From Arthrobacter sp. DNA4 (GTDB lineage: Bacteria; Actinomycetota; Actinomycetes; Actinomycetales; Micrococcaceae): a stretch of 64,000 bases of DNA. The position numbers were made by a program, and so were the translations under genes. Positions 1-64,000 of the stretch are shown here, in pieces; positions within the stretch are counted from its first letter, which is position 1, and every line of letters begins with the position of its first letter. The notes beneath the pieces were generated by a model. It ran no database searches. It was not told the DNA's origin and saw only the letters and a list, made by a program, of their open reading frames with translations. Location of the stretch: assembly GCF_024362385.1 (NCBI RefSeq), contig NZ_CP101466.1, positions 2,666,001 to 2,730,000 on the forward strand, read 5' to 3'.

Positions 1-1107
1 CAGGCTGTCCACCATGGCCACAGCCAGATCCAGGTCCATGTACTCGGTTCCCCAGTCCACGTCCGTCGCCGGCTGGGTTTCGATGGCGGGAGGCAGCGCC
101 GCGCTGATGCGCCCGTCCACGTGGAGCCGGACACCGGCGCTGCGCAGGGCGGCAGCGACGGCGGGCAAGACGGTTGAGCCCGAGTGGACCAGCAACGTTT
201 CCACGGTATTGCACACACTGGGCCGCTGCGTCTTGGCGTTGAGCAGGATCTCCACGGCCATGTTCTCGTCGGCGGACTCATCAATGAAGATGTGGACGTT
301 CCCCTCTCCCGTTTCGATGACCGGCACGGCGGAGTTGGTGACCACGGTCTGGATCAGGTCCCGGCCGCCGCGGGGAATCAGGACATCCACCCTGCCCCGG
401 GCCTTCATCAGGACGGCGGCGCCCGCACGGCCGTACTGGTCCACCGTCTGGACTGCGTCAGCGGGCAGGCCAACGGATTCCAGGGCTTCGCGCAGAATCC
501 GGACCAGCACCTGGTTGGTGGCTTCTGCTGCGCTGCCGCCGCGGAGGATCACGGCGTTTCCGCTCTTGAGGGCCAGCCCTGCGATGTCAACGGTGACGTT
601 GGGCCGTGCCTCGTAGATGGCTGCCACCACGCCCATGGGAACGTTGACCTGGCGGAGGCGCAGCCCGTTGGGGAGCGTCTGCCCGCGCACCACGTTGCCC
701 ACGGGGTCCGGGAGGTTGGCCAGGTTCTCGAGGGCGGCCACGAGCCCGGCTACACGCGTTTCGGTAAGGGTAAGCCGGTCCAGGAGGGCGGCGGAGGTGC
801 CGTTGGCCTTGCCCCGCTGCACGTCCATCGCGTTGGCGGCGAGAATGGCCGGGACGTTCTCCTGCAGGGCGGCGCCCACGGCCCGGAGGGCGCGGTCTTT
901 CCAGGCCCGGTTGGCGGTGGCCATCCTGCGGGCGGCGTGGCGGGACCGGTCCGTGATGGCGTGGACAGCTGCCTCCACTTCTGCGGCGGACACCTCCGCA
1001 CCCGAAACGGGCACCTCAGCCGATGCCGGTCCTGCTGAGGGACCCGGCTGCGCCTGCGCAGCAGTGGTTCCGGAATTTTCAGCAGTATGGATCAGGGCTT
1101 CAGTCAT
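1..1107 (-). CDS. proA: Glutamate-5-semialdehyde dehydrogenase (gamma-glutamyl phosphate reductase), 3' end cut by the window edge
   Basis: Second enzyme of proline synthesis: NADPH-dependent reduction of glutamyl-5-phosphate to glutamate-5-semialdehyde. The 369 visible codons cover the Rossmann-like region, including the NVPMGVVAAIYEARPNVT stretch and the active-site cysteine in QRPSVCNT; the C-terminus lies outside the window. The first ~40 residues are Ala/Pro-rich and not part of the core fold. The ATG has no Shine-Dalgarno sequence, but TAAACT ends six bases before it (1114-1119), which fits a leaderless transcript. It follows proB by only 26 nt, so it may be read both from the upstream operon and from its own promoter. 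Confidence 0.95.
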   Translation of the reverse strand, partial: MTEALIHTAENSGTTAAQAQPGPSAGPASAEVPVSGAEVSAAEVEAAVHAITDRSRHAARRMATANRAWKDRALRAVGAALQENVPAILAANAMDVQRGKANGTSAALLDRLTLTETRVAGLVAALENLANLPDPVGNVVRGQTLPNGLRLRQVNVPMGVVAAIYEARPNVTVDIAGLALKSGNAVILRGGSAAEATNQVLVRILREALESVGLPADAVQTVDQYGRAGAAVLMKARGRVDVLIPRGGRDLIQTVVTNSAVPVIETGEGNVHIFIDESADENMAVEILLNAKTQRPSVCNTVETLLVHSGSTVLPAVAAALRSAGVRLHVDGRISAALPPAIETQPATDVDWGTEYMDLDLAVAMVDSL

Positions 1108-1133
1108 GATCCAAGTTTAGGCGAGGCGGCAGC

Positions 1134-2270
1134 TCAGACCAGCACCAGGTCGTCAACATGAACAACTTCACGGTCATAGCCGCTGCCCAGTGCCTCGCCC
1201 AGCTCGTGCGTGGACCGCCCCAGCATCCGCGGCAGTTCCTCCGACGAGTAATTCACCAGCCCGCGCGCAACGACGGTGCCGTCGGCTCCGGCCAGCTCGA
1301 CGGCGTCGCCCGCTTCAAAGTCGCCGTGCACCGCGGAGATGCCCGCCGGCAGGAGGGACGTGCGGTGGTGCCGCACGGCGCGGACCGCACCGTCGTCCAG
1401 AACCAGCCGGCCCTGCACCGAGGCAACGTGTGCCAGCCAAAGGAGGCGGACCGGTTTGCGGGAGCCGTTGACGGAGAACCACGTGCCCACGTCCTCGCCG
1501 TTCAAGGCTGCGGCAGCATTGGGCGTGGAGGTCACCAGGGCGTGGATCCCCGATCCTGCCGCCATGCTGGCAGCTTCCACTTTGGTCATCATTCCCCCGG
1601 TGCCCACGCCGGCCTTGCCCGCTTTGCCGATGGAGACGCCCTCGAGGTCGTGCGCGCCGGTGACCAGCGGGATGCGCTTGGCACCCTGGGCGGGCGGACC
1701 GTCGTAGAGGGAGTCGACGTCGGACAGCAGCACGAGCGCATCGGCGCGCACCAGGTGCGCCACCAGGGCTGCGAGCCGGTCGTTGTCGCCAAAGCGGATC
1801 TCGTGGGTGGCCACGGTGTCATTTTCATTGACCACGGGGACCACCCCGAGGCTCAGCAGCCTGTCCATGGCGCGGAGGGCATTGGTGTGCTGGCTGCGCC
1901 GCATCAGGTCTTCGGCCGTCAGCAGGACCTGGCTCACGGTGACGCCGTGTGCACCGAAGGCCTGGGTGTACCGCGCCATCAGGAGCCCCTGGCCCACGCT
2001 GGCCGCGGCCTGCTGGGTAGCCAGGTCACGGGGACGCTTGGCCAGCCCGAGGGGAGCCAGCCCCGCAGCGATCGCACCGGAGGACACCAGGATGATTTCG
2101 GCGCCTGCGTTGCGCTTGGCTGCCAGCGCGTCAGCCAGGGCAGTCAGCGATTCCTCCGAGATGCCGCCCTTGATGCTGGTCAGGGAAGAGGAGCCCACCT
2201 TGACCACGATCCGGCGGGCGCCGGTCAGCGCGCTTCTGTCCGCGGCACGGCCGGCCGGTACTGCAGTCAT
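1134..2270 (-). CDS. proB: Glutamate 5-kinase
   Basis: First enzyme of proline synthesis: ATP-dependent phosphorylation of glutamate, normally feedback-inhibited by proline. The 378-residue product has the amino-acid kinase start ARRIVVKVGSSSL, the NENDTVA and FGDND substrate-binding stretches, and a C-terminal PUA-type domain (ARGLVNYSSEELPRMLGR) as in long ProB proteins. I chose the ATG at 2270, four bases after the obgE stop; an in-frame ATG at 2285 would overlap obgE. The frame is open further upstream but that part only shadows obgE. The tight spacing implies co-transcription with obgE; proA follows. Confidence 0.95.
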   Translation of the reverse strand: MTAVPAGRAADRSALTGARRIVVKVGSSSLTSIKGGISEESLTALADALAAKRNAGAEIILVSSGAIAAGLAPLGLAKRPRDLATQQAAASVGQGLLMARYTQAFGAHGVTVSQVLLTAEDLMRRSQHTNALRAMDRLLSLGVVPVVNENDTVATHEIRFGDNDRLAALVAHLVRADALVLLSDVDSLYDGPPAQGAKRIPLVTGAHDLEGVSIGKAGKAGVGTGGMMTKVEAASMAAGSGIHALVTSTPNAAAALNGEDVGTWFSVNGSRKPVRLLWLAHVASVQGRLVLDDGAVRAVRHHRTSLLPAGISAVHGDFEAGDAVELAGADGTVVARGLVNYSSEELPRMLGRSTHELGEALGSGYDREVVHVDDLVLV

Positions 2271-2274
2271 GCCC

Positions 2275-3885
<1,611 letters not shown>

Positions 3886-3936
3886 TTATATGGCGCCCGG
3901 GGACGCCACAACGATTGTAATGCTGTTAAAAGAACA

Positions 3937-3964
3937 GTGGAGCGGACCCTCAGGCCCGCTCCAC
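3937..3964 (-). terminator. Rho-independent terminator after rpmA
   Basis: Read on the minus strand, a 9-bp stem (GTGGAGCGG / CCGCTCCAC) with a 10-nt loop is followed by TGTTCTTTT. It sits 17 bases after the rpmA stop and before obgE, so it should end or attenuate rplU-rpmA transcription. Confidence 0.7.
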
Positions 3965-3981
3965 CGCTTCAGAACTGGTTG

Positions 3982-4245
3982 TTACTCTGCAGCTGCAGCA
4001 GCAACGATGTTGACCACGCGACGACCGCGGCGGGTGCCGAATTCAACGGCGCCCGGGGTCAGTGCGAACAGGGTGTCATCCCCGCCACGGCCAACGCCGG
4101 CGCCCGGGTGGAAGTGGGTGCCACGCTGGCGGACGATGATCTCGCCTGCGGAAACAACCTGGCCGCCGAAGCGCTTGACGCCGAGGTACTGAGCGTTGGA
4201 ATCGCGACCGTTGCGAGTGGAGCTCGCGCCCTTTTTATGTGCCAT
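3982..4245 (-). CDS. rpmA: 50S ribosomal protein L27
   Basis: Basic 87-residue large-subunit protein near the peptidyl-transferase centre. It begins [19 protein letters not shown], the typical non-cleaved actinobacterial N-terminus, and contains the conserved [21 protein letters not shown] segment pattern. Length is normal for the family. It lies 61 nt after rplU on the same strand. Confidence 0.98.
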
Positions 4246-4306
4246 CTGAAATGCCTGCCTCTAAATTCTGGGGAATCTGTTGAAATACCTGAACAGTAAC
4301 CGGTGG

Positions 4307-4627
4307 TTACTTGATGCCGGTGATCTTGACCTTGGTCAGTTCCTGGCGGTGACCCTGGCGCTTCTTGTAGCCGGTCTTGTTCTTGAACTTCTGGATGACA
4401 ATCTTAGGACCACGCAGGTCCTGGAGGATTTCAGCCGTAACAGTTACCTTGGCCAGGTCAGCGGCGGCGGAGGTGACCTTGTCACCATCAACCAGGAGCA
4501 GTGCGGGCAGCTCGATGGTGCTGCTTACTCCACCGGCGACGCGGTTCAGGGTAACGAAGTCTCCAACGGAAACCTTCTCTTGGCGGCCGCCTGCGCGGAC
4601 AATCGCGTACACCACTTGGGAACTCAC
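4307..4627 (-). CDS. rplU: 50S ribosomal protein L21
   Basis: 106-residue 23S rRNA-binding protein of the large subunit, recognised by [19 protein letters not shown] and the basic C-terminus [13 protein letters not shown]. Start is a GTG; a second in-frame GTG a few codons later (before VYAIV) is the alternative and matches shorter homologues. First gene of rplU-rpmA. About 250 nt without a gene lie upstream (4628-4878), long enough for a promoter and untranslated leader; I see no recognisable leader motif there. Confidence 0.96.
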
Positions 4628-4878
4628 TTCTCTCGACGTTTATTACAAAATTTGCGTGCGGAGCCGACTCGGAAAAGCCAGGATTCTCGCTGTGCCTCAA
4701 CGCCGTGGGGTCATAACCCAAGTGTTGGCGTAAGCACCGAAGATCCAGAATACGCTAAATCCATCTACGGCCGCAAATGAGGCTGGTTCCGGCGGCCCGG
4801 CTGTGGTAGTAACCACACCCCGACAAGCTGCACCGCAACCATGCCCCTCCATGATAGCGGCGGTGCTGCCCGAAGGGG

Positions 4879-6417
4879 TCAGGAATGCAGCCTCGGCGCG
4901 TCGAAGAATTCCACTTCCAGGCGGCAGGACTGCTTGAACGCGGTCACCATCGCCGCCCGTTCGTGGTCGGAGGCCTTCCGCCCCGCCGCGTCCACAATGG
5001 CGATGGCCCGCCGGGTGGCTTCGGCGAAGCCCTCGTCGGCGTAGGTCCGGAGCCAGGCCGCGTAGGCGTGGCCGTCGGGCTCTCCCGAGGCAAGGAACTG
5101 GGCGTGCAGCTTTTCCCCGACCTCGGCGTAGAGCCAGAAACAGGGCAGGACTGCGGCGGCCAGGACGGCGTAACTGCCCGACGCCGACGCTGCGGTGAGG
5201 TGGTCAACATACGCCTTGGTGACGGGGCCAAGTCCGCCCTGGGCAGGGCGGGTGCTGAGCCATGAGCGGTGCAGCTCCGACTCCACTTCCAGGCACTGCT
5301 GCGAGGATCCCGCCCAGAACAGCTGCTCCGCTTCGGACGGGGCCAGGGCACTCGCCCGGGCGAGGACCCGGGAGTAGCCGTTCAGGTACAGGGCGTCCTG
5401 CGCCAGGTAGTAGGCAAAGTCCTTCTCGGCAAGGTCTCCGGAGGCCAGGCCGCGGATGAAGTCCAGGGCGTAGATGTCCGTCAGGTCCTGCTGCGCTTCC
5501 GTCCACAGCCGGGCAGCGAAGGCGCCTTCCGCGAGGGCCGGCCGCACATGGTGGAAATGGTGCACGGGGCCGTTTCCCCGGCCCACCTCGAGCTGCTCCG
5601 AGTTCTCAAGGGCGCCGGTCAGCCATGGCTTGACCGTCAGGAGCGATGCCTCCCAGTCGCCAAGGCGTGCCTGGACGGTGGCCATCGCGGAGGACAGGGA
5701 GCAGCCGGTGCCGTGGCTGTTGCGGGTGGAAATTCGTTTGCCGTGCACTTCCACCACTTCCTGCGACATGAGGCCGGCCGTGTTGACCAGCGCGTCCGGG
5801 CAGTCTGCACCTGCGAGGTGGCCACCCTTGACCAGCACGGTGGCCCCGGTGGCATCGGCAAGGCGCCTCCCCTGGTCCAGCGCCGCCGTCCAGGTCCCGG
5901 CAGGCTCCCCGCCCACCAGCATGGCAAGCTCCGGGAGGTTGGGAGTGATGAGGTGCGCCAGCGGCAGCAGTTCGCGGAGGGCAGCCTCAGCGGATTCCTT
6001 CAGCAGCCGGTCACCACTGGTGGCCACCATCACCGGGTCGAGGACCACGACGGCGGGGCGGACCTTCTCCAGCCATTGCCGGACAGTGCGGATGACGCTC
6101 TCGTCGCCCAGCATGCCGATCTTGACCGCGTCGATGGAGATATCGTCGCTGACCGCGTCCAGTTGTTCGGCCAGGAAAGCGGCCGGAGGAACGTGGACAG
6201 CCTGCACGCCACGGGTGTTCTGTGCCGTCAGGGCGGTGATGGCAGCCATGCCATATCCGCCGTGGGCAGCAATGCTTTTGAGGTCGGCCTGGATGCCGGC
6301 GCCACCGGACGGGTCGGAGCCCGCGATCGAGAGGACCCGCGGGACGTCCCGGCCCAAGGGCAGCGCGGTGGGGACGCCGGAGGCGGCAGGCAGGGGCACG
6401 GAAAGGGTCGAAGACAA
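4879..6417 (-). CDS. thiD: Bifunctional HMP/HMP-P kinase (ThiD) fused to TenA/thiaminase II
   Basis: Thiamine pathway fusion of 512 residues. The N-terminal ~270 residues are ThiD, which phosphorylates hydroxymethylpyrimidine and its monophosphate (RVLSIAGSDPSGGAGIQAD, KGGH, and the HGTGCSLSSA anion-hole motif). The C-terminal ~210 residues are TenA, which salvages aminopyrimidines (LAQDALYLNGYSRVLARA; catalytic Cys in AVLPCFWLY; RLEVEFFDA near the end). There is no in-frame ATG at the expected start. I chose TTG at 6417: the GAAGGG at the 3' end of the riboswitch is seven bases upstream. The frame extends upstream through the riboswitch and that part is not coding. Confidence 0.93.
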   Translation of the reverse strand: MSSTLSVPLPAASGVPTALPLGRDVPRVLSIAGSDPSGGAGIQADLKSIAAHGGYGMAAITALTAQNTRGVQAVHVPPAAFLAEQLDAVSDDISIDAVKIGMLGDESVIRTVRQWLEKVRPAVVVLDPVMVATSGDRLLKESAEAALRELLPLAHLITPNLPELAMLVGGEPAGTWTAALDQGRRLADATGATVLVKGGHLAGADCPDALVNTAGLMSQEVVEVHGKRISTRNSHGTGCSLSSAMATVQARLGDWEASLLTVKPWLTGALENSEQLEVGRGNGPVHHFHHVRPALAEGAFAARLWTEAQQDLTDIYALDFIRGLASGDLAEKDFAYYLAQDALYLNGYSRVLARASALAPSEAEQLFWAGSSQQCLEVESELHRSWLSTRPAQGGLGPVTKAYVDHLTAASASGSYAVLAAAVLPCFWLYAEVGEKLHAQFLASGEPDGHAYAAWLRTYADEGFAEATRRAIAIVDAAGRKASDHERAAMVTAFKQSCRLEVEFFDAPRLHS

Positions 6418-6421
6418 GAGA

Positions 6422-6500
6422 CATCCCTTCGCCGGTACTAGCCGGACAGGTTCAACGGGTCTGGATCTCAGCCGGCCTTCTGCGCGGCACCCCGTGTCGG
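6422..6500 (-). ncRNA. TPP riboswitch (THI element)
   Basis: On the minus strand, directly before the thiD-tenA start, are the THI-box landmarks in order: a CGGGGTGCC 5' helix, the pyrimidine-sensing GGCTGAGAT, ACCCGTTGAACCTG, then CCGGCTAGTACCGGCGAAGGGA. The last part holds the likely ribosome-binding GAAGGG. No U-tract terminator lies between aptamer and gene, so control is probably by sequestering translation initiation. Thiamine pyrophosphate is expected to repress. Confidence 0.95.
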
Positions 6501-6582
6501 TTTCCACCCTAGCCCGTAGGCCGCATCAGGAAAAAGGATGACAGCACCCGGTTCAAGGGAAAAACAACCTCCCGGCAGCAGA

Positions 6583-6646
6583 AATCCCCGCCACACGGAC
6601 GATTCCCCCGGTACTTCCCGGGGGAATCGTCCGCAGGACGGGGATT
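6583..6646 (-). terminator. Two-tier hairpin after rne
   Basis: A perfect 16-bp stem (6596-6611 with 6618-6633, loop TACTTC) sits inside an outer 8-bp stem (AATCCCCG 6583-6590 with CGGGGATT 6639-6646). It lies 41 nt past the rne stop and before the thiD riboswitch. There is no U-run on either side, so it may act as a transcript-stabilising 3' end as much as a terminator. Confidence 0.6.
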
Positions 6647-6687
6647 CCTTACTGCGCGGCCGTCCGTTTGACCGGAAACTCCTGTAC

Positions 6688-9600
6688 CTAGAGCTCCGAG
6701 GCAGGCACACCCACGCCGAGGATGATGGGCTCCTCAGGCGCCTTGCCCGGTTCCGCCGGCGCCAGCTGGGGCTTCACGGGTTCAGGAGCCTTGGCTGCGT
6801 GCGAATGGCCCGCGCCTGCCGCGTGGACGTTTTCGTGTTGCTGGACGGCGGTCTCGTTGGCGGCACCCTGCGCACGGCTGGCGGCACGGTGGCGCCGCGG
6901 CCTGCGTTGCCGCGACTGCTCCAGCGTGTGGTCGGAGTAGTCCTTCCCGGCTGCAGCTTCCGTTGCGGCGGAGCGCGCTTCCGCTCCCCCGTCGTCGTGC
7001 TGCCGTTCCGGCGCCACAGTTTCCGGCACCTTCACGGCTTCCGCGGTCTTGGCAGGCGCGTTCTCCACAGGGGAAGCCGGCTGGCCGAGGTGGGCGAACG
7101 CTTCCGCAAGCCGGTCCAGGGTAAGGGCAGGCTGGGGATGCTGTTCCTCAGCGTGCTCCACGAACGGAAGCGGGACTTCCTCGCCGCCGAACGTCAGGAC
7201 AGCTGCAGGACGTGCCGGGGCGTCGGCGTCGTGCTTCTCCTCGACGGGCGCCGGCGCAGGCTCCACAGAAGGCACCTGCCGGGCTGCCGCCACCTCGTCG
7301 TCATGCAGGTGGGCCGCGTGGGCCGCAGCGGCAATGTTCGCCAGGGCAAGCCTGGTTGCCTCCGCCTTGGCGTGCCGCTCGGCGTCCGACGGGTCCGGCT
7401 GGACCGTGTGCACATGGACGGCAGGTGCCGGGGCCGCTTCGGGCTGCTGCCCGCCGCGTCCGCGCCGCCGCTTGCGTTCGGGACGCACGCCGGGCTGGGC
7501 ATTGTCGCTCCGCTGCCCTTCCGGACGGGCTTCCGTGCGGGTCTCGGGCCGGTTGTCGGTGCGCTGGACGTGGTGCTCGGCCGCAACGATGGTGGCGCGG
7601 CGGTGCTCCACGGGGTCGTCGTGGGTCACAACGCCACGGCCGGCGCAGGCCTCGCACTGCTCGCCAAATACTTCCAGCAGTCCGGTACCCATGCGCTTGC
7701 GGGTCATCTGGACCAGGCCGAGTGAGGTGACCTCGGCCACCTGGTGCTTGGTCCGGTCACGGCCCAGGCACTCCACCAGGCGGCGCAGGACCAGGTCGCG
7801 GTTGGATTCGAGCACCATGTCGATGAAGTCGATGACGATGATGCCGCCGATGTCGCGGAGCCTCAGCTGGCGCACCACTTCCTCGGCTGCCTCGAGGTTG
7901 TTCTTGGTGACGGTTTCCTCGAGGTTGCCGCCGCTGCCGGTGAACTTGCCCGTGTTGACGTCCACCACGGTCATCGCCTCGGTACGGTCGATCACCAGGG
8001 AGCCGCCGGAGGGCAGGAAGACCTTCCGTTCAAGTGCCTTGTGGATCTGCTCGTCGATGCGCCAGGCGGCGAAGATGTCCTGGTCCTTGGTCCACTTCTC
8101 AAGGCGGCCCACAAGGTCCGGCGCCACGTAGGTGACGTAGGCCTCGATGGTGTCCCAGGCTTCCTCACCGGAAACGATGAGCTTGGAGAAGTCCTCGTTG
8201 AAGACGTCGCGGACCACCTTGATGGTGAGATCGGGTTCGCCGTAGAGCAGCTCGGGGGCCAGGATCTTGGTGGACGCGGACTGGCTTTCGATGCCTTCCC
8301 ACTGGGCGCGCAGCCTGTTGATGTCGTGCGTCAGCTCTTCCTCGGAAGCGCCCTCGGCCGCGGTGCGGACAATGACGCCGGCGTGTTCGGGCAGCCGGTC
8401 CTTGAGGATGCGCTTGAGCCGGTTGCGTTCGACGTCGGGCAGCTTGCGGGAGATGCCGGTCATGGAGCCGCCGGGTACGTACACCAGGTAACGGCCGGGC
8501 AGGGAGATCTGGCTGGTGAGGCGGGCGCCCTTGTGTCCCACCGGGTCCTTGGTCACCTGGACCAGGACGGTATCACCGGATTTCAGCGCGTTTTCGATGC
8601 GGCGCTGCTTGCCCTCGAGGTTCACGGCTTCCCAGTTGACCTCACCTGCGTACAGGACGGCGTTGCGGCCGCGCCCGATGTCCACGAATGCGGCCTCCAT
8701 GGACGGCAGCACATTCTGGACCTTGCCCAGGTACACGTTGCCGATCAGCGAGTCCTGCTGGGTCTTGGACACGAAGTGTTCGGCCAGGACACCGTCTTCG
8801 AGGACGGCGATCTGGATTCTGTCGTCGCGCTGGCGGACGATCATCTGCCGGTCCACGGACTCCCGGCGCGCCAGGAACTCGGCCTCGGTGATGACCGTAC
8901 GGCGCCGGCCGGTGTCGCGGGATTCGCGGCGGCGCTGCTTCTTGGCCTCCAGGCGGGTGGAGCCCTTCACGCTGGTCACGCGGTTGCTCACGGGTGCTTC
9001 ACTGACGGCACGCGGGGCACGGACCCTGGTCACCGTGTTGGGCGGGTCGTCATCCCCGCCGCCCGTGAGCTCAAGGTCCTGGTCCCCGCGGCGGCGGCGC
9101 CGCCGGCGGCGGGAGGTTACACCGTCCTCGAGCTGGCCGTCGGTATCCTCGTCAGCCCCGTCCTCGGCGTCAGCCTCATCGCTGCCGTCCTCGTTGTCCT
9201 CTTCCGTCCTGTCGCCAATGCGGCTGCGGCCCCTGCGGCCACGGCTGCGGCGCCGGCGGCGGCTGGAGGAATCGTCGGTGTCTTCGGTTTCTTCCTCGTC
9301 AGGCTCCTCCGCGGCGGGAGCGGCGGGACGGACCACGGTGCTGAGGTCCGGTGCCTGGAAGAGCACCGACGTCGGGGACGCCGGTTCCAGGAAGAGGGAG
9401 CCAAACGGGCTGGCGGCGGCCCCGCCGTCCTTCGTTCCAGCGGCGTCGGGCGCCTGCTCCTGCCGGGCGGCCTCCGGTGCGGCGGCAGCGGCGGGTGCGG
9501 CGGGTGCGGCGGCGGGCTCCTGGGCTTCCGGTTTCTGGGCAGCGGGTTCCTTGGCTTCGGGCTCCTGCGCCTGCTCCACATTCTGCGCTGCGGCCTGGTC

Positions 9601-10122
9601 CGCGGCTTCGGGCACCACGGCTTCGGGCCCGGCCGCTTCCGGCGCCACTTCGGCGGCGGCTGCCGAGTCCGTCTCCGGTGCGGAAACCGGCGAGGCAGCC
9701 TTACGGGTAGCTACCCGACGGCGGCGGACCGGCTTGGTTTCGGCATCTGCCATTGTGTCCGGAGCAGGAACGGCAGCGGCGCTTTCGTCAGCTGCATCCG
9801 ATGCGGTGGCGGGGGCGCCAATGGGAGCCGCGTCAGCAGGCTCCGCTTCGGCGGCAAAGGCGGGCAGCGGTTCCGCGGCGTCCGCCTTCTTCCGGGACCG
9901 GGTGCGCCGGGCGGGAGCCTTGGGCGCTGCGGTGGCCTCTTCAGTGCCGGATTCTTCAGCGGCGGGTGCTTCGGCAACTTCCGGTGCCGTGCTCACGGCA
10001 TCCACCGGGGCGTCCCCGGCCTTGGGAGCCGTCTTACGACGGGTCCGCGGAGCCCGCTTGGGTGCAGCAGCCCCGGCAGCCGCTGCTTCGTCGTTAACGG
10101 CCAGTTCCTGATCATTGTCCAT
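6688..10122 (-). CDS. rne: Ribonuclease E/G (Rne/Rng family)
   Basis: Large endoribonuclease for RNA decay and rRNA/tRNA processing; 1144 residues. The catalytic core is in the middle: S1 domain (VYLGKVQNVLPSMEAAFVDIGRGRNAVLYAGEV), then the RNase H-like and DNase I-like parts with TVVDVNTGKFTGSGG and GGIIVIDFIDM, whose Asp residues coordinate Mg. The zinc-link CEACAGRG follows. Both ends are long, low-complexity arms: an Ala/Glu-rich N-terminus with Arg-rich runs, and an Ala/His/Glu C-terminus, as in actinobacterial RNase E. The ATG at 10122 has AGGAG 11 nt upstream; the open frame beyond it is judged non-coding. Confidence 0.95.
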   Translation of the reverse strand: MDNDQELAVNDEAAAAGAAAPKRAPRTRRKTAPKAGDAPVDAVSTAPEVAEAPAAEESGTEEATAAPKAPARRTRSRKKADAAEPLPAFAAEAEPADAAPIGAPATASDAADESAAAVPAPDTMADAETKPVRRRRVATRKAASPVSAPETDSAAAAEVAPEAAGPEAVVPEAADQAAAQNVEQAQEPEAKEPAAQKPEAQEPAAAPAAPAAAAAPEAARQEQAPDAAGTKDGGAAASPFGSLFLEPASPTSVLFQAPDLSTVVRPAAPAAEEPDEEETEDTDDSSSRRRRRSRGRRGRSRIGDRTEEDNEDGSDEADAEDGADEDTDGQLEDGVTSRRRRRRRRGDQDLELTGGGDDDPPNTVTRVRAPRAVSEAPVSNRVTSVKGSTRLEAKKQRRRESRDTGRRRTVITEAEFLARRESVDRQMIVRQRDDRIQIAVLEDGVLAEHFVSKTQQDSLIGNVYLGKVQNVLPSMEAAFVDIGRGRNAVLYAGEVNWEAVNLEGKQRRIENALKSGDTVLVQVTKDPVGHKGARLTSQISLPGRYLVYVPGGSMTGISRKLPDVERNRLKRILKDRLPEHAGVIVRTAAEGASEEELTHDINRLRAQWEGIESQSASTKILAPELLYGEPDLTIKVVRDVFNEDFSKLIVSGEEAWDTIEAYVTYVAPDLVGRLEKWTKDQDIFAAWRIDEQIHKALERKVFLPSGGSLVIDRTEAMTVVDVNTGKFTGSGGNLEETVTKNNLEAAEEVVRQLRLRDIGGIIVIDFIDMVLESNRDLVLRRLVECLGRDRTKHQVAEVTSLGLVQMTRKRMGTGLLEVFGEQCEACAGRGVVTHDDPVEHRRATIVAAEHHVQRTDNRPETRTEARPEGQRSDNAQPGVRPERKRRRGRGGQQPEAAPAPAVHVHTVQPDPSDAERHAKAEATRLALANIAAAAHAAHLHDDEVAAARQVPSVEPAPAPVEEKHDADAPARPAAVLTFGGEEVPLPFVEHAEEQHPQPALTLDRLAEAFAHLGQPASPVENAPAKTAEAVKVPETVAPERQHDDGGAEARSAATEAAAGKDYSDHTLEQSRQRRPRRHRAASRAQGAANETAVQQHENVHAAGAGHSHAAKAPEPVKPQLAPAEPGKAPEEPIILGVGVPASEL

Positions 10123-10560
10123 ATGTGGCAACACTCCTGCCCCTGACGTACCGCCACATCCGGCACCCATTGGGGCACATATTGTCAACACCCGCAGGCA
10201 TTGACAGAAGTCAAGTGGATACTCCCAGGTTCGCACCGTCGTTGGGGTGCGGCAGCCCGTGGGAGCCGGTGGATGTTCTGAAAACCCGTTGTTCTGCGTG
10301 CCACAACCAGGTGCCGCCCAATGGAGTCGCGGGTGTGCCGGAAGAATCCGAAGCCTGCCCTGATCATCATTGGCGGTCTTGGGAACAAACCACCGGACCG
10401 GAGTCCGAATGTGGATCGGCTTCCAGCCACGTTCATTCTCTCATACCCGCGCTGGATCGCCGCGGAAGCGGGCGTTGCTGTTCCCGTTGCTGTGTGGTGG
10501 GTCCAGCCACCGGCGTTACAATCAGGCACAGGAGCACCGGACGAAAAGGACGCAACACCC
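10123..10560. other. 438-nt divergent intergenic region between rne and the VKOR gene
   Basis: No gene is supported here. It must hold the rne promoter (minus) and VKOR promoter (plus). A TACAAT at 10517-10522 could be the -10 of the VKOR gene, without a convincing -35. A TTGACA on the minus strand near 10184-10189 could belong to an rne promoter. The length would allow a long rne 5' untranslated region, which in E. coli mediates autoregulation; I see no conserved structure to show that here. Confidence 0.4.
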
Positions 10561-11229
10561 ATGCCCAGCATCTCCCCCGTCAGCGCCCATCAAGAGGAAC
10601 GCGCCGCCGATCCGCGGACCAGTGCCGCCGCCAGCATTCCGCGCATGGCCCGGAACCGGCCCTTCGGCTGGCTGCTGGTCATCACCGGAATCGTCGGCTG
10701 GCTTGCCTCCGGAACCCTGGTCCTGGAAAAACTCGAAGTGCTCAAGGACCCCAATCACACCACCGTGTGCGATGTGAATCCCTGGATCTCCTGCGGCCAG
10801 GTCATGCAGACCTGGCAAAGTTCGCTGTTCGGCTTCCCCAACATGTTCATCGGAATCGTGGCCTTCGCCATTACCGTCACGGTGGGCATGGCCCTGTTGT
10901 CCGGGGCGACGTTCGCCCGTTGGTACTGGCTGGGACTGCAGGTGGGCGTCACGCTCGGTTTCGCATTCGTTGTGTGGCTGTGGTCCCAGGCCTTGTACGC
11001 CATCCACATCCTCTGCCCGTTCTGCATGATCGTCTGGGCGGCCATGATTCCGCTCTTCGTGTGGACCACCATCCGGAACATCACGGTAAGCGTCATTCCC
11101 ATGCCTGCAGGTGCAGCCCGCGTCCTGGGTGACTCCGGCTGGATCATCACCGCGCTGCTGTATGTGGCCGTCATCGCCACCATCTTCTTCGCGTTCATCC
11201 AGGTCTTCGCAGGAACCTCGGGGTTCTAG
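10561..11229 (+). CDS. Vitamin K epoxide reductase (VKOR) family membrane protein
   Basis: Membrane enzyme that reoxidises a DsbA-like partner using quinone, driving disulfide formation outside the membrane. The 222 residues have about five membrane segments (first at ~36-56). The four family cysteines are present: Cys70 and Cys78 in the loop TVCDVNPWISCGQ, and the CPFC redox pair at 152-155 in IHILCPFCMIVW. The start at 10561 gives a short cytosolic N-terminus; the upstream frame extension is unlikely to be coding. No DsbA-like gene is adjacent. Confidence 0.9.
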   Translation: MPSISPVSAHQEERAADPRTSAAASIPRMARNRPFGWLLVITGIVGWLASGTLVLEKLEVLKDPNHTTVCDVNPWISCGQVMQTWQSSLFGFPNMFIGIVAFAITVTVGMALLSGATFARWYWLGLQVGVTLGFAFVVWLWSQALYAIHILCPFCMIVWAAMIPLFVWTTIRNITVSVIPMPAGAARVLGDSGWIITALLYVAVIATIFFAFIQVFAGTSGF

Positions 11230-11271
11230 AACGCACTCCCCCAAAATCCCGGCGCTCCCCTGCGGCATATG

Positions 11272-11314
11272 ACAGATAAGGCCAATGTTCACGAAGAACA
11301 TTGGCCTTATCTGT
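11272..11314. terminator. Bidirectional terminator between the VKOR gene and ndk
   Basis: Perfect 19-bp inverted repeat (11272-11290 and 11296-11314, arms beginning ACAGATAAGGCC) with the five-base loop ACGAA, placed between two convergent stop codons. Confidence 0.85.
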
Positions 11315-11327
11315 TATGTCGCGGGGC

Positions 11328-11744
11328 TTACTGGAACCAGATCTTGATCTCGCGGTCCGCGGAATCCGTGGAGTCGGAACCGTGCACCAGGTTCTGCTGC
11401 ACCTTCTGGCCCCAATCCCGGCCAAAGTCACCGCGGATGGTGCCCGGGGCCGCCGTCGTGGGATCCGTGGTGCCCGCCAGGGAGCGGAAGCCTTCGATGA
11501 CGCGGTGGCCTTCGAAGATTGCGGCTACCACAGGACCGCTGAGCATGAATTCCACCAGGGGCTCGTAGAACGGCTTGCCCACGTGCTCCTCGTAGTGCTG
11601 CTCCAGCAGCTCGCGGGTGGCGTCGACCTTCTTCAGCTCAACAAGGCTGTAGCCCTTGGCTTCGATCCGGGCAAGGATGGCGCCGGTCAGGTTTCGGGCG
11701 ACGCCGTCGGGCTTGATCAGGACGAGGGTGCGCTCAGTAGTCAC
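11328..11744 (-). CDS. ndk: Nucleoside diphosphate kinase
   Basis: Transfers the gamma-phosphate of ATP to nucleoside diphosphates through a phosphohistidine. The 138-residue product begins ERTLVLIKPDGVARNL, the family signature. The catalytic-histidine motif is modified: the usual NxxHGSD appears as NLVHGSDS. GTG start with GGAG upstream. Last gene of the ileS-folC-DUF4233 direction, 51 nt after DUF4233. Confidence 0.96.
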   Translation of the reverse strand: MTTERTLVLIKPDGVARNLTGAILARIEAKGYSLVELKKVDATRELLEQHYEEHVGKPFYEPLVEFMLSGPVVAAIFEGHRVIEGFRSLAGTTDPTTAAPGTIRGDFGRDWGQKVQQNLVHGSDSTDSADREIKIWFQ

Positions 11745-11795
11745 AACTGCTCCAATGCGTTGGTGGGGTTTCGGGATAAGTCTACGGGGATGGGC

Positions 11796-12266
11796 TTACG
11801 GGGATTGCGGCTGGGCGGGACCGGCGGCCTGGTCCGGGTGGGCGGCTTCCCATTCCGCCTGTTCGCGTTCGCGCTGCACCGCTTCCCGGTCCAGCCGGAT
11901 GCCGGTGCGGATGCCGTACCACCAGGCCAGGGCGAAGAGCGCCCCCACCAGGAACATGGCGGGCTCAAAGATGCCGGTAAGGATCAGGACGAGCTGGAGG
12001 ATCCAGCCCAGGCCGATGCCCCAGGGTTTGTTCAGGACCGCGCAGGCGAAGATCATGACCACGCTGAGACCGATGCCCACACCGAGGATCAGGGCCGGCG
12101 GGAACTCCCCGCGGCGCAGGCCGAACACCACCAGGGTAGCGAAGAACATGACGAACGCTTCCAGGAGCAGCACCGTGGAGGCAAACATCACCTTGGTGGA
12201 GCGGCGCTTCTTCGGCATGCCGGGACGCCATTCCCGCTGCGCTTTTGTCAGTCTGGCCATGCTCAC
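11796..12266 (-). CDS. DUF4233 family membrane protein
   Basis: 156-residue protein with about four hydrophobic segments between ~25 and 125 (VMFASTVLLLEAFVMFF, ALILGVGIGLSVVMIFA, WILQLVLILTGIF, FLVGALFALAWWYG) and a charged Glu/Gln-rich tail. The family is typically encoded between folC and ndk in actinobacteria; its function is not known. The GTG start overlaps the folC stop (GTGA), implying translational coupling; an ATG two codons later is the alternative. Confidence 0.88.
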   Translation of the reverse strand: MSMARLTKAQREWRPGMPKKRRSTKVMFASTVLLLEAFVMFFATLVVFGLRRGEFPPALILGVGIGLSVVMIFACAVLNKPWGIGLGWILQLVLILTGIFEPAMFLVGALFALAWWYGIRTGIRLDREAVQREREQAEWEAAHPDQAAGPAQPQSP

Positions 12267-13621
12267 GCCTCCGTTTTTCCGAGCAGGATCCGTGCCTCGG
12301 CCACCAGGGTGATCGATCCGGTGACCAGGACGGCCCCGGAGAGGTCATCATTGGCTTCGGCCCGCTCCACGGCCCATTCCAGGGCGTCATCCAGTTTCTC
12401 GGCGATGTGGACGTTGTCCTCGCCGAAGCCCAGGTCGATGGCAAGCTCTGCCAGCTCCGCTGCGGGTACGGCGCGCGGTGAGTTGGACTGGGTGAAGCAG
12501 TATTCCACGGCCACGTCCCCCAGGGATTCCCTCAGCTCCCGCAGGATTTCTTCGGCGTCCTTTTCCTTGAGCACGCCCACCACGGGCACCAGGCGCGTGA
12601 AGGTAAACGCTTCCTGCAGGGCTGCAGCCGAGGCCTTGATGCCGTCGGGGTTGTGCGCGGCGTCCACAATGATGGTGGGTGCCGTGCGTACCACTTCGAG
12701 ACGGCCCGGTGACGTCACTGCGGCGAAGCCTTCCTGCAGGACCTCGAAGTCGAGCTCCTTTTCGCCGCCGAAGAACGCTTCGAGGGCGGCCACGGCTACG
12801 GCGGCGTTCTGCGCCTGGTGGGCGCCGTACAGCGGTACCAGCAGGTCCGGGTAACGTCCGGCAATGCCCTGGATGGTGACCATCTGGCCGCCAACAGCCA
12901 CTGTCCGCGACTCGACGCCGAACTCCACGCCTTCGAAGCGGAACGGCACGCCCACTTCCTTGGCCTTTTCCAGCAGCACCTGGGCCGCATCGAGGGGCTG
13001 CGCTGCGCTGATGAGGTAGCCGCCGGGCTTGATGATGCCGGCCTTTTCGTAGGCGATGTCCTCGGTGGTGTCGCCCAGCAGGTCCGTGTGGTCCAGCGAA
13101 ATCGGCGTCACCACCGACACCTGGCCGTCACCGACGTTGGTGGCGTCCGTGATGCCGCCAAGGCCCACCTCGATGATGGCCACGTTGACGGGCTGGTCGG
13201 CGAAGATGGCGAAGCCCAGGATGGTGAGGCACTCGAAGTAGGTCAGCCGCGGCTGCCCTTCGGCTTCCAGCTCGGAGTCCACGATCTGCAGGTAGGGCCG
13301 GATTTCGTCCCAGATCCTGACGAACGTCTCATCAGAGACGGGGTGGCCGTCGATGCTGATCCGTTCGGTGACCTTGGACAGGTGCGGGCTGGTGTAGCGT
13401 CCCGTGCTCAGGCCATGGGCGCGGAGCACGGATTCGATCATCCGGGACGTGGAGGTCTTGCCGTTGGTTCCGGTGACATGGATGATCGGGAAGGCCTTGT
13501 TGGGTTCACCGAGCACGTCCATGGCGCGGAACAGCGGCGCCAGGCGGGGCTCCATCTTGTTTTCCGGCGCCCGGCCCAGCAGTTCGGCGTACACGCTCTC
13601 CACGGAAAATTCGTCGGTCAT
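12263..13621 (-). CDS. folC: Folylpolyglutamate synthase / dihydrofolate synthase
   Basis: Adds glutamate to dihydropteroate and to reduced folates. The 452 residues are a Mur-ligase-type fold: P-loop VTGTNGKTSTSRMI, GRYTSPHLSKVTERI, EVGLGGITDATN for the second ATP/metal region, and the C-terminal domain with DAAHNPDGIKA. It starts 3 nt after the ileS stop and ends overlapping DUF4233, so it should be translated from the T-box-controlled ileS transcript. Confidence 0.95.
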   Translation of the reverse strand: MTDEFSVESVYAELLGRAPENKMEPRLAPLFRAMDVLGEPNKAFPIIHVTGTNGKTSTSRMIESVLRAHGLSTGRYTSPHLSKVTERISIDGHPVSDETFVRIWDEIRPYLQIVDSELEAEGQPRLTYFECLTILGFAIFADQPVNVAIIEVGLGGITDATNVGDGQVSVVTPISLDHTDLLGDTTEDIAYEKAGIIKPGGYLISAAQPLDAAQVLLEKAKEVGVPFRFEGVEFGVESRTVAVGGQMVTIQGIAGRYPDLLVPLYGAHQAQNAAVAVAALEAFFGGEKELDFEVLQEGFAAVTSPGRLEVVRTAPTIIVDAAHNPDGIKASAAALQEAFTFTRLVPVVGVLKEKDAEEILRELRESLGDVAVEYCFTQSNSPRAVPAAELAELAIDLGFGEDNVHIAEKLDDALEWAVERAEANDDLSGAVLVTGSITLVAEARILLGKTEA

Positions 13622-13624
13622 GTC

Positions 13625-16600
13625 CTAGGCCTCCACTTTTTCAACGGCGACGGCGGGTTCAGCCGTGCTGCCTGCCTGGGCGTCCAGGGCAACAGTCAAC
13701 GTCTCGCCCTTGACGAGTTCGGCGTTGGCCAGCAGGGCATCCACCATGTTCTGCGGTGCGGTGACGGTGGTCCGGATCCGGTCGCTCACGTTGAGGCCGG
13801 CGTCCTTGCGCGCCTGCTGGATGGCGCGGACCATGTCGCGCGCCAACCCTTCGGCTTCAAGCTCCGGCGTGACTTCGGTGTTCAGGACCACGAACCCGCC
13901 TCCGGGCAGCACGGCGACAGCGGCGGAACCGCCCTCGGATTCTGCCACCACGGTCTCCAGCGTGTACTCCTGGGGCTCGAGCTGCAGCCCGCCCGCTGTA
14001 ACAACACCGGACTCGTCCACGGACCAGTCGCCGGACTTGGAGCCCTTGATGGCCAGCTGGACATTCTTGCCCAGGCGCGGACCGGCGGCCCGGGCGTTCA
14101 CCACCAGCTTCTGCTGGATGCCGAACTCCTCGGGGGAAGCGGTGGCGGCGTCCAGGAGGCGGACGGAACGGAGGTTGAGTTCATCGGCGACGACGGCGGC
14201 AAAGCCTTCCAGCGCATCAGCCCCGGGTGCCACCACGGTGAGTTCCTGCAAGGGCAGGCGGACACGCAGGTTGGCTGCCTTGCGGAGCGAGGAGCCGGTT
14301 GAGCAGATCTGCTGGACCCGGTCCATGGCTTCAACCAGGGCCGGGTTGGCGGGGAAGAGGTCCGCGTCGGGCCAGTCGGCAAGGTGCACGGACCGGCCGC
14401 CGGTCAGGCCGCGCCAGATCTCTTCCGAGACCAGCGGAAGCAGCGGCGCAGCAGCACGGGTGACGCTCTCCAGTGCGGTGAACAGGGCGTCGAAGGCGTC
14501 CTGGTCCTCGTCGAAGAACCGCTGCCGGCTGCGGCGGACGTACCAGTTGGTGAGCATGTCCAGGTAGCTGCGCAGCGAGTCGCAGGCGCCGGAGATGTCG
14601 TAGGTGTCCAGCTGCGCGGTCATGTTCCGGACCAGGTCGCCGGTGTTGGCCAGCAGGTACTGGTCCAGGGTGTCCGCATAACCGTCGTAGCGCAGCTTCG
14701 CGTCGTAACCCTGGCCTGCAGCAGCCGCGTTTGTGTAGAGCGTGAAGAAGCTGTACACGTTCCACAGCGGCAGGATCACCTGGCGGACGCCGTCGCGGAT
14801 GCCCTGCTCGGTGACGATCAGGTTGCCGCCGCGCAGGATGGGACTGGACATGAGGAACCAGCGCATGGCGTCGGAGCCGTCGCGGTCCAGGACCTCGGAC
14901 ACGTCGGGGTAGTTGCGCAGGCTCTTGGACATCTTCTGGCCGTCGGAGCCCAGCACGATGCCGTGGCTGATGACGTTCCTGAACGCGGGCCGGTCGAAGA
15001 GCGCCGTGGAGAGGATGTGCAGCATGTAGAACCAGCCACGGGTCTGGCCGATGTACTCCACGATGAAGTCGGCCGGGTTGTGGGTGTTGAACCAGGCTTC
15101 GTTCTCGAACGGGTAGTGCACCTGGCCGTACGGCATGGAGCCGGAGTCGAACCAGACATCCAGCACGTCTTCCACGCGGCGCATCACGGACTGGCCCTCT
15201 TCGGGGGTGCGGGGGTCGTCCGGGTTCGGCCGGGTGAGCTCGTCGATGAAGGGACGGTGGAGGTCCACCTCGCCGTCTTTGTTCAGCGGCAGCCGGTCAA
15301 AGTCCGCTTCGATCTCCGCGAGCGAGCCGTAGACGTCGGTGCGCGGGTATTCCGGGTCCGTTGACTGCCATACGGGGATGGGGCTGCCCCAGAAGCGGTT
15401 GCGGCTGATGGACCAGTCGCGGGCGTTTTCCAGCCACTTGCCGAACTGGCCGTCCTTGACGTTGCCGGGGATCCAGTTGATCTCCTGGTTCAGTTCGGAC
15501 ATGCGGTCCTTGAACTTGGTGACCTCCACGTACCAGGAGGACACCGCGCGGTAGATCAGCGGGTTGCGGCAGCGCCAGCAGTGCGGGTAGCTGTGCTCGT
15601 AGCTGGCCTGGCGCACCAGCCGGCCCTGGGCCCTGAGCACCTGGGTGATGGGCTTGTTGGCCTCGAAGACCTGCAGTCCCACAATGTCGTGGAGGTCGCC
15701 GTGCTTGAACAGCGGCAGGAACTTGGCACCCTCGTCCACGGACAGCACCACGGGGATGCCTGCCTCTTCGCAGACCTTCTGGTCGTCTTCACCGTAGGCC
15801 GGGGCCTGGTGCACGATGCCGGTTCCGTCCGTGGTGGTGACGTAGTCGGCCACCACGAAGCGCCAGGCGTTCTCCATGCCGTACTTCTCGTTGTCCGCGA
15901 AGTCGTCCCAGAGCCGCTGGTACACGAGGCCTTCGAGTTCAGCACCGGTGTAGGTGGCCACCACGCCGGCTTCCGCAGCTTCGAAGCTGTCGTAGCCCAG
16001 GTCCTTGGCGTAGCTGCCCAGCAGGTCGGCTGCGAGCAGGAAGCTGCCGCCGACCGGCGCATCGGTCGAAGCGGCTTTGATGCCGTTGGGTCCGGCGGGC
16101 AGCACGGCGTAGGTGATGGAAGGCCCGACGGCGAGCGCGGCGTTCGTGGGCAGCGTCCAGGGCGTGGTGGTCCAGGCCAAGGCCTGGACGCCGGCCAGCT
16201 TCTGCGACAGCTCCGACTCCCCCGCGAGGATGGGAAACGTGACGGTGACGGTCTGGTCCTGGCGGTTCTTGTAGACGTCGTCGTCCATGCGCAGCTCATG
16301 GTTGGACAGCGGCGTTTCGTCCTTCCAGCAGTACGGGAGGACCCGGTAGCCGTTGTACGTCAGGCCCTTGTCGTGCAGCTGCTTGAACGCCCAGAGGACC
16401 GACTCCATGTACTCGACGTTGAGGGTCTTGTAGTCGTTGTCGAAGTCCACCCACCGGGCCTGCCGGGTGACGTAGCTGCGCCATTCGTCGGCGTACTTCA
16501 TCACGGAGGCGCGGCAGGCGTCGTTGAACTTGTCGATGCCCATGGCTTCGATCTGGGTCTTGTCCGTCATACCCAGCTGCTTCATGGCTTCAAGTTCGGC

Positions 16601-16942
16601 GGGGAGGCCGTGGGTGTCCCAGCCGAAGCGGCGCTCAACGCGCTTGCCGCGCTGGGTCTGGTAACGGCCCACCAGGTCCTTGGCATAGCCGGTGAGGAGG
16701 TGGCCGTAGTGCGGCAGGCCGTTGGCGAAGGGCGGGCCGTCGTAGAACACAAATTCGTTGCTGCCGGGCTCACCGCCGGGGACGTCGGCGCTGCGCTGGT
16801 CGATGCTGGCCTGGAAGGTGCCGTCCTGGTCCCAGTACTTCAGGATGCGCTCTTCGATCTCCGGGAACTTCACGGAGGCGGAAACGCCGGCACTGCCGTT
16901 GGACGAGGTGCTGGAGGCTGTAGCCTTGGGGTAAAACGTCAT
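13625..16942 (-). CDS. ileS: Isoleucine-tRNA ligase
   Basis: Class I synthetase charging tRNA-Ile; about 1105 residues, the long type with an extended anticodon-binding C-terminus. Signature motifs are [17 protein letters not shown] (HIGH box) and [13 protein letters not shown] (KMSKS loop), with the CP1 editing domain between them ([16 protein letters not shown]). Start: the ATG at 16942 has AGGA eight bases upstream; an ATG at 16951 lies inside that sequence and is the alternative. First gene of a run with folC, DUF4233 and possibly ndk, behind a T-box leader. Confidence 0.97.
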
Positions 16943-17029
16943 GTTCGACATCCTGGGTTGAGCGTGGTGAACCCCGGCAGGGCCGGAGGTTCCGTTCAGG
17001 ATGCGAGGACGGCTGCCGCGCCGTCCCTA

Positions 17030-17221
17030 AAAGACTGCACGCCCACCGCGGTACCACCTCACTTACCGGCGCCGCGTGTCTTCCGTGAGGAACACCCGCT
17101 GCCCCGGCCTCTCATTACTGCTGTGACGGGCTTACCCGTCCGGTTCTACTGGCACAGCCACCCTGCATGGGCACACTGCGCGTTCTTCCGGAAGCTCACC
17201 GGTGATTGCCGGGTCATAGCC
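17030..17221 (-). ncRNA. Isoleucine T-box leader of the ileS operon
   Basis: On the minus strand, upstream of ileS, is the T-box AGGTGGTACCGCGG (17046-17059), whose bulge pairs with the uncharged tRNA acceptor end. About 145 nt 5' of it is a short stem I with the specifier AUC (17204-17206), followed by ACCGGTGAGC and TTCCGGAAGAACG, as in the ultrashort stem-I actinobacterial class. A TAGACT -10 lies at 17228-17233. Between T-box and gene are hairpins (for example 17007-17026) but no U-tract, so control is probably translational. Confidence 0.9.
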
Positions 17222-17242
17222 ATAAAGAGTCTACTATCGCCG

Positions 17243-17297
17243 CAGCGTCCTGTGCCATTCAGCGCGTCCTGTGCCATTCAGCGCAGCCCATGCCAAT
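17243..17297. repeat. Three tandem ~19-bp repeats between the T-box promoter and the EEP gene
   Basis: Units at 17243-17259, 17260-17278 and 17279-17297. The first two share GTCCTGTGCCATTCAGCG; the third is diverged (CAGCGCAGCCCATGCCAAT). They lie just upstream of the ileS leader -10 box on one side and of the leaderless EEP promoter on the other. Confidence 0.65.
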
Positions 17298-17356
17298 CAG
17301 AGCATCCAGGGGCGTTGGGGCTGACGTCGACACCGCGTATTCCCTAGACTCGGCTC

Positions 17357-18364
17357 ATGACAGCTTCCGGGCGCCCTGCCGGGCGGAGGCGCGCAGCCGC
17401 CGCATGCCGGTGGCTGTTCATTCCCCTTGCGCTTCCCGTCGCAGCGGTGTCCATGATGCGGGCTGTCCCCGTCGAGTGGCCCGTCCTGGGGGTCCAGCTG
17501 GTGGCGTTCACGCCCTGGCTCACAGTGCCTGCCGCCGCCGCGCTGGTCCTGGCCTTCCTTGGCCGCAGCCGGTGGCAGCAGGTCCTGGCGGGATCCCTGG
17601 TGGCGTGCCAGGCGTTCTGGCTCTTCCCGGTGGACGTCCGCGGGCCTTCCGCCGAGGCCGCCGGCAGGCCGGTTTCCCTCGTGGTGATGAGCATCAACGC
17701 GGAGCTGGGGAATGCGGCCGCTGCCGGAATCGTGGACCTGGTCCGTGAACAGCACGTGGACCTGCTGGCGGTGGAGGAGTACACGCCCCAGCTGTCACGG
17801 CGGCTCACTGCGGCGGGCCTGGACGGACTGCTCCCGCACCGGGTTGCCCATCCCAGGGACGGCGCCGGCGGTACGGCCATCTATTCCTCGCTAAGCCTGA
17901 CGGACGGCGGGGTGCTTCCGGACACCCAATTCACCATGCCGGTGGCCCGCCTTGACCTGGCGGAAGCTAGCGGGGCCGCCCTTCGGGTGGTGGCTGTGCA
18001 CACCCTGGCGCCGGTGGGTGACGCCGTTGGCCAGTGGCGCAAGGACCTGTCCACGGTGGCCAGGGCGGACAACGGATCCGGCCCCCTGCTGCTGGCCGGG
18101 GACTTCAACGCAACCTACGACCACCGGGAATTCCGGGCGCTGCTGGCGGGCCAAGGAGGCGGCCGGACACTGGTGGACGTGGCCGCCTCCGTGGGCGGCA
18201 GGCTGGTGCCCACTTGGCCGATGCGTGGCTACCGCCTGCCCGGGATCACGCTGGACCATCTGGTGACCAGCCGCGACATCACCGCCTCCGGCTATTCAGC
18301 CCACCGGATCGAGGGAACGGATCATGCCGCAGTGGTGGCCACCCTGCGCATCCATGTGCCTTAG
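17357..18364 (+). CDS. Endonuclease/exonuclease/phosphatase (EEP) family protein, membrane-anchored
   Basis: 335-residue protein with an N-terminal region of three hydrophobic segments (~18-105) followed by an exported EEP catalytic domain. Catalytic features: VVMSINAELGN (Asn), LLAVEEYTP (metal Glu), VAVHTLAPV (His), LLAGDFNATYDH (GDFN motif) and a C-terminal GTDHAAVVATL (Asp-His). The substrate (phosphodiester, lipid or nucleic acid) cannot be told. TAGACT at 17345-17350 ends six bases before the ATG, suggesting a leaderless mRNA. Its TAG overlaps the stop of the convergent SDR gene. Confidence 0.85.
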   Translation: MTASGRPAGRRRAAAACRWLFIPLALPVAAVSMMRAVPVEWPVLGVQLVAFTPWLTVPAAAALVLAFLGRSRWQQVLAGSLVACQAFWLFPVDVRGPSAEAAGRPVSLVVMSINAELGNAAAAGIVDLVREQHVDLLAVEEYTPQLSRRLTAAGLDGLLPHRVAHPRDGAGGTAIYSSLSLTDGGVLPDTQFTMPVARLDLAEASGAALRVVAVHTLAPVGDAVGQWRKDLSTVARADNGSGPLLLAGDFNATYDHREFRALLAGQGGGRTLVDVAASVGGRLVPTWPMRGYRLPGITLDHLVTSRDITASGYSAHRIEGTDHAAVVATLRIHVP

Positions 18365-19119
18365 CCCTTCCGGATGAGTTTGTGCGTGGCCGCCTGGGCC
18401 ACCGGCCGGATGACGATCTGGTCAAGGTTGACGTGGTGTGGGGCGCTGACGGCGTAGCGGACCACGTCGGCCACATCCTCTGCGGTGAGCGGCTTCTCCA
18501 CGCCCTGGTAGACCTTTTCTGCGGACTGCGCATCCCCGAGGCGGTTGAGGGCGAACTCCTCGGTCTGCACCAGGCCCGGCGCCACCTCGATGACCCGCAC
18601 GTTGTGCTCAGCCTCTTCGAGCCGGAGGGCGTTGGTCATGGCGTGCTGCCCGAACTTGGCAGCGTTGTAGCCGCCCCCGCCCTCGTAGGCGTCCAGCCCT
18701 GCGGTGGAGGTGAGGTTCAGGACCGTGCCTTCGCCGGTGGCCCGCAGCATCGGAAGGAACGCGCGGGTGAGCTTGAGGGTTCCAAGGACGTTGACGCGGT
18801 ACATCCACTCCCAGTCGGCGATGTTGGCATCGCCTACCTTGTCCGCACCCCGGGCACCACCGGCGATGTTGATCAGCGTGTCGATGCCGCCTGCGTCGGT
18901 GACCTGGGCGAGGAGCCGGGACACGTCGTCGTCCTCTGCGATGTCTGCGGGAATCGCGACGGCGCCTGTCCCGCCTTCCAGCGCCGCGAGCCTGTCAGCC
19001 CGGCGGGCCACGGCAAAGACCGTCCACCCGTCGGCGCGCAGCGCACGCACTGTTGCTTCTCCGATTCCGCTGCTCGCGCCGGTCACCAATGCTGCTTTTT
19101 TCTGCAAGTCCTCAGTCAT
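18361..19119 (-). CDS. SDR family oxidoreductase
   Basis: 252-residue classical short-chain dehydrogenase with the NAD(P)-binding TGASSGIGEA near the N-terminus and the active-site YNAAK (GGGYNAAKFGQHAM). The ARRADR after the second strand suggests NADP preference. Substrate unknown. TAGGGT ends six bases before the ATG, so probably leaderless. It converges on the EEP gene with stop codons sharing TTAG (18361-18364). Confidence 0.9.
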   Translation of the reverse strand: MTEDLQKKAALVTGASSGIGEATVRALRADGWTVFAVARRADRLAALEGGTGAVAIPADIAEDDDVSRLLAQVTDAGGIDTLINIAGGARGADKVGDANIADWEWMYRVNVLGTLKLTRAFLPMLRATGEGTVLNLTSTAGLDAYEGGGGYNAAKFGQHAMTNALRLEEAEHNVRVIEVAPGLVQTEEFALNRLGDAQSAEKVYQGVEKPLTAEDVADVVRYAVSAPHHVNLDQIVIRPVAQAATHKLIRKG

Positions 19120-19137
19120 GGCACCACCCTAGCGGGA

Positions 19138-19509
19138 TCAGCCGGCGGCCCGTCCCCGGAGGTAGTCAAGCAGGACGTGCGCATTGTTCGCTTCGGTGTT
19201 CCGGGCGGCGTAGAGGAGGGTAATCCGGGGGTGTGCGCGGGCCAGTTCCAGCAGCGTCTCCACGGCCGTATTGGTGTCCAGTTCAAGCCGGTAGCGTTCG
19301 CTGAAACCGGCGAACTGTTCGGGGCGGTGGTTGAACTCCTTGCGCAGCTCCGTGGAGGGTGCCACGTCCTTGAGCCAGAGGTCCACGGCGGCGTTTTCCC
19401 TGGCCATGCCCCGCGGCCAAAGCCGGTCCACCAGCACCCGGAAGCCGTCGCCGTCCGCCGGCGGCTCGTAGATGCGCTTCACGCCGAAGGTTGCCCGGAA
19501 CTCTCCCAT
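19138..19509 (-). CDS. DUF488 family protein
   Basis: About 123 residues with DUF488 landmarks: FGVKRIYEP, VLVDRLWPRGM near the N-terminus, WLKDVAPSTELRKEF in the middle and ITLLYAARNTEANNA near the end. The biochemical role of the family is not established. The ATG at 19509 has TAGCAT seven bases upstream (leaderless type); an ATG at 19518 is in frame. It is divergent from valS across 81 nt; the longer open frame running into valS is not coding. Confidence 0.85.
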   Translation of the reverse strand: MGEFRATFGVKRIYEPPADGDGFRVLVDRLWPRGMARENAAVDLWLKDVAPSTELRKEFNHRPEQFAGFSERYRLELDTNTAVETLLELARAHPRITLLYAARNTEANNAHVLLDYLRGRAAG

Positions 19510-19590
19510 GGCCCGCATGCTACCCGTGTTCGCGTCCGCGCGGGCGGGACGGGTTGGGTGGGATGGAAGCGGGCATGAAAGAATTGCCCA

Positions 19591-22212
19591 ATGGCTGAAG
19601 ACACGCAGGGTACAGACACGCCCACCACCGCCCCCATCAATGTTCCGGACAAGCCGGCCCTCGAAGGCCTCGAAGCCGCGCTCACCCAGCGTTGGCTGGC
19701 CGAAGGAACCTACAAGTTCAACCCCGACACCACCCGGGAGCAGGTCTACTCGATCGACACTCCCCCGCCCACCGCGTCGGGATCCCTGCACGTGGGGCAC
19801 ATGTTCTCCTTCACCCAGACGGACGTCCAGGCACGCTACATGCGCATGACCGGCAGGAACGTCTTCTACCCCATGGGCTGGGATGACAACGGCCTGCCCA
19901 CCGAACGCCGGGTCCAGAACTACTACGGTGTCCGATGCGATCCGGCCATCCCGTACAACGCCGAGTACCGGCCGCCCGCCCAGCCGGCCAAGAACCAGCG
20001 CGATTTCGACGTCGTGTCCCGGCAGAACTTCATCGAACTGTGCGAGGAACTGGCCGTTGAGGACGAGAAGGTCTTCGAAAACCTGTTCCAGACCCTGGGC
20101 CTGTCCGTCGACTGGGACCTGACCTACCGCACCATCGATGACACTTCCCGCGCGGTGTCCCAGCGCGCCTTCCTGGCCAATCTCGCCGCCGGGGACGCCT
20201 ACATGGCCGAGGCTCCCACGCTGTGGGACGTCACGTTCCGTACCGCCGTGGCCCAGGCCGAGCTTGAGGACCGCGAGGTCCCGGGCGCCTACTACCGCTA
20301 CCCCTTCTTCACCGAAGACGGCGGAAAGATCTTCATCGAGACCACCCGCCCGGAGCTCCTTGCAGCATGTGCCGCGCTGGTGGCGAACCCCGACGACGAG
20401 CGGTACAAGCCGCTGTTCGGCAAGACCGTGAAGTCACCGCTGTTCGATGTTGAACTCGAGGTCAAGGCCCACCCGCTGGCAAAGGCGGACAAGGGTTCCG
20501 GCATCGCCATGGTCTGCACCTTCGGCGACCTGACCGACGTCACGTGGTGGCGCGAACTGCAGCTGCCCACCCGCGCCATCATGGGCCGCGACGGCCGCAT
20601 CATCGCCGAAACGCCCGAGTGGATCACCAGCGAGGCCGGCAAGGAAGCGTACGCCGCCATCGCCGGGAAGACCGCCTTCTCCGCCAAGGAAGCCGTGGTG
20701 GAACTGCTCAAGGAAGCCGGCCTGCTCGATGGTGAACCCAAGAAGATCACCCACCCGGTGAACTTCTTCGAAAAGGGCGACAAGCCCCTGGAAGTGGTCA
20801 CCTCCCGCCAGTGGTACATCCGCAACGGTGGCCGCGACGAGGACCGCCGCGAACGCCTCATTGGCCGCGGCAAGGACATCGACTTCCACCCGTCCTTCAT
20901 GCGCTCCCGCTACGAGAACTGGATTGCCGGCCTGAACGGTGACTGGCTGGTTTCCCGCCAGCGGTTCTTTGGTGTGCCGATCCCCGTGTGGTACCCGCTC
21001 GACGCACAGGGCAACCCGGAGTATGACAACCCCATCCTGCCCTCCGACGCGATGCTGCCCGTTGATCCGGCAGCGGACGCTGCCCCCGGCTTCGAGGAGG
21101 CACAGCGCGACCAGCCCAACGGCTTCACGGGCGACGCCGACGTCCTGGACACGTGGGCCACTTCCTCGCTGACCCCGCAGATCGTGGGCGGCTGGAGCCG
21201 TGACGAGGACCTGTTCGCCAAGGTCTACCCGTTCGACCTGCGCCCCCAGGGCCACGACATCATCCGGACCTGGCTCTTCTCCTCGGTGGTCCGCGCGGAC
21301 GCCCTCCAGGACTGTGCCCCTTGGAAGCACGCGGCCATCTCCGGCTGGATCCTGGACCCGGACCGCAAGAAGATGTCCAAGTCCAAGGGCAACGTGGTGG
21401 TGCCCACGGACGTCCTGAACGAGTATGGTTCGGACGCCGTCCGCTACTGGGCTGCCTCTGCACGGCTTGGCGCCGACACCGCCTACGAGATCGCGCAGAT
21501 GAAGATCGGCCGCCGCCTGGCCATCAAGCTCCTGAATGCCTCCAAGTTCGTGCTTAACCTGGGCGCCACCGAAAACTCGGTGCTGTCGGGCGATCTTTCC
21601 GTCCTGGCGAACCCCCTGGACCGGGCGCTGCTGGCCCAGCTGGCCGAGGTCGTGGCACAGTCCACCAAGGCATTCGACAGCTACGACTACGCCCGCGCCC
21701 TGCAGCTCACGGAGTCGTTCTTCTGGCAGTTCACCGACGACTACGTGGAACTGATCAAGGACCGGGCCTACGGCGCCGCCGGCGAATCGGAGCAGGCTTC
21801 GGTGCTGGCCGCGCTGGCCACCACGCTGGACACCCTGCTGCGGCTCTTCGCCCCGTTCCTGCCCTTCGCCACCGAGGAAGTATGGAGCTGGTGGCGTACC
21901 GGGTCGGTGCACCGGGCCCAGTGGCCTGCCGCCCTGGAGATCCCCGGCGGGGACACCACCATGCTCGCGACCGTGGGCGTGGCACTCAGCGGTGTCCGCA
22001 AGGCCAAGTCCGAGGCCAAGGTCAAGCAGCGCACCGAAGTCCTGTCAGCGACCATCACTGCCCCGGAAGCGCTGACCACGCAGCTGCAGGCCGGGCTGGC
22101 TGATTTAAAGGCTGCGTCCAACGCCCGGGAGATCACGCTGGCCGTGGGTGAAGGCGACCTCGCGGTCACTGATGTAGCCCTGGCTCCAAGCGACGAGCTT
22201 ACCAAGGCTTAG
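19591..22212 (+). CDS. valS: Valine-tRNA ligase
   Basis: Class I synthetase charging tRNA-Val; 873 residues. HIGH-type motif in PPPTASGSLHVGHMFSFTQTD, KMSKS in DRKKMSKSKGNVVVP, and the editing-domain region around FIETTRPELLAACAALV. A C-terminal helical region follows. The ATG lacks a clear Shine-Dalgarno sequence; AAGAAT ends six bases upstream, a weak match to a leaderless -10. A rho-independent terminator follows at 22256-22300. Confidence 0.97.
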   Translation: MAEDTQGTDTPTTAPINVPDKPALEGLEAALTQRWLAEGTYKFNPDTTREQVYSIDTPPPTASGSLHVGHMFSFTQTDVQARYMRMTGRNVFYPMGWDDNGLPTERRVQNYYGVRCDPAIPYNAEYRPPAQPAKNQRDFDVVSRQNFIELCEELAVEDEKVFENLFQTLGLSVDWDLTYRTIDDTSRAVSQRAFLANLAAGDAYMAEAPTLWDVTFRTAVAQAELEDREVPGAYYRYPFFTEDGGKIFIETTRPELLAACAALVANPDDERYKPLFGKTVKSPLFDVELEVKAHPLAKADKGSGIAMVCTFGDLTDVTWWRELQLPTRAIMGRDGRIIAETPEWITSEAGKEAYAAIAGKTAFSAKEAVVELLKEAGLLDGEPKKITHPVNFFEKGDKPLEVVTSRQWYIRNGGRDEDRRERLIGRGKDIDFHPSFMRSRYENWIAGLNGDWLVSRQRFFGVPIPVWYPLDAQGNPEYDNPILPSDAMLPVDPAADAAPGFEEAQRDQPNGFTGDADVLDTWATSSLTPQIVGGWSRDEDLFAKVYPFDLRPQGHDIIRTWLFSSVVRADALQDCAPWKHAAISGWILDPDRKKMSKSKGNVVVPTDVLNEYGSDAVRYWAASARLGADTAYEIAQMKIGRRLAIKLLNASKFVLNLGATENSVLSGDLSVLANPLDRALLAQLAEVVAQSTKAFDSYDYARALQLTESFFWQFTDDYVELIKDRAYGAAGESEQASVLAALATTLDTLLRLFAPFLPFATEEVWSWWRTGSVHRAQWPAALEIPGGDTTMLATVGVALSGVRKAKSEAKVKQRTEVLSATITAPEALTTQLQAGLADLKAASNAREITLAVGEGDLAVTDVALAPSDELTKA

Positions 22213-22255
22213 CGCCGGACCTGGACCCGGGGTCAACCCGGTTCCGGGCAAAGGG

Positions 22256-22300
22256 GAAGCCCCATCAGCGTTTTGCCGTTGGTGGGGCTTCGACTTTTTC
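22256..22300 (+). terminator. valS rho-independent terminator
   Basis: Stem GAAGCCCCA (22256-22264) with TGGGGCTTC (22283-22291), followed by GACTTTTTC, 44 nt after the valS stop. Confidence 0.8.
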
Positions 22301-22490
22301 GGCCATCCGGTGACGTGCTCTGATGGTCTGGCAGGATCCGCTGAACTTCAGGTCTTACTACCCCGTCACTGGTAGCTTGCATTCAACTTTGCCGATGGCT
22401 GCGTCAACTTACATATCACTGAATCTTTGGTTCCTGCGTCCACTTCTTTCGAAGTGGTAGGAACAATTGTTCTCCTGTGCCGGTCCACGT

Positions 22491-22540
22491 GCAAGGGCCC
22501 CGGGGAAACTACATTCTGGTAGTTTTCCCGGGGCCCTTGC
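22491..22540. terminator. Bidirectional terminator upstream of the DsbA-like gene's 3' end
   Basis: 21-bp inverted repeat with one mismatch (22491-22511 with 22520-22540, arms starting GCAAGGGCCCCGGG), eight-base loop. It ends transcription of the minus-strand gene at 22582 and could back up the valS terminator. Confidence 0.8.
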
Positions 22541-22581
22541 AGGATGTTGGGTGCCCTCCCAAGCGGTGCAGCCTGGCGTTT

Positions 22582-23196
22582 CTAGTCGAACTCCGGGCTT
22601 TCCGTGCGGCTGCGCTTCAACTCGAAGAAGTGCGGATAAGCGGCGATGGCCGTGGTGGCATCCCAGATCCTGCCGGCTTCCTCACCACGGGGAATACGGG
22701 TCAGGACCGGCCCGAAGAACGCTGTTCCATTGAAGGCGACCACCGGGGTTCCAACATCCTGGCCCACCAGCGAAATGCCTTCCTCATGGCTGGCCCGGAG
22801 CTGGTGGTCGTAGGTGTCCGTGGTGGCGGCGTCGGCCAGGGAGGCGGGGAGTCCGCACTCGGCAAGGGCTTTAGTAATGACCTCAGCCCGGTCTTTTTCC
22901 CCCTGGTTGTGGATCAGCGTCCCCATGGCGTCATACAGCGGCTTGATGACCTGCGGCCCATGCTCTTCCCGGGCGGCGATGATCACGCGGACCATGCCCC
23001 ACGCGTTGTCCATGGATTCACGGTAGCCGGGCTCCAGGTCACGCCCCTCATTCAGGACAGCGAGGCTCATGACGTGCCACTCCGTCTCGATGTCCCGGAC
23101 GGCTTCCACCTCCCCGATCCAGCGGGATGTGACCCAGGCGAACGGGCAGAGGGGGTCGAACCAGAAGTCGGCTTTGTTCTTTGCAGGTGAAGTCAC
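22582..23196 (-). CDS. DsbA-fold, mycothiol-dependent nitroreductase-like protein (Rv2466c family)
   Basis: 204-residue DsbA-like protein beginning KADFWFDPLCPFAWVTSRW, typical of the actinobacterial Rv2466c family, which acts with mycothiol. The redox site here reads CPFA, so only the first cysteine is present, which implies a monothiol mechanism. The cis-proline region VGTPVVAF is present. GTG start with GAGAGGA upstream. It begins 14 nt after the clpX stop on the same strand, so the two are probably co-transcribed. Confidence 0.85.
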   Translation of the reverse strand: MTSPAKNKADFWFDPLCPFAWVTSRWIGEVEAVRDIETEWHVMSLAVLNEGRDLEPGYRESMDNAWGMVRVIIAAREEHGPQVIKPLYDAMGTLIHNQGEKDRAEVITKALAECGLPASLADAATTDTYDHQLRASHEEGISLVGQDVGTPVVAFNGTAFFGPVLTRIPRGEEAGRIWDATTAIAAYPHFFELKRSRTESPEFD

Positions 23197-23210
23197 GAAG
23201 GTCCTCTCGG

Positions 23211-24491
23211 TCAGGCAGACTTACGGCGCTTGGCCACGTGCGGAATCATGGTGGGCTCGGCGCCCCGCAGGACGACGTCCTCGGTGATCACCACGCTGGC
23301 CACGTCCTCGCGGCTGGGAAGATCGAACATCACGGGAAGCAGGACCTCCTCCAGGATGGCGCGGAGGCCACGGGCACCGGTGCCGCGCTCCAATGCCTGG
23401 TCGGCAATGGCGTCCAGGGCAGTGTCGTCGAACACCAGCTCGACGCCGTCGATCTGGAACATCTTCTGGTACTGCTTCACCAGGGCGTTCTTGGGGGTGG
23501 AAAGGATTTGGATCAGGGCGTCCCGGTCCAGGTTGGACACGGTGGTGATCACGGGGAGCCGCCCAATGAATTCGGGGATCAGGCCGAACTTCAGCAGGTC
23601 CTCCGGCATGACCTCACCGTAGGAGTCCACCTTCTTGCTGGCCTCGTTGAGCGGGGCGCCGAACCCGATGCCCTTGCGGCCGGAGCGGGAGCCGATAATC
23701 TCTTCCAGGCCGGCGAAGGCACCGGCGACGATGAACAGCACGTTGGTGGTGTCGATCTGGATGAACTCCTGGTGCGGGTGCTTCCGTCCACCCTGCGGCG
23801 GCACCGAGGCCACGGTCCCTTCCAGGATCTTCAGGAGGGCCTGCTGCACGCCCTCGCCGGACACGTCGCGGGTGATGGAGGGGTTCTCGCTCTTGCGGGA
23901 GATCTTGTCGATCTCGTCGATGTAGATGATGCCCTGTTCGGCCTTCTTGACGTCATAGTCAGCGGCCTGGATGAGCTTGAGGAGGATGTTCTCCACGTCC
24001 TCACCCACGTATCCGGCCTCGGTCAGGGCGGTGGCGTCCGCCACGGCGAACGGAACGTTCAGCCGGCGGGCGAGGGTCTGGGCCAGGTAGGTCTTGCCGC
24101 AGCCGGTAGGTCCGATGAGGAGGATATTCGACTTGGCGATCTCGACGTCGTCGTGATGGCCGCCGTCCCCCAGGTTTCCGGACTTTGGGGCATGGCCCGC
24201 CTGGATGCGCTTGTAGTGGTTGTAGACCGCGACAGCGAGGGACCGCTTGGCGGGCTCCTGGCCGATGACGTATTCCTGCAGGAAGTCGAAGATTTCACGC
24301 GGCTTGGGCAGTTCGAAGCTGCCGAGATCAGCGACCTCCGCAAGCTCCTCCTCGATGATTTCGTTGCACAACTCGATGCATTCATCGCAGATGTAGACAC
24401 CGGGGCCGGCAATAAGCTTGCGCACCTGCTTCTGGCTCTTTCCGCAGAAAGAGCACTTCAGCAGATCCGTGCTCTCGCCAATCCGAGCCAT
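23211..24491 (-). CDS. clpX: ATP-dependent Clp protease ATP-binding subunit ClpX
   Basis: AAA+ unfoldase that feeds ClpP1P2; 426 residues. The N-terminal zinc-binding domain has CSFCGK and CDECIELC; Walker A is [11 protein letters not shown]; the pore loop GYVGEDVEN follows; Walker B is [10 protein letters not shown]; sensor/IGF region [10 protein letters not shown]. Start at ATG 24491 ([13 protein letters not shown]) with AAGGGG upstream; the further open frame is not coding. clpP2 and clpP1 lie upstream on the same strand behind a terminator. Confidence 0.97.
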
Positions 24492-24621
24492 ATATGAACC
24501 CCTTAGTATCCTGCTGCCAGGCAGCCCTGCACCATTGCTGAAATCTTTCCCGGCCTGCACGGCCCGGGTTGTGACAACATCCACTCTAGGTCACATTCGG
24601 CCCCAAGGGTGGAATGAAAAG

Positions 24622-24655
24622 GCCGGTGCGGCCAAATGAACTGGACCGCACCGGC
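24622..24655 (-). terminator. clpP1P2 terminator
   Basis: On the minus strand, stem GCCGGTGCGG/CCGCACCGGC with a 14-nt loop, then CTTTTC, 11 nt after the clpP2 stop. It separates clpP1P2 from clpX. Confidence 0.8.
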
Positions 24656-24666
24656 TTTCGGTACTG

Positions 24667-25326
24667 CTACCTCGTGATCGCCTGGGGCTTGATCTTGCGT
24701 GAATCAAGAACCTGGTCGATGAGGCCGTATGCCTGGGCCTCGTCGGCGGTGAGGATCTTGTCGCGCTCGATGTCGTTGTTGACCTGCTCCGACGTGCGGC
24801 CGGAGTGCTGGGCCAGGGTGTCCTCCAGCCAGGAACGCATGCGCATGACCTCTGCGGCCTGGATCTCCAGGTCGGAGGCCTGGCCGCCCTGGCCGCCGGA
24901 GAGGGCCGGCTGGTGGATCAGGACGCGGGCGTTGGGCAGCGCCAGCCGCTTGCCGGGTGTACCCGCCGCCAGCAGGACAGCAGCCGCACTGGCGGCCTGG
25001 CCCAGGCAGACGGTCTGGATCTCGGGGCGGATGTACTGCATGGTGTCGTAGATCGCCGTCATGGCGGTGAAGGAACCACCGGGCGAGTTGATGTAGAGCG
25101 TAATGTCGCGGTCCGGATCCGTGGACTCCAGGACCAGCAGCTGGGCCATGATGTCATCAGCGGAAGCGTCGTCCACCTGCACACCGAGGAAGATGATGCG
25201 GTCCTCGAAGAGCTTGGTGTACGGGTCCTGGCGCTTGAAGCCGTAGGGGGTGCGCTCCTCAAACTGCGGCAGGACGTAGCGGCTGGACGGAAGATTCCCG
25301 GCTGACCACCCGAAGTTGTAGTTCAT
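24667..25326 (-). CDS. clpP2: ATP-dependent Clp protease proteolytic subunit ClpP2
   Basis: 219-residue serine protease that forms mixed ClpP1P2 barrels in actinobacteria. Catalytic Ser in [12 protein letters not shown], His in VLIHQPAL and Asp in [11 protein letters not shown] are present. The N-terminus ([20 protein letters not shown]) is the processed pro-region type. Start chosen at ATG 25326. It lies 38 nt after clpP1. Confidence 0.97.
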
Positions 25327-25364
25327 TGTGTTTGCTCCTGATCGAAAGGGGTTCTGGATGCCGG

Positions 25365-26015
25365 TTAGTTCTGGGAGGCTGATTCGCCGGAGGAATCGTT
25401 GGACGTTCCGCCGCCGCCTGCCACGGAGCCGGCGTGGGCGGCGATCTTGTCGAAGAAGCCGTATTCGAGGGCCTCGGTGGCGGTGAACCACTTGTCGCGG
25501 TCGTTGTCCTTGAGGATGGTTTCAACGGTCTGCCCGGTCTGGTCAGCCGTCAGTTCCGCCATGACCTTCTTCATGTGCAGGATGAGTTCTGCCTGGATCT
25601 TGATGTCCGACGCGGTGCCGCCGATGCCGCCGGAGGGCTGGTGCATCAGGACGCGGGCGTTCGGGGTTGCGTACCGCTTGCCCTTGGTACCCGAGGACAG
25701 GAGGAACTGTCCCATGGACGCGGCCAGCCCGGTGGCGACGGTTACGACGTCGTTAGGGATGAACTGCATGGTGTCGTAGATGGCCATGCCTGCCGTGACG
25801 GAGCCGCCGGGCGAGTTGATGTAGAGGTAGATGTCCTTTTCCGGGTTCTCGGCCGAGAGCAGGAGCAGCTGCGAGCAGATCGCGTTGGCGTTGTCGTCAC
25901 GCACCTCCGAGCCCAGCCAGATGATCCGCTCCTTGAGAAGGCGGTTGTAAATGTAGTTGTCCTGGGCTGCAGGATCGACGGTCGCCATCCGGGGGGCCTC
26001 TGAGTGCTGTGACAT
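25365..26015 (-). CDS. clpP1: ATP-dependent Clp protease proteolytic subunit ClpP1
   Basis: 216-residue ClpP with catalytic Ser in [11 protein letters not shown], His in VLMHQPSGG and Asp in [11 protein letters not shown]. The C-terminus is a low-complexity Gly/Ser tail. First gene of clpP1P2; a ClgR-like box lies about 100 nt upstream. Confidence 0.97.
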
Positions 26016-26110
26016 GTTTACTTACCTCTCACTGGTGACGGTGACATCACTGAAAATCACTACTTGGACACTAACCGGTTTCACGGGTGTTTTGTTCGCG
26101 CACCGACGGC

Positions 26111-26128
26111 TGTTCGCTGACGGCGCAC
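26111..26128 (+). promoter_or_regulatory. ClgR-like operator upstream of clpP1P2
   Basis: TGTTCGCTGACGGCGCAC contains CGCTGACGGCG, which fits the core CGCYNANRGCG that I recall for the actinobacterial Clp regulator ClgR. It is 96-113 nt before the clpP1 start, a sensible site for an activator. Matched by eye only. Confidence 0.55.
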
Positions 26129-26167
26129 GATCAGCGAATCGGCAGCGGGCCGCTTCCGGTCCAACGC

Positions 26168-26204
26168 GAACGGCCCCCGGATCGGAAGGATCCAGGGGCC
26201 GTTC
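26168..26204 (-). terminator. trigger factor terminator
   Basis: Strong 10-bp stem (GAACGGCCCC/GGGGCCGTTC) with an inner GGATC/GATCC pairing, 18 nt after the tig stop; no long U-tract follows. Confidence 0.65.
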
Positions 26205-26222
26205 ACTGCGGTTCAAAAAGGA

Positions 26223-27617
26223 CTATGCCTTGGCGTCTGCCGTGGTGTCCTCGGCTTCGACAACCTCTGCCTCGGCAGCTTCGGCTGCGTCGGCGTCGGC
26301 CGCTTCGGCGGCAGGTGCCTCTTCGCCGGCTGGGCGGACGAAGTCGCTCAGGTCAACAGCCTTGCCCTCGGTGTCGGTTACCGTGGCCTGGCCCAGGACG
26401 ACGGCGAGTGCCTTGCGGCGGCGGACCTCGGAAACCATCATGGGAACCTGGCCGCTCTGATCGATGATCTGGGCGAACTGGTTGGGGTCCATGCCGTACT
26501 GGCTGGCGGTGGTGACGATGTAGTCGATCAGCTCGTTCTGGCTGACGTTGACTTCTTCCTTTTCCGCGATGGCGTCGAGGATGATTTCGTTCTGGAAGGC
26601 GCGGGCCGTGTTGGCGCGGACCTCTTCGCGGTGCTCTTCGGTGTCGTGCTCGCCGTCACCGTGGCCGTTGCCCTCCTGGAAGTGGGCTTCGAGCTGCTCT
26701 TCGACAACGGAGTCCGGAACAGGAACCTCAACGAGTTCCACCAGCTTGTCCAGGACCTTGTCGCGGGCTTCAACACCCTGCTCCACGATCTTGGACTCTG
26801 CGGCCTGCTTGGCCAGGTCTTCGCGGAGCTCGGCGAGGGTGTCGAACTCGGAGGCCAGCTGGGCGAAGTCATCGTTCGCTTCGGGCAGTTCGCGTTCCTT
26901 GACGGCCTTGACAACAACCTTGACCTGGGCGGCTTCGCCGGCGTGGTCGCCGCCCACCAGGGTGGTGTTAAAGATGGCGTCCTCGTCGGCACTGAGGCCG
27001 GTCACGGCTTCGTCCATGCCCTCAAGCATGGTGCCGGCGCCAACCTGGTAGGACAGGCCGGCAGCGGAGTCAACCTCTTCGCCGTCGATCGTGGCGGTGA
27101 TGTCGATGGTGAGGAAGTCACCGTCGGCAGCGGGACGGTCAACGGACTTCAGGGTGCCGAAGCGTCCGCGCAGTTCGTCCAGGGCCTTGTCCACGTCGGC
27201 GTCGGAGGATTCCGCAGCCGCAACCTGGACCTCGATGCCGGCGTAGTCCGGGAGTTCGATCTCGGGGCGGACGTCAACCTCGGCGGCGAACTTCAGGCCA
27301 CCGTCGGTGGCGGAGGGGTCGGGAACCTCGGTGATTTCCACCTCGGGACGGCTCAGGGGGCGGATGCCGGACTCCTGCACGGCAGCCTGGTACCAGCCGT
27401 TGAGGCCGTCGTTGATGGCGGTCTCCAGGACGTAGCCACGGCCAACCCGCTGGTCGATGAGCTTGGCAGGAACCTTGCCCTTGCGGAACCCGGGGACCTG
27501 GATCTGCGACGCAACAGTCTTGTAGGCCGAGTCGATGCTGGGCTTCAGTTCCTCAAAGGGGACCTCAACATTGAGCTTGACCCGCGTGGGGGTGAGGTTC
27601 TCGACAGCGCTCTTCAC
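26223..27617 (-). CDS. tig: Trigger factor
   Basis: Ribosome-bound chaperone and peptidyl-prolyl isomerase; 464 residues. The N-terminal ribosome-binding region has [19 protein letters not shown] (a GFRxGxxP variant), the middle is FKBP-like ([19 protein letters not shown]), and the C-terminal helical chaperone domain ends in a long Ala/Glu tail. It lies upstream of clpP1P2 on the same strand, as in other actinobacteria, and downstream of tRNA-Pro. Confidence 0.97.
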
Positions 27618-27698
27618 GGTCTAAGTACTCCTGGGTTGTGGGATGGGGTTTTCTGCAAACGCAATGTGTGTCCAGGCCGGCTGGTCCTGGCCGCAGAG

Positions 27699-27773
27699 TC
27701 GGGGTGACAGGATTTGAACCTGCGACTTCCTGCTCCCAAAGCAGGCGCTCTAGCCAAGCTGAGCTACACCCCG
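27699..27773 (-). tRNA. tRNA-Pro (UGG)
   Basis: 75-nt cloverleaf on the minus strand: acceptor CGGGGTG/CACCCCG, D-arm GCTCAGCTTGGCTAGAGC, anticodon stem CCTGC/GCAGG with anticodon TGG, T-arm GCAGGTTCAAATCCTGT. CCA is not encoded. Confidence 0.95.
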
Positions 27774-27905
27774 TAAGTGCACAGGCAAGTCTACGGTGAT
27801 ACGCGTCGCGATTGCACATTTGACACGTAGGCCATGGATTAGGTTTAGTTGTATCCGGCTTGAACAGCCAGCCCGGAGTTTCCGCTGAGAATCGGATCTT
27901 CCTTC

Positions 27906-27979
27906 GGGGACGTAGCTTAATGGTAAAGCCTCAGTCTTCCAAACTGATTACGCGGGTTCGATTCCCGTCGTCCCCTCCA
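27906..27979 (+). tRNA. tRNA-Gly (UCC)
   Basis: Cloverleaf with acceptor GGGGACG/CGTCCCC, D-arm GCTTAATGGTAAAGC, anticodon loop CTTCCAA (anticodon TCC) and T-arm GCGGGTTCGATTCCCGT. The 3' CCA is encoded at 27977-27979. Confidence 0.95.
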
Positions 27980-27995
27980 GGACAACAAAAAGCAG

Positions 27996-28035
27996 GACAA
28001 CAAAAGGCCCCTCGATCGAGGGGCCTTTTGTTGTC
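27996..28035. terminator. Bidirectional terminator between tRNA-Gly and nei
   Basis: Perfect 40-bp palindrome (20-bp arms, GACAACAAAAGG outermost, CCCCTCGA at the centre). On both strands the GC stem is followed by TTTTGTTGTC. A partial direct repeat, CAGGACAACAAAA, precedes it. Confidence 0.88.
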
Positions 28036-28042
28036 TGTTCCC

Positions 28043-29002
28043 CTATGCCTGCGGCTGCTGGCAGTAGGGGCACCAGTAGAGGTTCCGGTAAGCAAGGTCG
28101 GCCATGAGCACGATGGTTCGGCACACCCTGCAGGGCAGCCCGTGCCGTTTATAGACAAAGTGGACGTCGTCGCGGTGCGGGAATTGTGCGCTCCTGGGCG
28201 GCACGGGCTCCCCTGCCGCGGCCGCCTTGGCGGCCGTGGTGCCATCGAGCGACCAGTACTTGGGCGGGGTGGTGATGATCCGCCCATCGGCCACGCCGTC
28301 GTTCATGACGGCGACGATGTCGCGCCACAGCCTGCGGGCGTCGTTGTCCGGCAGCGCGGTTCCGGGCAGCAACGGATCGAGGCGGCGGCGGAACAGCACT
28401 TCGGCACGGTAGACGTTCCCGACGCCGGCAATCACCTTCTGGTCCATGAGCAGGGCCGCCAGCGGGGTCTTCCGGGTCCGGACATTGGCGGCGAACCGCC
28501 CGGCGTCCCCGCGAAGGTTCCGCAACGGATCCGGCCCCAGCCGCGCCAGGACGGCGTCGGCCTCCGCCGCGGTGATGGTTTCGCAGGTGGTGGCCCCGCG
28601 AAGGTCCGCCCAGCCGTGGCTGCCCGCGAGCCGGACCCGGACGGCCCCGACGGGCGCCGGCGGACCTGCGTAGGGCGCCCCGCCGTCGTCGTCCCCGTCA
28701 GCGAAAGCCTCCTGCTCCCCTACCCGCCGGGGCGCACCGATGCTTGACGCACCGGCGAAGGTGCTGTCACCACCGAAGCTCCAGGCCCCGTACAGGCCAA
28801 GGTGGACGTGCAGCACCAGCGAGTTGTCGAAGTGCAGGAACAAGTGCTTGCCATGAGCCTCGGCAGCGACCATGGTGCGGCCGTCCAGCAGCGCCGCTCC
28901 CCCGCTGAACCTGCCCTGGGGACTGGACACAGCCAGTGCCTCGCCGAGGAATACATCGCCGAACTGGCGGGCGAGCCGGCGGACGGAATGGCCCTCGGGC
29001 AC
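28043..29002 (-). CDS. nei: Fpg/Nei family DNA glycosylase (endonuclease VIII-like)
   Basis: Base-excision repair enzyme removing oxidised bases and cutting at the abasic site. 319 residues: N-terminal PEGHS (catalytic Pro2, Glu3), HLFLHFDNSLVLHVHLG, a helix-two-turn-helix DQKVIAGVGNVYRAEVLF, and a C-terminal zinc finger with CRVC and CPYC. A ~35-residue acidic insertion (~95-130) is unusual. The GTG start shares one base with the rpiB stop (TAGTG), implying coupled translation. Confidence 0.93.
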   Translation of the reverse strand: MPEGHSVRRLARQFGDVFLGEALAVSSPQGRFSGGAALLDGRTMVAAEAHGKHLFLHFDNSLVLHVHLGLYGAWSFGGDSTFAGASSIGAPRRVGEQEAFADGDDDGGAPYAGPPAPVGAVRVRLAGSHGWADLRGATTCETITAAEADAVLARLGPDPLRNLRGDAGRFAANVRTRKTPLAALLMDQKVIAGVGNVYRAEVLFRRRLDPLLPGTALPDNDARRLWRDIVAVMNDGVADGRIITTPPKYWSLDGTTAAKAAAAGEPVPPRSAQFPHRDDVHFVYKRHGLPCRVCRTIVLMADLAYRNLYWCPYCQQPQA

Positions 29003-29496
29003 TACTCGATGACCTCGCCGGTGGCCTCAAAAACAGCGATCTTTTCGATCCTGCGGATGTGGCGTTCATCATTGCTGAAGGGCTCCGCCAGGAACGCCTC
29101 GACCAGCTCGGTGGCTTCCTCCACCGTATGCTGGCGGCCGCCCAGGGCAACCACGTTGGCGTCATTGTGCTCGCGGGCAAGGGTGGCCGTGGAAAGGTTC
29201 CAGGCGAGGGCGGCGCGGATGCCCCTCACCTTGTTGGCGGCAATCTGTTCACCGTTGCCGGAGCCGCCCAGCACGATGCCCAGGGCATGGACGCCGACCT
29301 CCCGGTCAGCCACCACGGCGAGTGCCGCGTTGATGCAGAACGACGGGTAGTCGTCCTGGGCGTCGTAGACCTTGGGGCCATGGTCAACCACCTCGTATCC
29401 CTTCCCGGTCAGGTGGGACACCAGGTGGGCGCTGAGCTCCATGCCTGCATGGTCGGTGGCGATATGGACCCGCGGGTAGGCAGGGGTAGTGGTCAC
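29002..29496 (-). CDS. rpiB: Ribose-5-phosphate isomerase B
   Basis: Interconverts ribose-5-phosphate and ribulose-5-phosphate in the pentose phosphate pathway. 164 residues with RVHIATDHAGMEL at the N-terminus and the GIVLGGSGNGEQIAANK phosphate/active-site loop; the catalytic base position is Ser, as in actinobacterial RpiB. GTG start. nei overlaps its stop codon. Confidence 0.93.
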   Translation of the reverse strand: MTTTPAYPRVHIATDHAGMELSAHLVSHLTGKGYEVVDHGPKVYDAQDDYPSFCINAALAVVADREVGVHALGIVLGGSGNGEQIAANKVRGIRAALAWNLSTATLAREHNDANVVALGGRQHTVEEATELVEAFLAEPFSNDERHIRRIEKIAVFEATGEVIE

Positions 29497-29565
29497 GTGC
29501 TAAGTCCGTTCGGTTGTGGGAGCTGGCGGCCACCGGGTGGGGCCGGAACGACACGGATAAGGATA

Positions 29566-30600
29566 CTAGGGCAGCCCGGGGTCGGGGCTCTGGCCTTCCG
29601 TCGGTGGCGGCGTTCCGCCCCCGCGACGGGCCCTGGCGGCCACCCGCGTCAGGACTTCGGCAAGCCGCGCGGCTGAGGCCTGGCTGCCGCCGCTGACGGC
29701 AAGGCGCTGGCCGTCGGTCTTGCTGACAACGACGGCGGGGCCGCTGCTGACCAGCATGGCTGCGGTTCCGTGGTGGTGCCGGTAGCCCCACCCGCCGTAG
29801 TCCGCGGCCCTCACCTCTGCGGCACTGGCGTCGGAAATGGCACCGGCAGGCACGTCCATGACCGGCACCACCCCGGCCAGCAGGACCTTGAGTCCGCGCC
29901 GGTCCGCCCTGATGCGGGCGAACAGGAACGCTGTCCCCACCAGGGCCAGGACCACGAGCAGGATGCCCAGCCAAGGCACCACGACGGCGATGAGGGCCGC
30001 CGGGAACAGGGAGGCGATGGCGATCATGACGAAGACGGAACTGCGGGCATGGACCCAGAGCCTGATGCTGTCCAGGGCAAGGTCGGGGTCCAGTTCCTTG
30101 GCGATGGCGACCTGGAGCGCCCTGTCATCATCCGGCGACCATTGCCGGTCAGCCTTGTAGACCATGGCCATGGTCACGCCGAGCGATACCGCGGCACCGC
30201 TGCCAAGGGCCAGCACCGTCATGTCCACATGTGACTGCCGGGCGTCGGCCAGCCCGGTCTGGCCGATCAGGCCCGCGGCAAGGGCGGAGGTGATGAACAG
30301 GCTGAGGAAAAGTCCGGCACCCATCATGATCCGCCGCATCATGACCGGCCGTCCAAGGGGCACGGCCTGGAGCAGGACCAGCCAGCCGGCAACGAGAATT
30401 CCGGCGGCACCAACCCCCACGTAGGCGCCGAAGGGCGCGAAGTCGGCCCCGCCGTCGTCCGTCCAGCGGATGGCGACCGGCTCCGGAAGGTCCGGGCGCA
30501 GCAGCGACGCGCAGTAGGCAAAGGCGGCGGCCAGGACGACGGGGAACCCGACGGCGAAGCGCAGGGCCTTGGTGTCCACCGAATCCAGCAGCTTTCCCAT
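29566..30600 (-). CDS. Membrane protein with a DUF1648-like N-terminus
   Basis: 344-residue protein with about six hydrophobic segments. The stretch LPEPVAIRWTDDGGADFAPFG after the first segment resembles the loop of DUF1648/SdpI-like proteins. The C-terminal ~100 residues are soluble, with YGGWGYRHHHGTAAMLVSSGPAV, and resemble photosystem- or PH-like domains seen in related membrane proteins. Function unknown. TAGCGT ends seven bases before the ATG (leaderless type). Divergent from pepN. Confidence 0.7.
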   Translation of the reverse strand: MGKLLDSVDTKALRFAVGFPVVLAAAFAYCASLLRPDLPEPVAIRWTDDGGADFAPFGAYVGVGAAGILVAGWLVLLQAVPLGRPVMMRRIMMGAGLFLSLFITSALAAGLIGQTGLADARQSHVDMTVLALGSGAAVSLGVTMAMVYKADRQWSPDDDRALQVAIAKELDPDLALDSIRLWVHARSSVFVMIAIASLFPAALIAVVVPWLGILLVVLALVGTAFLFARIRADRRGLKVLLAGVVPVMDVPAGAISDASAAEVRAADYGGWGYRHHHGTAAMLVSSGPAVVVSKTDGQRLAVSGGSQASAARLAEVLTRVAARARRGGGTPPPTEGQSPDPGLP

Positions 30601-30761
30601 GCATTTAACGCTACCCCTGCGGCTGCCCGCCCAACCGTCCGGGCACCTGCAGCCGGCTGTGAGCTGCGCAACTTGCCAAGGACCCCAAGGATGAAAGAAT
30701 GCATCACAGTGCCGGAACCGGGACCACCGGCGGCAGCCCTAAATTCTCTGGAGGCCCTCCT

Positions 30762-33344
30762 TTGCCAGGCATGAACCTGACGCGCGCCGAAGCCCGTGAG
30801 CGCGCCGAACTGATCACCGTCGAGTCCTACGATGTCAGCCTGGACCTGACCCGCGGCGGAGAGGTCTTCGGCAGTACCACCACCGTGAAGTTCGCGGCGT
30901 CGCCGGGGTCGGCCAGCTTCATCGATGCCGTCACCCGCACGGTGCACAGCGTGACCCTGAACGGCCGCGCCCTTGATCCGGCCGCCGTGGCCGACGGCGT
31001 GCGGATTCAGCTGCCGGACCTGGCGGAGCACAACGAGCTGACAGTCGTGGCCGACATGCCCTACATGAACACCGGGGAAGGGCTGCACCGGTTCGTGGAC
31101 CCGGTGGACAACGAGGTCTACCTGTACACGCAGTTTGAGGTTCCCGATTCCCGCCGGATGTTCACCGTCTTCGAGCAGCCGGACCTGAAGGCAACGTTCG
31201 CCTTCACCGTCACCGCGCCGTCCCACTGGGATGTCATTTCCAACTCCCCCACCCCTGAGTAAGCGCCGGCGGCGCCCGCCGAAGACGGTGCAGGCCGGTC
31301 CGTGTGGACCTTCGCACCCACGCCCCGGCTGTCCTCCTACGTCACCGCCCTGATCGCGGGTCCGTACGAGTCTGTCCGCAGCGAGGTCACCAGCTCAGAC
31401 GGCCGGGTTATCCCGCTCGGAGTCTTCGCGCGCAAGTCCCTGATGCAGTACCTCGATGCGGACAACATCTTCGAGCTCACGCGGCAGGGCTTCGGGTTCT
31501 TCGAAGCACAGTTCGGCTGCCCCTACCCGTTTGAGAAGTACGACCAGCTGTTCGTTCCCGAGTTCAACGCCGGGGCCATGGAGAACGCCGGGGCGGTGAC
31601 CATCCTGGAAGGCTACGTGTTCCGCAGCAAGGTCACTGGCGCCCAGATCGAGCGGCGCGCCATCACGGTGCTCCACGAACTGGCGCACATGTGGTTCGGG
31701 GACCTGGTGACCATGCGGTGGTGGAACGATCTGTGGCTCAATGAGTCCTTCGCCGAATACATGTCCCACCTGGCGGCGGTGGAGGCCACGTCCTTCACCA
31801 GCGCCTGGACCACCTTCGCCTCCGTGGAAAAGTCCTGGGCGTACCGGCAGGACCAGCTGCCCACCACGCACCCCATCTTCGCCGAGATCAACGACCTGCA
31901 GGACGTGGAGGTCAACTTCGACGGCATTACCTACGCAAAGGGCGCCTCGGTGCTGCGGCAGCTGGTGGCCTGGGTTGGACCGGACCAGTTCATGGCGGGT
32001 GTCCGTGAATACTTCGCCAAGCACTCCTGGCACAACACGGAGCTGCAGGACCTGCTGGTGGAGCTGGAGAAGGCCAGCGGCCGCGACCTGGACCGCTGGG
32101 GCCGGCAGTGGCTGGAGACCGCGGGCGTGAACACGCTGGCTCCCGAGCTGGCGGTGGATTCCGACGGGAAGCTGCGGTCCTTTGCCATCCTGCAGTCCGC
32201 GGTACCGGAGTGGCCCACCATCCGGCCGCACCGCCTTGCCGTGGGGTTCTACAACCTGGACGACGCCGGCAAGCTCACCCGGGTGCACCGGGAGGAACTG
32301 GACGTCGACGGCGAACGCACGGAGGTGCCGGCGCTGGTAAGCCTGGCCCGGCCGGACCTGATCCTCATCAACGACGACGACCTTGCCTACGCCAAGGTGC
32401 GGCTGGACCCGGCCTCTCTGGCCACCGCCACCGCGCACCTGAAGGACTTCGCTGCAAGCCTGCCGCGGACCCTCGTCTGGAACTCCGCGTGGGACGCTGC
32501 CCGTGACGGTGAGACCCCGGCACGGAAGTACGTGGAATTGATCCTGGCCAACGTCGCTGCGGAGACGGATTCTTCCGTGATCCTGGTCCAGCTCCGGCAG
32601 CTGGCCACCACCCTGAACTTTTATGTGGCCGAGGAACACCGCGAAGCCACCACTGTCGCGGCCGTGGACCGGTTGTGGGATTTGGCGTCGTCTGTTCCCG
32701 GCGGCTCCGACGGCCAGCTGCAGTTCATCAAGTCCTTCGCGCTGCTGGCCCGCAGCGCGTCCCAGCTGGACCGGGTGTCCGGCCTCCTGGACGGGTCCGT
32801 GGTCCTGGACGGCCTGAGCGTTGACCAGGACCTCCGCTGGGAGCTGGTGGCTTCGCTGGTTTCCGGCGGCCGCATGGGGCAGGGCGGCATCGACGCCGAG
32901 CTGGAGCGGGACAACACCTCCAGCGGCCAGAACGCGGCTGCCCTGGCCAAGGCTGCCATCCCCACCCCGGAGGCGAAGGCCGCGGCCTGGGAATCCATTG
33001 TGGTCAAGGGGGAACTGTCCAACGCGCTGCAGGGATCGGCGGTGACCGGCTTTATGCGGGTGCTGGACCGTTCGCTGTTGGAGCCGTACTCGGAGCTGTA
33101 CTTCGCGGCTGTGCCGGGCATCGTGGCAACCCGCACGCACGCACTCGCCCAGCAGATCGTCGTCGGCCTCTACCCGGCGCTGTTGACCACGCAGGCCACG
33201 ATCGACCGGACGGACGCCTTCCTGGCGTCGCTGCCGGCGGAAAGCGCTGCGCTGCGGCGGATGATGCTGGAGAACCGCGACGGTGTTGCCCGCGCCCTGC
33301 GTGCGCGCGCCGCCGATGTCCTGCAGGAGGGCAGCCCGGCGTGA
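30762..33344 (+). pseudogene. pepN: Aminopeptidase N (M1), interrupted by an in-frame TAA
   Basis: Zinc metallopeptidase trimming N-terminal residues from peptides. The combined frame encodes about 860 codons, normal for the family. Codons 1-166 (from a TTG with GGAGG eight bases upstream; a second start at ATG 30771) encode the N-terminal beta domain up to HWDVISNSPTPE. A TAA follows at 31260-31262, and the same frame resumes to the end. The catalytic motifs are all after the stop: GAMEN (~271), HELAHMWFGD (~305) and the downstream Glu in NESFAEY. A single C-to-T change of CAA would explain it. A GTG at 31302 could restart translation, giving a protein without its N-terminal domain. Confidence 0.85.
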
Positions 33345-33814
33345 GCCTCAACGAACACCGGTACTCGCTGACGGTCCAGTGGACAGGCAACCGGGGCGGC
33401 GGCACCTCGTCCTACCGGAGCTACTCCCGGGACCATGACGTGCTGGTTCCGGGCCTGCCGGTCCTCAAGGGCTCGGCAGACCCCACCTTCCATGGAGACC
33501 GGGAACGGTACAACCCGGAGCAGCTTCTCCTGGCTGCGCTGGCGCAGTGCCACATGCTGTCCTACCTGCACGTGGCGGTGAAGCACGGCGTGGTGGTCAC
33601 GGATTACCGGGATGAGGCGACCGGACTGATGCGGCTTAACCGGGACGGCAGCGGCCAGTTCGAGCGGGTCACCCTGCACCCGCACGTGACGGTGGCCGAC
33701 GCCGCGCAGGCGGAACTGGCGGCCTCGCTGCACCACGAGGCCAACCAGGTCTGTTTCATTGCCCGGAGCGTGAACTTCCCGGTGGAGCACCAGCCGGTGA
33801 CGGTGGCTGCCTAG
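33341..33814 (+). CDS. OsmC family protein
   Basis: 157-residue OsmC/Ohr-like thiol peroxidase or stress protein. Family signatures: FHGDRERYNPEQLLLAALAQCHMLSYL, with the reactive Cys in AQCHM, and a C-terminal region with VCFIARSVNFPV containing the second Cys. The GTG start overlaps the pepN stop (GTGA), so translation may be coupled. The stop overlaps that of the convergent epimerase gene (CTAG, 33811-33814). Confidence 0.9.
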   Translation: MSLNEHRYSLTVQWTGNRGGGTSSYRSYSRDHDVLVPGLPVLKGSADPTFHGDRERYNPEQLLLAALAQCHMLSYLHVAVKHGVVVTDYRDEATGLMRLNRDGSGQFERVTLHPHVTVADAAQAELAASLHHEANQVCFIARSVNFPVEHQPVTVAA

Positions 33815-34809
33815 GCTTCCCCGCCCTGCAGCAGCTTGACGAGCCGTTGCTCCGTGGCGGGGTGCAGGCCGGCCTTGCGGGACCGGCCCAGCCCGCGGAC
33901 GCGTTCATCCTCCAGGGTGTCGGCCAGGGTTTCCTGCCAGGGCCGCAGCACCATCCCCGCGGCCTTGGCTGCCTGGTTGCTGCGGGCCATGAAGCCCTCA
34001 TGGCGGGGCGGCAGCCAGAGCGGAAGGGAATCAGGCCCGGACCAATAGTTGACGCCCTGCTCCACCAGCCATTCTTCACCGGCAGTAATGGTGGCGGGCA
34101 TGTTGGCGGTGGAGAGCTGGCCACAGGCGCTGATGAGCTCTGCAAAGGCCACTTGGTCCCCGTTGGCGTTCAGTGGGCCGGAGGTCCCCTGCTCCGCTGC
34201 AAGCAGGATCCACGCCGCCAGGTCCCGGACGTCGATGACCTGGGTGGGCTGGTGCCCGGTGTCCGGGACCAGCACCGGCCCGGGGGTGCCGGCGAAGCGG
34301 GCTTACCAGTAGCCGTAGCGGTCGGTGGGGTCGCCAGGGCCACTGACCAGGCCGGCGCGGCAGAGGTGGGCCCTGCCGCCTGTGGCGTTCAGGGTGGCCT
34401 GTTCGATGGCCACTTTGGACTCGCCGTAGTTCCCGGGGGTGGAGGGAGTTCCGGGGGCAAGCGCCGGCAGGAGCCCGGCGTCCTCTGCCGCTCCGGGGAC
34501 GGAATGGTCCGCATAGGCTGAGCAGCTGGAAACGAAGGTCCAGTGGCCGGCCTTCGGAGCGAGGGCGGCAAGGGCGTCCCGTGCAGGTGCAGGGTCCCGG
34601 GCAACCTCGATGACGGCGTCCCACGTGCCGGCCACGCAGGAGTACGCTGCCGGGCCCGCCGACCGGTCCGCCCTTGCCCACTCGGCGCCGGGCGGCGGCT
34701 CAGCGGACTCTCCCCGGGCCAGGCACGTGGCGTGATGCCCCGCGGCCACCGCCTGCCTGGCGATTTCCCGGGAGAGGAAGGCTGTTCCGCCGAGGATGAG
34801 GATGCGCAT
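33811..34809 (-). pseudogene. NAD-dependent epimerase/dehydratase family, interrupted by an in-frame TAA
   Basis: The 333-codon frame begins MRILILGGTAFLSREIARQAV, a Rossmann start, and contains NYGESKVAIEQA where the YxxxK catalytic pair is expected. A TAA at 34303-34305 falls after DRYGYW; the same frame resumes with ARFAGTPGPVLVPDTGHQPTQ and runs to the end. The usual residue here would be encoded by a sense codon; CAA to TAA would explain it. Promoter of leaderless type (TAGCGT, six bases before the ATG). Divergent from the MscS gene. Confidence 0.8.
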
Positions 34810-34875
34810 TGCTCCACGCTACGGCGCTAGGGTTGAAAGAGAACAGCGCAATATCCCGAGGAGCTATTTCCACCC

Positions 34876-35559
34876 ATGGTCAGCATGTTGTCCATCCTTC
34901 CCGACGCCGCGAGCCAGCCGTCCGGCGTAAGCGTCCCAGGCATCGTGATCAGCCTCGGCGTCGGCGTTGCCGTCTGGCTCGTGGCCACGTTCATCATTTC
35001 CCGCATCACCAGGCGGGTGGCGTCGGGGAGCAATTTCTTCAAGAAGCCCACGTTCAAGTGGGCTGCTCCGGCCTTTCGCGCCCTTGACCACGAACGCCGC
35101 GTCCAGCGCGCCGAAACCATCGGTTCACTGCTCAACAGCGTGGTGGGCGTGCTGGTGGTCATCATCACCGGCATGTACGTGCTGCAGAACCTCGACATCA
35201 ACATTGCCCCACTGCTGACCAGCGTGGGTATCCTCGGTGTGGCCATCGGCTTCGGCGCCCAGCAGCTGATCCGCGACTTCCTGGCCGGGATCTTCATTAC
35301 CATTGAAGACCAGTACGGGATCGGTGATGTGATCGAAACCAGCGAAGTGGTGGGCGTGGTGGAGTCCATGGGACTGCGGATCACCCGCGTCCGCTCCGAC
35401 GACGGCGCCATCTGGTACCTGCGCAACGGCGAGATCCTGCGCGTGGGCAACCGGTCGCAGGGGCGTTACGTTCCACTGCATGAGTCCGACGACGGCACCA
35501 CCGACCAGGGCTCGGCGCACGTTGAGACCAAGAAGACTGACCAGAAAGCCGGGGACTAG
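34876..35559 (+). CDS. Mechanosensitive ion channel (MscS family)
   Basis: 227-residue MscS-type channel that opens under membrane tension. Hydrophobic segments at ~22-45 and ~80-105, then the pore helix LLTSVGILGVAIGFGAQQLIRDFLAG and the beta-rich domain beginning GIFITIEDQYGIGDVI. It is shorter at the C-terminus than MscS and ends in a charged tail. A GAGGAG is 13 nt upstream; ATG 34885 is an alternative. Confidence 0.9.
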   Translation: MVSMLSILPDAASQPSGVSVPGIVISLGVGVAVWLVATFIISRITRRVASGSNFFKKPTFKWAAPAFRALDHERRVQRAETIGSLLNSVVGVLVVIITGMYVLQNLDINIAPLLTSVGILGVAIGFGAQQLIRDFLAGIFITIEDQYGIGDVIETSEVVGVVESMGLRITRVRSDDGAIWYLRNGEILRVGNRSQGRYVPLHESDDGTTDQGSAHVETKKTDQKAGD

Positions 35560-35560
35560 C

Positions 35561-36019
35561 ATGTCGCTTCCCATTGAGCCGCGCCCCGGGCAGCGGCCCC
35601 AGTTGATGCAGAACGATCCCTTCAGCAAGCCGGATTACACCGACAGCTTCTACGACGCGGTGGGCGGCCACGAGACCTTCGTGAAGCTCATTGACGTGTT
35701 CTACGACGGCGTGGCCACCGATCCCCTGCTGCGGCCGATGTATCCGGAAGAGGACCTGGCGCCCGCGAAGCGCCGCCTCCTGATGTTCCTTGAGCAGTAC
35801 TGGGGCGGGCCCACAACGTATGGCGAGGAGCGCGGCCACCCGCGCCTGCGCATGCGGCACATGCCCTTCAAGGTCACGCCGGAGGCAAAGGACCGGTGGC
35901 TGTTCCACATGCGCACCGCCGTGGACGCCCTGGAGTTGCCGCCACTTTACGAGGGAACGCTGTGGGACTACATGGAGCGGGCCGCGCTGTCCATGGTGAA
36001 CAGCCCGTCCGGTTCCTGA
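35561..36019 (+). CDS. glbO: Group II truncated hemoglobin
   Basis: 152-residue 2-over-2 globin. SFYDAVGGHETFVKLIDVFYDGVATDPLLRPMYPEEDL is interrupted only by normal loops, and the proximal His lies in HPRLRMRHMPF; WLFHMRTAVD follows. Expected to bind oxygen or NO with heme. It starts one base after the MscS stop, so they are probably co-transcribed. Confidence 0.92.
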   Translation: MSLPIEPRPGQRPQLMQNDPFSKPDYTDSFYDAVGGHETFVKLIDVFYDGVATDPLLRPMYPEEDLAPAKRRLLMFLEQYWGGPTTYGEERGHPRLRMRHMPFKVTPEAKDRWLFHMRTAVDALELPPLYEGTLWDYMERAALSMVNSPSGS

Positions 36020-36051
36020 GCCTCTTTTCGGCCGGCGCCCTGCGGTCTGGC

Positions 36052-36711
36052 CTAGAGCAGGCCGCTGCCGGTCCGTGCCAGGACGTGGCCGCGCGGTCCG
36101 GTAAGCCGGAACCAGCGGCCGGCCTGGTAGAGCTTCTGGTCGCCGTCCCCCAGGAACCCCAGCGCAAAGGCCGCGAAGGCAGCGCCGGCGGGCAGTCCGG
36201 CGTCGTCCATTTCCCGTCCCCACACCGAGGCCCGCGCGTTGTTCACGATGAGTGCGCCCGGTTTGTCCGGCACGATGCCCGCCACCTCGGCGATGCCTGC
36301 CTCGGCTGCCGCCCGCAGGCGGGAATCGCTGACGGACCCCAGTAGTTCCCAACCGCCCCGTGGGGCGCCTACCCCGGTCCAGGACTCAGTGACGGTGGTG
36401 GGCGGAACCGGCAACTCGACGTCGCCCTCCCCTGCACGTGCCAGCCGGTCCAGGACGGATGACAACGCAACGGTGACGTCCGTTCCGGACGGTTCCGCCA
36501 GTGCCATGGTGCGCAGGCCCAGGATCGTCGGGGTGGATTCGCCCAGGAGCCTGGGCCGCAGGACGCACACGTAGGCGGCCAGGACGGAGCCGGCGGCCTG
36601 CAGCCGGATGGCGCCGTCATCAATGGCTTTGGCCCGGGTGGCGAAAGTCTTCAGGTCGGCGAGGTCCCGCGGGTCTGCGAAACGGAAGGACGAGGTGAGA
36701 AGTTCAGACAC
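36052..36711 (-). CDS. Conserved actinobacterial hypothetical protein
   Basis: 219-residue soluble protein of unknown function. Visible features are FRFADPRDLADLKTFATRAK at the N-terminus, a Val/Thr-rich centre and a C-terminal RASVWGREMDDAGLPAGAAFAAFALGFLG region. GTG start preceded by TAGTGT seven bases upstream (leaderless type). Divergent from tesB with only 64 nt between the start codons. Confidence 0.75.
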   Translation of the reverse strand: MSELLTSSFRFADPRDLADLKTFATRAKAIDDGAIRLQAAGSVLAAYVCVLRPRLLGESTPTILGLRTMALAEPSGTDVTVALSSVLDRLARAGEGDVELPVPPTTVTESWTGVGAPRGGWELLGSVSDSRLRAAAEAGIAEVAGIVPDKPGALIVNNARASVWGREMDDAGLPAGAAFAAFALGFLGDGDQKLYQAGRWFRLTGPRGHVLARTGSGLL

Positions 36712-36775
36712 ATCTAGAACACTACCGGCTGCACTCCGGTTGAGTGGTTTGCGGGCCGCCGTCTAGAGTCGGACC

Positions 36776-37696
36776 ATGACTGAAGCCGAAGCCGGACTGC
36801 TGGCGCCGCCCAATGGCGACCCCACCTCATCGCTGATCGAACTGCTGGACCTTGGTGAGCTTGAGGGCGCCCGGACGGATGAGGACATTTTCCTTGGCCC
36901 CTCGCAGCAGCAGCCGCACCACAGGGTGTTCGGCGGGCAGGTGCTGGCGCAGTCCCTCGTGGCATCGATCCGGACAGTTGACCCCGAGCGGTTCGTCCAC
37001 TCCATGCACGGCTATTTCCTGCGCCCCGGCGACGCCAACAAGCCCATTACTTTCGGGGTGCAGCGGCTGCGCGACGGCCGGTCGTTTTCGGCCAGGCGGG
37101 TCCACGCCTACCAGGACGGAGTGCCCATCCTGTCCATGATCGCGTCCTTCCAGGGCGAGGACGAAGGGATCGAGCACTCTTCTGTGATGCCGGAAGGAAT
37201 CCCGGACCCCGAATCATTGCCCAGCACGGCGGACCTGCTGGGCAAGTTCGATCATCCGGTTGCCCGGCACTGGGCGTATGAGCGGCCCTTCGACATCCGG
37301 CACGTAGACCCTGCGTTGTACGTTTCAGCGGCCGGTCCGCGGGAAGCCCGCAACGCCGTCTGGATGAAGACCTTTGGGCCGATGCCGGACGACTCCAACC
37401 TGCACCGCGCCGCCCTGGCCTACGCCAGCGACTACACCCTCCTCGAATCGGTCCTTCGGCGGCATGGCCTGAGCTGGATCACCCCCGGAATGAATGTAGC
37501 CAGCCTGGACCACGCGATGTGGTGGCACCGGCCCGCGCGGGTTGATGAGTGGCTGCTCTACGTCCAGGAATCCCCCAGCGCCCACGGCGCGCGCGGCCTG
37601 GCAACCGGCAAGATCTTCAACCGCGAGGGCCAGCATGTCGCCTCCGTTGCGCAGGAGGGGATGGTGCGCATTCCCACCGACCCCGCGGTCGCCTGA
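36776..37696 (+). CDS. tesB: Acyl-CoA thioesterase II
   Basis: Hydrolyses acyl-CoA to free fatty acid and CoA. 306 residues forming a double hot-dog: N-terminal half with HHRVFGGQVLAQSLVAS and C-terminal half with DYTLLESVLRRHGLSW, SLDHAMWWHRPARVDEWLLY and RGLATGKIFNREGQHVASVAQEG. The catalytic Asp is expected in SLDHAMWW. TAGAGT (36764-36769) ends six bases before the ATG. Its terminator has been split by the IS element downstream. Confidence 0.94.
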   Translation: MTEAEAGLLAPPNGDPTSSLIELLDLGELEGARTDEDIFLGPSQQQPHHRVFGGQVLAQSLVASIRTVDPERFVHSMHGYFLRPGDANKPITFGVQRLRDGRSFSARRVHAYQDGVPILSMIASFQGEDEGIEHSSVMPEGIPDPESLPSTADLLGKFDHPVARHWAYERPFDIRHVDPALYVSAAGPREARNAVWMKTFGPMPDDSNLHRAALAYASDYTLLESVLRRHGLSWITPGMNVASLDHAMWWHRPARVDEWLLYVQESPSAHGARGLATGKIFNREGQHVASVAQEGMVRIPTDPAVA

Positions 37697-37764
37697 CTTC
37701 GAAGGCACCGCACCCTCGCAGGCACGCTGACCCCGCAGGCACGCAGAAGGCCGGTACCCCGAAA

Positions 37765-37790
37765 TGAACTGCTCCCCGAAAGTTGGACTG
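37765..37790 (+). repeat. Left inverted repeat of the IS3-family element
   Basis: Begins TG and matches the right repeat at 23 of 25 positions. The terminal TGAACTG and AAAGTTGGACT are typical of IS3/IS150-type ends. Bases 37769-37779 also pair with 37808-37818, which contain the orfA ribosome-binding site. Confidence 0.85.
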
Positions 37791-37822
37791 AGAAATCGGT
37801 CCTTCTATCGGGGAGCAGTTTT

Positions 37823-38311
37823 ATGCAGGAGAGTAGTTCGTTATCTGATGAACAGCGCGAGACCGCGGTAGCGTTGTTCGAGATGGGTTGGGGCGCGAAG
37901 GCAGCGGCGACGAGGTTAGGGGTACGTTCAAAGCCTGTCATCCGCATTCATGCCCTGTGGAGAGTTCGCGGAGGTACGGCGATAGTGACCAAATCAACCC
38001 ATCGGAAGTTCACGTTTGAGTTCAAACTGGATGCGGTCCGTCGGTTCCTGGCCGGGGAGAGCCAGGTCGTCCTGGCCAAGGAGCTCCAGCTCTCCTCGCC
38101 GGATTTGATCAAGAAGTGGGCGCGGAAATACCGCAACGAAGGCGAAGACGGCTTGCGCCCGAAACCACGCGGACGACCACTCTCATCTTTCAAGGCGCCG
38201 GCAGAGCCTGAGTCGGAGCTGCAGCGGCTGCGCCGCGAGAACGAGCGGTTGCGCGCAGAGGTGGCCTTCCTGGGAAAAGTAAACGCCTTGAGGGACGAGG
38301 AACAGCGCTAA
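37823..38311 (+). CDS. IS3-family transposase OrfA (helix-turn-helix)
   Basis: 163-residue DNA-binding part of the transposase. Residues ~10-45 form a first HTH (ALFEMGWGAKAAATRLGV), ~55-105 a second (HRKFTFEFKLDAVRRFLAGES), and ~130-150 a leucine-zipper-like helix (ELQRLRRENERLRAEVAFL). GGGGAG lies eight bases before the ATG. A slippery G GGA AAA (38272-38278) is followed by a 7-bp stem (38302-38308 with 38318-38324) holding the OrfA stop in its loop, so an OrfAB fusion by -1 frameshifting is expected. Confidence 0.9.
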   Translation: MQESSSLSDEQRETAVALFEMGWGAKAAATRLGVRSKPVIRIHALWRVRGGTAIVTKSTHRKFTFEFKLDAVRRFLAGESQVVLAKELQLSSPDLIKKWARKYRNEGEDGLRPKPRGRPLSSFKAPAEPESELQRLRRENERLRAEVAFLGKVNALRDEEQR

Positions 38312-38349
38312 AAGTCCGCGCTGTCATCGCTCTCAAGGCCCAACACCGG

Positions 38350-39162
38350 TTGGAAGTTCTGTTGGACGTTGCCGGGCTGCCCCGGTCCACGTTCTTCTAT
38401 CACCAAGCTCGGCTGCTGGTTCCTGATCCCCAAGCAGATCTCAAAGCAGCGGTCACGGGCATCTTCGAGAAGAGCCACGCCCGGTACGGGCACCGCCGTG
38501 TCCATATCGAACTGGTCAAACAAGGCTGGACGGTCGCGAAAAAGACCGTGCTGAAGCTGATGCGCTTGCTGCGGCTGGTCTGCAAGGTCCGGCGGAAGAA
38601 GCGCTACAACTCTTATCAGGGAGAGCAGGGCGTTGTTGCCCCGAACCTGTTGAAGCGCCAGTTCGAAGCGGATGCACCGAACGAAAAATGGGTTACCGAC
38701 GTGACCGAATTCAGCGTCGGCGACAGGAAACTGTACCTCTCACCGGTGATGGACCTCTTCGACCGGCAAATCATCTCCTACGCCATTGGAATCTCTCCCA
38801 ACCTGGAACTGACCAACTCCTCATTGCGCGGCGCCTTGGCCACCCTGGAGGACGGGCAGAAACCACTCGTGCACTCCGACCAGGGATTCCAGTACCAGCA
38901 CATCTCCTGGCGCCTACTCCTGCGGAATGCCGGCGCTGTCCAATCGATGTCACGCAAAGCCAACTGCTACGACAACGCCGTCATGGAAAACTTCTTCGGC
39001 CACCTCAAGGAAGAGTTCTTCCACCGCGTCCGGTTCCTCAACACTGATGCCTTGGCAGTAGCCCTTCACGAATACATCCGCTGGTACAACACTGAAAGGA
39101 TCTCCACGAAGCTCGAAGGTCTGAGTCCCGTGCAGTACCGTGCTCAGGCTGTCGCGAGTTGA
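38350..39162 (+). CDS. IS3-family transposase OrfB (DDE integrase)
   Basis: Catalytic part with the retroviral-integrase fold. DDE residues are in KWVTDVTEF, VHSDQGFQY and NAVMENFFGHLKEE. The frame is open upstream and joins orfA through a -1 shift at 38272-38278; after the shift the sequence reads on through ALKAQHRLEVLLDVAGLP into STFFYH. A TTG at 38350 is the first start-like codon, but the natural product is probably the fusion of ~446 residues. Full length, with no stops. Confidence 0.92.
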   Translation: MEVLLDVAGLPRSTFFYHQARLLVPDPQADLKAAVTGIFEKSHARYGHRRVHIELVKQGWTVAKKTVLKLMRLLRLVCKVRRKKRYNSYQGEQGVVAPNLLKRQFEADAPNEKWVTDVTEFSVGDRKLYLSPVMDLFDRQIISYAIGISPNLELTNSSLRGALATLEDGQKPLVHSDQGFQYQHISWRLLLRNAGAVQSMSRKANCYDNAVMENFFGHLKEEFFHRVRFLNTDALAVALHEYIRWYNTERISTKLEGLSPVQYRAQAVAS

Positions 39163-39255
39163 CCCGACAATAAGATTCTGTGACTTTTCCCGGACCGTGA
39201 TGTTCTGGCACGATTCGGGATGGAACCGCCGTGGGCTTGCCGGACACTAATAGGT

Positions 39256-39870
39256 ATGGGGGACTCAGGGAAGGTATCCACAGACGGAGAGCTTTGGCTG
39301 CGCGTCATGGATGGTGACGGTTCCGCGTTCGCTTCCCTCTTCCTGCGTCACCGGGACCGCGTCTTCGTTCACTGCCTCCGGTTGGTGAAAACTTCGTTTG
39401 AGGCTGAGGACGCCACCGCAATGGTGTTTTTGGAGGCTTGGCGCTGTAGATCCAAGATCAGGCTGGTCAATGATTCGATGCTGGGCTGGCTGCTGATCAC
39501 TGCCACCAATGTGGCAAGGAACAAGGTCAGGTCCACACTGCGATATGAGCGGCTGATTAGAAAGCTTCCGCAGCCCCAGGAGGTGCCGGATCACAGCGAC
39601 TGGGTGGTTGAGACGGTTGACGAAGACCGGCGGTCTCAGTGCTTGCAGCAGGCTTACCGTTCGCTGGGACGGCGTGACCAGGAAATTATTGCGCTGTGCG
39701 TTTTGGAAGATATGAGCACGGCAGAAGTGAGCGCACTGCTGGGCATTCCAACGGGCACAGTGAAATCCCGGCTCTCCCGTGCCAAACAGAGGCTTGCGCA
39801 GCTGATGAACCCCCAGGACCGGTTCCAACCGGAACCGGTCCCCCTCAGTCCCGAAGAGGAAATGCCATGA
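39256..39870 (+). CDS. ECF-type RNA polymerase sigma factor, passenger of the IS element
   Basis: 204-residue sigma-70 family regulator. Region 2 is FASLFLRHRDRVFVHCLRLV...ATAMVFLEAWR, and region 4 is RSLGRRDQEIIALCVLEDMSTAEVSALLGIPTGTVKSRLSRAKQRL, an HTH ending in the typical SRAKQRL. No extra C-terminal SnoaL domain. A GGAACC at 39222-39227 could be an ECF-type -35 suggesting autoregulation, but spacing to a -10 is not convincing. The stop overlaps the next gene (ATGA). It uses more A/T-ending codons than neighbouring chromosomal genes. Confidence 0.88.
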   Translation: MGDSGKVSTDGELWLRVMDGDGSAFASLFLRHRDRVFVHCLRLVKTSFEAEDATAMVFLEAWRCRSKIRLVNDSMLGWLLITATNVARNKVRSTLRYERLIRKLPQPQEVPDHSDWVVETVDEDRRSQCLQQAYRSLGRRDQEIIALCVLEDMSTAEVSALLGIPTGTVKSRLSRAKQRLAQLMNPQDRFQPEPVPLSPEEEMP

Positions 39871-40421
39871 ACAAGAAGCCTGGTTCACAGCACTTCAATC
39901 CTGAACGCAGTGCCGCCATCGAGGCGCTCCTGGTCAGCGTCGCCCAAGACGGGACCCCGGAAAACCAGCACTTCCAGAACACCAAAGGCAAAAAAATTCT
40001 GCTTGCCGGCGTCGCAGTCGCCCTCGTGGCAACCGGCGGAGCGGCGCTGACGCAACTGCCCGTTACGGACAAGAGCTCGATACTTTGTTTCGCCAGGGCC
40101 GAGCTGAACGGCCACCAGTTTCCTGGTACCACCGTCACATTGTTGGCAGGTGCAAGGCCCGGTGAGCCAAAACCCGACAACCCTGTTCCCATTGAGGACG
40201 CGCTGGCCGCCTGCAGGGACATCTGGGCACAACACGTTCTGGACCCCAATGCTCCGAGCGGTGGCGCGGATCCGAAACTGTTTGACAGCAACTTCTCTTA
40301 CCCGGTGCCCGATCCATTGACCGTATGCGTACTCGATGACGGACGTGCCGCAGTGATTCCCGGAGACGAAAAGGTCTGCGGCTCGCTAGGGCTCGCTTTG
40401 AAAACCGATACCGTCCGCTGA
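39867..40421 (+). CDS. Single-span membrane protein paired with the ECF sigma factor (possible anti-sigma)
   Basis: 184 residues: a ~42-residue cytosolic N-terminus, one membrane helix (~43-61, KILLAGVAVALVATGGAAL) and an exported domain of ~120 residues with four cysteines (74, 116, 154, 171), enough for two disulfides. This is the layout of anti-sigma factors, and translation is coupled to the sigma gene by ATGA overlap. The N-terminus lacks the HxxxCxxC zinc motif, so an anti-sigma role is inferred, not shown. No known domain recognised. Confidence 0.75.
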   Translation: MNKKPGSQHFNPERSAAIEALLVSVAQDGTPENQHFQNTKGKKILLAGVAVALVATGGAALTQLPVTDKSSILCFARAELNGHQFPGTTVTLLAGARPGEPKPDNPVPIEDALAACRDIWAQHVLDPNAPSGGADPKLFDSNFSYPVPDPLTVCVLDDGRAAVIPGDEKVCGSLGLALKTDTVR

Positions 40422-40613
40422 AAGTAGCAGCCGCCCTCAGTCGTTTCACACACCCTTCCCCAACGGGACTACGTGTTCCAGTGAACCCCAAGATCCGGCA
40501 GACAAAACTTCGACGATCTTCCGTCACCCTCGAAGGCCCACGATCCACGTGGCCGCGTCGTGATCGTCCCACCTACAACGCTTAGCTCCATGCTCCGACA
40601 AAGACGCTTACAA

Positions 40614-40649
40614 GAAAGCGCTCCGTCCGCAATGGGACGGAGCGCTTTC
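40614..40649. terminator. Terminator inside the IS element, after the passenger genes
   Basis: 15-bp stem GAAAGCGCTCCGTCC (40614-40628) with GGACGGAGCGCTTTC (40635-40649) and a 6-nt loop, followed by CTGAGAAG. It lies ~190 nt after the passenger gene and before the right inverted repeat. Confidence 0.75.
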
Positions 40650-40700
40650 CTGAGAAGTACCGGATCACTGGACGCTAAAGTGGACTCTTCGCACATTCAC

Positions 40701-40726
40701 GAGTCCAACTTTTGGGGACCAGTTCA
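40701..40726 (-). repeat. Right inverted repeat of the IS3-family element
   Basis: Reverse complement begins TGAACTGGTCCCCAAAAGTT and ends the element with CA. It is 1.5 kb beyond the transposase stop, which places the sigma-factor genes inside the element. Confidence 0.85.
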
Positions 40727-40787
40727 AAAATTGTCGGGGTGCCGGCCTTCTTTTGAGCTGTCAGGCTTTTGGCCCGGTTCCGCGCTG

Positions 40788-42470
40788 CTAGTCGCGGGTC
40801 AGGCGCCGGTGGGTGACGCGGTGCGGCTTGGCAGCGTCCGGGCCCAGACGCTCCACCTTGTTCTCCTCGTAGGATTCGAAGTTACCCTCGAACCAGTACC
40901 ACTTGGAGGGGTTCTCGTCGTCACCTTCGTAGGCCAGGATGTGCGTGGCCACCCGGTCAAGGAACCACCGGTCGTGCGAGACCACCACGGCGCAGCCGGG
41001 GAACTCGAGCAGCGCGTTCTCCAGGCTGCTGAGGGTTTCGACGTCGAGGTCGTTGGTGGGTTCGTCGAGGAGCAGCAGGTTCCCGCCCTGCTTGAGGGTC
41101 AGGGCCAGGTTCAGGCGGTTGCGCTCACCGCCGGAGAGCACGCCTGCCTTCTTCTGCTGGTCCGGACCCTTGAACCCGAAGGCTGCCACGTAGGCGCGGG
41201 ACGGCATCTCGACGTTGCCCACCTGGATGAAGTCGAGTCCGTCGGAGACGACCTCCCACAGGGTCTTGTTGGGGTCGATGCCGCCGCGGCTCTGGTCGGC
41301 GTAGGAGATCTTGACCGAGTCACCGATCTTCAGCTCGCCGCCGTCGAGCGGCTCCAGGCCCACGATGGTCTTGAAGAGCGTGGACTTGCCCACACCGTTG
41401 GGACCGATGACACCCACGATGCCGTTGCGCGGCAGGCTGAAGGAGAGCCCGTCGATCAGGACACGGTCGTCGAAGCCCTTCTGCAGGTTCTTGGCCTCCA
41501 GGACCAGGCCACCCAGGCGCGGTCCCGGCGGGATCTGGATTTCCTCGAAGTCGAGCTTGCGGGTGCGGTCCGCTTCTGCGGCCATTTCCTCGTACCGGGC
41601 CAGGCGGGCCTTCGATTTGGTCTGGCGGCCCTTGGCGTTGGAGCGGACCCACTCGAGTTCCTCGGCGAGGCGCTTGGCCTGCTTGGCATCCTTCTTGCCC
41701 TGGATCTCGAGGCGGGCGCGCTTCTTCTCCAGGTAGGTGGAGTAGTTGCCTTCGTACGGGTACAGGTGGCCGCGGTCCACTTCGGCAATCCATTCCGCCA
41801 CGTGGTCCAGGAAGTAACGGTCGTGGGTGACGGCGAGGACGGCGCCGGGGTAGCTCGAAAGGTGCTGCTCAAGCCACAGGACACTTTCCGCGTCCAGGTG
41901 GTTGGTGGGCTCGTCAAGGAGCAGCAGGTCCGGCTTCTGCAGGAGGAGCTTGCACAGGGCCACGCGGCGGCGCTCACCACCGGAGAGATTGGTGACATCG
42001 GCATCGGCCGGCGGGCAGCGGAGGGCGTCCATGGCCTGCTCCAGCTGGGAGTCGAGGTCCCAGGCATCGGCGGCGTCGATGGCTTCCTGCAGCTTGCCCA
42101 TTTCCTCGAGGAGGGTGTCATAGTCAGCATCGGGGCTGGCCATTTCCTCGGAGATCTCGTTGAAGCGCTGGATCTTGCCGTAGATCTCGCCCACGCCTTC
42201 CTGGACGTTGCCCAGGACTGTCTTTTCCTCGTTGAGGGGCGGTTCCTGGAGCAGGATGCCCACGCTGTAGCCGGGGCTGAGCCGGGCTTCACCGTTGGAG
42301 GGCGTGTCCAGCCCTGCCATGATCTTGAGGATGGTGGACTTACCGGCACCGTTTGGGCCCACAACACCAATCTTGGCGCCCGGGAAGAAGGACATGCTTA
42401 CGTCATCAAGAATGAGTTTTTCGCCAACGGCCTTACGGGCCTTGGTCATTGTGTAGATAAATTCCGCCAT
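40788..42470 (-). CDS. ettA: Energy-dependent translational throttle protein EttA (ABC-F ATPase)
   Basis: Soluble ribosome-binding ABC-F protein; 560 residues. Two ATPase cassettes: Walker A GPNGAGKST and GPNGVGKST, signatures LSGGERRRVALCKLL and LSGGERNRLNLALTL, Walker B LLLLDEPTNHLD and LLLLDEPTNDLD. Between them lies a charged linker (~240-320, LEKKRARLEIQGKKDAKQAK), the ribosome-contacting PtIM. Start at ATG 42470 (MAEFIYTMTKARKAVG); the extra 12 codons upstream lack a site. Its 3' terminator is split by the IS element. Confidence 0.95.
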   Translation of the reverse strand: MAEFIYTMTKARKAVGEKLILDDVSMSFFPGAKIGVVGPNGAGKSTILKIMAGLDTPSNGEARLSPGYSVGILLQEPPLNEEKTVLGNVQEGVGEIYGKIQRFNEISEEMASPDADYDTLLEEMGKLQEAIDAADAWDLDSQLEQAMDALRCPPADADVTNLSGGERRRVALCKLLLQKPDLLLLDEPTNHLDAESVLWLEQHLSSYPGAVLAVTHDRYFLDHVAEWIAEVDRGHLYPYEGNYSTYLEKKRARLEIQGKKDAKQAKRLAEELEWVRSNAKGRQTKSKARLARYEEMAAEADRTRKLDFEEIQIPPGPRLGGLVLEAKNLQKGFDDRVLIDGLSFSLPRNGIVGVIGPNGVGKSTLFKTIVGLEPLDGGELKIGDSVKISYADQSRGGIDPNKTLWEVVSDGLDFIQVGNVEMPSRAYVAAFGFKGPDQQKKAGVLSGGERNRLNLALTLKQGGNLLLLDEPTNDLDVETLSSLENALLEFPGCAVVVSHDRWFLDRVATHILAYEGDDENPSKWYWFEGNFESYEENKVERLGPDAAKPHRVTHRRLTRD

Positions 42471-42531
42471 GGTCTCAAATCTAGTGGGTTGGCGGGCAGA
42501 TCTCACATTTACAGCCGGAAAGTCAGCAGGA

Positions 42532-43110
42532 TCAGGAACCCACGAAGCACTTGCCGCTGGCCAGGACCGGCAGGACGGTGACGGTCACTGCGCCTTCGCG
42601 CACCTGGCCAATGACGCAGTCCTTGCCCTGCAGCACGGCAGCCTCGATGGCGTCCGCCTCCAACCCGGTGGGCGTCCGGCTCTGCGAGACCTGGAGCACT
42701 GCGGGCGCGATGCCGGCCCCCGTCAGTGCGTCGCTGACCTGGGCCGTGGCCGGTTTGGGTGTGCCTGTTGCCAGTTTGGCCAGGGTGTCGGTTACGGTCC
42801 GCTTCACGGTTTCGGTGGCTGCGGCATCTGCTGCCGCGGCGGCCGAGGTGCTGGCACCGGCTGATGTATTGGCCAACGCTTCCCTGCCCGCGGCGCTGCT
42901 TGTCGCAGCTGGATTGGCGGCCTGGGCTGCCGCTTCCTGTGTGGCCGTCGCTGCCGCCGTTGCCTTCAACAATCCGTCATCGCTGCCCTCAACCCGCGGA
43001 TTGTTCGCTGCGGGACCGGCGGCACACCCCGTCACGAGGGCGGCCAGGACAGCACATGTCAGCGCTGCACCGGCCCGGTTTGTCTGCCGGCGGTAAGGGG
43101 TGGGACGCAT
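42532..43110 (-). CDS. DUF6993-type lipoprotein
   Basis: 192 residues with a lipoprotein signal ending in LVTGCAAG, an Ala/Thr/Ser-rich linker of ~75 residues, and a C-terminal ~90-residue domain (VKRTVTDTLAKLATG through DCVIGQVREGAVTVTVLPV) with two cysteines. Expected to be anchored on the outside of the membrane. Function unknown. CACAAT lies six bases before the ATG, a weak leaderless-type promoter; ettA follows on the same strand. Confidence 0.75.
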   Translation of the reverse strand: MRPTPYRRQTNRAGAALTCAVLAALVTGCAAGPAANNPRVEGSDDGLLKATAAATATQEAAAQAANPAATSSAAGREALANTSAGASTSAAAAADAAATETVKRTVTDTLAKLATGTPKPATAQVSDALTGAGIAPAVLQVSQSRTPTGLEADAIEAAVLQGKDCVIGQVREGAVTVTVLPVLASGKCFVGS

Positions 43111-43297
43111 GGTGTCATTGTGCCATGCGCCGGACGCCCGGCCGGGATTACCGGCCGCAGGCGTCCGGCCGCGCTGGAGGGCTGACGCATGGTGGCGGGC
43201 GCTCGGATGTGGGCGGGCGGACGGACCTCGGCCGGGGGTGCCACCGGTCCGTCCGCCCGGGACTGAACGGGGAACGTTGACAGCTGATGCCTGTTTC

Positions 43298-43849
43298 CTA
43301 GACTTCGGCGAGTTCCCCGGTTTCCAGGTCAAGGGAAGCGAGTCCGCCGTCGTTGTCCTCAATGACGACGGCCCCATGGTCGTGTTCCCCGGGATGGTCG
43401 TCCTCACGATCCTCCGGTTCGTCAAGGGCCGGGTCCATCGCAGGGGCTTCCTCCGCGGACTGCGGCTGCTCCACAAGGGAAAGCGCAGGCCTGGAAGCGG
43501 TCCGGATGAAGTTTGCCGAACCAAAGGTAAGGTCATGCCCCACGGCCTCGGCGTCGATGATGGTGGAGTGGTAGACCCGGCCTTCCTTTTCCCAGGTGCG
43601 GATCTTCAGCTTGCCCACGACGATGACCGGTTGGCCTTTCCGGATGCTGCAGCCCAGGGTCCCGGCGAGGTTGCGGTAGCCCTGCACGGTGAACCAGTTG
43701 GTGTGCCCGTCGCCCCAGGTTTTGGATTCCCGGTCAAAGCGGCGTGTGGTGGAACCGAGCCGGAAGGAGGCTGTCGCCACTCCCCCCGGCGTGGTGGAAC
43801 TCGTGATCTCAGTGGCAACGAAGCCCCGGATGGTAATCGTTTCGCTCAT
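43298..43849 (-). CDS. ssb: Single-stranded DNA-binding protein
   Basis: 183-residue OB-fold protein: ITIRGFVATEITSSTT at the N-terminus, then FRLGSTTRRFDRES, WFTVQGYRNLAGTLGCSIRKGQPVIVVGKLKIRTWE. The C-terminal ~80 residues are acidic but do not end in the classic DDDIPF tip, which suggests a secondary SSB paralogue rather than the replication one. Start at ATG 43849; the upstream open frame is not coding. Confidence 0.85.
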   Translation of the reverse strand: MSETITIRGFVATEITSSTTPGGVATASFRLGSTTRRFDRESKTWGDGHTNWFTVQGYRNLAGTLGCSIRKGQPVIVVGKLKIRTWEKEGRVYHSTIIDAEAVGHDLTFGSANFIRTASRPALSLVEQPQSAEEAPAMDPALDEPEDREDDHPGEHDHGAVVIEDNDGGLASLDLETGELAEV

Positions 43850-44056
43850 GTCTACGTCCTGTCTGGATGGTGGCGCCTGGAGCAGGCATGACCAGCATCG
43901 CCCCGGACGCCGGCGCGCAGGAGGCGCGGGTTCCCGTATGTGGACAACAGGGCCCAACCCGCCACGTGGGGAGGAACAGTGCAGGCCGGATGACGCCGCC
44001 GGCATGCCGGGCAATGTAAACTTTTTGAGGCGCCGGCCTGCAGGCCGGAAGCTGAT

Positions 44057-44129
44057 GCCTCAGTAGCTCAGGGGATAGAGCAGCGGCCTTCTAATCCGCC
44101 GGTCGGGGGTTCGATTCCCTCCTGGGGCA
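44057..44129 (+). tRNA. tRNA-Arg (UCU)
   Basis: 73-nt cloverleaf: acceptor GCCTCAG/CTGGGGC (with wobble), D-arm GCTCAGGGGATAGAGC, anticodon stem GCGGC/... with loop CTTCTAA (anticodon TCT), T-arm GGGGGTTCGATTCCCTC, discriminator A. A TAAACT at 44017-44022 may be its -10. A hairpin terminator follows. Confidence 0.93.
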
Positions 44130-44141
44130 CGTTGGTGGCTG

Positions 44142-44167
44142 ATGCCCCGGTCTTCGGACCGGGGCAT
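44142..44167. terminator. Terminator between tRNA-Arg and the ROK pseudogene
   Basis: 11-bp stem ATGCCCCGGTC/GACCGGGGCAT with a TTCG tetraloop, between the tRNA 3' end and the convergent ROK stop at 44181. Confidence 0.8.
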
Positions 44168-44180
44168 TGTGCACCCGCCG

Positions 44181-45407
44181 CTATGCGTGCAGCCGATGCG
44201 GGGCTTCCACCAGGGACCGGATCACGCTGCCGGCGGCCCCCAGCAGGGCACCAGACTCCCCCACCGTGGACACCGTTACCTGCTCCGACTCGTACTTTCC
44301 GGGCGCATATTTCTGCAGGCTGTTTATCAACGGGGCGCGCAGCCAGGGCTCAAGGACTGCGAAATGCCCGCCCAGTACCACCGAATCGATATCCACCACG
44401 CGCGCCGTTGAGGCAAGCGCTATACCCAGGCAGCGGCCTGCACGTTCGACGGCGGATACCGCCTTGGGTGCCCCGCCCTCGAGTGCCCGCAGGAGTGAGG
44501 ACATGGCGGCAGACCGTGTAACCCCCTCCGGCGCCAGGCCGGCAGCAATGAATATGGCGTCCTGGTACTACCGTTTCCAGGCAGCCAGTCCCCCGCATGA
44601 ACAATGGCCGCCGTCTGGATCCACCACGATGTGTCCCACTTCGCCGACATGGCCCCCGGGGCCGGTGAACAGCTCGGAACCGATGACAATCCCGCCGCCC
44701 ACGCCCACCTCACCGGAGACGAAAAGGAAGTTGGATGCGCGATCCGGCCGGTGCCGCAGTTCGGCCAGGGCGGCCGCATTGGCCTCATTGAACAGTGCAA
44801 CCCCCAGCGCTGTTTCGGGCAGCAGGGCGTCAAGGTCAAGGTCCACATTGACCCAGCCCAGGTTGGGAGCGGTCAGCACGCGCGCCCTGGCAGGGTCCAC
44901 CAGCCCGGGCACCGCCAGCCCGCCGCCCACGACGTCGACGCCCTGTTCCCCGGCCGCGCTCCGCACCCTGGCTGCCAGGCCTGCGAGCGCAGCCAGCACC
45001 GGCTTGTCCGCACTGCTCCGGTTATCGCGCTCCCGTACCTCGCGCAGCAGCACCTTCCCGGACAGGTCAACCACGGCGGCGGAAATGTAGTCGACGTTGA
45101 CCTCCATTCCCATGACCGCACGGCTGGGGCTGAGCTCCAGTCCCACGCCTGGCCGTCCGCGGCCCTGGGGGTTAAGCCCGATTTCGCGGATGACCCCGGC
45201 GTCCAGGAGGTCCAGCACCAGGCTGGACACCGACGCCTTGGTCAATCCGGTGGCGCCGGCAACCTGGGCACGGCTGGGATGCGTGCCGGGCGGGAACTCG
45301 GCAATCGCGCCGAGGACCAGCGCAAGATTGCTGCGCCTCACGTCCCCCACGTTTCCGGGGGCCGGGGATCCGGACCCCGCCGCTGCAGGCGCGGGCATCA
45401 CCATCAC
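44181..45407 (-). pseudogene. ROK-family repressor (XylR-like), broken by two compensating indels and a TAG
   Basis: Likely repressor of the adjacent xylAB. The N-terminal winged helix (RAQVAGATGLTKASVSSLVLDLLDAGVI) and ROK ATPase-like body (FVSGEVGVGGGIVIGSELFTGPGGHVGEVGH) are intact. After CSCGG the expected zinc motif CxCGxxGCLE is lost: the frame reads LAAWKR then TAG (44568-44570), then resumes YQDAIFIAAG to a normal C-terminus. In the -1 frame this patch reads GCLETVV. Loss of one G in the run at 44585-44586 plus one extra base near 44566 restores GCLETVVQDAIF. So two small indels, ~20 nt apart, created the stop. SD AAGGAG precedes the start. Confidence 0.85.
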
Positions 45408-45464
45408 AAAGCTCCTTGGTTAGACGCTTCCGCCAAGTTTTTCGGCGGTCTCCACGCTGGACTA

Positions 45465-45509
45465 TTGACCCCACCCTACGTCCGCTCATATAGTTCAGGC
45501 AATGAACTA
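45465..45509 (+). promoter_or_regulatory. xylA promoter with ROK-type operator
   Basis: -35 TTGACC (45465-45470), 18-bp spacer, -10 TATAGT (45489-45494). Overlapping the -10 and expected start is TAGTTCAGGCAATGAACTA (45491-45509): perfect 7-bp arms around GGCAA. The TAGTT arms and GGCAA centre recall the Bacillus xyl operator bound by the ROK repressor XylR. Confidence 0.8.
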
Positions 45510-45553
45510 AAGCTTCGCAATTCCGCGGCGCAACCCGATCGCAAGGACGCATC

Positions 45554-46741
45554 ATGACTCTCTCCCCCACGCCCGCTGACAAGTTCACCTTCGGCCTCTG
45601 GACGGTCGGCTGGACCGGCGCCGATCCGTTCGGCGTGGCCACCCGTGCCGCTTTGGATCCGGTGGAGGCAGTCCACCGCCTGGCAGAACTGGGCGCCTAT
45701 GGCATCACGTTCCATGACAATGACCTTGTTCCTTTTGACGCCTCCGCGTCAGAGCGGGACCTGATCCTGAAAAACTTCCGCGCAGCCCTGGCGGAGACCG
45801 GGCTGAAGGTCCCCATGGTGACCACCAACCTGTTCAGCCACCCGGTCTTCAAGGACGGCGGCTTCACCTCCAACGACCGTTCCATCCGCCGCTTTGCCCT
45901 CTCCAAGGTCCTGCGCAACATCGACCTCGCCGCAGAGCTCGGCGCCGAAACGTTCGTCATGTGGGGCGGCCGCGAAGGCAGCGAATACGACGGCTCCAAG
46001 GACCTGGCAGCCGCCCTGGACCGCATGAAGGAAGGCGTTGACACCGCGGCGGGCTACATCAAGGAGAAGGGCTACAACCTGCGGATCGCCCTTGAACCCA
46101 AGCCGAACGAACCCCGCGGCGATATCTTCCTGCCCACTGTCGGCCACGGCCTGGCCTTCATTGCCCAGCTCGAGCACGGTGACATCGTGGGCCTGAACCC
46201 CGAAACCGGCCACGAGCAGATGGCAGGACTGAACTTCACCCACGGGATTGCGCAGGCACTCTGGGCCGGCAAGCTCTTCCACATCGACCTCAACGGCCAG
46301 CGCGGCATCAAGTACGACCAGGACCTGGTGTTCGGCCACGGCGACCTCACCAGCGCCTTCTTCACGGTCGACCTGCTGGAGAACGGCTTCCCGGGCGGTG
46401 GCCCCAAGTACGACGGCCCGCGCCACTTCGACTACAAGCCCTCCCGCACCGACGGCTACGACGGCGTGTGGGCGTCCGCCAAGGCCAACATGGCCATGTA
46501 CCTGCTGCTGAAGGAACGGGCGCTGGCGTTCCGCGCAGACCCGCAGGTACAGGAAGCACTCAAGACCTCCGGCGTGTTCGAACTCGGCGAGCCCACCCTC
46601 AGTGCCGGCGAAAGCACCGCAGACCTGCTGGCCGACGCCGCAGCGTTCGAGGACTTCGACGCCGACAAGGCTGCTGAGCGCTCCTTCGCGTTCGTCCGGC
46701 TCAACCAGCTCGCCATCGAGCACCTGCTGGGCGCCCACTAG
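45554..46741 (+). CDS. xylA: Xylose isomerase
   Basis: Converts D-xylose to D-xylulose. 395 residues, TIM barrel, actinobacterial (class I) length. Catalytic His in [10 protein letters not shown]; metal ligands in [26 protein letters not shown] and [28 protein letters not shown] precedes the ATG. Followed by xylB 3 nt after the stop. Confidence 0.97.
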
Positions 46742-46744
46742 GCC

Positions 46745-48163
46745 ATGGTGCTCGTCGCAGGCATCGACAGCTCCACCCAGTCGTGCAAGGTGGTCATCCG
46801 CGATGCGGATACCGGGGCATTGGTCCGCCAGGGCCGGGCCCCGCACCCTGAGGGCACCGAGGTCCACCCCGACCATTGGTGGACGGCACTGCAGAAGGCA
46901 GTTGCAGATGCCGGCGGACTGGATGACGTCAGTGCCGTGTCCGTCGGAGGCCAGCAGCACGGCATGGTCTGCCTGGACAGCGACGGTGCGGTGATCCGGC
47001 CGGCGCTGCTGTGGAACGACACCCGCAGCGCCGGCGCTGCCCAGGATCTCATCGAATCCGCCGGGGGCGGCGATCCAGCCGCCGGCGCGCAGTACTGGGC
47101 ACGCGCGACCGGTACCGTGCCGGTCGCGTCCCTGACGCTGACCAAGCTGCGCTGGCTGGCGGAGAACGAGCCGGAAAACGCCGCAAGGGTGGCCGCCGTC
47201 TGCCTGCCGCACGACTGGCTCACCTGGCGGCTCGCAGGCTACGGGCCAGGCAGCGGAAAAGAGGGGTTGGCCGCCCTGGCCACGGACCGCTCGGACGCGT
47301 CCGGCACGGGCTACTACTCGACGGCGGAAGGCAAGTACCTGCCCGACGTCCTGTCCGCGGCACTCGGCCACGTGCCGGTCCTCCCCCGGGTCCTCGGGCC
47401 CCTGGAAGCAGCGGGAAAGACGCCGGCGGGCGCCCTCCTGGCGGCAGGCGCCGGGGACAATGCGGCGGCCGCGCTGGGTGCAGGGGCCCGGTTGGGCGAT
47501 GTGGTGATGTCGCTGGGCACGTCCGGCACCGTATTCGCGGTTTCGGATTCGCCGGCCGCAGACGCCTCGGGACTGGTGGCCGGATTCGCCGACGCCGCCG
47601 GGCATTTCCTGCCGCTCGTGTGCACCCTGAATGCCACCCGCATTTTCGATGCCACCGCCGCCCTGCTGGACGTGGACCTGTCCGAGTTCAACCGGCTGGC
47701 GTTGTCCGCCGGTCCCGGTGCCGGCGGCCTCACCCTGGTCCCCTACTTCGATGGGGAAAGAACCCCCAACCTGCCGGACGCCACCGGCTCCCTGCACGGC
47801 ATCACGCGGGCCAACTACACCCCCGCCAACCTGGCGCGCGCCGCCGTCGAGGGTGTTGTCTGCTCACTGGCGGACGGCCTGGCGGCACTGCAAAACCAGG
47901 GCGTGTCCGCCCAAAGGATCCTCCTGGTGGGTGGCGGAGCCCAGTCAGCAGCAGTGCAGGACGTGGCTGCCAGCCTGCTGGGAACCATCATCACAGTGCC
48001 GCAGCCGGGTGAATATGTCGCCGACGGCGCCGCGCGCCAGGCTGCGGCGGCACTCAGCGGACGCTTCCCTGCGTGGGCGGCAGACGCCGTCGACCTTCCG
48101 CTGGGAAACGACGACGCCGGAGTGCTGGCAAGGTACCGTCGGGTCGCCTCGCTCTACGCGTAA
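46745..48163 (+). CDS. xylB: Xylulokinase
   Basis: ATP-dependent phosphorylation of D-xylulose. 472-residue FGGY kinase: [16 protein letters not shown] at the N-terminus, [30 protein letters not shown] and the C-terminal [22 protein letters not shown]. Translated right after xylA. The strong terminator at 48186-48231 ends the operon. Confidence 0.96.
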
Positions 48164-48185
48164 GGCTGCAGCGGGCAGGGAAGAA

Positions 48186-48231
48186 CCCGGACCGCGGTGG
48201 GAAATACCACCGCGGTCCGGGTCCTTTTTAT
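48186..48231 (+). terminator. xylAB rho-independent terminator
   Basis: Perfect 15-bp stem CCCGGACCGCGGTGG (48186-48200) with CCACCGCGGTCCGGG (48207-48221), loop GAAATA, followed by TCCTTTTTAT. Confidence 0.93.
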
Positions 48232-48286
48232 GTGGGGCGCAGGCCCCTGCCGTGACGTAGCAGGAGCCCGCGGGTCTTGGATCAGG

Positions 48287-49126
48287 TCAGGCGTACGGCA
48301 GGACAAGCTCCGCGTAACGCTCTTTGACCGTGGCCAGGACGGTGTTGCCGTCCGTGTCCCAGATCTCCTGATTGAAAATCTCCACCTCGATGTCGCCCGT
48401 GTACCCGGCGTCGCGCACCCAGGTGCCGATCGTGGCGAAGTCCACCACGCCGTCGCCCATGTACCCGCGGGAGAGCAGCGGATCGGCGGCGATGGGCATG
48501 TTGAAGTCGCACACCTGGTAGGAGGCAATACGGTTCTCCCGGCCGGCGCGTTCGATTTGCGCCTTCAGTTCCGGGTCCCACCAGACATGGAACGTGTCGA
48601 CGGCGACCCCCACCGTGGAGGCGTCGAACGGCGCCGCGAGGTCCAGGGCCTGCCCCAGGGTGGAGATCAGTGCGCGGTCGGCGGCGTACATCGGGTGCAG
48701 CGGTTCCAGCACCAGGCGGACGCCGTTTTCCTGTGCGAACGGGACCAGGTCCGCGAGCCGGTCAGCCACACGCTGCCGGGCGCCCACGATGTCCTTCTCC
48801 CCCGGGGCGAGTCCGCCAACCACCAGGAACAGTTCGGTGGTGTCCAGCGCCACGGCTTCGAGGATGGCTGCACGGTTGTCGGCGAGCGCGTTTGCCTGGC
48901 CCTGCGCGTCCGCCGCGGTGAGGAACCCGCCGCGGCAGAGCGAGGAGACGCGCAGGCCCGCGTCCTTGATCAGGCGGGCTGCCTTGTCCAGGCCGGCTTC
49001 CGCCACCCGGTCCCGCCAGGGGCCGATGGCGGGGATGCCGGCGTCGACGCAGCCCTCGACCACCTGGGCAAGCGTCCACTTCTTGGTGGTGGCGCTGTTG
49101 ATGGACAGTCTTTGGAAGCCGCTCAT
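48287..49126 (-). CDS. Sugar phosphate isomerase/epimerase (TIM barrel, IolE/tagatose-epimerase-like)
   Basis: 279-residue AP-endonuclease-2-type barrel. Metal-binding Glu/Asp/His residues are visible in VLEPLHPMYAADRA (Glu), VAVDTFHVWWDPEL (Asp, His) and GDIEVEIFNQEIW (Glu). Isomerises or epimerises a sugar derivative; the substrate is unknown. Last gene of a three-gene unit: its ATG overlaps the stop of the DUF993 gene (ATGA). Confidence 0.85.
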   Translation of the reverse strand: MSGFQRLSINSATTKKWTLAQVVEGCVDAGIPAIGPWRDRVAEAGLDKAARLIKDAGLRVSSLCRGGFLTAADAQGQANALADNRAAILEAVALDTTELFLVVGGLAPGEKDIVGARQRVADRLADLVPFAQENGVRLVLEPLHPMYAADRALISTLGQALDLAAPFDASTVGVAVDTFHVWWDPELKAQIERAGRENRIASYQVCDFNMPIAADPLLSRGYMGDGVVDFATIGTWVRDAGYTGDIEVEIFNQEIWDTDGNTVLATVKERYAELVLPYA

Positions 49127-50337
49127 ACTCCCACCCCGTTGATCCGCAGGTAATCGGACATGCGGAAGGCCGCCAGCGCGGGGTCCTTCAGCAAGCCGGC
49201 CTGGTCGGCCAGCTCAAAGGTCCGGGCGAGGTGGCAGACAGAGCGGCCGGAGTGCAGGCCGCCGACCATCTGGAACCCGGACTGCTTGCCGTTGAGCCAG
49301 GACATGAACGCGATGCCGGTCTTGTAGTAGAACGTCGGGGCGCTGAAGATGTGCTTGCCCAGTTCGCGGGTGGAGTCCAAAATTTCCCGTGCCCTGGCCG
49401 GGTTTCCGGCGTCGTAGTTCTGCAGGGCCACGGATGCGGCCGGGTAGATGGCCGCGAAGATGCCCAGCAGCGCGTCGGAGTGGTGGGTGCCGTCGCCGTC
49501 GATGAGCTCGGGATAGTTGAAGTCGTCCCCGGTGTAGAGGCGGACGCCCTCAGGCAGCGCTGCCCGCAGGGCCACCTCGTGGCTGGCATCGAGCAGGGAG
49601 ACCTTGACCCCGTCCACCTTGTCCGCGTTGTCCCTGATCAGGCCCAGGAAGGTTTCGGTGGCGGCCGGAACGTCCCCGGACCCCCAGTAGCCGGTGAGGG
49701 CGGGATCGAACATGGTTCCGAGCCAGTGCAGGATGACCGGCTGGTCCACCTCCTGCAGCAGCGTGGAGTAGACGTTCAGGTAGTCCTCCGGCCCGCGCGC
49801 TGCCTTGGCGAGTGCCCGCGATGCCATGAGAATCACCTTGGGGCCGGCCTCGGTGATCACGGAGATCTGTTCGCGGTATGCCTCGAGGACGGCCTTGATG
49901 CCCGCGTCACCGGAGGGAAGGGTGTCCAGGTCCAGCTGGTCGGTGCCGGCCCCGCAGGACACGAGGTCACGGACCGATTTGCCGGCGGTGGCCGGGGTGT
50001 TGGCCGAGACCACCGAGGCTGCTTCGACGCCGGTGTGCTTGATGAGTTGCTGCGTGGCGGCCCAGTCAAGCCCCATGCCGCGCTGGGCGGTGTCCATGGC
50101 GTCGGCCACGCCAAGACCGTAGGACCAGAGCTCGTGGCGGTACGCCATGGTGGCGTCCCAGTCCAGGCGGGCCGGGGCCCCGGGGGTGTTGTCAGCGAGG
50201 ACCTCGGGGATGACGTGGGCCGCGGCGTAGGCGCGCCGGGCAGTGAGCGGGGCGGTGGGGCGGGCCCAGGGCGTGGCGCCCTGGAGGCGGTACTCCCTGG
50301 TGCCGCCGTCCTCGGAGGGAAGGATAAGGGAAGTCAT
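49123..50337 (-). CDS. DUF993 / dihydrodipicolinate-synthase-like TIM-barrel protein
   Basis: 404-residue protein of the DUF993 family, distantly related to dihydrodipicolinate synthase lyases. Recognisable stretches are VDQPVILHWLGTMFDPALTGYWG, VKVSLLDASHEV (with the Lys where a Schiff-base lysine would lie) and RLYTGDDFNYPELI. I infer a lyase or hydrolase step in sugar catabolism. Its ATG shares one base with the upstream Gfo/Idh stop (TGATG), and its end overlaps the isomerase start. Confidence 0.8.
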   Translation of the reverse strand: MTSLILPSEDGGTREYRLQGATPWARPTAPLTARRAYAAAHVIPEVLADNTPGAPARLDWDATMAYRHELWSYGLGVADAMDTAQRGMGLDWAATQQLIKHTGVEAASVVSANTPATAGKSVRDLVSCGAGTDQLDLDTLPSGDAGIKAVLEAYREQISVITEAGPKVILMASRALAKAARGPEDYLNVYSTLLQEVDQPVILHWLGTMFDPALTGYWGSGDVPAATETFLGLIRDNADKVDGVKVSLLDASHEVALRAALPEGVRLYTGDDFNYPELIDGDGTHHSDALLGIFAAIYPAASVALQNYDAGNPARAREILDSTRELGKHIFSAPTFYYKTGIAFMSWLNGKQSGFQMVGGLHSGRSVCHLARTFELADQAGLLKDPALAAFRMSDYLRINGVGV

Positions 50338-51506
50338 CAGAGCGTGATCTCCGGGATGTCGATGGTGCGGCGTTCGTCATTGGAGCGAAGGCCAAGTTCG
50401 GCGAGCTGGACGCCGCGGGCGGCGGACAACAGGCCGAAGCGGTGTTCCCTGCCGGCCACAACGTCGCGGAGGAACTCTTCCCACTGCAGCTTGAAGCCGT
50501 TGTCCAGTTCGGCGTTGGCGGGAACTTCCTGCCATTGGTCGCGGAAGGATTCGGTGACGGGCAGGTCCGGGTTCCACACGGGCTTGGGGGTGTGGGCCCG
50601 CTGCTGGGCGACGCACTTGTTCAGGCTTACCACAGCGGAACCGTGGGTGCCGTCCACCTGGAATTCCACAAGTTCGTCGCGGTAGACGCGCACTGCCCAG
50701 GAGGAGTTGATCTGGCCAACCACCTGGTCGCCGCCCGGGGTCTCGAGTTCGAAGATGCCGTAGGAGGCGTCATCGGCGGTGGCCTTGTACTCGTTGCCTG
50801 CCTCGTCCCAGCGGGCGGGGATGTGGGTGGAGGTCTTGGCGTTGACGCTCTTGACCTGGCCGATGATGCCCTCCAGGACGTAGTTCCAGTGGCAGAACAT
50901 GTCCGTGGTCATTCCGCCGCCGTCTTCCTTGCGGTAGTTCCAGGACGGGCGCTGCGCGGCCTGGATGTCGCCTTCGAATACCCAGTAGCCGAACTCGCCG
51001 CGGATGGAGAGGATGCGGCCGAAGAAGCCCTCGTCCACCAGGCGGCGGAGTTTGACCAGGCCAGGGAGGTAGAGCTTGTCGTGGACGACGCCGGCAGTGA
51101 CGCCCGCCTCCTTGCCGATGCGGGCCAGCTCGATGGCTTCTTCGAGGGTCTCGGCCGTGGGCTTCTCGGTGAAGATGTGCTTGCCGGTCAGCATCGCCTT
51201 CTTCAGGGTGGCGGCGCGCAGGCTGGTCATGGAGGCGTCAAAGATGACGTCCACCGTGGGGTCGTTGATCACGGCGTCCAGGTCCGTGGTCCACTCGGAC
51301 ACCTTGTGCTTTTCCGCCAGTTCCCGGATTTTGGCCTCGTTGCGGCCCACCAGGATGGGTTCAACCTGGACCCGGGTGCCGTCCGGGAGGGTGAAGCCGC
51401 CTGCATCGCGAATCGGCAGGATGGAGCGCAGCAGGTGCTGGCGGTAGCCCATCCGGCCGGTGATGCCGTTCATGGCGATGCGGATTGTCTTTGTTTCGAA
51501 GCCCAT
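50337..51506 (-). CDS. Gfo/Idh/MocA family oxidoreductase
   Basis: 389-residue NAD(P)-dependent sugar dehydrogenase. The dinucleotide fold starts IRIAMNGITGRMGYRQHLLRS, with an atypical glycine pattern, and the family EKP motif is present (HIFTEKPTAETLEEA). The C-terminal substrate domain holds TTDMFCHWNYVLE, where H is the likely catalytic residue. GGAGG is four bases before the ATG. First gene of the three-gene unit and divergent from the LacI regulator with two LacI-type operators between. Confidence 0.88.
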   Translation of the reverse strand: MGFETKTIRIAMNGITGRMGYRQHLLRSILPIRDAGGFTLPDGTRVQVEPILVGRNEAKIRELAEKHKVSEWTTDLDAVINDPTVDVIFDASMTSLRAATLKKAMLTGKHIFTEKPTAETLEEAIELARIGKEAGVTAGVVHDKLYLPGLVKLRRLVDEGFFGRILSIRGEFGYWVFEGDIQAAQRPSWNYRKEDGGGMTTDMFCHWNYVLEGIIGQVKSVNAKTSTHIPARWDEAGNEYKATADDASYGIFELETPGGDQVVGQINSSWAVRVYRDELVEFQVDGTHGSAVVSLNKCVAQQRAHTPKPVWNPDLPVTESFRDQWQEVPANAELDNGFKLQWEEFLRDVVAGREHRFGLLSAARGVQLAELGLRSNDERRTIDIPEITL

Positions 51507-51545
51507 GTGTCCTCCACGGTGAGTGAGCAAGGTAGTCAAACTGAT

Positions 51546-51563
51546 TGGGAAAGCGCATTCCCA
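51546..51563. promoter_or_regulatory. LacI-type operator, left copy
   Basis: TGGGAAAGCGCATTCCCA is an almost perfect 18-bp palindrome with a GCGC centre (two mismatched positions), the form bound by LacI-family repressors. It lies 40 nt before the Gfo/Idh start. Confidence 0.7.
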
Positions 51564-51595
51564 CTGCTTCCATGATGCACGGCGCGCTTCCCCTT

Positions 51596-51609
51596 GGCAA
51601 GCGCTTTCC
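51596..51609. promoter_or_regulatory. LacI-type operator, right copy
   Basis: GGCAAGCGCTTTCC, with the AAGCGCTT palindrome typical of LacI-family sites. Its centre is 48 bp from the first operator and it lies ~65 nt before the lacI-type gene, so autoregulation is plausible. Confidence 0.7.
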
Positions 51610-51673
51610 GGAAGTAGTTTGAACTGCCATAATGTGCTTTAGCCTTCGAGCCCGTACAAGACCAGGAGATGCA

Positions 51674-52798
51674 GTGGCTGCAAGTACCCTTACCGAGGTG
51701 GCCCGCCTTGCCGGCGTTTCCCCCGCCACGGCCTCCCGCGTGCTGAACGGATCCGCCCGCAAGCCGGGGAAGGACATTGCCGACCGGGTCCGGCAGGCGG
51801 CTGAGTCGCTTGGCTACATCCCCAACGCCCAGGCGCAGGGCCTGGCGAAATCCAGTTCCGGCCTGATCGGCCTGATCGTCCATGACATTGCCGATCCCTA
51901 CTTCGCGGCCATTGCCAGGGGCGTGCAGGAAGCCGCCCGGGAACAGCGGAAGATGGTGCTCCTTGCCACCACCGGCGGCGGCCCCGCGGAGGAAAAGGAA
52001 GCGGTGGCTGCGTTCGCGGCCCGCCGCGCAGATTCGATCGTGATCGCCGGTTCCCGCTCGTGCCGCGACGAGGACAAGGACGGCAACAGCGAGCTGGCAG
52101 CCGAACTGGACCGGTATTGCCGCAACGGCGGGCAGGTGGCCGTGGTGGGCCATCCCGTCGTGGGTGCAACTGCTCCGGAGGGGTACCACGTGGTGAAAGT
52201 GCCCAACCAGGAGCTGGCCGGCCGGCTGGCCACCGAACTTGCGGGCAGCTGGGACGGGGACTTCGTCATTGTCGGCGGTCCCGAAGGGCTCCTGACCTCC
52301 GATGACCGGGTCCGCGGTTTCCAGGAGGGACTGGAACGGGCCGGGCGCCGGCCGGCGGAAGTGCTCCGCAGCGCGTTCAACCGGTCCGGAGGATATGACG
52401 CCGGGCTTGAACTGGCTGCCCGGATCAAGGCAGCCCGGACCAACGCGCGCCCGTCCGGGGAAGGGGGCCCGACCGGTGACGGGGGCGGCGCAGCCAAACT
52501 GTGCATTTTCGCCGTCAACGATGTGATGGCCATCGGGGCCGCGGCGGCATTGCGGTCCGAAGGGCTCCGCATCCCCCGCGACGCCGCCATCGCCGGGTTC
52601 GACGATATTGAGACCCTCCGCGACTTCCGGCCGGCTCTTTCCACGGTACGCCTGCCGCTGGAGGACATTGGGCGCCTGGCCACCCGGGCCACCCAGCGGA
52701 GGCTTGCCGGCGACGACGGGGACGGGGCCGAAGACGCTTCACCCGGTGACATCACAGGCGAGGTCACGCTGCGGCGCAGCACCGAGGCTGCCGCCTGA
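51674..52798 (+). CDS. LacI family transcriptional regulator
   Basis: 374-residue repressor. The N-terminal HTH is STLTEVARLAGVSPATASRVLNG, followed by the hinge helix region IPNAQAQGLAKSSSGLIGL and a periplasmic-binding-like ligand domain. An unusual Gly-rich insert of ~18 residues (~265-285, PSGEGGPTGDGGG) and a Gly/Asp-rich patch near the C-terminus are seen. GTG start with AGGAG five bases upstream; the frame reaches back to 51632. It should control the divergent Gfo/Idh-DUF993-isomerase unit. Confidence 0.9.
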   Translation: MAASTLTEVARLAGVSPATASRVLNGSARKPGKDIADRVRQAAESLGYIPNAQAQGLAKSSSGLIGLIVHDIADPYFAAIARGVQEAAREQRKMVLLATTGGGPAEEKEAVAAFAARRADSIVIAGSRSCRDEDKDGNSELAAELDRYCRNGGQVAVVGHPVVGATAPEGYHVVKVPNQELAGRLATELAGSWDGDFVIVGGPEGLLTSDDRVRGFQEGLERAGRRPAEVLRSAFNRSGGYDAGLELAARIKAARTNARPSGEGGPTGDGGGAAKLCIFAVNDVMAIGAAAALRSEGLRIPRDAAIAGFDDIETLRDFRPALSTVRLPLEDIGRLATRATQRRLAGDDGDGAEDASPGDITGEVTLRRSTEAAA

Positions 52799-53564
52799 TG
52801 GCGCCGGGTGCGCTTACGGCAGTTCCGGCCCATTCCGGGGCTGCGGCGCCCGGCCGGCCATCATGGTCCTGCCGGGAGGAGGATACGCCCGCCAGGCTGA
52901 TCACGAAGCGGAGCCCGTTGCAGAGTGGCTGGCGTCCCTGGGCATCCACGCCTTCGTCCTCCGCTACAGGGTGGCCCCTGACCGGCACCCTGCTCCCCTG
53001 GGGGACGCAAAGGAAGCCATGCTCCACATCAGGAAGGGACAGCACGGGTTTGCCGTTGACCCGGAGCGCATCGGCGTCCTGGGCTTCTCCGCCGGCGGCC
53101 ACCTGGCGGCCACCCTCAGCACGGCAGCCGCCACCGGGAACCCGGACCTGGACGTGCCCGCCGCCATCCCCGCCCTCTCGGTGCTCTGCTACCCCGTTGC
53201 ATCACTGACCCACGAGGCGCACCAGGGATCGGTGGAGAACCTCCTTGGCGGCGCGCCGCCGTCGGACCTCCTCAGGGCCCTCTCGCCGGAGCTGAACGTC
53301 ACCCCCCGGACACCGCCGGCCTTCCTCTGGCATACAGCTGACGACGACGCCGTTCCGGTGAGCAACAGCCTGAACTACGCCAGGGCACTCTTTGCCGCCG
53401 GCGTTCCGGCGGAACTGCATGTCTTCCCGCAGGGACGGCATGGGCTGGGGCTTGCCGCAGATCAACCCGGACCCCGGCAGTGGACCGCACTGTGCGCAGC
53501 CTGGCTGCAGCGTGCCGGGTGGACGGACCCCCTCAGGCAAGCCGCCACGGCCGACCCCGCCTAG
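52746..53564 (+). CDS. Alpha/beta hydrolase (esterase, xylan-esterase-like), start uncertain
   Basis: Serine hydrolase: HGGG-type oxyanion VLPGGGY, nucleophile elbow GVLGFSAGGHLAAT, acid/base in HTADDDAVPVSNSL and the catalytic His in FPQGRHGLGLA. Similar to acetyl-xylan/feruloyl esterases, which fits a sugar cluster. The body is intact, but there is no good start: ATG 52798, overlapping the lacI stop (TGATG), is in another frame and would need a shift near the GGCCGGCC at 52852-52859. In this frame the nearest possible start is GTG 52746, inside lacI. May be frameshifted. Confidence 0.7.
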   Translation: MTSQARSRCGAAPRLPPDGAGCAYGSSGPFRGCGARPAIMVLPGGGYARQADHEAEPVAEWLASLGIHAFVLRYRVAPDRHPAPLGDAKEAMLHIRKGQHGFAVDPERIGVLGFSAGGHLAATLSTAAATGNPDLDVPAAIPALSVLCYPVASLTHEAHQGSVENLLGGAPPSDLLRALSPELNVTPRTPPAFLWHTADDDAVPVSNSLNYARALFAAGVPAELHVFPQGRHGLGLAADQPGPRQWTALCAAWLQRAGWTDPLRQAATADPA

Positions 53565-53599
53565 CTCATCCCCGCCTAGCCCACGCCCGCCTAGCCCAG
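53555..53599. repeat. Three 15-bp direct repeats carrying stop codons of both flanking genes
   Basis: Units 53555-53569, 53570-53584 and 53585-53599 share CCCGCCTAGC. The TAG of the first copy is the esterase stop; CTA in the third copy is the stop of the convergent epimerase gene. Confidence 0.75.
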
Positions 53600-54493
53600 C
53601 GCCCGGATGGTCCAGCCCGCCGAATGGGCCTGGCCGGGCTGCAGATGCACCAGGTCCGTCCCTGAATGGAGGGCATCAGGCGGACACGTCATGGGTTCAA
53701 CGGCCAGGCCCAGCCGGTCCGGGCCGGCGGGTTTGTCGCCGGTGTGCACCTGGACCCAGGGCCACTCGGCGCCCCATTCGAGTTCCACACCTGTACCTGA
53801 CGGGTCCAGTACCCGTACCCGGGCCAGGCCCGTACCCTCCCGGGCGATGTCCGTGAAGGCATGGTCGATCTTCACCGGCCCCAGACGCCGGGGCGAACGG
53901 AAGTCGAAGGCATCCCCGTCCACCTGCCGCATGCCCACGGGCAGCAGCCGGTCGGGTGTCACCTCCAGGTAGGCAGCGGCCTGCAGATCCAGCGACCAGT
54001 CGTCCAGCGGGGACGGACCGGCCACCAGGTAGGGATGGGGGCACACCCCGTACGGGGCGGCAGCGGCACCGGTGTTGACCGCCCGCACCGTGCCATGGAG
54101 CCCGTCGGCGGAGAGCGCATAGGTAACCGACAACTCCAGGTCCCCCGGGTAATCCGGGCCGGCCGGAATGCGGCAACCCAGGACGGCGCGGTCCGCGGCC
54201 GCTTCCAGCACCTCCCATGGCCTGTGGATGGCAAGACCATGCAGGGCAGCGCCGCGGTCCGGTTCGTTGACGGCAGCGGCATAGGCCTTGCCTGCATAGG
54301 AGTAGGTGCCGTCCGCCAGGCGGTTGGGCCAGGGCGCGCAGATGACGCCGCGGTAGTCGGGTACGGGTCCGTCGGGGCCAAAGCCCACCACCAGGTCCCT
54401 GTCCCCGTGCCGCAGCTCCCTGAGCGCCCCGCCGCGGAGGGTGACGACGGCGGAGTAGGGTCCGTGGGCGAGGTGGACTTCAGTTCCGGGCAT
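53591..54493 (-). CDS. Aldose 1-epimerase family protein
   Basis: 300-residue galactose-mutarotase-fold protein. GVICAPWPNRLADGTYSYAGK carries the substrate Arg, HGLAIHRPWEV has the first catalytic His, PYGVCPHPYLV the second, and a Glu in LGLAVEPMTCPPDAL is the likely base. It interconverts anomers of a hexose or related sugar. AGAGGGA precedes the ATG. It converges on the esterase gene. Confidence 0.88.
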   Translation of the reverse strand: MPGTEVHLAHGPYSAVVTLRGGALRELRHGDRDLVVGFGPDGPVPDYRGVICAPWPNRLADGTYSYAGKAYAAAVNEPDRGAALHGLAIHRPWEVLEAAADRAVLGCRIPAGPDYPGDLELSVTYALSADGLHGTVRAVNTGAAAAPYGVCPHPYLVAGPSPLDDWSLDLQAAAYLEVTPDRLLPVGMRQVDGDAFDFRSPRRLGPVKIDHAFTDIAREGTGLARVRVLDPSGTGVELEWGAEWPWVQVHTGDKPAGPDRLGLAVEPMTCPPDALHSGTDLVHLQPGQAHSAGWTIRALG

Positions 54494-54572
54494 GGTTCCC
54501 TCTGCGTCGAAGTGTGTTAGCGCTCACCAGCCTACCGCACCGCCTGTGCTGCCCCCTGACTAAAGTTGCCCC

Positions 54573-55280
54573 ATGGACACGGCCGCCGACCAGGACCTCA
54601 TCGCCTCCGTCAGGGGTGCGCTCCACGGATTGGCCGACCCCGCCAGGGCTGTGGGGGCGCAGGCCTACATGAGGTCCCTCCTCCCCTCGCTCGGCGTACG
54701 GGTTCCCGAGGTGCGGCGGATCGCGGAACGTGCTGCACGGGACCATCCGCCGGTTTCCGCCGGGCAGCTGCGGGCCACCGTGCTGGACCTGTGGCGCACC
54801 TCCACGTTCCGGGAGGAGAAGTACGCGGCCATCGACCTGACAGCACACCGGCTGGTGGCCTCCGACCTGGACATGATTCCTGTGTACGAGGAAATTATCC
54901 GGACAGGTGCATGGTGGGACTTTGCCGACGGCGTGTCCGGCCGGATCTGCACCCTGCTGCAGGCGCACCCCACGGAGATGTCCAGGCTCCTGCTGCAGTG
55001 GAGCAAGGACCCGGACCTTTGGATCCGCAGGGCCGCCATTACGTCGCAGCTGCGCGCCGGGAAGGCCACCGACACACAACTGCTCGCCGCCATCATCGAG
55101 CCGAACCTGGCGGACCAGGAGTTCTTCATCCGCAAAGCCATCGGCTGGGCGCTGCGCGAGTACGCCAAGACCGCACCGGAGTGGGTGGAGGCGTTCGTTT
55201 CCCGCAACCGGGACGCCATGAGTCCGCTGTCGCGCAGGGAGGCCCTGCGCAGGATAAGCGCCCGGGCCGCACAGCGATAG
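54573..55280 (+). CDS. DNA alkylation repair protein (AlkD-like)
   Basis: 235 residues of HEAT-like alpha repeats, which bind and excise alkylated bases. Landmarks: MRSLLPSLGVRVPEVRRIAER, WWDFADGVSG, WIRRAAITSQLRAGK and KAIGWALREYAKTAPEWVEAFV. TAAAGT ends six bases before the ATG (leaderless type). Its stop is 6 nt from that of the convergent mptB. Confidence 0.85.
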   Translation: MDTAADQDLIASVRGALHGLADPARAVGAQAYMRSLLPSLGVRVPEVRRIAERAARDHPPVSAGQLRATVLDLWRTSTFREEKYAAIDLTAHRLVASDLDMIPVYEEIIRTGAWWDFADGVSGRICTLLQAHPTEMSRLLLQWSKDPDLWIRRAAITSQLRAGKATDTQLLAAIIEPNLADQEFFIRKAIGWALREYAKTAPEWVEAFVSRNRDAMSPLSRREALRRISARAAQR

Positions 55281-55286
55281 CGGCCG

Positions 55287-56858
55287 CTAAATCACCGGAC
55301 GTTCGACGACGGGCTGGTGCGATTTGCGGAACAGCCTGCGGGTGCCGGGGTCCCAGAAGATCAGGTACAGGGCAAAGAGCAGGGCGGTCAGCGCCGCGGC
55401 AATCCGGGCCAGGGCGAGGGCGAAGCCGAGGTCCTGGGTCTGGAGGTACGGGAAAACGTCCAACTGGTCCGAAATGGCGTAGATCATGAAGAAGGACACC
55501 ACGAAGTACAGGGCCTTGACCTGCCAGTCGTTCCTGATGCCGGTCACGGCAAAGAGCGGTATGAGCCAGACGACGTACCAGGCCTGGATGATGGGGGCCA
55601 GCAGGACCACGGCCGCCAGGGCAAGAGTGAGGCGGCGCATGAGGCGGTCGTAGTCACCCTTGAAGATCTGCCAGGCGACGATGCCGACGGCAAGCAGCTT
55701 CCCGGCGTCGAACACCCAACCGGCGGGGACCGAACCGTCAAAGCCGAAAGCATTGGCCAGGGATCCCACCACCATGCCAATCAAGCCCACCGGGGCGTAC
55801 CAGATCGAAATGCTGCCTGGTGCGGAAAGGCCATTGATCCAGCCGAAACCGAACCCGTTGACCATGCTCATGGCGGTCAACAGCGCCAGGCTCAGGCTTA
55901 CCGTCAGGGCCCAAAACGCCACTTTCCGGAGCCAGCCCGCATTCCGGCCCGCCCACAGGAGCCCGATGAACGGCAGGAAGACAATGGTGATGGGCTTCAC
56001 CGCGATGGAGAGGGTCACCAGGGCGATGCCGCGGACCGGGCGCCGGGTCGCGGAGTAGTACAGGCCCGCCAGGGCAAGCCCGATCATCAGGGAGTCATTG
56101 TGGACACTGGCGATGAAATTGGTCAGGAAGAGCGGGTTGGCCACGGTCAGCCAGAGGGCCCGGTGCGGGTTCACGCCGTGCAGTTCAGCGAGCCGGGGCA
56201 CGTAGACGACGCAGAGCACCACACCGGCCAGCGCCACCAGCCGGAAGAGCATGACACACGCCTCCGGCTGGACGTTGGTTACCCAGACGACGAACTGCTC
56301 GATCCACAGGAACAGCTGGCCGTAGGGAACCGGCGCCTCGGTCCACATTTTGTCGGCGCCGAGCTGGAAGTAGTTGGACAGGGCGGAAATGCCGTTTTCG
56401 TACGGATTGAAGCCCTCCACCATCAGGCGCCCCTGCCCGATGTACGCATAGACGTCGCGGCTGAACAGCGGCACGCTGAACATCATGGGAAGTCCCCATG
56501 CCACCACCGCGGACAGGGTTGCCCGCCGTGCCTGTTCACCCCACACCCGGACCTTTTGGCCCAGCCGCAGCCAGGCACGCACCAGCAGCATGCCGCCGAC
56601 GGCCACCAGGACGATGGACAGCGCCACGCCGGGAGCCTCCGTCCGCATCCAGATGAACACGGGCATCCGGCGCAGCTCCGAGACCGGGGCCAGCCAGCCG
56701 ACGCCAGTGGAGCCAATCATCATGAACATGGAGCCCAGGAAGCCGGCAAGCAGGGGTGAGCGCGGATTGTCCACCTCGGCACTGCCCGTTCCGGCAATAC
56801 CGGCCGCCGCCATCTCCCCCGTTGCGGGCACAGGCGCCGTCATCTCAGGATCGTCCAA
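55287..56858 (-). CDS. mptB: Polyprenol-phosphate-mannose-dependent alpha-1,6-mannosyltransferase MptB
   Basis: GT-C glycosyltransferase extending mannan chains of lipomannan. 523 residues with ~12 membrane helices and the family loop VPLFSRDVYAYIGQGRLMVEGFNPYEN with its Asp; NFIASVHNDSLMIGLALAGLY and AWYVVWLIPLFAV are further signatures. Starts are uncertain: TTG 56858 or ATG 56843. Divergent from orn. Confidence 0.88.
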   Translation of the reverse strand: MDDPEMTAPVPATGEMAAAGIAGTGSAEVDNPRSPLLAGFLGSMFMMIGSTGVGWLAPVSELRRMPVFIWMRTEAPGVALSIVLVAVGGMLLVRAWLRLGQKVRVWGEQARRATLSAVVAWGLPMMFSVPLFSRDVYAYIGQGRLMVEGFNPYENGISALSNYFQLGADKMWTEAPVPYGQLFLWIEQFVVWVTNVQPEACVMLFRLVALAGVVLCVVYVPRLAELHGVNPHRALWLTVANPLFLTNFIASVHNDSLMIGLALAGLYYSATRRPVRGIALVTLSIAVKPITIVFLPFIGLLWAGRNAGWLRKVAFWALTVSLSLALLTAMSMVNGFGFGWINGLSAPGSISIWYAPVGLIGMVVGSLANAFGFDGSVPAGWVFDAGKLLAVGIVAWQIFKGDYDRLMRRLTLALAAVVLLAPIIQAWYVVWLIPLFAVTGIRNDWQVKALYFVVSFFMIYAISDQLDVFPYLQTQDLGFALALARIAAALTALLFALYLIFWDPGTRRLFRKSHQPVVERPVI

Positions 56859-56999
56859 TCTTCTTGCGTTTTCCGCGGTTGATCCGGCGGGCCGCGCGGG
56901 CCGGCCGGGATACGATTAAGGGGCGGAAGGGCGACCCGCCGCGTACCCGAAATCCTAGCATCGGCAGGGTGCCCGGAAGTGTAACGGTAGGCTGGTCCG

Positions 57000-57629
57000 G
57001 TGCCTATATCTAACGAACGAATCGTCTGGATCGACTGCGAAATGACCGGCCTGGACATCAAGAACGACGCCCTGATCGAGGTGGCAGCACTGGTCACCGA
57101 TTCGGAGCTCAACATCCTTGGCGACGGCGTCGACGTCGTCATCAAACCCGACGATGCCGCCGTGGCCCAGATGTCCGACTTCGTCCGGGACATGCACACC
57201 AAGTCCGGGCTGCTGGCGGAGCTGCCGCACGGCAAGACGATGGCAGAAGCAGAGGCCGCGGTCATGGAGTACATCTCCACCTGGGTCCCGGATCCGCGCA
57301 AAGCACCTCTGGGCGGCAACTCCGTGGGAACCGACCGGGTGTTCCTGTCCCGCGACATGCCTGCCGTGGTGGAGCACCTGCACTACCGGGTCATTGACGT
57401 CAGCACCATCAAAGAGCTGTCGCGCCGGTGGTACGCCCGGGCGTACTTCCAGTCGCCGGCGAAAAAGGGCGGCCACCGCGCGCTGGGAGACATCAAGGAT
57501 TCCATCGACGAGCTCCGCTACTACCGGGAGGCAGTGTTCGTCCCCGCCCCCGGACCGGACAGCGCCACCGCCCAGAAGATTGCCAAGGGCATCACCAACG
57601 GGGACGCCGGGGACCGGTCCGGGGAGTAA
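57000..57629 (+). CDS. orn: Oligoribonuclease
   Basis: 3'-to-5' exoribonuclease that finishes degradation of short RNAs, including pGpG. 209 residues with DEDDh motifs: IVWIDCEMTGLD (Asp, Glu), GNSVGTDRVFLSRDMP (Asp) and KGGHRALGDIKDSIDEL (His, Asp). GTG start preceded by TAGGCT (56988-56993) with six bases between: leaderless type. Confidence 0.95.
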   Translation: MPISNERIVWIDCEMTGLDIKNDALIEVAALVTDSELNILGDGVDVVIKPDDAAVAQMSDFVRDMHTKSGLLAELPHGKTMAEAEAAVMEYISTWVPDPRKAPLGGNSVGTDRVFLSRDMPAVVEHLHYRVIDVSTIKELSRRWYARAYFQSPAKKGGHRALGDIKDSIDELRYYREAVFVPAPGPDSATAQKIAKGITNGDAGDRSGE

Positions 57630-57758
57630 TCTGCGCCACGTTTTGATGAAATTTCGCTCAAATCGCAGAAAGTGGACAAAGCACCCCTTTCGAGCAGGTA
57701 AGCTATTTGAGTTGCGTTTCCAGGGAGCCGCTCCGGTGGAATTCCCTTGAGGCACATG

Positions 57759-57831
57759 GTGGGCGTAGCTCAGTTGGCAGAGCGCCTGGTTGTGGTCCAG
57801 GAGGTCGCGGGTTCAACCCCCGTCGCTCACC
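57759..57831 (+). tRNA. tRNA-His (GUG)
   Basis: Acceptor GTGGGCG/CGCTCAC (one G-U pair), D-arm GCTCAGTTGGCAGAGC, anticodon stem CCTGG/CCAGG with loop TTGTGGT (anticodon GTG), T-arm GCGGGTTCAACCCCCGT and discriminator C. A G at 57758 provides the His-specific G-1. CCA is not encoded. Confidence 0.94.
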
Positions 57832-57858
57832 CTCACGGGGCGGCACATGCAGCCGTCA

Positions 57859-57900
57859 ACAAAGGAGGCCGCACCGGATATCCGGTGCGGCCTCCTTTGT
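57859..57900 (+). terminator. Terminator after tRNA-His
   Basis: Perfect 42-nt palindrome (21-bp arms, ACAAAGGAGGCCGCACCGGAT outermost to centre) ending in CCTTTGT, between tRNA-His and def. It would work in both directions. Confidence 0.9.
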
Positions 57901-57960
57901 CGTGCCCCACCGGTACACGCATTGCAGCCGGGGATACCGCGAAGCCGAAGGACTACTGAT

Positions 57961-58533
57961 ATGACCGTTCTGCCGATCACCATCTGGGGCGAGCCTGTCC
58001 TGCACCGCCGCGCCGCCGAGGTGGAGGTCTTCGACGACGAACTGCGCACCCTGATCGCCGACATGTTCGAAACCAATGACGCCGCCAACGGGGTGGGCCT
58101 GGCCGCCCCCCAGATCGGCGTCGGCAAGCGGATCTTCGTTTACAAGTACGCCAATGACGACGGCGCTCCCCCAACCGGAGTCCTGGTGAATCCCGTCCTG
58201 ACCCTGTCCAAGGTCTCGGGTGCTGCTCCCGATCCTGACGAGGAGGAAGAGGGCTGCCTGTCCTTCCCGGGCGAACAGTATCCGCTCAAGCGGGCCGAAT
58301 GGGCCCGGGTGGAGGGCTTTGACGGGTTCGGGGAACCGGTCCGCTTCGAAGCCACCGGCTGGTTTGCCAGGGTCATCCAGCACGAGTATGACCACCTGGA
58401 CGGCAAGCTGTACGTCAACCGGCTGATGGACCGGTATTCCCGCAAGGCCATGAAGCAGGCCAAGAAGAACGGCTGGGGCGTGCCGGGGCTGACCTGGATG
58501 CCTGGCGTTGACCCGGACCCCTTCGGACACTGA
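57961..58533 (+). CDS. def: Peptide deformylase
   Basis: Removes the N-formyl group of new proteins. 190 residues with all three motifs: GVGLAAPQIG (~44), EGCLSFPG with the metal Cys (~99) and QHEYDHLDG with two metal His (~139). GAAGGA precedes the ATG at 57961; the open frame before it runs through the tRNA and is not coding. Confidence 0.96.
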   Translation: MTVLPITIWGEPVLHRRAAEVEVFDDELRTLIADMFETNDAANGVGLAAPQIGVGKRIFVYKYANDDGAPPTGVLVNPVLTLSKVSGAAPDPDEEEEGCLSFPGEQYPLKRAEWARVEGFDGFGEPVRFEATGWFARVIQHEYDHLDGKLYVNRLMDRYSRKAMKQAKKNGWGVPGLTWMPGVDPDPFGH

Positions 58534-58585
58534 CCAGGTTCAGCCGCTGAGCCGTTAGCCACCGACCCGTGCCGGCGGATGCCGG

Positions 58586-59383
58586 TCAGCCTGCCGTGAT
58601 GGTCTGCTGCTCGGGGCAGGAAGCCAGGACCCGCTTCATGGCATCCTTTTCTGCTGCCGTTACCCACAGCCCGTACGCGGCCTTCACGGAAATCTGCCGG
58701 GCCACATAGTGGCAGCGGATTGCCGTATTTTTCGGCAGCCAGGTAGCGGCGTCCCCCGCGCTTTTTTGCTGATTGGCGGCGCCGTCCGCCGCGATGAGGT
58801 TCAGCGGATCGTTTGCCAGACTCTGGCGTTCCTTCGGCCCCAAACGCTGGGCACCCTTTTGCCAGGCATCACCCAGGGCGACGACATGATCGATCTGGAC
58901 CGCGCGGCTGCTGTCGGAACCACGCCGGAAATCGACGTCCTGCCCTGTGTAGGGTTCCCGGAAGTGCCCGGCCGTCACCTTGCAGGAGGAACCCTCCGAG
59001 AACACAACATCGGCGAGGTCCCGGCGAAGAATGTCATTGCGGGTATCGCAGCCGTTCCGGTCCACATCGAGCCAGGCCTGGCCAAAGGCCTCCCGGCTGT
59101 AATCGCTGCTGGGCGCCCGCCCCTTGACGGCCAGGCCGTCCAGGGCTGCGACGGCGCTGCCGGCCGGCACCGGGTTGGGTTCCTGGACCGGCTTCATCCA
59201 GGCAGTGTCGAAGACCGGGGCCTCCGTGGGCCCCTCAGTGGCGGGCCCCGCTGCCGCGAACTGTCCGGCGGTGAAGAACCAGAACAGTGCGGCAATGATG
59301 GAAACCGCAGCCGTCACAAGAAGCGCCCAGGCCTGCCGGGAACGGCGGCGTGCGCGGCGGTAAGCGGACCAGCTGACGGTCAT
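58586..59383 (-). CDS. Membrane-anchored HNH endonuclease-like protein (DUF1524/GmrSD-type)
   Basis: 265 residues: a basic N-terminus, one membrane helix (~18-38), a Pro-rich linker and an exported nuclease-like domain. The domain has VQIDHVVALGDAWQKGA (D-H pair), ANDPLNLIAADGAANQQKSA and WLPKNTAIRCHY, as in secreted actinobacterial HNH proteins, with several cysteines likely in disulfides. Probably a secreted nuclease. Converges on def. Confidence 0.82.
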   Translation of the reverse strand: MTVSWSAYRRARRRSRQAWALLVTAAVSIIAALFWFFTAGQFAAAGPATEGPTEAPVFDTAWMKPVQEPNPVPAGSAVAALDGLAVKGRAPSSDYSREAFGQAWLDVDRNGCDTRNDILRRDLADVVFSEGSSCKVTAGHFREPYTGQDVDFRRGSDSSRAVQIDHVVALGDAWQKGAQRLGPKERQSLANDPLNLIAADGAANQQKSAGDAATWLPKNTAIRCHYVARQISVKAAYGLWVTAAEKDAMKRVLASCPEQQTITAG

Positions 59384-59507
59384 GGGGTTGACGCCGGGAA
59401 GGGGAAATCGGGCACCCCAAGAGCCTAGGACAAAGGCCGCGGTAGGCCGCTGATATCCACACTGTTGGGGACGAGTGATGGATCACAGCGCCGTGCACGG
59501 CGCCTGG

Positions 59508-59717
59508 TTATTGTTCCCTGGTGACCCGTCGCAGGTCTTCTTCCGCTATGGACAGCAGGTTCTCGAGCTGGCGCACCCGCTCGTCGGTGACGTCCCCGGT
59601 CCTCTGGGCTGCACGGGCGCGTTCCAGGAGCCGCACGGCTTCCTTATGGTTGGCTTTGGCCACGTCCAGTGCGTGCTCGAGGGTGGTTTCGTGCTGAAGT
59701 GTCGATTCGTTGTCCAT
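59508..59717 (-). CDS. Small helical hypothetical protein
   Basis: 69 residues, almost entirely alpha-helical and charged (LEHALDVAKANHKEAVRLLERARAAQ is broken only by heptad spacing), probably a coiled coil. No family recognised. CACACT lies six bases before the ATG, a weak leaderless-type box. The strong hairpin at 59737-59768 lies just upstream. Confidence 0.6.
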   Translation of the reverse strand: MDNESTLQHETTLEHALDVAKANHKEAVRLLERARAAQRTGDVTDERVRQLENLLSIAEEDLRRVTREQ

Positions 59718-59736
59718 GCCACCAGTGTGGTCCCGT

Positions 59737-59768
59737 TTCCCGGCTGATTCCAGAGAATCAGCCGGGAA
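59737..59768. terminator. Hairpin terminator downstream of gap
   Basis: Perfect 14-bp stem TTCCCGGCTGATTC (59737-59750) with GAATCAGCCGGGAA (59755-59768), loop CAGA, starting 25 nt after the gap stop (minus strand). Confidence 0.75.
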
Positions 59769-59792
59769 TTCGCAGGACGCGGCCGGATGTGG

Positions 59793-61271
59793 CTAGACGG
59801 CGATCGCGGCCAGGGCGGCAGCGCTTTCCTTGGCGGGGAAGGACGGCGGATTCACGCCGGCCATCTCTTCCATGACGCGGACCACCTGGCAGCTGTAGCC
59901 GAACTCGTTGTCGTACCAGACGTAGAGGACCAGGTTCTTGTCCGTGGACACGGTGGCCAGGCCGTCCACGATCCCGGCGCGGCGGGATCCGACGAAGTCG
60001 GTGGAGACAACCTCGGGCGAGTCGATGTAGTCGATCTGCTTGCGCAGGTCCGAGTGCAGCGACATTTCACGCAGGTAGTTGTTGACCTCGTCCTTGGTGG
60101 TGCCGTTTTCAAGGGTGAGGTTCAGGATGGCCAGCGAAACGTCCGGCGTGGGGACGCGGATGGAGCTGCCGGTGAGCTTGCCCAGGAGTTCGGGCAGCGC
60201 CTTTGCCACTGCCTTGGCGGCACCGGTTTCGGTGATGACCATGTTCAGTGCAGCGGAACGGCCGCGGCGGTCGCCCTTGTGGAAGTTGTCGATGAGGTTC
60301 TGGTCGTTGGTGAAGGAGTGGACGGTTTCCACGTGGCCGTGGACCACGCCGAACTTGTCGTTAATGGCCTTCAGGACCGGGGTGATGGCGTTGGTGGTGC
60401 AGGACGCCGCGGAGATGATCTTGTCCGAGTCGGTGATGTCCCGGTGGTTGATGCCGTGGACGATGTTCTTCAGTTCACCCTTGCCCGGCGCGGTCAGCAG
60501 GACCCGCGCAACGCCCTTGCTCTGCAGGTGCTGGGACAGGCCTTCGGCGTCGCGCCAGCGGCCGGTGTTGTCCACCACGAGGGCGTTGTTGATGCCGTAG
60601 GCGGTGTAGTCGATGGTGGCGGGGTCGTTGGAGTAGATGACCTGGATCTGGACACCGTTGGCCGTGATGGTGTTGGCGGCCTCGTCGATCCGGATGGTGC
60701 CCTCGAAGGAGCCGTGGACGGAGTCGCGGCGCAGCAGGCTGGCGCGCTTGGAGAGGTCGTTGTCGGATCCGCGGCGCACCACGATGGCGCGCAGGCGCAG
60801 GCCGTGGCCACCGCCGGCCTTTTCGATGAGGAGGCGTGCCAGGAGGCGGCCGATGCGGCCAAAGCCGTAGAGCACGACGTCGGTGCTGGTGCGGTCATCG
60901 CCGCCCCGCTTGCCCACGATCTCGGCGAGCTCGTCGCGGAGGAATTCCTCCAGCGTGGCGCCGTTGCCTTCTTCCTTGAACTTCTGGTTCAGGCGGGCGA
61001 TGTCGATCGCGGCGGCGCCGAGTTCGAGTCCGGCCAGCGTGTTCAGCAGGGGCGCCGTGTCCTCCAGGAGCAGTTCGTCCTTGCTCATCCGGCGCGCGAA
61101 GCGGTGCGCCTTGAGGATGTTCATGGTGGACTTGTTGATCAGGCTCCGGCCGTGGATGCTGGTCACCACGTTGTTTTCGCGGTACAGCCTGCCGATAACC
61201 GGGATCATGGCCTCGGCGAGGGCCTCCCGGCCCATCCACGTATCAAGACAAGAATCAGACGTCTGGCTCAC
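59793..61271 (-). CDS. gap: Glyceraldehyde-3-phosphate dehydrogenase, long GapB-type
   Basis: 492 residues: a ~130-residue N-terminal extension before the usual GAPDH. The NAD fold begins VVLYGFGRIGRLLARLL; the catalytic Cys is in ISAASCTTNAITP and the His in the GDRRGRSAALNMV neighbourhood; the C-terminus is VLYVWYDNEFGYSCQVVRVMEEM. Long GapB-like forms often work in the gluconeogenic direction with NADP; that is family knowledge. GTG start with GGAAGG upstream. Confidence 0.93.
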   Translation of the reverse strand: MSQTSDSCLDTWMGREALAEAMIPVIGRLYRENNVVTSIHGRSLINKSTMNILKAHRFARRMSKDELLLEDTAPLLNTLAGLELGAAAIDIARLNQKFKEEGNGATLEEFLRDELAEIVGKRGGDDRTSTDVVLYGFGRIGRLLARLLIEKAGGGHGLRLRAIVVRRGSDNDLSKRASLLRRDSVHGSFEGTIRIDEAANTITANGVQIQVIYSNDPATIDYTAYGINNALVVDNTGRWRDAEGLSQHLQSKGVARVLLTAPGKGELKNIVHGINHRDITDSDKIISAASCTTNAITPVLKAINDKFGVVHGHVETVHSFTNDQNLIDNFHKGDRRGRSAALNMVITETGAAKAVAKALPELLGKLTGSSIRVPTPDVSLAILNLTLENGTTKDEVNNYLREMSLHSDLRKQIDYIDSPEVVSTDFVGSRRAGIVDGLATVSTDKNLVLYVWYDNEFGYSCQVVRVMEEMAGVNPPSFPAKESAAALAAIAV

Positions 61272-61397
61272 AGAAATACCTTCCTCGGTTCAGCCGTGTA
61301 CGTCGTCGTACACAGATGTAGGCCACCTGATGATGTCCAGGGGCACCGGCGCCCGCAGGGGATGGTCCCCAGGCGCCTGGATCGCGTGCAAAGAAAA

Positions 61398-61430
61398 ACC
61401 GCCGGTTGCGGACGCAACTTTCGGCGGTAG
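61398..61430 (-). terminator. tspO terminator
   Basis: On the minus strand, two-part hairpin ACCGCCG...CGGCGGT with inner GTTGC/GCAAC, followed by TTTTTCTTT. Located ~110 nt after the tspO stop and ~130 nt before gap, so it separates the two; read-through or attenuation of gap is possible. Confidence 0.8.
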
Positions 61431-61542
61431 AACTCCTGCGTCCGGGATCCATTCTAATTTGGCCCGCCGCAGGGAGCACGTTTGCGCTGCGTGAAATCAC
61501 TCACACGGCCGGGGCGGACCACCCAGCTGAAACTGCCGCCCT

Positions 61543-62076
61543 TCAGTTGTGGATGGCGGAGTACAGGTTCAGGCTGGCGGAGAACACGAGCCAGGAAAAG
61601 TACGGCAGCACCAGGTATCCGGCGGCGGCGTCCACCGGTCCGAAGCGCAGGATCAGGAACGCCAGGGTTGCGGTCAGCGCGCAGATGACAGCAAAGGCTG
61701 CCCACAGGGCCACCACTCCAAGCATGGGATACATGGCGAAGAACGTCACCGGCCACGCGGTGTTGAGCAGCAGTTGCATCACATAGCCGGCAAGGGTGGC
61801 CCCGGACAGGCGCCCTTTGCGCCAGACCAGCCAGGCGGCTGCCGCCACGCCGGCATAGAGCACCATCCAGGTGGTGCGGAACATCCACGACGGCGGCATC
61901 CACGGAGCTTTCAGCGAGCCCGCGTACCAGCCGTTGGAGTTAAGGATGATGGGAACTGAGGCGAGGACCCAGGCCAGGGCGGAAAGGGCCAGGAAGCCGG
62001 CGAGGGCAACGCCCTGTGAACGGATGCCGGGAATGCCCGCTGCGGGTGCGGGACGGGTTTCAGGAATTACGGGCAC
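61543..62076 (-). CDS. TspO/MBR family tryptophan-rich sensory protein
   Basis: 177-residue membrane protein of the translocator-protein family, which binds porphyrins and sterol-like ligands. Five hydrophobic segments; signatures LKAPWMPPSWMFRTTWMVLYAG, LNTAWPVTFFAMYPMLG and YLVLPYFSWLVFSASLNLY. GTG start. Downstream of rnpB on the same strand. Confidence 0.92.
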   Translation of the reverse strand: MPVIPETRPAPAAGIPGIRSQGVALAGFLALSALAWVLASVPIILNSNGWYAGSLKAPWMPPSWMFRTTWMVLYAGVAAAAWLVWRKGRLSGATLAGYVMQLLLNTAWPVTFFAMYPMLGVVALWAAFAVICALTATLAFLILRFGPVDAAAGYLVLPYFSWLVFSASLNLYSAIHN

Positions 62077-62121
62077 GGTTCAGGATCCCCGACGCATAGC
62101 CCGTGGTCAAACGCGGTTTAA

Positions 62122-62511
62122 GGATGGGACAGCCGATACGCCGGGTTCTGTTCTCCCCTGCCGTTACCGGGAAGGGAGCGACGGCCATCCATCTACGAGT
62201 ACCGTTGCCGGCACCCTCCAGCGGCCTACCCGGACACTCGGGCGGGCAGCCCTCGAACGTGTCCTGTCTGGCCTTGCTCCGGGTGGGGTTTACCTAGCCT
62301 TCCCGGTCACCCGGGAAGCTGGTGGTCTCTTACACCACCGTTTCACCCTTACCTGCCCTCCTCGGCCGGAGCCGGAAATGCAGGCGGTCTGTTTTCTGTG
62401 GCACTGGCCTGCGGGTTACCCCGAGTGGGCGTTACCCACCACCCTGCCCTGCGGAGCCCGGACGTTCCTCGAGCCACTTGCGTGGCGCGCGGCCGTCTGG
62501 CTGTCCCATCC
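62122..62511 (-). ncRNA. rnpB: RNase P RNA (bacterial type A)
   Basis: Catalytic RNA of RNase P, ~390 nt on the minus strand. The 13-bp P1 helix is closed by GGATGGGACAGCC (5' end, 62499-62511) and GGCTGTCCCATCC (3' end, 62122-62134). CGAGGAACGTCCGGGCTCC near the 5' end and the conserved ACAGAAAACAGACCGCC in the middle are diagnostic. A TAGACT -10 sits at 62519-62524, placing the start at the beginning of P1. Confidence 0.95.
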
Positions 62512-62566
62512 GGGTCCCAGTCTACCGGCGCCGCCGGCCGCCTTTTGCCGCCGGTAGGATCGGACG

Positions 62567-63331
62567 GTGCTGATTCTGCTTCCCCCTTCCGAAGGCAAGA
62601 CACCCGCGCTCCGCGGACCCGCCGTCGACTGGACCGACCTGGGCTTCCCGGAGCTCAACCCGTACCGCGCCAAGGTCCTTGACGCGCTGGGAACGGTCAG
62701 CGCCCACCAGGATGCCCTCGCCCTGCTGGGCGTCGGAGCGTCCCTGCGGGACGACGTCGAACGCAATACGCGCCTGCACGCCGAACCGGCGGCCCCGGCG
62801 CACAGCATCTATTCGGGCGTCCTGTATGACGCCCTGGGCTACCGGACGCTGACGCCGGCACAGCGCCGCAAGGCCGATGAATCCGTCCTGGTGATCTCGG
62901 CGCTGTGGGGAGCCCTGCGTTTTGGCGACAGCGTTCCCGCCTACCGGTTGTCCATGGGCACGTCCCTGCCCGACGTCGGTAAGCTGGCTCCGTTCTGGAA
63001 GGCGCAGCTCAGCGACACCCTGGGCGCAGCAGCCCAGGGACACCTCGTGGTCGACTGCCGGTCCAGCACGTACGCAGCGGCGTGGGCGCCCCCGCCGGAA
63101 CAGACCGTCTCCGTGAATGTCTTCACCGAGAGCGCCGGTGTCCGCAAGGTAGTGAGCCACTTCGCCAAGCACACGCGCGGCGAACTGGCGCGGCACCTGC
63201 TGGTGCGCCGCGGCAAAGCCCCGGCCACGCCGTCGGACCTCCTGAAGGCTGCCCGCGAACAGTGGGAGGCCGAACTGGTGCCGGGGACCCCACGCAAGCC
63301 GCACGCCCTGAACATCATCCTGCCGGGCTGA
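62567..63331 (+). CDS. yaaA: Peroxide stress protein YaaA (UPF0246)
   Basis: 254 residues beginning MLILLPPSEGKTP, the family signature, then SIYSGVLYDALGYRTL, SALWGALRF, YRLSMGTSLP, VDCRSSTYAAAW and HFAKHTRGELARHLL. Linked in other bacteria to limiting iron-driven oxidative damage. GTG start preceded by TAGGAT (62555-62560) with six bases between. Divergent from rnpB. Confidence 0.93.
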   Translation: MLILLPPSEGKTPALRGPAVDWTDLGFPELNPYRAKVLDALGTVSAHQDALALLGVGASLRDDVERNTRLHAEPAAPAHSIYSGVLYDALGYRTLTPAQRRKADESVLVISALWGALRFGDSVPAYRLSMGTSLPDVGKLAPFWKAQLSDTLGAAAQGHLVVDCRSSTYAAAWAPPPEQTVSVNVFTESAGVRKVVSHFAKHTRGELARHLLVRRGKAPATPSDLLKAAREQWEAELVPGTPRKPHALNIILPG

Positions 63332-63359
63332 CCGGCCCGGGGGGATGCCTGTTGGCTGC

Positions 63360-64000
63360 CTAGGACCACTCGTCCGAACGGACCAGGATGGCGCCGGAGT
63401 CCGGGCAGTAAACGATGTCGTCGGCAGCAGCTGCCTTGATCTCGGCGAGGTCGCCGGGGCTGAGCTTCATGCCCGAGGCTTCCGACGTGCCGTGGAAGAG
63501 CCGGGCCGCACCGACTCCCCGCTTGGCCAGCGTCTTTTCGTAAACCGCCACCAGGCCTGCGTCCAGGCCCTGGGCAAATTCGCCGCGCTGGGCACGCAGG
63601 CCTGCCGCTTCCGTTTCCACTTCGGCCAGGGCCGCATCAAGCTCGGCCCTGATGGTTCCAAAGGACCCCTGGATGTCATCGACGATCTGCTGCTGGGCCG
63701 CCTGCCGCTCCCGCAGCGAGTCGAGCCGCTCCATGACTTCCAGTTCCACGTCTTCAAGGTCCGAGCGCCGCTTGTTCAGCGACGCGATGTCCTTTTGAAG
63801 TGCCACCAGGTCCTTGGACAGGCCGGTTCCGCTGTTTAGCCGTGCTTCGTCGCGTTCGATGCGCGAGGCAACCTGTTCGACGTCGGCCTCTGCCCGCTTC
63901 AGCGCGGCCTCGGCGTCGTGCACGGCCACCTTGGCTGCGCCCAGTTCACCGTTGGCGACGGACAGGGCAGCCTCGAGGTCCCTGATGCGGGGATCGTTTT
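63360..64000 (-). CDS. Coiled-coil protein of the C4 zinc-ribbon family (Rv2229c-like), 5' end cut by the window edge
   Basis: At least 212 codons remain. The visible N-terminal part is a long heptad-rich coiled coil (EAALKRAEADVEQVASRIER, LNKRRSDLEDVELEVMERLD). The C-terminal ~50 residues correspond to a zinc ribbon, but the first CxxC is absent (ARLFHGTSEASGMKLSPGD) and the second keeps one Cys (VYCPDSGAIL), so zinc binding is doubtful. Role unknown. Confidence 0.8.
   Translation of the reverse strand, partial: NDPRIRDLEAALSVANGELGAAKVAVHDAEAALKRAEADVEQVASRIERDEARLNSGTGLSKDLVALQKDIASLNKRRSDLEDVELEVMERLDSLRERQAAQQQIVDDIQGSFGTIRAELDAALAEVETEAAGLRAQRGEFAQGLDAGLVAVYEKTLAKRGVGAARLFHGTSEASGMKLSPGDLAEIKAAAADDIVYCPDSGAILVRSDEWS

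Follow-up and report, generated by a model that had tools for sequence, protein, structure and literature searches.

Within the window, the whole 64,000-nt stretch of Arthrobacter sp. DNA4 that was analysed, we observed a 2962-bp IS3-family element (37765-40726) between tesB and ettA, bounded by 25-nt ends and an AAA duplication (Table 1). The two ends, IRL and IRR, are 92% complementary, and no further copy of either was found in the window with up to 5 mismatches allowed. Our coordinates agree with the preliminary description, which had placed the left repeat just before orfA and the right repeat 1.5 kb beyond orfB: the orfA ATG (37823) sits 58 bp after the start of IRL, and 1.54 kb separate the orfB stop (39162) from the start of IRR. 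The orfB product scored 301.8 bits against the NCBIfam profile transpos_IS3 (cut-off 160), and Pfam rve, rve_2 and HTH_21 were also found, giving an IS3-type DDE integrase core; orfA aligned to positions 1-84 of the NCBIfam IS3 profile, below the profile cut-off. Read from the frames alone, the two genes overlap and are one base out of frame, with orfB in the -1 frame. Imperfect terminal inverted repeats with a 3-4 bp duplication are those of the IS3 family, and by its ends the element is assigned to the IS150 group as ISArsp13-like.

Between orfB and IRR lie an ECF sigma factor gene, in which sigma regions 2 and 4 both score above the Pfam cut-off, and a membrane-protein gene that overlaps it by 4 nt. 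Both ends of the element fold strongly, the left end (37760-37840) at -41.4 kcal/mol (z -7.9) and the stretch containing the right-end hairpin at -35.4 kcal/mol (z -7.7).

Table 1. Features of the element and its insertion site, in window coordinates.
Feature	Position	Strand	Basis or remark
Left arm of target hairpin (tesB/ettA spacer)	37745..37762	.	intact hairpins in relatives
Left AAA target duplication	37762..37764	.	flank comparison
IRL	37765..37789	+	letter-for-letter the published ISArsp13 IRL (PMC6305408 Table 3)
Left-end hairpin	37766..37821	+	IRL paired with an inverted copy just 5' of the orfA start
orfA, HTH protein of transposase	37823..38311	+	Pfam HTH_28, HTH_Tnp_1
orfB frame, DDE transposase	38212..39162	+	open for 316 aa; listed ORF from 38350
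ECF-type promoter GGAACC-N14-GGACACTA	39222..39249	+	6 nt 5' of the sigma start codon
ECF sigma factor, 204 aa (cargo)	39256..39870	+	Pfam Sigma70_r2, r4_2; TIGR02937 above cut-off
Membrane protein, 184 aa (cargo; possible anti-sigma)	39867..40421	+	a single TM segment apparent by eye
Conserved right-end module (hairpin + spacer + IRR)	40609..40726	+	common to differently loaded relatives
Right-end hairpin, terminator-like	40611..40652	+	relatives preserve the stem through compensatory changes
IRR	40702..40726	-	inverted-repeat search
Right AAA target duplication	40727..40729	.	flank comparison
Right arm of target hairpin	40734..40751	.	relatives

Of 206 genomes from the same genus, at least 25 contain 'loaded' relatives, with conserved ends and the right end 474-5325 bp past orfB. 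Their cargo falls into about two dozen types, among them other sigma pairs, MerR+SulP, redox genes and lipoproteins; the cargo counts are lower bounds, since only 80 regions were retrieved from the search matches, and the short 'cargo' stretches of L056, L071, L090 and L117 hold no convincing gene. A duplication of 3 bp or more flanks 31 of 36 loaded copies and is absent from the other five. In three genomes, loaded copies that are 100% identical, cargo included, occupy several sites (two in G081, two in G108, and two and three for the two loaded elements of G037), with duplications that differ between sites, from which it follows that the cargo moves with the IS. The sigma-carrying element itself is present once in its own genome, and its own co-transposition is therefore inferred from these relatives. 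In G134, contigs break off at right ends that are 99% identical. No plasmid record covered 80% of the 2962 bp of the sigma-carrying element; one loaded relative lies on a plasmid typed as conjugative.

Differently loaded relatives share the right-end module, which, like the identical copies at several sites, supports a place for the sigma gene and the overlapping membrane-protein gene inside the transposable unit. The hairpin had been taken for the pair's own terminator; it belongs instead to the right end of the element and is found again beside other cargo. A good right-end hairpin was missing from two of 32 right ends (L053 and L054; ungapped search, four further elements left out). Stem positions were tallied for the 30 elements whose stems reach at least 10 bp, and some may be out of register since they were aligned from the loop. 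Transcription of the cargo would end at a hairpin that the element itself supplies.

We then placed the transposases in a tree of 53 rows, 31 of them loaded, from which most identical copies were left out. The loaded label changes 3 times on this tree, compared to 17.2 times in shuffles, and loaded rows form clades of 25 (92/91) and 5 (100/99), the larger one not strongly supported and 32 of the 50 inner branches being weak. By this placement the 2962-bp element belongs to clades in which all sampled members carry cargo. 'Plain' copies, whose right end lies mostly 40-60 bp past orfB, are common. Transposase copies that end right after orfB had been named as a finding that would speak against the unit; they do occur, yet in the tree they stand apart from the loaded clades.

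At the insertion site, a single unit entered the loop of the tesB/ettA hairpin with a 3-bp duplication. Removal of the element lets the 18-bp flank arms (37745-37762 and 40734-40751) pair again, and the tesB-ettA spacer is short, carries a hairpin and is element-free in 23 of 24 same-genus relatives, the empty sites that had been named as support; the remaining relative (G145) holds a different insert of ~1 kb. The sigma pair without a transposase at tesB/ettA, sought as a refutation, was found in none of the 24. The restored hairpin had been noted correctly and read as a sign that sigma gene and transposase arrived together. The hairpin instead reflects target choice, as these elements favour hairpin apexes. 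We examined the flanks of 61 copies, leaving out rows that missed an end, lay at a contig edge or had a doubtful end. In 46/61 copies the insertion lay no more than 8 nt from the centre of a palindrome, compared to ~2% of 6100 control sites, and 43 of 44 strong palindromes were centred within 6 nt of the insertion; a palindrome of score 8 or more was absent at 15/61. The insertion followed a long ORF by at most 100 nt at 40 of the 58 sites with usable flanking genes, against 5.6% of 2900 controls. These flanks indicate a preference for the tips of hairpins that directly follow genes, places in which an insertion does little harm; the choice of such loops would spare the genes themselves. A narrow literature search returned nothing on ISs choosing terminators.

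Taken together, we consider it highly probable (roughly 0.86) that we are dealing with a transporter IS, in which an ECF sigma/membrane-protein operon travels together with the transposase genes. OrfAB would recognise IRL and, at a distance, IRR, and copy the full 2962 bp.

How such elements gain their cargo is suggested by comparing divergence along pairs of loaded relatives. In four of six testable pairs, divergence is far lower in the cargo than in the transposase. For L068/L095, nucleotide identity is 77% in orfB, 93% in the cargo and 92% in the right end, with dS of 1.24 for orfB and 0.19 for cargo; the corresponding dS values are 0.71 and 0.11 for L059/L105, 0.73 and 0.26 for L047/L111, and 1.04 and 0.42 for L057/L095. 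In the MerR+SulP elements, orfB dS (0.59-0.68) is close to cargo dS (0.48-0.60), as expected without exchange. Since the cargo is less diverged than the transposase, cargo and right end were probably swapped as one block between elements, an exchange that could be ordinary homologous recombination. Two elements, L095 and L069, carry stacked cargo by fusion of tandem copies: in both, remnants of an old right end run into the 3' portion of another orfB (residues 211-264 in L069, E 3e-17). Neighbouring elements may also gain new cargo by deletion of the first IRR and most of the second transposase.

Fusions of this kind are also what would be left if the sigma operon had formerly lain between two ISs, one of which later lost its transposase by deletion. 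For the window element this origin is possible but doubtful: L069 and L095 display such a fusion, whereas in the window element neither another IS copy nor a remnant of an earlier right end was seen. It concerns the element's history and not a different present state, and is compatible with a transporter IS. A composite transposon as the present state was rejected, as the window has one end pair with one orfA/orfB pair between.

The cargo genes are under constraint (dN/dS 0.05-0.41 in 13 comparisons), with purifying selection on the ECF sigma gene. The lipoprotein cargo, at dN/dS 0.41, is under no more than moderate constraint. In the membrane protein, four cysteines are invariant among 33 aligned sequences; a Pfam search assigned it to no family, neither Pfam nor a structure search at E <= 0.001 recognised an anti-sigma domain, solved folds gave no match at the same threshold, and residues 1-64 were modelled without confidence. 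From its position in the operon it is a possible anti-sigma factor, which probably would hold the sigma factor until a signal arrives. An anti-phage role of cargo was considered and rejected: among 10 proteins run through PADLOC, two weak CARF-type matches (E 0.003 and 0.008) both fell on the sigma factor, and the other nine proteins had none.

The promoter motif upstream of the sigma gene is kept before sigma genes at ten chromosomal loci, and two other loaded elements have it with the spacing one base shorter. The preliminary description had suggested that the sigma factor could rewire host genes at each insertion site. That its gene is open and under purifying selection fits such a regulator, and a looser motif matches 33 times in its own genome against 8 with the reversed control (4-fold), so weak host sites are possible. 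However, the strict motif occurs once in the 4.56-Mb genome, before the element's own sigma gene, and 8 of 10 strict matches in eight chosen genomes, six of them known to hold the sigma/membrane pair, precede sigma genes of the same group by 6 nt. We therefore regard host rewiring as unlikely. Instead, the carried sigma switch seems to regulate itself: as a self-contained switch, the sigma factor would use the promoter carried on the element to transcribe the operon that encodes it.

That an ordinary IS3 copy lost its right repeat beside a resident sigma operon and is bracketed by an unrelated IRR-like sequence was rejected as highly improbable: plain copies are common and sigma pairs exist elsewhere without a transposase, but the AAA duplication and empty site, the right end shared with other loaded elements, the identical loaded copies at several sites and the lack of the pair at tesB/ettA in 24 relatives all contradict it.

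Sigma/membrane pairs also occur at other chromosomal loci, with no related transposase within 1.5 kb. Chromosomal clusters hold sigma pairs, lipoproteins and small genes, with ~30-nt palindromic repeats between them. An integron reading of these loci was rejected, as the repeat motif does not clearly outnumber the reversed control (21/41, 36/40, 41/35, 23/34 and 27/33 matches in five whole genomes with 2 mismatches) and no integrase lies nearby; in G048, five PF00589 matches to tyrosine integrases were found, none of them within 4.205-4.225 Mb, the one array examined. In G048, seven motif matches follow one another on the same strand inside 12.5 kb, and a repeat profile trained on these very loci, 12 in number, gave 61 matches on two strands compared to 8 when one strand was scanned in shuffled sequence. 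The integron-like repeats are only a lead.

As a tentative picture of the whole, less likely to hold than to fail, a lineage of IS3 elements in this genus may be a cassette-trading system that works without an integrase, its trading unit being a gene with its terminator hairpin and IRR. Elements would seek out terminator loops, among them the right-end hairpin of other elements, which could bring copies together in tandem, and deletions could then fuse them into multi-cargo elements. The chromosomal clusters with the same gene types may be a reservoir or a graveyard of this pool, and the sigma cassettes may be switches that regulate themselves and persist because they promote their own spread or bring some benefit.

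The IS3 family is very common among ISs and is usually treated as transposase-only. A gene-carrying lineage that lands behind genes and seems to swap cargo offers a low-cost route for spreading small operons, and it yields a testable model of how an IS becomes a transposon: the former right end decays, tandem copies fuse and blocks are exchanged. In integrons, small genes are shuffled as cassettes, modules with a structured end; here the mover is a DDE transposase, with no integrase at the one array examined. Group IIC introns choose terminator stem-loops, as the loaded IS3 elements do, but these are transposons and not introns. According to the available part of PMC1525189, the IS3-family elements IS1397, ISKpn1 and ISPsy8 insert in REP or palindromic units; they likewise choose palindromes, whereas the loaded elements enter hairpins at gene ends that vary in sequence and do not form one repeat family. 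That text does not mention cargo. A literature search, run without ISfinder and most subscription papers, returned no report of passengers in IS3/IS150 elements of Arthrobacter. ISArsp13 of the Arthrobacter plasmid pA2H2 (IS3 family, IS150 group) is given as 1442 bp with 0 passenger genes in the portion of PMC6305408 available to us; the window element has the identical IRL, an IRR one base different and the same 3-bp duplication length (Table 3 there), but is 2962 bp long, holds two passengers and has a right-end module in addition. The available text of PMC9330008 uses the term 'transporter IS (tIS)' and, like a tIS, the 2962-bp element is one IS whose ends enclose genes unrelated to transposition. 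The loaded IS3 lineage differs from ISArsp12 (IS481 family) and ISPst2a (ISL3 family), listed with 2 passengers each in the same portion of PMC6305408, in its IS3 membership, its clades with every sampled member loaded and its very diverse cargo, and in the signs of cargo and right-end exchange, stacking and insertion into hairpin loops behind genes.

Inverted repeats of 25 nt (92% complementary), with AAA on either side, delimit the IS3-family unit in the window. Inside lie orfA and orfB of IS3 type, a gene for an ECF sigma factor and a membrane-protein gene overlapping it (together, the sigma pair), and a strong hairpin. We found a single copy in its own 4.56-Mb genome. That genome also holds two broken relatives, one with its orfB split by ~1.4 kb of other DNA and one matching the left end only. 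The ettA region of 24 same-genus relatives was checked for empty sites. In 23 of them, the tesB-ettA spacer, where the window element is inserted, is short and carries a hairpin but no element; the nearest relative (L141) has almost the same hairpin there, closed around a short loop. The remaining genome (G145, locus L145) has a different insert of ~1 kb in this spacer.

Coordinates of the elements and loci described in the text
Feature	Coordinates	Genomic position
Window element, 2962 bp	37765-40726 (window)	
Broken relatives in the window's own genome (L002-L006)		G000:C1:2099227-2102085 and 1734880-1734939
Nested copies in L063	L063:877-4285	
Loaded element on a plasmid	L180:4001-7632	NZ_CP084557.1
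Chromosomal palindrome run	L127:2481-15000	G048:C1 ~4.207-4.220 Mb

To compare copies, we searched 206 same-genus genomes with the cargo plus right end, the right end alone, and orfB, and fetched 80 regions. The orfB search matched 53 genomes at E <= 1e-100, and the final 118 bp of the window unit was found again without the sigma pair. The right end lies 28 to 60 bp (mostly 42) past orfB in plain copies and 474 to 5325 bp past it in loaded copies. Of the 206 genomes, at least 25 have loaded copies, the window's own included. In a family-wide sample of 395 genomes, same-genus ones among them, the right end was found in 16 (E <= 1e-6), one from another genus. In a 53-row tree of orfB, all but one of the 31 loaded rows group into two clades, of 25 and 5 rows, and the remaining one is distant; this takes 3 label changes compared to 17.2 for shuffled labels. 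Strong support is confined to the clade of 5, and among 50 inner branches 32 are weak. The window element thus belongs to a lineage of IS3 elements that carry passengers. The preliminary description had claimed the sigma pair as IS cargo; the ends, the duplication and the loaded relatives confirm such a unit, on a greater scale than it stated. In genome G134, contigs (L121, L122) break off at three places in a right end that matches the window element's at 99% identity, with no transposase or sigma match among the matches listed in the cargo/right-end and orfB searches.

By sequence, the 32 non-identical loaded elements carry some two dozen types of cargo. Besides the window's sigma pair, these include a different sigma pair with 44% identity in the sigma factor (L068, L095), MerR with a SulP permease (L049, L053, L064 and plasmid NZ_CP084557.1), TetR with redox enzymes (L069, L073), a chromate transporter (L116), GntR (L106), GNAT (L054), DUF5956 (L057; L095 has a related one) and, as judged by eye, lipoproteins (L047, L061, L111) and numerous tiny membrane proteins. 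The short cargos of L056, L071, L090 and L117 contain no convincing gene. Cargo-gene dN/dS was 0.05-0.41 over 13 comparisons, eight of them with both copies inside elements. The plasmid, typed as conjugative, carries its element with an ATG duplication; its annotation gives separate genes only. Large TetR/SDR/FAD cargos also occur in L080, L123 and L124, and those of L080 and L124 combine segments that belong to the cargos of L069 and L073. Tiny membrane proteins in L062, L099 and L090 share, by eye, a T-D-x-Y-R-x-(Q/E)-W-L stretch, and the L062 and L099 cargos match by BLAST (43%).

The cargo moves with its element. Loaded elements 100% identical end to end, cargo included, occupy different sites in three genomes, with duplications that differ between sites: G081 (1885 bp, 2 sites), G037 (2251 bp, 2 sites; 1891 bp, 3 sites) and G108 (2040 bp, 2 sites). 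Near-identical loaded pairs were observed in G065 (99.1%) and in G145, where one copy contains a nested insert. Overall, a duplication of at least 3 bp flanks 31 of 36 loaded copies.

Elements with the same cargo often differ more in transposase than in cargo. Silent-site divergence favours exchange in four of six testable pairs; for the two MerR+SulP pairs, orfB dS (0.59-0.68) is close to cargo dS (0.48-0.60). From these sequence comparisons, loaded IS3 elements seem to trade cargo.

Divergence of transposase and cargo in pairs of loaded elements (nucleotide identity, %; dS)
Pair	orfB	Cargo	Right end	orfB dS	Cargo dS
L068/L095	77	93	92	1.24	0.19
L059/L105	83	94	94	0.71	0.11
L061/L111	80	87	95		
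L047/L111 (no such difference in identity)	85	85	82	0.73	0.26
L057/L095				1.04	0.42

Cargo looks stacked in two elements. In L095, cargo of the L057 type is followed by a truncated right end that lacks the right inverted repeat, and then by what appears by eye to be the very end of a second orfB with the leader behind it (17 nt identical to the L058 leader); sigma cargo of the L068 type comes next, and the right end after it is intact. In L069, a truncated L050-type right end runs into part of a second orfB (residues 211-264; 61% identity, E 3e-17), followed by ~5 kb of cargo. We read both as tandem elements fused through deletion. In L063, a plain IS3 copy lies inside the right-end hairpin of a loaded copy.

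This right-end hairpin is present in 30 of the 32 non-identical loaded elements, mostly ~70 bp from the terminus, and 16 positions of its stem each show between two and four kinds of Watson-Crick pair. Since it recurs with varied pairs, the hairpin belongs to the vehicle and is not, as had been proposed, the sigma operon's own terminator.

Ten of the 206 genomes have further copies of the window's sigma pair (DNA 70-81% identical), at ten loci in the chromosome. No related transposase lies within 1.5 kb of them, and four or more appear broken (L014, L017, L018, L020). The homology runs from just upstream of the promoter GGAACC-N14-GGACACT(A/T) to the membrane-gene stop. We scanned eight chosen genomes, six known to hold the sigma pair, with the strict motif: eight of ten hits precede a sigma gene of this group by 6 nt, and the window's genome has one hit. 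A looser motif gave 33 hits there compared to 8 in a reversed control, leaving room for weak host targets that the sigma factor may have. The membrane protein matched no Pfam family or fold; four cysteines in its outer domain are invariant across 33 aligned sequences, and the operon arrangement points to a putative anti-sigma.

Relatives of other IS cargos also turn up in twelve stretches, 15-20 kb long, that surround sigma or membrane genes in the chromosome: L070-type in L127 (90% amino acid identity), L058-type in L133 (77%) and L047-type in L135 (69-77%); none of these was seen in 439 kb flanking IS copies. Such stretches are a lead to a possible cargo source. In L127, beside a chromosomal sigma pair and the L070 cargo relative, small genes are separated by a run of ~30-nt imperfect palindromes (TGTCCCGnTGAGGGTTCC...GGGACA), most of them on the same strand. 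No integrase was found near this run, and over whole genomes the repeat motif was not clearly above control.

Finally, we assessed target choice by joining the flanks and scoring palindromes (score 8 or more) against control sites from the same loci. Insertions lie within 8 nt of a palindrome centre in 30 of 36 loaded copies (2.1% of 3600 control sites) and 16 of 25 plain copies (2.2% of 2500), and within 6 nt in 43 of 44 copies with a strong palindrome. Forty of 58 sites follow the end of a long ORF by no more than 100 nt and one is inside a long ORF, compared to 5.6% and 59% of 2900 controls. The lineage favours hairpin loops behind genes, and the target stems look like intrinsic terminators that probably act in termination. 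IS3-family elements choosing REP palindromes are described in PMC1525189. ISArsp13, listed in Table 3 of PMC6305408 as a 1442-bp IS3/IS150-group element without passengers, has a left repeat identical to that of the window element.
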